IMG/VR virus record: IMGVR_UViG_3300029309_000355
Span: 1-23,596 of that record
Direction: 5' to 3' (one strand)
Length of the DNA: 23,596 bases
Source: a virus
Part shown: positions 1 through 23,596 of the stretch, in pieces
How positions within the stretch are numbered: position 1 is the stretch's first letter
Layout: each line of letters opens with the position of its first letter
Notes under the pieces: generated by a model
The model's input: the letters and a program-made list of their open reading frames with translations, nothing else
Told to the model about the DNA's origin: nothing
Databases searched by the model: none
Translations under genes and position numbers: made by a program

Positions 1-12
1 ACTTACTGTCAT
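1..12 (-). CDS. Start of a further late gene, cut by the window edge
   Basis: The first 12 bases, read on the minus strand, are an ATG followed by three sense codons (M-T-V-S). A good ribosome binding site, AAGGA, lies about 7 bases upstream. The start sits 57 bases after the stop of the preceding ejection-protein gene and in the same direction, so it is probably the next gene of the late operon. In podoviruses a tail fibre, spike or lysis gene often follows the ejection proteins, but four residues say nothing about function. An overlapping frame starting at 53 closes after 11 codons and is less likely. Confidence 0.5.
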
Positions 13-68
13 AGCAATTCCTTACCTTGCTGCCCTAATACCATAATTTAACCTAATTGTGTAGTCTT

Positions 69-2567
69 TCATTCAATTGCCGCTGAATAACGTGGCGCTC
101 TTGTCGGCGCTGTATCACCCGGACCCCACCAGTATTTTTGACCGAAATCCCTACGATACTTTGTTTCTGCCCTACGAAACTTAGACCGCGCTTTTGGATC
201 TGTCATAAGCTGTAGTTGATCCCATACTTTGCGTTCTAATGCTAACCTTGCATACCACAAAGACGAACCGGGTAAATATCTTTGCGTAAATTTAACTAAC
301 TCACCAGCTGCGTTTGTATCGTCACCAGTAGCAGCTTGATATAAGTTACCAACACTTAATTTTAAAATATCATCGCCAAAACCAGCAACAGGTCCAGCTA
401 TAGTTTCTGCTAAACCACCGCCAAATCTATTTGTTCCAGAGTTTAGAAAATCACCAAAGATACCTAGACCACCGCCTTGCATAAATGCGGCAAACCAGAA
501 CTTTGCAGTTTCTTCACTATCACCAAACATATTACGCGGATCACGACCTTTAGATATTTCTTTAAGTTGCAATGCTAACGCACCCATCATTGTAGTAGAA
601 ATAAGTAAGTTCGCGTAGTAACCACCTTTGCTTGATGTTTTATCTAACGTCATGCCGCGCATCAAATGTGTATTTACAACAGTAACGCCAAAGTTTTTAT
701 ACATTGCAAAAGACCGCGATAACTCACCTGTAACTGTTCCGGGCTGACTGTCACCTGTGAGAAATACACGACCTCTCAGTGAATTAGATGGCACAGCAAA
801 GTTTGTTTCGGTATTAATCATTTCTAAATACCGAGTTGCTACACTTTCTCTTAAACTAGGGTCTAAATCTGCACGATCCATAAGATCAGTAGGTCTTATA
901 AATTTTGCACCTTTTTCATCATATGGGTTTGTTGCGCGTATAACATCCCAATCCGATTGATTTATGTTGTAACGTTGCAACGTAGATTTAAAATTTGGAT
1001 CTAAATCGTTAAAACCTTTGGCAGCGTTACGCCCAACAAACTGTTGAAACTCCATACCAAAAGCCCAACGCCCGGCAGAAGTCATTGGCGATAGAAAAGA
1101 AGCGCGCATTACAAAATCAGATATACGCCTAGTAACTTCTGGACCCGACATATCGCCAACAAAACGCATTTGCCCGGCAGCTAAACTTGTCCAACCTTCT
1201 GCAATTAAACCAGAACCGATTGCTAACTCACCTTTTTCTTTTGCACCTAGAGGACTAAGGTATTCTAAATACTGTTGTAACGTGCGCGTTTGCGATAAAC
1301 CTGTAAACTGACGCGCTAACCGTTGAAAGTTTAGATCTGTAATTGCAGAGATTGACGCAGCACCTAACTGCGCCGATTGCAGTATTTGACGCAACCCAGC
1401 AAAAACAGGTGCGTATGTTCCATCAATGGGTGCATTATTCCTACCAGTAACGGCAGCATACAAATGTTCTATTTTTTTATTTGTTTTCGCAACTGCGTTT
1501 TCAGCTTTTACGTTAACTGGTCCAGTAAGGGCTTCTGTTTTTACTTTTTTATTTAAAGTTTGCTGTAGAAAATTTACCGTTGCTGTAGGATTAGGCCCAA
1601 GTATTTCCATTAGCGCAATGTCACGCGACATATTTTTTACATGAGAAATCATAGTGTCAAAAACATTTGGATCACCAAATTGTTCTTGGTACTTCATCCA
1701 ACTGTCTGCATTTTTAAAAATTAAAAACCTATGATCTTGCCGCGTATTACCTAAAGATTTACCGCGCCCACCAGCCCCCGGATTTAACTTATTAAATCCT
1801 TCTGACGTAATACTATCGTAAACATCGTTTAACGCTAAGTCTAATTGAAAATCATTAAAAGGTATACCTGTAGTTTGGTCTATCATTTGTGTACGATTTA
1901 ATAACGGTTTTATAAAGGTTTTCCACAATTCTCGACCAGCTTTTGCAATAGTAATTCTATTGTGATTTTGTGAAATTCCGTAATTTTTCTTAAATGCAAT
2001 ATTGCCGCCAGCCCTGTTAAATCTTTTGCCTAACATTTTTGTTGTGCCACCCCAAGCTTCGGCAAGTTCTTTTGCGCTTACATCACCTGTATTTTCACCA
2101 AACGCCTCTCTAACAATATTTTTAAGTTTTGCTTTGCTTCGTACATTACCTATTAGATTGCGACGAAACGTACCAAGAATTTTATTCATGTTTGCAAACG
2201 CAAAACCAGCAATAGCTTCTTCTCTTTGCACTACACTAGAAAACTTTGACATTCCATCTTGCTCAAATAAAGCAAGCGCAGCTGCATTTGGATCTTGTTG
2301 ACCTAACCTATTACGATAGCTATCTAGGTTTCTTGTAATTTCTTGCCATGTACGCATTTGCGTAATCTTTTGGCGTTTGCTATGTAACTTTTTATTTTTA
2401 ATTGCATTGAAAGCATCTTTGCCAGCCTCTGCTTCGGCAGCTGTATCGCTCATTTTCCCTTTATGAAACTCTAGCTGTTGCTCATAAACCTCGCGCACTT
2501 CCTCCGCTTGGTTTCTTGTAAGCTGATTGCCGTTTTCTAAATCATCAATACATTTTTTAAAACTCAT
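69..2567 (-). CDS. Large virion/ejection protein, polyvalent-protein C-terminal type (832 aa)
   Basis: This is a very long protein with no recognised enzyme motif. The N-terminal 80 residues are charged and probably coiled. The middle is helix-rich. Around residues 605-660 there is a stretch around 'RSFAMYKNFGVTV', followed by a hydrophobic, glycine-rich segment (roughly 640-730). The end carries the pattern 'LWYARLALERKVWDQL' and then 'GQKYWWGPGD'. From memory, this ending recurs at the C-termini of giant podoviral ejection or DarB-like polyvalent proteins, so I infer a DNA-ejection role. I place the start at the ATG at 2567 because it makes an ATGA overlap with the stop of the upstream gene and has AAGG 6-7 bases away. 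The GTG at 2576 is a poorer alternative. It is the last complete gene of the late operon. A tail-associated structural protein is the main alternative. Confidence 0.72.
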   Translation of the reverse strand: MSFKKCIDDLENGNQLTRNQAEEVREVYEQQLEFHKGKMSDTAAEAEAGKDAFNAIKNKKLHSKRQKITQMRTWQEITRNLDSYRNRLGQQDPNAAALALFEQDGMSKFSSVVQREEAIAGFAFANMNKILGTFRRNLIGNVRSKAKLKNIVREAFGENTGDVSAKELAEAWGGTTKMLGKRFNRAGGNIAFKKNYGISQNHNRITIAKAGRELWKTFIKPLLNRTQMIDQTTGIPFNDFQLDLALNDVYDSITSEGFNKLNPGAGGRGKSLGNTRQDHRFLIFKNADSWMKYQEQFGDPNVFDTMISHVKNMSRDIALMEILGPNPTATVNFLQQTLNKKVKTEALTGPVNVKAENAVAKTNKKIEHLYAAVTGRNNAPIDGTYAPVFAGLRQILQSAQLGAASISAITDLNFQRLARQFTGLSQTRTLQQYLEYLSPLGAKEKGELAIGSGLIAEGWTSLAAGQMRFVGDMSGPEVTRRISDFVMRASFLSPMTSAGRWAFGMEFQQFVGRNAAKGFNDLDPNFKSTLQRYNINQSDWDVIRATNPYDEKGAKFIRPTDLMDRADLDPSLRESVATRYLEMINTETNFAVPSNSLRGRVFLTGDSQPGTVTGELSRSFAMYKNFGVTVVNTHLMRGMTLDKTSSKGGYYANLLISTTMMGALALQLKEISKGRDPRNMFGDSEETAKFWFAAFMQGGGLGIFGDFLNSGTNRFGGGLAETIAGPVAGFGDDILKLSVGNLYQAATGDDTNAAGELVKFTQRYLPGSSLWYARLALERKVWDQLQLMTDPKARSKFRRAETKYRRDFGQKYWWGPGDTAPTRAPRYSAAIE

Positions 2568-5500
2568 AACGGACACCTTGATATTGCATCGACCATTGCA
2601 TCATCTTGATCTATTTCATCAAGCAACTGCCTAGCTGTTACTTTTCGCAAAACAACTTCGCCAGTAACATCATCTACTTCGCCTAAGACTTCTAACGGAA
2701 ATTCCTCGTCTAAAAAACTTTCGCTAATAGTGGGTGTGTCTAGCTCCTCAAAGCTTTCAGAGATCTCTCCAACAGATACTTTCCTACCTGTCCGTCTGAC
2801 TTCTGGACCGCTTTCAACTCCACCTCTTCTAAGTCTAATACTCGTGTCTTTGAGGAGTTCCCCGGTTTCTGTAAGGACTTCTTTGTATCCGTCTTGAGGT
2901 CCGTTGTTGTCGATTCTGTAATAGCCATCTGCTAAACCTTTCTTTTTAATTTCATCAAAAGTTTTGCTTGGATTTTCACCAACCTTAACTACATATTGTG
3001 GATTAATAAATCTATCCTTTGATACAAAACGTTGCAACATACGCTGCATTGCATTGTCAAAAGATACCGCCATATCAAATACTTCTACACTATAACCTTT
3101 TTGTTTTATCATAGAAATAGCACGTTCTATACTTTCTACGTTACCGCCGACTTTTGGCAACACTAAGTTATCACCTTCCTCTAGCAACGTTTTAAGCAAA
3201 ATGTCCGACATTAAAGAACTTTCTTCATGTATTGCATTTGCACCTATACCACCTTCGTATTCTGGCAAAAGCTTCTTAGCTTCATCTGCATCAACAATAG
3301 AAGCACCCATCTTGCGCGCTATAGGATTAGCAAGCGTACTTTTCCCGGCAGCTGGTGGCCCAAGTATAATTACTGCTTTCTTTTCTTTTCTAATAGCATT
3401 AGCTGGCAACTCTATCTTATCATCTATCCAGCCAAGACTACGCGCTGTTTTAACCATATCGCGCATAGCATCGTCAAAAGTACCGTTGTTACTACCGTCA
3501 ACAATGTACTGTCTTTCACTCACCCAATTTGCAATACCTTCAACATCGTTTTCATCTTTAGGGTAGCCCGGCATTTTATTTGTTTCGGGCCTACTTTCCA
3601 TATCTTCTACGGCTCTTACAATGTAAGGATGTCGTATTAAAGTTTCATTATTAGGATTGTTTTTAAGTTGCCGCTGAAAATCTAGTTTATATTCATCAAG
3701 TATTTCATTAACATCTAAATCTTGACGCAACCCGGCATCTAATATTCTAGCTTGTTCCTCCATGCCCTCGCTAAACAAACTATCAAATTTATCTAGCTCG
3801 ATTTCCTCTGCATCTGTTCGTATCTGAGGGATTTCTTCTGGAGCATCGAAAGCGCGTCCAGCATCGCTAATTTCTGCGCGGTCGAACTCGCCATCTGAAA
3901 TTGCTCGTCTGACATCTTCGACAAAGCTTGTTGTAGCGCGGTTGTAGTTTCCTGTTTCTTTTGCTTGCCTTGCTGCGGTTGTAAGGGCTTCTGAGAGGCT
4001 ACCTTTCCTGTTCGCTTGGCTTTGGAGGAGCGAGATCGCTTTGCCATCGTTTGTTGCCCTTCTTTTGTTTGCTTCGTTTGCTAGTTTGTTACCTTCATCT
4101 TCCAGCCTATCTGCATTTTTAATTAAGTTCTGGAAAGAGTTTTTATCTTTGCGTAATTGTTTTTGCGCTCGGTCTAACACTTTTGCGCGCTCGGCAAACA
4201 AGCTTTGCGTTAACACTTCCTCACCGAATAAGTTTTCTTGCGTTTCGCTTACAAGTTCTGTTTCGCGTACCTGACGCACTATTGCTTCTGCTTGAAACTC
4301 ATTAGACGGTTCTGTTTTTGATAATACATCTAACGCTGCTTTTTGCATTGTGGCATCATCTGCCATCAACCGACCAACAATAGCTGCGTAGTTTGGTGCA
4401 ACTATTTCATTTTTAACCATACCCCACGCATCATCTGATAACTGTGACAAGTCTCTAGCCTGTCGGACAAATGCAGATTTTGGCGGTAACTCAACAATTC
4501 TATCTGGGTTTATGCGTAGTATCTTTGCTGCATCTATAACAGTGCCAGTACCTTCGGCTATGTTTTTTAGTGCAGCAATAACGGTTGCCTCTTCTGGCGT
4601 GATGCCATCTTTTTCACGCAATCTAAAACCAACCATTTGTATATCTTGGCTAGGATCTTGATCCATAATACGTTTGGCTAAACCTAGTCGCTGGTGTCCA
4701 TCTGCTATAAACAAACGACCATCAGCGTATTCATACACTGTAATCATTCCAGCTTTTATTGGGTCAAACTCTGTTACACCCTCTAACCTATCGGTAACAC
4801 CGTATATGTCACCACCTTCTTTAAACTGAAATGTTTTAGCATCTACGTTTATATCACGCGGATTAAATTCATCTACAACGCCGCCAAGATTAGTAGCTTG
4901 ATTAATGTTATCTGGTATAACAACTTGCGCTTCCGTATTGTCTGACAGCCTTGGCATTTCGCCATCGTTAATTGCTACGGTTGCCTCTGTAAGCCGGGCT
5001 TGATGTTCAGCTTGACCTATAGAATTATGCGATTTGTTTTTTTTATTTTCTAAACGTTGATTTTCAAGACCTATAGCTTCTTGCTCTTTCTGTATTTCTT
5101 TAAGTCTTTCATTTATCTTTATTTGTCTTGGATTTATACGCGCAACTATTTCTTCATTACTTAAACCTTGATCTGACAATTCCATTGTCTCATTCGTAAG
5201 TTCTGTGCTTTCAGCATTTAGACGTTTTTTTTCTGCATCCAATTCGTCAAAACGTTTGTTAATTCTTACAAGCTGCTCGTTTATATTATTAATATTTACA
5301 TCACGATCTTTTGCAGAAACTTCAAATGGACTGCTTTCTACTGTTGAAGATGCAACCTCTTCTAAAATTTCAGCTGTTTCTTGTAGATCGGTTTTCCTTG
5401 TGCCTGTTAGTAGACGCGCACCTTTTTTTGCTTGCTCGAATGTCAAGCCGATAGTTTTGCCACCGATCTTTATACCAATAGGAAAAGCACCACCAATAAT

Positions 5501-6211
5501 TGCTGCGCTACCTACATTAGTAACAAAATCTTTCCAAGAATATTCTAAGCCTAAACTTTCGTACCACTCGGCAACCCCCGGTTGTTGTATAGCTTCTACA
5601 CCAGCATTTGATATTGCTTCGCCAAACACGATAGCGCTAAAAGTATTTCTCAGACGTAACGCCGGAACAAGCATACTTAGTTGGTTTATTGGATCTTCAG
5701 CGCCAGCTGCTAAACCACCTAAAAACCTAGCCGTTGTATTACCTATCCCCGGGGATCTGTCAGTAATTTCTGCTAACTCACGCTGCTCGGCATGGTATTC
5801 ATCTTTTGCTTGTTGCCGCCAAGTGTTATCTCTTTCTTTGTCTAATACTGTATTCACTACATTTTCTGGCAACACATCTTGATTATCACGCACATAGCTT
5901 TCTACTTTTTCTACATAGTGATCGTAATGAAACTGCTTGTTTATAAGTGGATAGCCCCTACCTATTTCAAAAATATTTGGCCTAAGATAAGAACCGGGAT
6001 TGTTAAATGAAACGCCAGTAATATCTTTTATTTCGTCAACTACAGGCTCCCACGCTTCTTTGATATAGCGCTCGGCAGACGTTCCGCTTTGCATTAGACC
6101 AGCATCAAAAGCTTGCGATAAGTTTTCTACAAACGAACCTAACGGTTTATCTGCCCTTGGCGCAGACGCAAACGCTAACTTGTTTACTTGATTAGGTAGA
6201 TAGCTAGCCAT
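2564..6211 (-). CDS. Polyvalent ejection protein with ParB-superfamily domain and zeta-toxin-like kinase (1215 aa)
   Basis: Visible layout: a charged N-terminus (1-150); a hydrophobic Gly/Ala-rich region (about 155-260) that could insert in a membrane; a strongly charged coiled-coil region (about 305-395); a ParB-superfamily-like domain (about 425-565) with the box 'FIADGHQRLGLAKRI' at 501-515 and a conserved-looking 'ALKNIAEGTGTVIDAAK' at 547-563; charged helices with Arg/Lys/Glu (660-870); then a P-loop kinase (about 943-1110). The Walker A motif is GPPAAGKST at 951-959, followed by DAD at 974-976 and HEES at 995-998, which resembles zeta-toxin-like kinases. Position in the late operon corresponds to T7 gp16, but I see no lytic transglycosylase motif. 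Polyvalent proteins with these domains (for example the P1 DarB/ddrB group) are known to be packaged and injected. The anti-host or anti-restriction role here is inference. It overlaps its neighbours by 3-4 bases. Confidence 0.85.
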   Translation of the reverse strand: MASYLPNQVNKLAFASAPRADKPLGSFVENLSQAFDAGLMQSGTSAERYIKEAWEPVVDEIKDITGVSFNNPGSYLRPNIFEIGRGYPLINKQFHYDHYVEKVESYVRDNQDVLPENVVNTVLDKERDNTWRQQAKDEYHAEQRELAEITDRSPGIGNTTARFLGGLAAGAEDPINQLSMLVPALRLRNTFSAIVFGEAISNAGVEAIQQPGVAEWYESLGLEYSWKDFVTNVGSAAIIGGAFPIGIKIGGKTIGLTFEQAKKGARLLTGTRKTDLQETAEILEEVASSTVESSPFEVSAKDRDVNINNINEQLVRINKRFDELDAEKKRLNAESTELTNETMELSDQGLSNEEIVARINPRQIKINERLKEIQKEQEAIGLENQRLENKKNKSHNSIGQAEHQARLTEATVAINDGEMPRLSDNTEAQVVIPDNINQATNLGGVVDEFNPRDINVDAKTFQFKEGGDIYGVTDRLEGVTEFDPIKAGMITVYEYADGRLFIADGHQRLGLAKRIMDQDPSQDIQMVGFRLREKDGITPEEATVIAALKNIAEGTGTVIDAAKILRINPDRIVELPPKSAFVRQARDLSQLSDDAWGMVKNEIVAPNYAAIVGRLMADDATMQKAALDVLSKTEPSNEFQAEAIVRQVRETELVSETQENLFGEEVLTQSLFAERAKVLDRAQKQLRKDKNSFQNLIKNADRLEDEGNKLANEANKRRATNDGKAISLLQSQANRKGSLSEALTTAARQAKETGNYNRATTSFVEDVRRAISDGEFDRAEISDAGRAFDAPEEIPQIRTDAEEIELDKFDSLFSEGMEEQARILDAGLRQDLDVNEILDEYKLDFQRQLKNNPNNETLIRHPYIVRAVEDMESRPETNKMPGYPKDENDVEGIANWVSERQYIVDGSNNGTFDDAMRDMVKTARSLGWIDDKIELPANAIRKEKKAVIILGPPAAGKSTLANPIARKMGASIVDADEAKKLLPEYEGGIGANAIHEESSLMSDILLKTLLEEGDNLVLPKVGGNVESIERAISMIKQKGYSVEVFDMAVSFDNAMQRMLQRFVSKDRFINPQYVVKVGENPSKTFDEIKKKGLADGYYRIDNNGPQDGYKEVLTETGELLKDTSIRLRRGGVESGPEVRRTGRKVSVGEISESFEELDTPTISESFLDEEFPLEVLGEVDDVTGEVVLRKVTARQLLDEIDQDDAMVDAISRCPL

Positions 6212-8781
6212 TAATTACTTTCATCTTTTAATTGTTTATCTACTAATTTTTGAATTTCCGATAACATCGCATCATTAACAGAAACATTGTTTAATTCAGC
6301 CCAAGATTTTATTATTTCTCTACCATCATTATCAGTTAAAACTTCAATCATAGAAAATTCATCAACAAGATCATCTAATATACTTTGTGCTGATTGTTTT
6401 GTTTTTTCTTTAGGTTCTGATGTATCTTCGTTTTTTTGTTCAGCAACAAACTTTGCTGCTTCTTGCGCTGCACCTGTTGCAGTAAAACCAGCTACGCCAG
6501 TTTCTTCAACTACTTTTGGCGGTTGTATCCTAGAAGCTGTAACAAGTTCTTCCATAGTAAAAGCTAAATCCTCACCATTACTATCAGTCATTATTCCAAA
6601 GCCAGCTGATCCATACTCGCCACGCTGCACACCGTAAACAATCTTTCCGTTTTCACGACCTCTTGCGTAAAAAGAATATTCTTCTCCACTTTGAATTGCC
6701 TCAAATAATTCTTTGTCAACGAGTGTAGTGCTAGCAATACTGCTAAAGTTTTCTCTAGTAATATTTTCTAATGCTGTTTTTATTTCTTCAGCTGTTCTAT
6801 TTGGCGGTAGAATTGTTGGTTTTTCTTTAATTTCTTGCACACCACCGCCACCAGTTTGCGGATTAAAACCTGACGCAATCTTAACAGCTTCTGACCACAA
6901 ACCTTCGTCATAAGTCTTATCAACTTTACGCGAAATAACTTCTGCGTAATACGCTAATGCTACATCTTTTATATCTTTTTTAAGTTTAGCATTTAGTTCG
7001 CCGGGCAAAAATTCATACGCCGCACCAATAATACCAAACATTGTGCTTTCTGCTTCACGCATATCAGCGCCCTCTATCGGCACACCGTTTGCGTTTATTT
7101 CTTCTACACCTTTAAATATTACTTCTGCTTGTGGCATAAGCCCATCTTGCATAAGACCAGCAACGTGCATTGTAACAGGCGCTTGACCAGACAGCTGTTC
7201 TAACACCGACCCGGCGTGTCTACCAAACATTTGTTGAACTGTAGTGATAGCTTGCATTTTTTCTACAGCTGTTCCTGTATTAAAACTTGGCGCATATTTA
7301 GCAACATCTTCTGGCGTAAGAAACTTTATAGCTCCGTCAAGTTCATAATGACCATGTATTGCAATCGCATCATTTATTCTTTTAGAGATCCCGGTGTTAT
7401 CAATACCACCTGTAAAGTTTGAACTTTGTATTGCCTGTGGAGATAAGTCTATTGGAGTTATATCTACCGACCCTACTTTAGAAGCGTATCCTACAGGATC
7501 AGATTTAAGTTGTTTTTCCATGTCAGCTTTAAAACCGCGCAAAAACTCTAAACCTAAACTTGCTTGACCTTCTGTAACACCCGGACCTTCTAAGCTAATT
7601 ATTAAATCGTTAATACCTTTTGTGTTACTGACACCTTTAACAGCTTGCGAAAGATTGTTTAAAAAACGTAAATCAGCAAGACCTTCAGTAGTAACAGTTT
7701 GGTCTGCTTCATCTCCGAAAGGCATAGTCAGTTGCGCTTGCGCTTCTAACGTTTCTATATAACCATCAGGTAAAGCCAATCCTTTTTGCAACATTGAAAC
7801 GCCATCAGTAATTCCTTTTTTTGTTTCTTTAAGAATTTGAAGATTAACTCTTTCAAGTTTTTGTTGTTCAGCTGACGGAGCATCAAAAAACGCTGCACCA
7901 GCGCCAAGACTTTGCAATAGTTTTGCCGCATCATTCATCGGCAACATTTCCAGTAAACCGATCTGCATACGCCCGGCTCCACTGTTGGCTAACACAGTTT
8001 CCCTACCAGCTGCCCTTTCGGGTTCTGGTCTGCTTTGCAGTTGTTGTAGCTCCCTAAGAGTAAGTCGTAACTCTTCTAAATCTTGTACAGGCGTACCGCT
8101 ACTATTCAATGCTGCACGTATATTGCCAAGAATACCGTTGTACAAAGCATTGTACTCTTGTTGTTTTAATGCACCGGGATTGCCTAATCCTAATTGTGCA
8201 AGCCTGACAGAGTTAATGCCAAAGTTATTTGCGTGAAGCTTTGCTTCGTTTAGTTCTGTAGCACTTGCAATGTTTTGCGAAAACTGCGTTGCTGCATCGG
8301 CTCTTGTTTTCTGCGTAGCTGCATCAAGCTTTGTATCTATTGCACCGCGTAAGCTATACCGATAGGTAAGCTCCATTTGATTGAAACGATCAGTTAATAC
8401 TTGTTGACTACGCCGATCAGTAACACCGTCTAGCAAACTTTCTCTTGCTGTTTTAGTAGCTAACGCCCACTGACCTTCTTCTTCGTTGCCACCTTCGTTA
8501 AAAATTGAACCAAGTTCACCCGGATCAACTCTAGACAATCTACGCGCATCTTCGCGTAAGGCTGTTTCACCAGCTAGCAACTTTTGGTTTATCTGCGCTT
8601 CCCTAGCGGCCTTGTATCGCGTAGCAGCAAACTCACCAATCTCTTTAGTAGCAGCTGTAAACACACTAGCTTTAGCTTCTGCCTGTCTAATAAAAGGCGC
8701 TGCACTTGCTCTTGCTCTAAAACTACGACCCGGCGCTTCGCCTGTAGGTGTGCTACCAGCACGATAGATAGGTATACGCAT
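6211..8781 (-). CDS. Internal virion / ejection protein, T7 gp15-like position (856 aa)
   Basis: This is a long, mainly helical protein. The N-terminus is basic and rich in Arg and Ala, then come long charged helices (about 30-340) of the type seen in podoviral ejection proteins. A less charged middle follows, then an acidic Lys/Glu tail that looks disordered or coiled (about 770-856). No catalytic motif or membrane segment is evident. The gene follows the 173-residue gp14-like gene after a 21-base gap and its stop overlaps the next start as TAATG. Position and size match T7 gp15 (747 aa) and P22 gp20-like ejection proteins. Assignment rests on position and composition, not on a recognised motif. 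The start ATG has AAAAGG upstream. Confidence 0.75.
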   Translation of the reverse strand: MRIPIYRAGSTPTGEAPGRSFRARASAAPFIRQAEAKASVFTAATKEIGEFAATRYKAAREAQINQKLLAGETALREDARRLSRVDPGELGSIFNEGGNEEEGQWALATKTARESLLDGVTDRRSQQVLTDRFNQMELTYRYSLRGAIDTKLDAATQKTRADAATQFSQNIASATELNEAKLHANNFGINSVRLAQLGLGNPGALKQQEYNALYNGILGNIRAALNSSGTPVQDLEELRLTLRELQQLQSRPEPERAAGRETVLANSGAGRMQIGLLEMLPMNDAAKLLQSLGAGAAFFDAPSAEQQKLERVNLQILKETKKGITDGVSMLQKGLALPDGYIETLEAQAQLTMPFGDEADQTVTTEGLADLRFLNNLSQAVKGVSNTKGINDLIISLEGPGVTEGQASLGLEFLRGFKADMEKQLKSDPVGYASKVGSVDITPIDLSPQAIQSSNFTGGIDNTGISKRINDAIAIHGHYELDGAIKFLTPEDVAKYAPSFNTGTAVEKMQAITTVQQMFGRHAGSVLEQLSGQAPVTMHVAGLMQDGLMPQAEVIFKGVEEINANGVPIEGADMREAESTMFGIIGAAYEFLPGELNAKLKKDIKDVALAYYAEVISRKVDKTYDEGLWSEAVKIASGFNPQTGGGGVQEIKEKPTILPPNRTAEEIKTALENITRENFSSIASTTLVDKELFEAIQSGEEYSFYARGRENGKIVYGVQRGEYGSAGFGIMTDSNGEDLAFTMEELVTASRIQPPKVVEETGVAGFTATGAAQEAAKFVAEQKNEDTSEPKEKTKQSAQSILDDLVDEFSMIEVLTDNDGREIIKSWAELNNVSVNDAMLSEIQKLVDKQLKDESN

Positions 8782-8802
8782 TAATATTTACCTTTTTTAA
8801 AA

Positions 8803-9324
8803 TTACGCAAAAGCTCTAGTATCATAACCAATACGTGCAGCCGAACCAAAACCAGCTATTAAACTTGCCGTACCTGACGATCTAAGCGCTGCCGCTGATG
8901 CACCAGCTTCCATACGCGATAACTGCGCTGTTAACTTGGTATCTTCTATAGCATCGTTGATTTGCATATTAGTTACATAGTTATTGAACTTATCTATAGC
9001 AATTTCAAAATCACTTTCTCGACCACCCTCGCGCAAAACTTGCATAGGTGTGCCGACTGCAATATCAACACCAGCGTAAGCAAACCCAGCTACAGCCTGA
9101 CCTTGCGTTTTACGAAACGCCATCCGCTTACGCTTGTTAGAAATAAGCACATTGTTGTTAATAATAGTACGTTGATTTTCTAATAAGTTTACATCACGCT
9201 CGATAATCTGTGCATTAAACTCACCAACTCTTGCAGCTGCCGCTGCCGCTTTGTTAGCAGCTTTCTTTTCTGCTATACCGCCAGCAACTTGCGTACCCAT
9301 CATTATTAATGGCAGTGCTTCCAT
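8803..9324 (-). CDS. Internal virion / ejection protein, T7 gp14-like (173 aa)
   Basis: This is a small Ala-rich protein. The N-terminus (1-32) is a hydrophobic patch followed by an Ala/Lys helix ('AEKKAANKAAAAAARVGEF'). A central helix with many Asn and Lys follows (45-75), then 'AGFAYAGVDIAVGTPMQVL' (about 78-96), a pattern that recurs in gp14-like proteins where a loop precedes the second long helix. The C-terminus has a Gly/Ala-rich hydrophobic stretch. T7 gp14 (196 aa) is the outer-membrane-inserting part of the ejection channel, and size, order (after gp13-like, before gp15-like) and composition all fit. The start overlaps the end of the GNAT-like gene by 19 bases in another frame, which suggests coupled translation. 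Confidence 0.78.
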   Translation of the reverse strand: MEALPLIMMGTQVAGGIAEKKAANKAAAAAARVGEFNAQIIERDVNLLENQRTIINNNVLISNKRKRMAFRKTQGQAVAGFAYAGVDIAVGTPMQVLREGGRESDFEIAIDKFNNYVTNMQINDAIEDTKLTAQLSRMEAGASAAALRSSGTASLIAGFGSAARIGYDTRAFA

Positions 9325-9752
9325 TTCGCGTACCTTTCGTAATCTAAACCATCTGGTCCATACTTGTGCATTAGACCTTCGCTTGTAAAACCTAAAAACT
9401 TTGCAAGCTTATGTGCGTTTGTAAAATCTGATCTAACAACAGCTTGTACCCTTGTCAGCTTCAGTCTAGTTATTGCGGCATCTAACTCACGTTTAACTAA
9501 ACGTATTGTTTGTATCCGCTTACCTTGCATTTCTCGCGTAGGCAAAAACCAAGCTTCTGCTACACCTTCCCATACAGGCGCTAGACCTGTAACAGCGTAA
9601 ACCTTGCCATTGTCTATAAGTGCCAAACCTCTACCCGGCTGCAAATAAACAGGCATTGCAGAAAGAACTAAACCTAACTGCGAATTGTTTTGCAACGGAA
9701 CCCGATCCGCTACATCTAAAACGTGAACTTTACTAAGTGGTCTTGCTATCAT
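9306..9752 (-). CDS. T7 gp13-like virion-assembly protein with GNAT acetyltransferase fold (148 aa)
   Basis: The second half has the signature of the GNAT fold as found in phage gp13/DUF2833 proteins. 'AEAWFLP' (65-71) forms the core strand, a long basic helix follows (79-98), then 'VQAVV' (102-106), then 'NAHKLAKFLGF' (112-122) with 'EGLMHKYGPDGLDYERYA' (125-142). The usual GNAT acetyl-CoA loop (Q/R-x-x-G-x-G/A) is represented at best by the Gln-Gly-Lys-Arg at 76-79, so enzymatic activity is uncertain. In T7, gp13 is needed for assembly of the internal core. Its position between the nozzle and the gp14-like gene matches that role. The start overlaps the stop of the nozzle gene (ATGA). Confidence 0.78.
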   Translation of the reverse strand: MIARPLSKVHVLDVADRVPLQNNSQLGLVLSAMPVYLQPGRGLALIDNGKVYAVTGLAPVWEGVAEAWFLPTREMQGKRIQTIRLVKRELDAAITRLKLTRVQAVVRSDFTNAHKLAKFLGFTSEGLMHKYGPDGLDYERYAKWKHCH

Positions 9753-11752
9753 TTATCAAAAGTATTCATCCTCGGATACAGTGCTAATACTGTCAAAGGT
9801 AGTGGCTGTGTCTGTTGTAAGTATATTCTATCATCATCATCAAAGCCACCCGGAAACTCAACATCTTTATCGCCGGAGAAAAGAGGAACCGCCGTATCCA
9901 TATCCATTGAACTATCGCGGAAAAAGATACGATCCGTTTCGGAGCTATCGTTACCTACTTCTACGCCCACTGTTTCAAATAATCGTACTGTAATACCGTG
10001 TATTCTTTTCGGCTTGCCCTGACTTGTACCGTCAGAAGATCCGCTTTCAATGCGTAGCGTTTGCATATTAGATGTGTACCCATACCCAATAGCAGCGCTA
10101 GTTGCAGAGAAATTAAGTGCTATAGACGCGCTTGATACTGTTTTGTTCGCATGACTTGCGCCGTTAGCAAGCACAGAAACCGTTTCACCTTCTAAATGAT
10201 ACAACGTACTAAAACTATTAACCGCACTGCCCGAATACGATAGACCGCTATCTACAAAAAATGCAGACGTAGTATTGCTACCGAAATCAAAATCTTTCAT
10301 GCGCTCTACATATCGCCGGGTAACACTATTGATAGTGCGTTTTACAATCATGTATAGCTCGTCATTACCTGTGTCCGTAGGTAACGTTGCAATGCTTTCG
10401 ACCACTGCCGAACTGCCGCTAAACGTGCCACCTATCGTATGTTTATGCCACGCAACAACTTGCTCTTCACGCCGATACGTTAAACCTACTAGTGTGCCAT
10501 CTGCACGAATAGCCCACACAATATTTTCTGGCTCTTGTTGGTACGCAAAACTTTCTAGGCCACCTTCCGTAATATGTTCTGCTAACACTGTAAGATCCGG
10601 CGCTTGATACCCGGCTGTATTTACTTCACCAATATATTTAAACTCTCTTACTTTTCTATTGCCGCGTTGCAGAAACAACGTTACATCTGCGACCTGTACA
10701 GGCTCTGTATTAGCCGATCCGTAGTTAGAATACTTACGAATTTGCGTTGTAGTCGGCGTTATAGGACCGTCATTTGTAGTTGTAAGCACGTATTCACCGC
10801 CGGAAGTACCAATAGTAAGCACTCGCGTAGCTGATAAATACCTAATATTGTTTACTTGATTTGATGCAATCGTGTAAATAAGAGCGTCATCTGCGTTTGT
10901 TCCTGTAGTAAAGTTAAGATAATCTGCGCTTTTACTAAACCATAACGTTTGTGGGTTGTTGTTTGTTGCTGCAAAAACAAGTCTTTGTTCAAAAAACGTA
11001 ACAACACTTGGGTAATTATCAGTACCTGACAGTGATGGATTAGGCGATCCTGTTATTGTTGCTGTGGCAAATGTCCAAGCGTTGTGATTTGTACGCGATA
11101 AAGTACGAATTGCATAGCTTGGATGTACAAAATACATAATATCTGCACTTTGCGCGAACCGTAAATTAAATATGTCAGCCGCTGCGTATGGCGTTGCTAC
11201 TTCAAATATTTCATCTACTGCCCCAGCTGACGCATATGTTGTAAAGTTTGTTGTGTTAATGTTGTTGCCAAACAAATCTTGCAACGTAAATGTATTTGTT
11301 GTGACGTTAGCCACCTTATAGTTACGACCATTTAATTCTGTCATGCCGACAACATTATCTAAAAATATTTCATCACCATTGCTATAGCCATGAGAAGATA
11401 TTGTTACTACGCCGGGGTTTGCTTTTGTTACAGCTGTAATATTTTGTGCCGATCCTTTTAAAACTTGAGAGCCGTTGCGATACACACGCATAACTTGATC
11501 CCCAAACACAAGTATGTATGTATCTGTGGTTTTAAACTGAAATGGTATAAGCCTACTTTTTACACTGCTATCTTTTACAGTGCCAAGATACTGAGTACCC
11601 GGTCTACGTGTAACGCCGCCGTGTGGTTGCACCACCATGTTAGTTAAATCTGATAAGCCAGCCTTGTATTTCTCTAGCGTAATACGCCCTTCTAAGCGTG
11701 GCGATATTTCACCAGCTGTAAATGTGCTTAGTGAAGGTGCAGATCTTGCCAT
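9749..11752 (-). CDS. Tail nozzle protein (T7 gp12-like tubular protein B) with FCCH-like insert (667 aa)
   Basis: The start 'SLSTFTAGEISPRLEGR' (7-23), followed by 'NMVVQPHGGVTRRPGTQYLG' (38-57), is the typical opening of podoviral tail tubular B/nozzle proteins, which form the distal tail tube and are beta-propeller-like. Residues about 104-160 ('ITAV', 'VVTISSHGYSNGDEIFL', 'MTELNGRNYKV', 'TTNTFTLQD') look like the FCCH-like domain known from ubiquitin-activating enzymes and repeatedly found inserted in phage tail proteins. Later parts are beta-rich, with 'YPSVVTFFEQRLVFAAT' (about 246-262), another hallmark of this family. It lies directly after the gp11-like adaptor and the two genes meet as TAATG. 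It is shorter than T7 gp12 (794 aa). Confidence 0.9.
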   Translation of the reverse strand: MARSAPSLSTFTAGEISPRLEGRITLEKYKAGLSDLTNMVVQPHGGVTRRPGTQYLGTVKDSSVKSRLIPFQFKTTDTYILVFGDQVMRVYRNGSQVLKGSAQNITAVTKANPGVVTISSHGYSNGDEIFLDNVVGMTELNGRNYKVANVTTNTFTLQDLFGNNINTTNFTTYASAGAVDEIFEVATPYAAADIFNLRFAQSADIMYFVHPSYAIRTLSRTNHNAWTFATATITGSPNPSLSGTDNYPSVVTFFEQRLVFAATNNNPQTLWFSKSADYLNFTTGTNADDALIYTIASNQVNNIRYLSATRVLTIGTSGGEYVLTTTNDGPITPTTTQIRKYSNYGSANTEPVQVADVTLFLQRGNRKVREFKYIGEVNTAGYQAPDLTVLAEHITEGGLESFAYQQEPENIVWAIRADGTLVGLTYRREEQVVAWHKHTIGGTFSGSSAVVESIATLPTDTGNDELYMIVKRTINSVTRRYVERMKDFDFGSNTTSAFFVDSGLSYSGSAVNSFSTLYHLEGETVSVLANGASHANKTVSSASIALNFSATSAAIGYGYTSNMQTLRIESGSSDGTSQGKPKRIHGITVRLFETVGVEVGNDSSETDRIFFRDSSMDMDTAVPLFSGDKDVEFPGGFDDDDRIYLQQTQPLPLTVLALYPRMNTFDK

Positions 11753-12357
11753 TAGAAACGCGCCTCGACAAAATCATTAGCTTCAATACGCTCTGGCGCA
11801 CCTTCAGTTGCGTCCTGAAACGTACTTTCTTTAAGTTTTCTATCGTAATCAGCTGCCGATAGCTGCCGTACAGTAGTAGATCCTGTAATTGCATACGATA
11901 TTTCATACGCTAATCTAGCTGCTAACGTTTCAATTAGCCCGGCATCATACTGTTGTGGGTCTGTAATCCGCGCAACATACTTGATTTTTGCAGTACCTTC
12001 GTCCGTTAATAGCTTGCGACCCTCAATAATAAACGCCGGAGTATCGCTATTACTTCGCATATTATCAAACGGAAACGTTAATGTGCCGTTGCTAAACTCT
12101 AAAACGCGCAAACAAAATGGGTCTGTAGGTAAAGCATACTGTTTACCGTAGCCGTATGTAGGCGCTGTACTTTCTTGTGCTAGCTCTGCCCTACGAATTA
12201 AACAATTCCAAGGATGCGATCTAAACACACTATCTCTTACCGCTTCGTATCGCTGGTTAACAATGCGCGCTGGTTTGCTGTTTTCATCTAGCGCAGTAAT
12301 ATTAGATGCACCTAAACTGTTTAGCGCATAGTTAGCAATATCAACGGTACTTGTCAT
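11752..12357 (-). CDS. Tail tube adaptor (T7 gp11-like tubular protein A) (201 aa)
   Basis: The N-terminus 'IANYALNSLGASNITALDE' (7-25), followed by 'ARIVNQRYEAVRDSVFRSHPWN' (residues about 30-51, paraphrased across two motifs: a helix ending in Arg-Asp and the His-Pro-Trp-Asn turn), is diagnostic of tail tubular protein A and P22 gp4-like adaptors. These form the ring between portal and nozzle. 'YGKQYALPTDPFCLRVLEF' (71-89) is the second conserved block. The start has a GGAG site 8-9 bases upstream and follows the strong terminator, so it is the first gene of the tail sub-operon. Its stop meets the start of the nozzle gene as TAATG. Confidence 0.92.
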   Translation of the reverse strand: MTSTVDIANYALNSLGASNITALDENSKPARIVNQRYEAVRDSVFRSHPWNCLIRRAELAQESTAPTYGYGKQYALPTDPFCLRVLEFSNGTLTFPFDNMRSNSDTPAFIIEGRKLLTDEGTAKIKYVARITDPQQYDAGLIETLAARLAYEISYAITGSTTVRQLSAADYDRKLKESTFQDATEGAPERIEANDFVEARF

Positions 12358-12371
12358 TCTCTATCTCCAAT

Positions 12372-12404
12372 AAAAAAGAGGGGGCGCAAACGCGCCCCAC
12401 TCTA
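12372..12404 (-). terminator. Strong intrinsic terminator between head and tail genes
   Basis: On the minus strand the arm AGAGTGGGGCGC pairs with GCGCCCCCTCT across a 4-base loop (GTTT), with one bulged base. That gives about 11 base pairs, mostly G-C, followed by TTTTTTA. It begins one base after the stop of the 153-residue gene and lies just before the ribosome binding site of the adaptor gene. It should stop or reduce transcription from the capsid genes into the tail genes, giving excess head protein over tail protein. Confidence 0.88.
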
Positions 12405-12866
12405 TTAGTCTAGAACGTACTTAATGGTAAGTTCAACAGTACCAGTGCCAGCTGCACCGCCCATTGTTACCGTTACAGGAACACCGTCCTCGTTAGCGTC
12501 TAACTCTGTGCCGGAGCCTAGAGCTAGTGTAGCAAGGATGTCTACCTTTTGCGCTGATGTAGAAGCCGCAGCTGCTTTATACGCTGCCGCTGACGCGCTT
12601 ACTGCGCTACCAGCTGCGTTAGTATGTGCAGCAAAACCTACAGACAAGGTTGTAGATGAACCCATTGCATCATGTGCAAGTGATCCTTCTAACAATCTTG
12701 CCCCATCAGGCATGATAAACATTTCAATAACGTCACCAGACGCTAAAGAAGATGCTTCAAAAGTACCATGAGCAACTCTAATTCTGCCACTCATTTCGTT
12801 TGCCTTATTCATCACAGCTGGTGTAGCGCGTGAATTAGTGCGTTGGGTTGAATAAACAGTAGCCAT
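12405..12866 (-). CDS. Capsid-linked protein, possible head decoration protein (153 aa)
   Basis: This is a small, Ala/Gly/Ser/Thr-rich, beta-prone protein of low charge: 'VAHGTFEASSLASGDVIEMF', 'GARLLEGSLAHDAMGSSTTLSVGF' (as two halves), an Ala-rich loop at about 85-105, and a C-terminal 'GTVELTIKYVLD'. I do not recognise a named family. Comparable proteins sit right after the capsid gene in many podoviruses and are often annotated as virion or decoration proteins, which I infer from position. It has an excellent AAGGAG site, lies 12 bases after the capsid gene, and is followed directly by the terminator, so it is probably made at high level together with the capsid protein. A role as a minor head or tail-tip protein is possible. 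Confidence 0.75.
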   Translation of the reverse strand: MATVYSTQRTNSRATPAVMNKANEMSGRIRVAHGTFEASSLASGDVIEMFIMPDGARLLEGSLAHDAMGSSTTLSVGFAAHTNAAGSAVSASAAAYKAAAASTSAQKVDILATLALGSGTELDANEDGVPVTVTMGGAAGTGTVELTIKYVLD

Positions 12867-12878
12867 TAGTCAGTCTCC

Positions 12879-13739
12879 TTATTCGTTACACGCAATTTCT
12901 ACTACTTTTTCTTCTTCCATGCGAGTTGCCCCGATGGATTGACAGTAATAGACTTGCGTTGAGTATGACTTATCGGCACGTTCATCAATCCGAGCAGACG
13001 GTTCTTTACCGATTGCCAGCTTGATACCGTCACTGGCAAAAGCAATAACCTGACGGTCACTGTTGCTGTCAGTGTTCAAACGATTAGATACGATAAAATT
13101 AAAGCCAACAAATGAATTAAGATCACCTGTTGCCAAAGCTTTTACAGTATTAAAATCACTTGACGTTACGGTTGTATTGTTAAGCAGATCAGAGATTTGC
13201 TTTGGCGATACAATAATATGCCGCGTGATGGATGGGTCAACACTGTTACTATCTAATACTTCTTTAGCACTTAGAAGTTTCGCAATAGTTAACCCGGCGC
13301 TGCCATGTGCAATTTTCTGACCAGCTGGAAGCGTTGTAGAAGTGCTACCATCTTTACCAGTAGTTGCAGTGCCAAGAGCCGCAGTAATAATTACATCATC
13401 CATTGCTCTGCCCATAGCTGCCGCCGCTGCTTGAGAATAAGTAGATGTTGGATCAGCAAGCAAGCGCACTTTGTCTTGATCGTCAATTAAATCTGCATAT
13501 TCATAATCAGCCATAGTTACCATACGTCTGCTATGCGGTGTTTCCACCAATGGCGTGTCTGCATGGCGTGAGGTTCGTAGAACAGCTGCTGCTGCACCTA
13601 CTTGATCGAAAAAAGCTTTTTCACCGTTCACACTCTCACTGTCAACTGCATTACGCAGCAACGAACCCTTTTGCTGTGATAGCATCTGGATGTTCGCGGA
13701 GAACTGTTGAACAAAAGCTGTAGTTATTTGAGTAGACAT
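12879..13739 (-). CDS. Major capsid protein (286 aa)
   Basis: The sequence has the features of the HK97-fold 'phage capsid protein' group found in P22/BPP-1-like and marine podoviruses. There is a Gln-rich N-terminal helix ('FVQQFSANIQMLSQQKGSLL', 9-28), then 'HSRRMVTMADYEYADLIDDQD' (about 68-88), an Ala-rich helix with 'AAAAAMGRAMDDVIITAALG' (about 103-122), the 'RHIIVSPKQISDLLN' strand-helix pair (about 173-187), and 'FVGFNFIVSNRL' (about 210-221). A length near 290 residues fits this group and is shorter than T7 gp10 (345). The gene has an ideal AAGGAG site, lies after the scaffold gene with a 125-base leader, and precedes a probable decoration gene and terminator. The codon choice is also slightly less AT-rich than that of the ejection genes. 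Confidence 0.92.
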   Translation of the reverse strand: MSTQITTAFVQQFSANIQMLSQQKGSLLRNAVDSESVNGEKAFFDQVGAAAAVLRTSRHADTPLVETPHSRRMVTMADYEYADLIDDQDKVRLLADPTSTYSQAAAAAMGRAMDDVIITAALGTATTGKDGSTSTTLPAGQKIAHGSAGLTIAKLLSAKEVLDSNSVDPSITRHIIVSPKQISDLLNNTTVTSSDFNTVKALATGDLNSFVGFNFIVSNRLNTDSNSDRQVIAFASDGIKLAIGKEPSARIDERADKSYSTQVYYCQSIGATRMEEEKVVEIACNE

Positions 13740-13864
13740 AAGTCTCTCCTTATTACAGTTTCAGTTAAAGTTTGCTGCGCTTCGGTTATCCCATAAGGGC
13801 CAATGCTACTATTTAGGTTAGCTACTCCGCTTGACGCACAAGCTTGACGTTCTGGGCCTTTCGG
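13740..13864 (-). promoter_or_regulatory. Leader between scaffold and capsid genes with short repeats
   Basis: This 125-base gap is the longest inside the structural operon downstream of terL. It holds an 11-base direct repeat (plus-strand TTCGGTTATCC at 13781-13791 and 13860-13870, the second copy covering the scaffold stop codon) and an 8-base direct repeat GCTTGACG at 13829-13836 and 13842-13849. The AAGGAG site of the capsid gene is at its downstream end. I see no convincing sigma70 promoter or terminator. It may be a processing or stability element, or carry a promoter for a non-sigma70 or phage-modified polymerase. The function is inferred from its position only. Confidence 0.4.
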
Positions 13865-14731
13865 TTATCCAGCAAAATAAGTACGCAAATGCAAAGCTTC
13901 ATCAATATAGTTTTGATGTTCGGCATGGAATTTATCCCAATAAGGAGATCCTTGCGCGACCACTTCATTATATCGCTGTCTTGCGTCTTGCGAACTCATA
14001 ACTACTTCAGTCGTTTCACCGACTAAATTATCTTCTCCTATAAGTTCAGCCATTTTATGAAACGCTCTTACAATTGCCGGGTGATCCCCTAACAATCTAC
14101 CGTCTGCTAGCTGCACTTCAGAAAAAATCCTAAGATCATCTTCACTCATAACAGTCTGTGACGCTGACCTTGCCATTTCTAAGCGCTGGTCAAAATGATC
14201 GCCAAACTGTTGTCGTAACTCTTGCTCCCCGGAAAAACGTACTTCCTCTGCGCGCTGCTCTAAAACTTGCCGACCATTGTTTACTTGCTCTTGATACAAG
14301 CCAGCAATCTCTGCCGCCTGTTTGTTTGACAAGCCTAGCTCGTAAGCTTTGTTGCGAAAAGCATCAAAAGACGTTTCGTCAAATACCTCCGTTTGTTCTA
14401 GCTCATAGCTGCCCGGATCTTGTGGTGCGCCTAATTTTTGATAAACTGCGCGCCATTCATCTGGCGTAGCAGATTGACCGGGTATCACTACCTTATCAGC
14501 GCCGATCATTCTCTGCGCGCTAATATGGCTCTTTGCTAGTTCGTTTGCACTTGTAAACTTGTTTATCAAAGGATCTTGCTGATACGTTTCATCTAACGCA
14601 TCAAGCCAATTACCTTCGCTTACAGGTTGTGCAACTTCTTGTTGTGCAACTGGTTCCTGTACTACAGGCTCCGCTGCAACTGCTTCAGCGACTTCTTGAG
14701 GTCCAGCATCTTGGGTTGTCTCTTCGCTCAT
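13865..14731 (-). CDS. Capsid scaffold/assembly protein, T7 gp9-like (288 aa)
   Basis: The N-terminal 40 residues are very acidic and low-complexity (Glu, Ala, Val, Gln, Pro). They are followed by 'WLDALDETYQQDP' (42-54) and by 'VIPGQSATPDEWRAVYQKLG' (82-101) plus 'PGSYEL' (106-111). The last pattern recurs in podoviral scaffold proteins, where the Pro-x-x-Ala/Asp-x-x-x-Trp helix and the Leu-Gly-Ala-Pro turn are conserved. The rest is mostly charged helices with Gln and Glu, as expected for a scaffold that directs procapsid assembly and then leaves. Position between the Bbp19-like/portal genes and the capsid gene agrees. The GGAAAC site precedes the start. Confidence 0.88.
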   Translation of the reverse strand: MSEETTQDAGPQEVAEAVAAEPVVQEPVAQQEVAQPVSEGNWLDALDETYQQDPLINKFTSANELAKSHISAQRMIGADKVVIPGQSATPDEWRAVYQKLGAPQDPGSYELEQTEVFDETSFDAFRNKAYELGLSNKQAAEIAGLYQEQVNNGRQVLEQRAEEVRFSGEQELRQQFGDHFDQRLEMARSASQTVMSEDDLRIFSEVQLADGRLLGDHPAIVRAFHKMAELIGEDNLVGETTEVVMSSQDARQRYNEVVAQGSPYWDKFHAEHQNYIDEALHLRTYFAG

Positions 14732-14739
14732 TTAGTTTC

Positions 14740-14952
14740 CTATCTTTGTTTTTTTCCTTCAGCCAACATACTGACGATCAATAGTATTGCTGCGCGCTGG
14801 CCTTCTTGGAAAGCTGATTGATGGGGATCGCCAGAAACAAAAGTGGTTGTCTCAAAAGCAAAACGCTTTTTAAGATCACTAAGCACTTGCTCCCCATCCT
14901 CCGTATTAAATGTACGTCGATAGGCGAGTTTTAATTGTTCTAATTCCTTCAT
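14740..14952 (-). CDS. Bbp19-like phage protein (70 aa)
   Basis: I recognise the pattern of the Bbp19 family, named after Bordetella phage BPP-1: 'YRRTFNTEDGEQVLSDLKKR' (11-30), then 'FAFETTTFVSGDPHQSAF' (31-48), then 'EGQRAAILLIVSML' (50-63). The conserved Phe-x-Thr-x-x-Gly, the Phe-x-x-Gly-Asp-Pro turn and the Glu-Gly-Gln-Arg helix are all present. The molecular role is not established as far as I know, and the family is found beside the portal gene of podoviruses, exactly as here. It overlaps the end of the portal gene by 4 bases (ATGA) and lies 8 bases before the scaffold gene, so it belongs to the head-assembly set. Confidence 0.88.
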   Translation of the reverse strand: MKELEQLKLAYRRTFNTEDGEQVLSDLKKRFAFETTTFVSGDPHQSAFQEGQRAAILLIVSMLAEGKKQR

Positions 14953-16562
14953 ATTTGTCCACGTTCACGCGCATCAGACGCGACTTTTAACGCCGGTGCT
15001 AGCTTCTGCGCTTGATCTGCTAAAGACGCTTCTTGTTGCGCTTGTGCTTGCGCTGCTTGCGCTTCTGCTCTTTGTCTGCGTAATTGTTCTACTTCACTTC
15101 TACTACGCACTACACGCGCCGGAATACCTGTTGTTTCGACTAAATACTGCACAAGCTTATCATCATCTAGATAATCCATTACTGGCGCTACTTGCTGCAT
15201 CTGCAACAAGACTTCAAAACCACGCAACATTGATTGTAAATCTGTCATTTTCTGCGCTTTCGCTAGTGGCGATACATATTCAATATCTATATCCTGACCT
15301 TGAAGCTGCTCCGGCGCGGCTGGGAGAAGACCGTTACGGAGCAGCAATGCAAAGGATCTGGAGATTAACGGCTGGAGCAATTCGGCTTGTAGCCTACCCA
15401 AAACAGGCCCAAGCAACCGCATCTTCTCTTCGTTCCTTTGCAAGACTTCGGTAGCAGTCATAGACGGTCCGTTTGCCATTAGCAGCTGATCTACAAAGAA
15501 AGCTTGCCTGATAGCGTTACGTCTTTGCTCTTCCATATTTAAACCTAGAGGGTTGTTTGCTCCTATCTGCAACGGCTCTAGTCTATCTCTTGTACCTGTA
15601 CGGTAAAAGTTTAAAGCCCCCGGTGTTGTCCTGACAGGCAACATAAACCCATCATCAGGAACCATTAGCGGAGGGTCGATCTGTTTTTGTGCAGCCCTAA
15701 TTGTTGTTTCTGCCATTTTGTTTAGCATTTTAGTATCTGGCAGCGCGTTCATTGCCGGGCTACGTCCGTAGGTACTAACACTATCCTTAACAAAACGCGG
15801 AACCATAAACGGAAATTCATCAAAACCGCTTTCAGATAGTAGCTGTCGTGTATTAGCTGTATAGTAAATAGACGCTACAGGCTTGCTTTTCTTTGCTCTA
15901 CCTTTGCCATCTTTGCGTGGGTGTACCACATGAATAATAGGATGTTCCTTAAATGGCTCACTATCTAAACTTTTTTTGATTTCTTGCGGTAAGTTTTCTT
16001 CGCCAAACTGCATAGCAATGCTACGCGCTGTTAGTTTAAACTTACGATACACCGTATCTACGCGACCTTCTGCATCTTCACTAATGCAAATTTCCGCAAT
16101 ATGCCGAGACGAAAACCGTAAACCTTCTGGCGCACTTTCCACATAAAAAGCAGCTGTACCGAATACAACTAAATCATAATAAAGTTCATGTATTTCTTGT
16201 TGGAAGTTAGATCTATGAAACGCTTGATACATTTGATCTATACAAACTTCTAACCATTCGTTTGCTGCATCGTCCTGTTGTAGTTCCGGGTTACGATAGC
16301 GCATAGAAAACCACGGCGTACTAGGAGAAGTAAGCATACCGTGTAGACTACTTGATAATAATTCTACAGCATGGATTGCAGTACCATCAAACAACAACTC
16401 TGTACGCTTATCACCTTGCTGTCGTTTCTTAGTAATGTCTGCTTTTCGCGGCAACATAAAATCTGCTAGCTGTTGCCAATGGCTTTCCCAATTAGATCTT
16501 TGCGTTTGCAACGTCTTTAAACGCCTATCAAGCTGCGCTATCATAGGTAAAACTTCAGCCAT
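14949..16562 (-). CDS. Portal / head-to-tail connector protein (537 aa)
   Basis: The protein matches the podoviral 'head to tail connecting protein' family (T7 gp8-like). Its opening has 'SNWESHWQQLADFMLPRKAD' (22-41), then 'DGTAIHAVELLSSSLHGMLT' (59-78) and 'PSTPWFSMRYR' (80-90), all typical. Further on are 'YDLVVFGTAAFYVE' (128-141), the 'GRSPAMNALPDTKMLNKM' block (about 265-282), and an Arg/Gln/Ala-rich C-terminal helix (about 485-520), the usual barrel end. The length is close to T7 gp8 (536 aa). As a dodecameric ring at one capsid vertex it would dock the terminase during packaging and the tail afterwards. The start meets the previous stop as TAATG. Confidence 0.95.
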   Translation of the reverse strand: MAEVLPMIAQLDRRLKTLQTQRSNWESHWQQLADFMLPRKADITKKRQQGDKRTELLFDGTAIHAVELLSSSLHGMLTSPSTPWFSMRYRNPELQQDDAANEWLEVCIDQMYQAFHRSNFQQEIHELYYDLVVFGTAAFYVESAPEGLRFSSRHIAEICISEDAEGRVDTVYRKFKLTARSIAMQFGEENLPQEIKKSLDSEPFKEHPIIHVVHPRKDGKGRAKKSKPVASIYYTANTRQLLSESGFDEFPFMVPRFVKDSVSTYGRSPAMNALPDTKMLNKMAETTIRAAQKQIDPPLMVPDDGFMLPVRTTPGALNFYRTGTRDRLEPLQIGANNPLGLNMEEQRRNAIRQAFFVDQLLMANGPSMTATEVLQRNEEKMRLLGPVLGRLQAELLQPLISRSFALLLRNGLLPAAPEQLQGQDIDIEYVSPLAKAQKMTDLQSMLRGFEVLLQMQQVAPVMDYLDDDKLVQYLVETTGIPARVVRSRSEVEQLRRQRAEAQAAQAQAQQEASLADQAQKLAPALKVASDARERGQI

Positions 16563-16750
16563 TAGTACATTCCTCCATACCCGGACATTAATGTTTTACG
16601 CTTTTTACTTTTAGCGCCGCCTTGTGTACGACCAGCCATACGCTGATTTAGACGCTCAACGGGATCTACTGTTGCGTTTTTCATTCTTTTTGCTGGTTGT
16701 GCGGATCTCTTACCCATAGCGCCAGCTATATTTTTTGGTCGTTTACCCAT
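16562..16750 (-). CDS. Small basic protein of unknown function (62 aa)
   Basis: The protein is strongly basic (many Lys/Arg, few acidic residues) with a repeated 'MGKR' motif at residues 1-4 and 12-15, and it ends in 'LMSGYGGMY'. No family is recognised. It sits between the acidic-repeat protein and the portal gene, with TAATG overlaps on both sides, so it is certainly translated as part of the operon. High positive charge and small size would suit nucleic-acid binding or a minor head component, but this is a guess from composition only. Confidence 0.7.
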   Translation of the reverse strand: MGKRPKNIAGAMGKRSAQPAKRMKNATVDPVERLNQRMAGRTQGGAKSKKRKTLMSGYGGMY

Positions 16751-17325
16751 TATGATATAAGCCCAGCGCTAGCTAATCCGGGTGTAGGCTTTAACAATGT
16801 ACCAACACCAGTTGTTACTGGAGATAATAAACCTTGTGCCGTTGTAAGTATTGTAGCTTGCCGACCTCTTTCATAAAAATCTATAGCACTATCTTCGCCA
16901 ACACCTGTGCTAACCTCTCTTGCAGCCTCTGCTACCTGTGTCCCTGTAGAAGCCACACTTTCGCTTGAAACTTGGTTATAATTTGTTGTGTCTACAGAAG
17001 TATCTACTATTTCTATAACTTCTTCTTGTACTTCTATTACATCGTTTATAGTTGTATCTTCGCCACCTGTTTCATTTTCTGTATCAATAGCGGTAACATC
17101 TGTATCTACTGTATCTACTGCATCTACTATTTCTATAACTTCTTCATTAGGAATTTCCGTAGTTTGCGGTTGAAGGCTAGGAGCCATTAAAGCAGCGCCT
17201 ACCACCGCACCAGTAGCTGTTGCAACCGCCGTACCTACCGTACCTAAAGTTAACGCACTAGCGGCGGCGTAGCCTACTGCGCCGCCACTTATGCCACCTA
17301 ATATTACAGGAACTGCTGCTACCAT
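16750..17325 (-). CDS. Hydrophobic, acidic-repeat phage protein with 'GRQATILT' C-terminal motif (191 aa)
   Basis: Three parts are visible. Residues 1-50 are hydrophobic and Gly/Ala-rich and look like one or two membrane segments. Residues 58-115 are acidic and rich in Thr, Val, Ile, with the exact 8-residue repeat EEVIEIVD twice, encoded by a 24-base direct repeat. Residues 145-190 contain 'DFYERGRQATILTTAQGL' and 'TTGVGTLLK'. From memory, the C-terminal pattern (Gly-Arg-x-Ser/Ala-Thr-Ile-Leu-Thr ... Leu-Leu-Gly/Lys) occurs at the end of many small uncharacterised phage proteins near the portal, which are usually under about 100 residues. This gene therefore looks like that motif joined to a longer hydrophobic and acidic part. 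A GGAGAT site precedes the start. Confidence 0.78.
   Translation of the reverse strand: MVAAVPVILGGISGGAVGYAAASALTLGTVGTAVATATGAVVGAALMAPSLQPQTTEIPNEEVIEIVDAVDTVDTDVTAIDTENETGGEDTTINDVIEVQEEVIEIVDTSVDTTNYNQVSSESVASTGTQVAEAAREVSTGVGEDSAIDFYERGRQATILTTAQGLLSPVTTGVGTLLKPTPGLASAGLIS
17002..17145. repeat. 24-bp direct repeat within the acidic-repeat gene
   Basis: A 24-base sequence is present at 17002-17025 and, without mismatch, at 17122-17145. Both copies are in the same frame and encode EEVIEIVD in the 191-residue protein. The DNA between them consists of related Thr/Asp/Val-coding triplets, so the acidic region probably expanded by internal duplication. Confidence 0.85.
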
Positions 17326-17335
17326 CTAATATCTC

Positions 17336-18610
17336 CTATGCTGCGAATGGATCATAGTCCATTACCGCTTGTCTTTGCGGCGCTGTAACACCGCGTCCTT
17401 CTTCTCTAAGACCCACCGCCAAATATCTAAAAGCATCTGCCGCGTGGCTAGAGTAATCATGTACAGGCGTAGCCCTAAAACTCCTAGTGCGCTCGTTATA
17501 CGCCCGGTGATATTGCCTAAGACATTCCAAGCCATACTTACACTTCTCTCTATCAAAATATAAACGCGGTATCAGCATCTGCGCCGCGTGAATACCATCC
17601 TCTATTGGTAACTTAGGAACCACCCGGAAGTTTAATCCTAGATCCCAAGCTATTTCTCGCCTACTCTTACCAGTACCTAACTCTCTAACTTCTATATCAT
17701 GTGGTGCATTATGCTCACCATATAGATAATTCTTAGAAGAAAGTACCTTGCAATAGTGTGGCAACCCTTCCCCACGCGCTTCATAATAATCAATAACGTG
17801 AACAGCGCGCCCTATGTTCTGCGTAAAAAATATTGCAGTGCTATCGCCTACACCTAAATCCCACCAAGTATCTACCTTGCTAGCCGGGTTGTAGGGTACA
17901 TTCGTAATCCTACCATCGGCTTGCGCCTCTTCTAACTCTTTTCCATATACCGCACCGGGTACATTCGCGTTCCAACTACACTCAAACTCCTGTGCATACT
18001 GATCGCGCGACATCATAACCTTCGCCGCGTCAAGCTCTTCTTGATCCAATATACCAGTTTCGCTAGCACGATACACCGCAGCTAACCAATCATCATTCGC
18101 TACAGCTTCTTCATACTTTTCATAAAAAGCATTATGCCCCTTCGGGGTGCCTAGAAAAATACAAAACCCTTTGCGATCAGATAACGCCGGACGTAACACC
18201 TCTGGAAATACATTCTCTGGCATATCCGCGACCTCATCCATCACGCATCCATCTAAATATATTCCACGTAAACTATCCGGGTTCTCCGCACCCAGCAAAG
18301 AAATCCTAGCACCAGTAGGTAAATCACACCGCAGTTCCGTTTCATGGAAACGTACACCCGGTATTCTTCCAGCATACTCCTTTATATAATCCCACGCTAC
18401 ATTCTTAGCTTGCCTATATGTAGGGGCCATATACGCTAGCCTAGGGTTGTTCTTCTCACACATTAACGCAGCACGTAGTATATGATTAATCGCCCAGACA
18501 GTCTTACCAAACCTACGATGGCAAACAACAACACCCCAGCGCTTAACCGACATCTCATTGTGCAACTTACGTTGCAACTCCCTAGGCTCGTAAGGTATCT
18601 CAATGTGCAT
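17336..18610 (-). CDS. terL: Terminase large subunit (424 aa)
   Basis: The DNA-packaging ATPase/nuclease has all key elements. There is a Walker A-like CHRRFGKT at 30-37, Walker B 'VMDE' at 123-126 (catalytic Glu126), and the coupling motif 'FLGTPKGHN' at 152-160. The nuclease half has the first acidic residue in 'WWDLGVGDST' (Asp251), a second acidic cluster in 'VIDYYEARGE' (272-281), and the C-terminal 'HDYSSHAADAFRY' (384-396, Asp392). The protein is compact (most TerL are 450-600 residues) but no motif is missing. It docks on the portal, with TerS supplying recognition of the phage DNA. Its start overlaps the stop of the 58-residue gene (TGATG), and 10 bases separate its stop from the next start. 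Confidence 0.95.
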   Translation of the reverse strand: MHIEIPYEPRELQRKLHNEMSVKRWGVVVCHRRFGKTVWAINHILRAALMCEKNNPRLAYMAPTYRQAKNVAWDYIKEYAGRIPGVRFHETELRCDLPTGARISLLGAENPDSLRGIYLDGCVMDEVADMPENVFPEVLRPALSDRKGFCIFLGTPKGHNAFYEKYEEAVANDDWLAAVYRASETGILDQEELDAAKVMMSRDQYAQEFECSWNANVPGAVYGKELEEAQADGRITNVPYNPASKVDTWWDLGVGDSTAIFFTQNIGRAVHVIDYYEARGEGLPHYCKVLSSKNYLYGEHNAPHDIEVRELGTGKSRREIAWDLGLNFRVVPKLPIEDGIHAAQMLIPRLYFDREKCKYGLECLRQYHRAYNERTRSFRATPVHDYSSHAADAFRYLAVGLREEGRGVTAPQRQAVMDYDPFAA

Positions 18611-18786
18611 CAGTGCTTAGTCTCGTCCTTGCCAAAATCCATAATACCCATATTCTGTAACATTCGCTCGTATATGTCCAACAATAATACAGCGCTTTCG
18701 TATTGTACCGCCGCTGTAGACGCCTCTACAGTTAGCCTACGCAATTCGTTAATGTGACCTAGCAGTACAACGTTTTCCTCTTTCAT
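18610..18786 (-). CDS. Small helical protein of unknown function (58 aa)
   Basis: This is a short, helical, moderately charged protein ('GHINELRRLTVEASTAAVQY', 10-29, then 'ERMLQNMGIMDFGKDETKH'). No family is recognised. The stop overlaps the TerL start as TGATG, so it is probably translated and coupled to terL. The ribosome site before the chosen ATG is weak (AAGAAAG). An in-frame extension upstream (to about 18912) has a basic, hydrophobic composition unlike the rest and lies over candidate promoters, so I reject it. A role in packaging is possible from position only. Confidence 0.68.
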   Translation of the reverse strand: MKEENVVLLGHINELRRLTVEASTAAVQYESAVLLLDIYERMLQNMGIMDFGKDETKH

Positions 18787-18830
18787 GGGCTTTCTTAGGC
18801 TGTGTGAGGGGCAGACACTATTGTTTAGGT

Positions 18831-18859
18831 ATATTATGTAGTAAGCAGACGCGCGGCAA
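18831..18859 (-). promoter_or_regulatory. Candidate sigma70-like promoter before the 58-aa gene and terL
   Basis: On the minus strand TTGCCG (plus-strand 18854-18859) is followed after exactly 17 bases by TAATAT (18831-18836). Each hexamer matches the consensus at four of six positions. The first one is identical to the -35 hexamer of the candidate late promoter at 19649-19654. Transcription would start about 40 bases before the 58-residue gene. Confidence 0.4.
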
Positions 18860-18910
18860 ATTTTGGAGGGTAGGGTCGGCCGGATTGCCAAAAACAACCA
18901 CCTAATTCGC

Positions 18911-18939
18911 ATAATATGTATTATGTTAACACTTTGTAA
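18911..18939 (-). promoter_or_regulatory. Second candidate promoter overlapping a perfect dyad
   Basis: On the minus strand TTACAA (plus-strand 18934-18939), a 17-base spacer and TATTAT (18911-18916; five of six to consensus) form a possible promoter. The -10 hexamer lies in the inverted repeat CATAAT-ATGT-ATTATG (18910-18925), which could bind a regulator. The -35 match is poor. Confidence 0.38.
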
Positions 18940-19063
18940 CGTTTTGTTCTACGCACGTACAGTTTTGTTCTTGTTTTGCGATGTCGAGCCAAGACGTTCC
19001 GCTTGTGTTCTGCAATCTTGCCGCCTCGCGCACGTAGCTCGGACGCACAGGATGTAATGTCAT
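18926..19063 (-). CDS. Possible small Cys-containing protein (45 aa), doubtful
   Basis: An ATG 8 bases after the terS stop opens a frame of 45 codons with three cysteines near its end (CTC and a final Cys). It fills half of the 284-base gap between terS and the 58-residue gene. The ribosome site is weak (GAGA), and no family is recognised. Its GC content is higher than that of the neighbours. It could instead be non-coding DNA that holds the packaging signal. I list it because the gap is otherwise without a gene. Confidence 0.3.
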   Translation of the reverse strand: MTLHPVRPSYVREAARLQNTSGTSWLDIAKQEQNCTCVEQNVTKC

Positions 19064-19070
19064 ACGTGTC

Positions 19071-19517
19071 TCAGTGCCTAACAACAGCCTCCTCTTCCTC
19101 TTCAGTCGCGCTAACAGCAACGTCACCGCCAGCCCAGCTGATCGTGATCGCCGAGCTACTTGGTTGATCTTCTTTCTTGTCTCTAATGCCAAATGGCTGG
19201 TTACGCGCAGCTGTCCATTTCAGCGTGTCAATCTCTAACCTACGCCGTTGCACCTCTGCGTTAATCATACGTGGATCTGCTACTTCTGGCAGTTCTTCCA
19301 TAGCTAATCTATTGATATGGTCTGAATAGTATTCGCTCTGCAATATGCGCGCTTTCCTGTACATCTCCCATATCTCTTCGTCTGCCTGTACAGCGCGTGT
19401 AACGTTACGATAGTTAGGCATAGCTTTATCTTTGGTAATATCTACCAGCGTTTCACCTTCGGCTAACCTATCGCATATTTTCTGCATTACTTTAATCGTA
19501 ACAGTTCTACTTGGCAT
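19071..19517 (-). CDS. terS: Terminase small subunit (148 aa)
   Basis: The N-terminal part is a helix-turn-helix-like DNA-binding region ('VMQKICDRLAEGETLVDITK', 10-29, then 'YRNVTRAVQADEEIWEMYRK', about 35-54). It is followed by the pattern 'RILQSEYYSDHINRLA' (56-71) and 'RRRLEIDTLKWTAARNQPFG' (about 91-110), which I recognise from terminase small-subunit-like proteins. The tail is acidic and Ser/Glu-rich (to 'EEEEEAVV'). TerS recognises phage DNA and stimulates TerL. It is the first structural gene of the late operon, with an AGGA site next to the T-run of the upstream hairpin. A long-tailed phage-type TerS is also possible. Confidence 0.88.
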   Translation of the reverse strand: MPSRTVTIKVMQKICDRLAEGETLVDITKDKAMPNYRNVTRAVQADEEIWEMYRKARILQSEYYSDHINRLAMEELPEVADPRMINAEVQRRRLEIDTLKWTAARNQPFGIRDKKEDQPSSSAITISWAGGDVAVSATEEEEEAVVRH

Positions 19518-19528
19518 TACAGCTTCCT

Positions 19529-19553
19529 AAAAAAATGCCCGGCATAACCGGGC
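19529..19553 (-). terminator. Terminator-like hairpin just upstream of terS
   Basis: On the minus strand GCCCGG and CCGGGC form a perfect 6-bp G-C stem with a 5-base loop (TTATG), followed by ATTTTTTT. The T-run directly touches the AGGA ribosome site of terS. It lies about 60-70 bases downstream of the candidate late promoter and in the same direction, so it would block late transcription unless read through. It could therefore be an attenuator or antitermination target. Confidence 0.72.
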
Positions 19554-19614
19554 TAGTTAACAACAGCAAGGAACAGGCATTGTTGTGGCTTGAGGCAAAA
19601 CACAACATCTTGCG

Positions 19615-19654
19615 ATTGTAGCATACATATAGACTATTTCAGTACATTCGGCAA
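19615..19654 (-). promoter_or_regulatory. Candidate promoter(s) of the minus-strand late operon
   Basis: On the minus strand TTGCCG (19649-19654) and TATATG (19626-19631) are separated by 17 bases. A few bases downstream lies an extended -10 box TGCTACAAT (19615-19623), five of six to consensus with the TG at the right place. Either could start transcription of the late operon. The plus-strand early promoter lies about 30 bases away in the opposite direction, so the region is a divergent control region. Confidence 0.5.
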
Positions 19655-19682
19655 TAAATATATTTTTTTTTCTATATACCCC

Positions 19683-19711
19683 TTGACAGTATCTGTCACA
19701 TACATTATATG
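19683..19711 (+). promoter_or_regulatory. Sigma70-like promoter with dyad operator for the plus-strand operon
   Basis: A perfect -35 box TTGACA (19683-19688) is followed after 17 bases by TATATG (19706-19711, four of six). The -35 box is part of the perfect dyad TGACA-GTATC-TGTCA (19684-19698; arms extend to TGACAG/CTGTCA). The -10 box is in a second dyad TACAT-TAT-ATGTA (19701-19713). A repressor or activator could bind here, which I infer from symmetry only. Transcription would start near 19718 and reach the first gene after about 48 bases. Confidence 0.75.
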
Positions 19712-19765
19712 TAGGTTGTGGTTTGAGCTTGCTCCCACAGTTTTCCAATCAACAACGGAGGTACT

Positions 19766-19939
19766 ATGGAGTACGAATTTTATTTTGAAAGTGACTATGG
19801 TTATCAATCAGGCATCATAGAAGCTGACAATGTTCAAGAGTTCTACAAGATCTTAAAAGAAGATTACAAACAAGATATTGGCGCTGACGGTTTTTACAAC
19901 TGTCCTATCAGCGGCAATGAGAAAGGTATTAAGTGGTAA
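19766..19939 (+). CDS. Small acidic protein, first gene of the plus-strand operon (57 aa)
   Basis: This short frame starts at an ATG with a full GGAGGT site 3-4 bases upstream. It is aromatic and acidic ('MEYEFYFESDYGYQSG' at the start, a later 'EFYKILKEDYKQDIGADGFY'), with many Tyr, Phe, Asp, Glu and a single Cys. It ends in 'GNEKGIKW'. I recognise no family. The following gene starts within its last codons (the GTG of GTGGTAA), so the two are translationally coupled. As the promoter-proximal gene it should be made early and strongly. Small acidic early proteins of phages often bind host proteins, but nothing here proves that. Confidence 0.82.
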   Translation: MEYEFYFESDYGYQSGIIEADNVQEFYKILKEDYKQDIGADGFYNCPISGNEKGIKW

Positions 19940-20469
19940 GCGATATGGAATTTGCACTTCCCAAAGATGCTTTTAAAGGCGGTCACTGCGGCGTTCAAGC
20001 AGTGGCTGTCGTTGCTGGCATCAGTTTAAACGATGCGTTTGTTCAGTTCAAAAAGCATTGCAAGCGTGTTGCTTCTAAGAAAAGATGGCATGGCGGTACT
20101 AAGCATGACGAGCGTTTAGTTGTTTTAGACAAGCTTAACGTCAAGTACGACAAGTTACTTCAACAGCATAAACGAAACGGCATATTATACAGCACCGGGT
20201 TCGACATGACTTTGCAGCGATTTATCAAAGACGTTGCCAATCCTAACCACGTTTACATGGTTACTACTACCGGGCACGTTCAATTAATTCACGGCAACAA
20301 AGTGTTAGACCAAGGCGGCGTTGTTGACATCAACGACTATTGGGGCAAGCGAAAAAAGATTAGCCACACTGTTTTAGTGTTCAAACAGATAGACGCTGCA
20401 AAAGCGTTTGACATAGCCGAGGCTCAGACTTTCGGCTTACCATTGTTCGATATGCAAGGAGGTAAGTAA
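19933..20469 (+). CDS. Papain-fold (C39-like) cysteine-peptidase-like phage protein (178 aa)
   Basis: 'GGHCGVQAVAVVAGISLNDA' (16-35) looks like the catalytic-Cys helix of papain-fold peptidases: a Cys followed by Gly and a hydrophobic helix. A later 'VYMVTTTGHVQLIHGNKVLD' (107-126) gives the His-containing strand with His115 and then Asp126. Cys19, His115 and Asp126 (or Asp132) would form the triad. I recall many small phage proteins with this Cys...GHV...D arrangement, with no assigned substrate. The GTG at 19933 has AAAGG 6 bases upstream and overlaps the preceding gene. The ATG at 19945 is an alternative start with a poorer site. Proteolytic or deubiquitinase-like activity is a hypothesis, and it could be an inactive binding fold. 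Confidence 0.78.
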   Translation: MVSDMEFALPKDAFKGGHCGVQAVAVVAGISLNDAFVQFKKHCKRVASKKRWHGGTKHDERLVVLDKLNVKYDKLLQQHKRNGILYSTGFDMTLQRFIKDVANPNHVYMVTTTGHVQLIHGNKVLDQGGVVDINDYWGKRKKISHTVLVFKQIDAAKAFDIAEAQTFGLPLFDMQGGK

Positions 20470-20471
20470 CT

Positions 20472-20735
20472 GTGTATCACATCAAAGAAATCCAATATTT
20501 AAATATAAGTAACCAATGCGAAGGTAATCAGACAGCTGTGTTTGCAATTACTGAGTGCGGTCGAGTGTTCAAAAAAAGAACTACTAGCTCAGAAGAAAGC
20601 GATGCTTGGGGCAAAGTTCTTGAGTGTAGAACTTCTGCAAACGCTCCATTTATACCAACAGTTGTAAAATACGATTATGTCTACGAACAGCTTGATTATT
20701 GGGTAGACGTAACAGACGAACAAATTGACGATTAA
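20472..20735 (+). CDS. Small protein of unknown function with GTG start (87 aa)
   Basis: This is a compact, beta-prone sequence ('HIKEIQYLNISNQCEGNQTA', 3-22, then 'VFAITECGRVFKKRT') with an acidic C-terminus (YWVDVTDEQIDD). Three Cys are spread at about 16, 29 and 52. No family is recognised. The start is GTG, supported by a full AGGAGGT site 8 bases upstream and by the end of the preceding gene 2 bases before. It is the third gene in the plus-strand operon. Confidence 0.75.
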   Translation: MYHIKEIQYLNISNQCEGNQTAVFAITECGRVFKKRTTSSEESDAWGKVLECRTSANAPFIPTVVKYDYVYEQLDYWVDVTDEQIDD

Positions 20736-20751
20736 TTAGGAGGTAAACAAC

Positions 20752-21180
20752 ATGGCATATTTCAACCAAGAAATGAAAAAAGAATTAGCACCGGGCATCA
20801 AGGCAGTGCTTGCAAAGTACAACTGTAAAGGTTCTATCAGCGTTAAGAACCACAGCACTTTAAAAGTTACTGTCAAAAGTGGACCGATAGATTTTATTGG
20901 TCATGCTAACAACAAAAGAAGAGATGCACAGTTAGCAGCTGGTAGAGAGTTTTACCCGGTAGAAACTTACTATCAGGAAAACCCATACAGAGAATACGTT
21001 TCTCACGATCCAGATAAACCGCTTCATATTTCAGAACAGTTTGTTAACGAAATGCAAGCTGCCATGAAAGGTACTTTGTACTACAACAACAGCGATATAA
21101 TGACTGACTACTTTGACTACGCCTACTTTATGTCAATCGACATTGGCGCGTGGGATAAGCCATATCAATTAGTAGCTTGA
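20752..21180 (+). CDS. LPD29-like (large-polyvalent-protein-associated) domain protein (142 aa)
   Basis: The beginning, 'MKKELAPGIKAVLAKYNCKG' (8-27), followed by 'SISVKNHSTLKVTVKSGPIDF' (paraphrased: a strand with Ser-x-x-Val, then Lys-Val-Thr-Val and Ser-Gly-Pro-Ile), resembles the domain LPD29 of large polyvalent proteins, in which an 'APxIKAxLKK' helix is followed by strands with alternating Ser and Val. The C-terminal half has a basic region and 'YYNNSDIMTDYFDYAYFMSI' (111-130, aromatic). Standalone copies of this domain occur in many phages, but their function is not known to me. It ends at 21180, where its TGA stop is part of the downstream dyad. AGGAGG precedes the start. Confidence 0.72.
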   Translation: MAYFNQEMKKELAPGIKAVLAKYNCKGSISVKNHSTLKVTVKSGPIDFIGHANNKRRDAQLAAGREFYPVETYYQENPYREYVSHDPDKPLHISEQFVNEMQAAMKGTLYYNNSDIMTDYFDYAYFMSIDIGAWDKPYQLVA

Positions 21181-21193
21181 CACATACTGTCAA
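21177..21193. promoter_or_regulatory. Second copy of the TGACA-N5-TGTCA dyad
   Basis: The perfect inverted repeat TTGACA-CATAC-TGTCAA is almost the reverse complement of the promoter dyad: read on the minus strand it is TTGACA-GTATG-TGTCAA, and 15 of 17 positions equal TTGACA-GTATC-TGTCAC at 19683-19699. It lies on the stop codon of the LPD29-like gene and 19 bases before the next start. I see no good -10 box at the right distance, so it may be a second binding site of the same regulator rather than a promoter. Confidence 0.55.
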
Positions 21194-21211
21194 ACCTGTT
21201 AAGGAGTAACT

Positions 21212-21388
21212 ATGCAATACATTGTTAAAAAAATCGCCATGTATGGCAACAGCATTGTCGGCAAGTACGACAGCCATCAGGCAGCGTTAGACGCTGCCGA
21301 ACAACTCAAGGCTAGCAGTTTCAGTGAGTTCTACATAGAAATCATACCTGTTAGCAAAAATCACAGCATTGTAGGATTAGGAGGCTAA
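21212..21388 (+). CDS. Small protein of unknown function (58 aa)
   Basis: The reading frame starts at an ATG with AAGGAG 5 bases upstream and has 58 codons. The sequence alternates strands and one amphipathic helix ('YDSHQAALDAAEQLKASS', about 19-36) and ends in 'GLGG'. The pattern (strand, helix, strand 'FYIEIIPVS') is that of a small alpha/beta fold of the ferredoxin-like type; no family is recognised. It follows the second dyad and ends 3 bases before the next gene. The final Gly-Gly is encoded by the ribosome site of the next gene (GGAGG), so it is probably only a consequence of that overlap. Confidence 0.75.
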   Translation: MQYIVKKIAMYGNSIVGKYDSHQAALDAAEQLKASSFSEFYIEIIPVSKNHSIVGLGG

Positions 21389-21391
21389 CAA

Positions 21392-21742
21392 ATGCAACAG
21401 CAATTAGAGAATTTATTAACAGCTATCAAAGATGATTATGCAAAAATGCAAAGACGCTGGATTAAAGCTGGCGGTAACGCAGAAAGGCTTGAAGCTAGCA
21501 TTGTAAAACACGGTGAAGAGCTTGGTTACAAAGTTGGTAAAAAGTATATCAAGATAACAGAGATGAACGGCGGCTCTGCATGGGGTTTTGTTGTTAACTC
21601 TGACGATGATCCAAAATTTAGAAAAGGTGACATTTTAAAAGCAGCAAGCTGGTCTGCTCCAGCAAAAAACCAAGCGCGTGGCAATGTTCTTGATGGCGAT
21701 TTTTCATGGGTTAGATGGACTGGCCCAGAATATTTACGATAG
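21392..21742 (+). CDS. Protein of unknown function (116 aa)
   Basis: The N-terminal helix ('LENLLTAIKDDYAKMQRRW', 5-23) is followed by a basic region with Lys-Tyr ('GYKVGKKYIKITEMNGGSAW', 45-64) and then a strand-rich part ('GFVVNSDDDPKFRKGDILKA', 65-84) with the C-terminal 'FSWVRWTGPEY'. No family is recognised with certainty. The profile is that of a small soluble alpha/beta protein and I recall similar phage proteins only as hypothetical. GGAGG lies 7 bases upstream, and it is followed by the 31-residue membrane gene after 10 bases. It is clearly part of the operon. Confidence 0.78.
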   Translation: MQQQLENLLTAIKDDYAKMQRRWIKAGGNAERLEASIVKHGEELGYKVGKKYIKITEMNGGSAWGFVVNSDDDPKFRKGDILKAASWSAPAKNQARGNVLDGDFSWVRWTGPEYLR

Positions 21743-21752
21743 GAGCAACAAC

Positions 21753-21848
21753 ATGAAATGGCTTGACCTTATCGGTGACATCATTGGAGCAGTAGCAGTG
21801 TTTGCTGCTCCGTGTATGTTATTTTTTATCTTGTGGGCTTTGCAATAA
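21753..21848 (+). CDS. Small single-pass membrane peptide (31 aa)
   Basis: The peptide has an N-terminal segment with Lys and two Asp, then a hydrophobic stretch to the end ('IGAVAVFAAPCMLFFILWAL', 11-30). This is long enough for one transmembrane helix, with the N-terminus probably carrying the charges. An AGGAG site 7 bases upstream supports translation. It is the last gene of the plus-strand operon. It could act on the inner membrane, for example as a small inhibitory or holin-like peptide, but there is no evidence beyond hydrophobicity. Confidence 0.7.
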   Translation: MKWLDLIGDIIGAVAVFAAPCMLFFILWALQ

Positions 21849-21936
21849 TTTCATAATATTTTATTGCAGTGTTTGTGAAGTGTATTTTAAACTGATCAGC
21901 ACAAACTGGAGGTTAACGAGGGTGGGACTGCAATTT

Positions 21937-21967
21937 GCCGCATTGAGCTTCTCAGTGCGGCTTTTTT
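21937..21967 (+). terminator. Intrinsic terminator of the plus-strand operon
   Basis: GCCGCA and TGCGGC, with the inner TGAG/CTCA, form a stem of about 10 pairs with one mismatch around a 3-base loop, followed by TTTTTT. It lies 88 bases after the last plus-strand gene. The bases of the hairpin also encode the last residues of the opposing DUF6362-like gene, whose stop lies inside the stem (21952-21954), so the two operons converge here. No T-run follows on the minus strand, so it is one-directional. Confidence 0.88.
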
Positions 21968-22362
21968 ATTATCCAAGTCAAGCGTACCAGCGCAGCGATA
22001 TACTCATTCTTGACGCTTCTCCGTGAGCGTCCGAGCATTTTACCCAGCTTAGTCCATTGTGGACCGCGTTCCCTTCCTACGGCGCTATGTGCAGCTGCCC
22101 AAATTATCTTTCTATCGTCCTTCCCCATGCGTAGACCCAAATCTAACGCAGTATACAAACGATCAATTTGTGTAGCTGTAGGCTGTATGCGTACCTGTTT
22201 AACATCAGACCAACCATAACTCGACCATGATTGTACATAATCAGGCCAGCTTGATAAGTTTTGTCTGCGATACACACCGGGCATATAACGTTCTGTTTGT
22301 GCCGCTTCCATAAATAAATCATTAAGATCTTCAGCTGTCATTTTCGATACATCTTGCGACAT
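21952..22362 (-). CDS. DUF6362-like helix-turn-helix protein (136 aa)
   Basis: The middle part ('SWPDYVQSWSSYGWSDVKQV', about 38-57, then 'PTATQIDRLYTALDLGLRM') and the C-terminal part ('DDRKIIWAAAHSAVGRERGP', about 81-100, then 'QWTKLGKMLGRSRRSVKNEY') resemble DUF6362 of phage and alphaproteobacterial proteins: a conserved Trp-Pro, Tyr-Gly-Trp, Ile-Asp-Arg, Ile-x-Trp-Ala-Arg-like set, followed by a helix-turn-helix. It may act as a regulator, which is inference. I choose the ATG at 22362, which has GAGG 6 bases upstream; the upstream TTG has no site. Its start overlaps the end of the Asn-rich gene by 32 bases, and its stop lies inside the convergent terminator. Confidence 0.76.
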   Translation of the reverse strand: MSQDVSKMTAEDLNDLFMEAAQTERYMPGVYRRQNLSSWPDYVQSWSSYGWSDVKQVRIQPTATQIDRLYTALDLGLRMGKDDRKIIWAAAHSAVGRERGPQWTKLGKMLGRSRRSVKNEYIAALVRLTWIIKKPH

Positions 22363-22729
22363 AGTAATCCTCAAAGCTCTGGCAAAACTTTGCTTGCTCC
22401 ATTGGTGACAATGTAGCTACATGATTTACTGCTTCAATAAAATTCTGCGTTCCTAACCGGGTTCGCAGTAACTTCATAACTTTTTCTAAACGAAATGCTA
22501 ACGGATCTTGTCGCGCTTTCTCGCCAGCTTTCTTGTATGCCGGGTTCATCTTGACAAGTGTTCGTTTCAGTACGTCTTGCTTATAGTTATTAACTATATT
22601 GTTATTATAGTTATTTATAGTTACTGCTATATTGTTATTAACTATATCGTTATTAACTATATTGTTATTAACTTTATAGTTATTATCTCGCCTCGGGAGG
22701 CTCGCGTTAGCGTACAGCGGTTTTCGCAT
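22331..22729 (-). CDS. Asn-rich, repeat-bearing protein of unknown function (132 aa)
   Basis: After a basic start (1-14), residues 16-49 are almost all Asn, Ile, Val and Tyr in blocks such as 'VNNNIVNNDIVNNNI'. From residue 50 onward it is an ordinary charged helical protein ('LKRTLVKMNPAYKKAGEKAR', 54-73, then 'LAFRLEKVMKLLRTRLGTQN', then 'LSPMEQAKFCQSFEDYYVAR'). No family is recognised. The Asn-rich part is coded by AT-rich tandem repeats, so the DNA may matter more than the peptide. The ATG overlaps the preceding gene by 23 bases and its ribosome site is weak, so a start further inside (Met61) cannot be ruled out. Confidence 0.62.
   Translation of the reverse strand: MRKPLYANASLPRRDNNYKVNNNIVNNDIVNNNIAVTINNYNNNIVNNYKQDVLKRTLVKMNPAYKKAGEKARQDPLAFRLEKVMKLLRTRLGTQNFIEAVNHVATLSPMEQAKFCQSFEDYYVARCIENDS
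22580..22684. repeat. AT-rich iteron-like tandem repeats
   Basis: A 15-base unit (plus strand TATATTGTTATTAAC) occurs three times in perfect register at 22628-22642, 22643-22657 (one base changed, C for T) and 22658-22672. Related partial copies lie on both sides (13 bases of the unit at 22595-22607). Each unit contains the small dyad GTTA-T-TAAC, present four times in the block (22586, 22634, 22649 and 22664). The block is about 105 bases and contains few G or C, except at the dyads. It could be a replication-origin iteron array or a regulator-binding array, or only a low-complexity coding expansion. Confidence 0.8.
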
Positions 22730-22916
22730 TTGTCAACCCACTATTTTTATCATGCAAAGCTTGCATCTGTGCGCGCTTCTGTATGTACCAATCACTCAGC
22801 TGTTCCCAGCACTCAGGCTTGTCAGCTGGATCACAAATCAAATCCCCGGTAGCCAATATAATCCAGCCACCACGATTAACGTCATGCTCACGACCACACG
22901 ATTTACATTTATTCAT
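22707..22916 (-). CDS. Small zinc-binding protein (69 aa)
   Basis: The N-terminus contains CKSCGREH followed, about 20 residues later, by CDPADKPEC. Four cysteines in two pairs (C-x2-C and C-x7-C) suggest a zinc ribbon. The rest is a short helix with Trp and Tyr, then a Lys-rich end. No family is recognised further. The start is taken as the ATG at 22916, which overlaps the previous gene by 8 bases. The gene ends within the first codons of the Asn-rich gene. Small zinc proteins of phages often bind nucleic acid or host proteins, but nothing here decides that. Confidence 0.72.
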   Translation of the reverse strand: MNKCKSCGREHDVNRGGWIILATGDLICDPADKPECWEQLSDWYIQKRAQMQALHDKNSGLTNAKTAVR

Positions 22917-23148
22917 CTTCAATCACCACAAACCGATTGCCATGACATTCGTCACAAGTAACACGCTTCTCTTGTAAGTAACCACCATGCACGTAATCAA
23001 CTACAGGCTCTTCAACTAAATAATCGCCCTCACCATCACAGTAAGGGCATTTCTTCATTGGCAATTCAACTTTGCGCGTATCGTCAATCACTGTAACTTC
23101 TACAGCGCTATCGCCTTTTTCAATTATGTAAGTCACTTTGCTCTCCAT
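22909..23148 (-). CDS. DnaJ-like zinc-finger protein (79 aa)
   Basis: Two Cys pairs in the DnaJ-type pattern are visible: CPYCDGEGD (about 34-42) and CDECHGNR (about 65-72), that is CxxCxGxG and CxxCxG. The part before them is a small beta-sheet ('VTYIIEKGDSAVEVTVIDDT', 5-24). No J domain or substrate-binding domain is present, so it is only the zinc module. I choose the ATG at 23148 (AAGG 10 bases upstream, inside the end of the winged-helix gene); the TTG at 23157 has the site too close. Likely a nucleic-acid or protein-binding zinc protein, given its neighbours. Confidence 0.76.
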   Translation of the reverse strand: MESKVTYIIEKGDSAVEVTVIDDTRKVELPMKKCPYCDGEGDYLVEEPVVDYVHGGYLQEKRVTCDECHGNRFVVIEDE

Positions 23149-23420
23149 TTGATGCAAGCCTTACCCCAGCGAGTTTTACCGCGTTCTCCGCTGTCCTCAA
23201 CCTTATCTTCATTTTGCAATTCTGACAACCTCGGCTGTACAGAACCGTATGGTACGTTTAACAACTCGGCAATGTCCTCAGTAGATAACGCCTGAGATGT
23301 TTTCTCTAGCAACTGATGTACCCGGTCACGTATTGTAAGTTTACCTTTGTAGTTACTGTTTGCAGCTGCTTTGCTTGTGTCTGTTGATTGATACCCTATG
23401 CCTGTTTCGGTGTATCCCAT
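23133..23420 (-). CDS. Winged-helix DNA-binding protein (95 aa)
   Basis: The start 'GYQSTDTSKAAA' (9-20) and the domain 'RDRVHQLLEKTSQALSTEDI' (31-50), followed by 'AELLNVPYGSVQPRLSELQN' (51-70), match a family of small phage winged helix-turn-helix proteins in which 'TDTSxxAA' precedes the domain and 'SVxPRLSEL' is the recognition helix. The end 'DSGERGKTRWGKACIKW' would be the wing. It could regulate transcription of this cluster or of the plus-strand operon. An AAGGAG site 5 bases upstream lies in the last codons of the previous gene, so the gene is coupled to it. Confidence 0.83.
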   Translation of the reverse strand: MGYTETGIGYQSTDTSKAAANSNYKGKLTIRDRVHQLLEKTSQALSTEDIAELLNVPYGSVQPRLSELQNEDKVEDSGERGKTRWGKACIKWRAK

Positions 23421-23421
23421 T

Positions 23422-23596
23422 TTACTTCTCCTTTATCCAATCAAACCATTGTAAATAAGTTTCGTAAGTTTCCATTGTAAGCACAACTAATGTTGGCTTT
23501 CTGTCTTTGCGAATAAACAACATATCGCTGTTATCCTGATCGAACGCATCATATAAATCTTGCCACGCTCTAGCTCTGCGCTTGCACTCAGCTGTT
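23422..23596 (-). CDS. 3' part of an unrecognised gene cut by the window edge
   Basis: The frame is open from the right edge to a TAA at 23422-23424, giving 57 residues. The visible part is helical and charged, with 'RRARAWQDLYDAFDQDNSDM' (6-25), a short strand-like 'PTLVVLTMETYETYLQWFDW' (34-53) and the end 'IKEK'. The start lies outside the window and no family is recognised. Its last codons form the AAGGAG ribosome site of the winged-helix gene 1 base away from its stop, which supports that it is really translated. Confidence 0.7.
   Translation of the reverse strand, partial: TAECKRRARAWQDLYDAFDQDNSDMLFIRKDRKPTLVVLTMETYETYLQWFDWIKEK

What the first reader, a model, noticed from the sequence alone, without database searches (positions are those of the whole stretch)
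2564..6211. Virion-operon protein joining a ParB-superfamily domain and a zeta-toxin-like kinase
Seen: 'FIADGHQRLGLAKRI' (residues 501-515) and a full P-loop GPPAAGKST (951-959) with DAD (974-976) and HEES (995-998) in one 1215-residue protein encoded where T7 places gp16. Known: polyvalent proteins, such as P1 DarB/ddrB, carry ParB-like domains and are packaged to protect or reprogram DNA; zeta-like kinases phosphorylate small molecules or cell-wall precursors. Inference: the protein enters the host with the DNA, and the kinase could be a first-minute effector or anti-defence module. No lytic transglycosylase motif is visible, so the usual peptidoglycan function may be replaced.
Basis: partly seen in the sequence, partly recalled or inferred. 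Interest (0 to 1): 0.75.

Follow-up and report, generated by a model that had tools for sequence, protein, structure and literature searches.

The report
Phage injection protein with swappable effectors
This phage protein is probably packed in the virus particle and injected with the DNA; it joins a ParB-type DNA-binding-like domain to a kinase of the zeta-toxin class, and in close relatives the kinase is replaced by a different toxin-type enzyme or is missing, so it looks like a carrier with an exchangeable payload.

Summary
The gene lies on the minus strand (2564-6211, 1215 aa). The kinase matches Pfam Zeta_toxin (8.5e-19). The ParB call has no Pfam support, but an AlphaFold2 model of residues 430-800 matches Noc/ParB structures (best E 6.6e-5, prob 1.0).

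The main result goes beyond the finding. In a large family of marine phages (415-559 IMG/VR relatives per scan), the kinase sits in an exchangeable cassette between the ParB core and a conserved C-terminal tail. Phages with cores at least 99% identical carry a zeta kinase, RelA/SpoT-like pyrophosphokinases (model top hit: T6SS toxin Tas1), or no cassette. Flanking DNA is up to 97% identical with nothing alignable between. Alphaproteobacterial relatives carry PBECR RNases there.

Best explanation: a virion-packaged polyvalent protein with a swappable effector, working like MuF polymorphic toxins but without a MuF domain or immunity gene. Packaging and injection are inferred. The zeta substrate is unknown: four UNAG/metal-contact positions are not conserved. 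No SLT domain was found in 15 related contigs, but nothing shows the kinase replaces it. Zeta, RelA/SpoT, ART and PBECR domains in polyvalent proteins are already described (PMC5512222). New variant of a known kind.

The parts
2564..6211 (-). Gene of the 1215-aa polyvalent-type protein (gp16 position)
   Evidence: homologues
5312..6211 (-). Conserved N-terminal block, residues 1-300 (function unknown)
5027..5320 (-). Coiled-coil-like insert, residues about 298-395; present here and in L034, absent in the 93%-identical L023
3812..4924 (-). Conserved core, residues 430-800: ParB/Noc-like domain followed by helices; invariant ADGHQRxG
2714..3790 (-). Exchangeable effector cassette, residues about 808-1166 (boundaries approximate)
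2918..3391 (-). Zeta-toxin-class P-loop kinase domain, residues 941-1098
2567..2713 (-). Conserved C-terminal tail, residues about 1167-1215, kept whatever the cassette
69..2576 (-). 835-aa virion structural protein (phrog_684), overlaps the end of the gene by 13 nt, so there is no room for an immunity gene
6211..8781 (-). gp15-position protein, 856 aa, no recognisable domain
8803..9324 (-). gp14-like internal virion protein (weak matches)

Best explanation
This is a virion-associated polyvalent protein with an interchangeable enzyme payload. A conserved N-terminal block, a ParB/Noc-like core and a conserved C-terminal tail form the carrier. I infer that it is packaged with the other internal proteins and leaves the virion with the phage DNA, the ParB-like core perhaps holding DNA. 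The segment between core and tail is a cassette that phages exchange by recombination. In this phage it is an ATP-dependent zeta-class kinase with the Walker lysine (K957), the catalytic aspartate (D976) and the arginines R1061 and probably R1067 retained. I infer that it phosphorylates a small host molecule, nucleotide or sugar-nucleotide, in the first minutes of infection, to disable the host or a defence. Shown: gene, kinase family, ParB-like fold prediction, cassette exchange, purifying selection. Inferred: packaging, injection, substrate, purpose.
For: Late virion operon position with overlaps on both sides. Zeta_toxin E 8.5e-19. ParB/Noc fold. The core is shared with a clear polyvalent protein of Ruegeria phage 45A6. 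In 80 loci (78 with a typed cassette) the cassette state changes at least 27 times on the core tree; 200 label shuffles gave 34-40. 5 of 30 pairs with cores at least 99% identical carry different cassettes. Sharp DNA boundaries: L062 zeta vs L067 RelA-like, 97.4% identity upstream and 95.9% downstream with nothing alignable between; L082/L083, L071/L079 and L029/L034 differ by presence or absence. The alternative cassettes are toxin-class enzymes: RelA/SpoT-like (model top hit Tas1, E 3.8e-7), PBECR3 2e-13 and PBECR1 8.7e-9 in alphaproteobacterial contigs, and a weak ART match. The zeta cassette is under purifying selection (pN/pS 0.11-0.36) with invariant active-site motifs.
Against: No virion proteomics exists for any family member that I could find. 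The ParB support rests on a predicted model (pLDDT 77.6) and modest TM-scores (0.2-0.3 by query length). No Pfam ParB match, and a direct profile comparison with one ddrB-ParB sequence failed. The zeta substrate is unknown. The payload cannot be essential, since some members lack one. The number of cassette types and changes depends on motif-based typing, and some contigs are fragments.
Confidence: 0.72

Rival explanations
1. The protein is mainly a structural ejection protein (gp16 analogue). The cassette segment is a tolerated, freely diverging accessory region whose enzymes act only within the virion or the channel, or during late infection, and not as injected effectors.
For: Position between the gp15-like and phrog_684 genes; the N-terminal block and tail are conserved independently of the cassette; members without a cassette exist.
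Against: Cassettes are intact enzymes of toxin classes with invariant active-site motifs and purifying selection, which is unlike neutral filler. A domain acting only in the virion would hardly alternate between kinase, pyrophosphokinase and RNase.
Confidence: 0.15
2. It is a zeta-type toxin that phosphorylates UDP-N-acetylglucosamine and so weakens the wall to aid DNA entry or lysis, as suggested for zeta domains in polyvalent proteins (PMC5512222).
For: Pfam Zeta_toxin match; positions equivalent to K46, D67 and R158 conserved.
Against: Positions equivalent to E100, E116, T118 and T128 of zeta are D1003, P1019, V1021 and A1031 here (alignment). E116 is essential in zeta and the others contact UNAG or support its binding (PMC6356619, PMC3062530). 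The RelA-like and RNase cassettes that replace it have no link to the wall.
Confidence: 0.12
3. The zeta domain is part of a toxin-antitoxin or lysogeny-stability module of a temperate phage.
For: Zeta toxins are usually TA components; an earlier ocean survey read a phage zeta homologue this way (PMC5332604).
Against: No gene fits between it and the overlapping virion genes; the cassette is fused in frame in a late virion operon and is replaced by other enzymes in near-identical phages.
Confidence: 0.04

Closest known systems
Phage polyvalent proteins (Iyer et al. 2017, PMC5512222), e.g. P1 DdrB
   Same: Multidomain, late-gene context, ParB-superfamily domain, and an effector repertoire (zeta, RelA/SpoT, ART, PBECR) all described there.
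   Different: Here the carrier is constant and one payload slot is exchanged between near-identical phages. [quoted passage not shown] The ParB domain here did not match the ddrB-ParB Pfam model.
MuF polymorphic toxins of temperate phages (PMC5576092; Apk2, PMC12226406)
   Same: Constant phage-derived carrier plus variable toxin domain, including RelA-like pyrophosphokinases.
   Different: No MuF domain, the cassette lies before a conserved tail, no room for an adjacent immunity gene, and a short-tailed-phage internal-protein operon.
Haloviruses HCTV-5 gp114 / HVTV-1 gp115
   Same: HCTV-5 gp114 is annotated 'zeta toxin and ParB nuclease domains' and lies near head genes.
   Different: The zeta domain is N-terminal there (residues 145-317), only the zeta part matches by sequence, and the architecture looks independently assembled.
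Ruegeria phage 45A6 3912-aa protein (ANH49087)
   Same: Shares the ParB-like core at 47% identity.
   Different: Much larger: helicase, methyltransferase, GNAT and LPD38 domains, no zeta match.
T7 gp16
   Same: Position in the virion gene order and similar size.
   Different: No Pfam SLT domain; no sequence relation to gp16 was detected in the family searches.

Membership tests
Zeta_toxin (Pfam PF06414) / zeta-PezT kinases | Match to the family model above the curated cut-off | tested here: met
   68.2 bits vs 22.3, residues 941-1098
Zeta_toxin (Pfam PF06414) / zeta-PezT kinases | Catalytic core: Walker K46, base D67, R158 (and R171) | tested here: met
   K957, D976, R1061 aligned and invariant in 18 representatives; the R171 equivalent R1067 lies outside the pairwise alignment and is inferred from its invariance
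Zeta_toxin (Pfam PF06414) / zeta-PezT kinases | UNAG and metal contacts E100, E116, T118, T128 | tested here: not met
   D1003, P1019, V1021, A1031 (sites from PMC6356619, PMC3062530)
Zeta_toxin (Pfam PF06414) / zeta-PezT kinases | Adjacent antitoxin gene (TA system) | tested here: not met
   Neighbouring genes overlap on both sides
ParB/sulfiredoxin superfamily | Fold with conserved arginine in the active-site loop (GxxR) | tested here: met
   Foldseek top 13 matches are ParB/Noc/Spo0J/Srx, best E 6.6e-5; R508 invariant in 31 relatives
ParB/sulfiredoxin superfamily | ddrB-like ParB subfamily (PF18763) | tested here: not met
   No Pfam hit; hhalign with the L016 ddrB-ParB region failed
Phage polyvalent proteins | Two or more conflict-related domains in one phage protein next to late or virion genes | tested here: met
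   ParB-like core plus zeta kinase in the virion operon
Phage polyvalent proteins | Incorporated in the virion and transferred with DNA | not testable with these tools
   Needs virion mass spectrometry or an injection assay
MuF polymorphic toxins | N-terminal MuF domain | tested here: not met
   No Phage_Mu_F match among Pfam hits up to E 1
MuF polymorphic toxins | Variable toxin domains on a constant carrier | tested here: met
   27 or more cassette changes over 78 typed loci; sharp DNA boundaries
MuF polymorphic toxins | Downstream immunity gene | tested here: not met
   Next virion gene overlaps by 13 nt
T7 gp16 lytic transglycosylase | SLT domain | tested here: not met
   None in the protein; 0 of 15 related contigs, control positive

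The most novel reading that the evidence does not exclude
Marine short-tailed phages carry a polymorphic effector system inside their internal virion proteins: one payload slot between a ParB-like core and a conserved tail, refilled by recombination with kinases, pyrophosphokinases, ADP-ribosyltransferases or RNases, and used without immunity genes as an injected first strike on host metabolism or nucleotide-signalling defences. Cassettes would be selected host by host, like tail-fibre tips.
Probability: 0.5. Interest if true: 0.8.

Novelty: new variant of a known kind. Interest (0 to 1): 0.6.

Why it matters
Internal virion proteins of short-tailed phages are usually seen as a DNA-conduit machine. 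If their largest member also carries an exchangeable toxin-class enzyme, a common group of ocean phages injects different chemistry into otherwise similar hosts. The natural near-isogenic pairs (same phage, different or no payload) would let one test what each payload is for. It also gives another reading of 'zeta toxin' genes in marine phage genomes, which have been taken as signs of lysogeny (PMC5332604); whether that particular gene belongs to this family was not tested.

Tried and rejected
Polyubiquitin matches at residues 516-555 in the PDB search are summed weak repeats and were discarded. hhalign of the core against a single ddrB-ParB sequence gave nothing. The idea that the 835-aa phrog_684 protein is a separated LPD38 part of the giant 45A6 protein was tested and failed. 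PDB sequence searches with the gp15-position and 835-aa proteins gave no match. The PADLOC scan gave only weak P-loop matches. The T7-type RNA polymerase search was silent in its controls as well, so it says nothing. Querying with the Dunaliella virus SI2 core alone found one locus only. L013-type cassettes gave no Pfam match; their identity rests on the structure model and conserved motifs. The Rel-d group was typed by motif resemblance only, and the ART-like part of L089/L091 has no Pfam support. Assembly chimerism was considered and is unlikely, because several cassette states occur in two or more independent contigs from different metagenomes.
Full report
Observation. The window is an IMG/VR virus record of 23,596 bases. 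Pfam finds Zeta_toxin at 941-1098 with E 8.5e-19 and no ParB model. PHROGs links residues 453-769 to phrog_10691, E 1.9e-63.

Context. On the minus strand the genes run: Sf6-type small terminase, large terminase, head-tail connector, scaffold-position protein, Phage_capsid_2 capsid, gp11-like, gp12-like, a GNAT-like protein with internal virion protein matches, gp14-like, a gp15-position protein, this protein, and the 835-aa virion structural protein phrog_684. In a contig whose protein is 100% identical a tail fibre-like gene follows. The portal is nearest to pelagiphages such as HTVC204P, at about 60% identity. At the same position HTVC204P has an LPD38 polyvalent-domain protein of 1253 aa. 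The order is T7-like; descent from T7 gp16 is not shown.

ParB core. Thirty-one relatives align over residues 430-800 with 69% mean column identity and invariant ADGHQRxG. The AlphaFold2 model (pLDDT 77.6) has Noc, ParB, Spo0J and sulfiredoxin as its coherent top PDB matches, best E 6.6e-5 and probability 1.0, over about 216 columns, which takes in the region following the N-terminal ParB domain. So the ParB reading is supported by predicted fold, not by sequence profile. Whether it binds CTP, nicks DNA or only holds DNA is open.

Kinase. Pairwise alignment to zeta toxin 1gvn places K957, D976 and R1061 at K46, D67 and R158. These and GPPAxGKS, HEESS and PKVG are invariant in 18 representatives. 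Positions of E100, E116, T118 and T128, which contact UNAG or metal in zeta (PMC6356619, PMC3062530), are D1003, P1019, V1021 and A1031. pN/pS across family members is 0.11-0.36. It is therefore probably an active kinase of the zeta class, with a substrate that should not be assumed to be UNAG.

Exchangeable cassette. A first comparison showed that relatives with 77% identical cores have either nothing (L008/L034) or an unrelated domain (L013/L035) where the kinase lies. Typed by motif, the first 80 loci comprised zeta 38, RelA-like types 29, ParB-like plus RelA-like 4, ART-like plus RelA-like 2, none 5, truncated 2. On the core tree the state changes at least 27 times over 78 typed rows; 200 label shuffles gave 34-40, so cassettes are inherited for a while but exchanged often. 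Of 30 pairs with cores at least 99% identical, 5 carry different cassettes. DNA comparison shows sharp borders. L062 (zeta) and L067 (RelA-like) are 97.4% identical over 8 kb up to the border and 95.9% identical after it, with nothing alignable between. L095 and L091 behave alike (96-97% before, 92% after). L082/L083, L071/L079 and L029/L034 show presence against absence. The reading frame is kept in each of these pairs, and the C-terminal tail (ending in a motif like DDAMIDRLxxC) is recognisable across the family.

What the other cassettes are. The RelA-like cassette of L035 models at pLDDT 89.7. Its best PDB matches are the type VI toxin Tas1 (E 3.8e-7), small alarmone synthetases and, further down, CapRel. 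In the viral library its best matches are 1000-1130-aa phage proteins labelled DdrB-like, ART-PolyVal-like and RelA/SpoT. Related proteins in bacterial genome contigs, mostly alphaproteobacterial, carry PBECR3 (2e-13) and PBECR1 (8.7e-9) RNase domains; one viral relative has a sub-threshold ART match. The payload repertoire is thus that of toxin and polymorphic-toxin systems.

Mechanism. Shown: gene, domains, cassette exchange, selection, absence of a fitting immunity gene (overlaps on both sides). Inferred from known polyvalent proteins and the operon: late synthesis, packaging, ejection with DNA. Inferred: the kinase acts early on a small host molecule. Because some members lack any cassette, the payload is conditionally useful and not part of the essential conduit. 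This argues against it replacing a peptidoglycan-degrading function, although no SLT domain was found in 15 related contigs.

Prior knowledge. Iyer et al. 2017 (PMC5512222) describe zeta, RelA/SpoT, ART, PBECR and ParB domains in polyvalent proteins and predict virion packaging. Jamet et al. 2017 (PMC5576092) describe MuF polymorphic toxins of temperate phages with RelA-like domains. Halovirus HCTV-5 gp114 is annotated as zeta plus ParB. The P-SCSP1 authors guessed that genes 20 and 21 of P-SCSP1a are internal virion proteins from size and position and could not annotate them (PMC9860041); a large gene of the sister phage P-SCSP1c shares the core. In the papers I could search I found no description of payload exchange within this virion protein family, but subscription journals were not searchable. 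I therefore place it as a new variant of a known kind.

Noticed in passing
window 5027-5320: A second insert site: a coiled-coil-like block (residues about 298-395) present here and in L034 but absent in L023, whose flanks are about 93% identical.
   Followed up: partly
window 6211-8781: The gp15-position protein varies in length and C-terminal sequence among close relatives (856-946 aa), so the cassette gene is not the only variable internal protein.
   Followed up: no
window 6211-13073 vs L035: L035 is 90.7% identical over 6.1 kb from the capsid region into the gp15-position gene, then drops to 70-76% in the ejection-protein genes: a recombination boundary.
   Followed up: no
window 22582-22685: Tandem repeat of 15/30-bp units inside ORF 22331-22729, encoding an Asn/Ile/Val-rich repeat.
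   Followed up: no
window 9306-9752: GNAT-like protein with phrog_4177 and phrog_308 (internal virion protein) matches, between the gp12-like and gp14-like genes; also annotated as acetyltransferase in HTVC204P.
   Followed up: no
L017 (HQ332136): 'Dunaliella viridis virus SI2', listed with a green-alga host, is a podovirus-type phage record sharing this core and phrog_684, so the host label looks doubtful.
   Followed up: no
L070, L087, L069, L098 C-terminal segments: Some cassettes carry an additional short ParB-like motif (DGNSTYxIA) before the RelA-like domain.
   Followed up: no
window 21952-22374: DUF6362 protein (Pfam 1.4e-13) upstream of the late genes.
   Followed up: no
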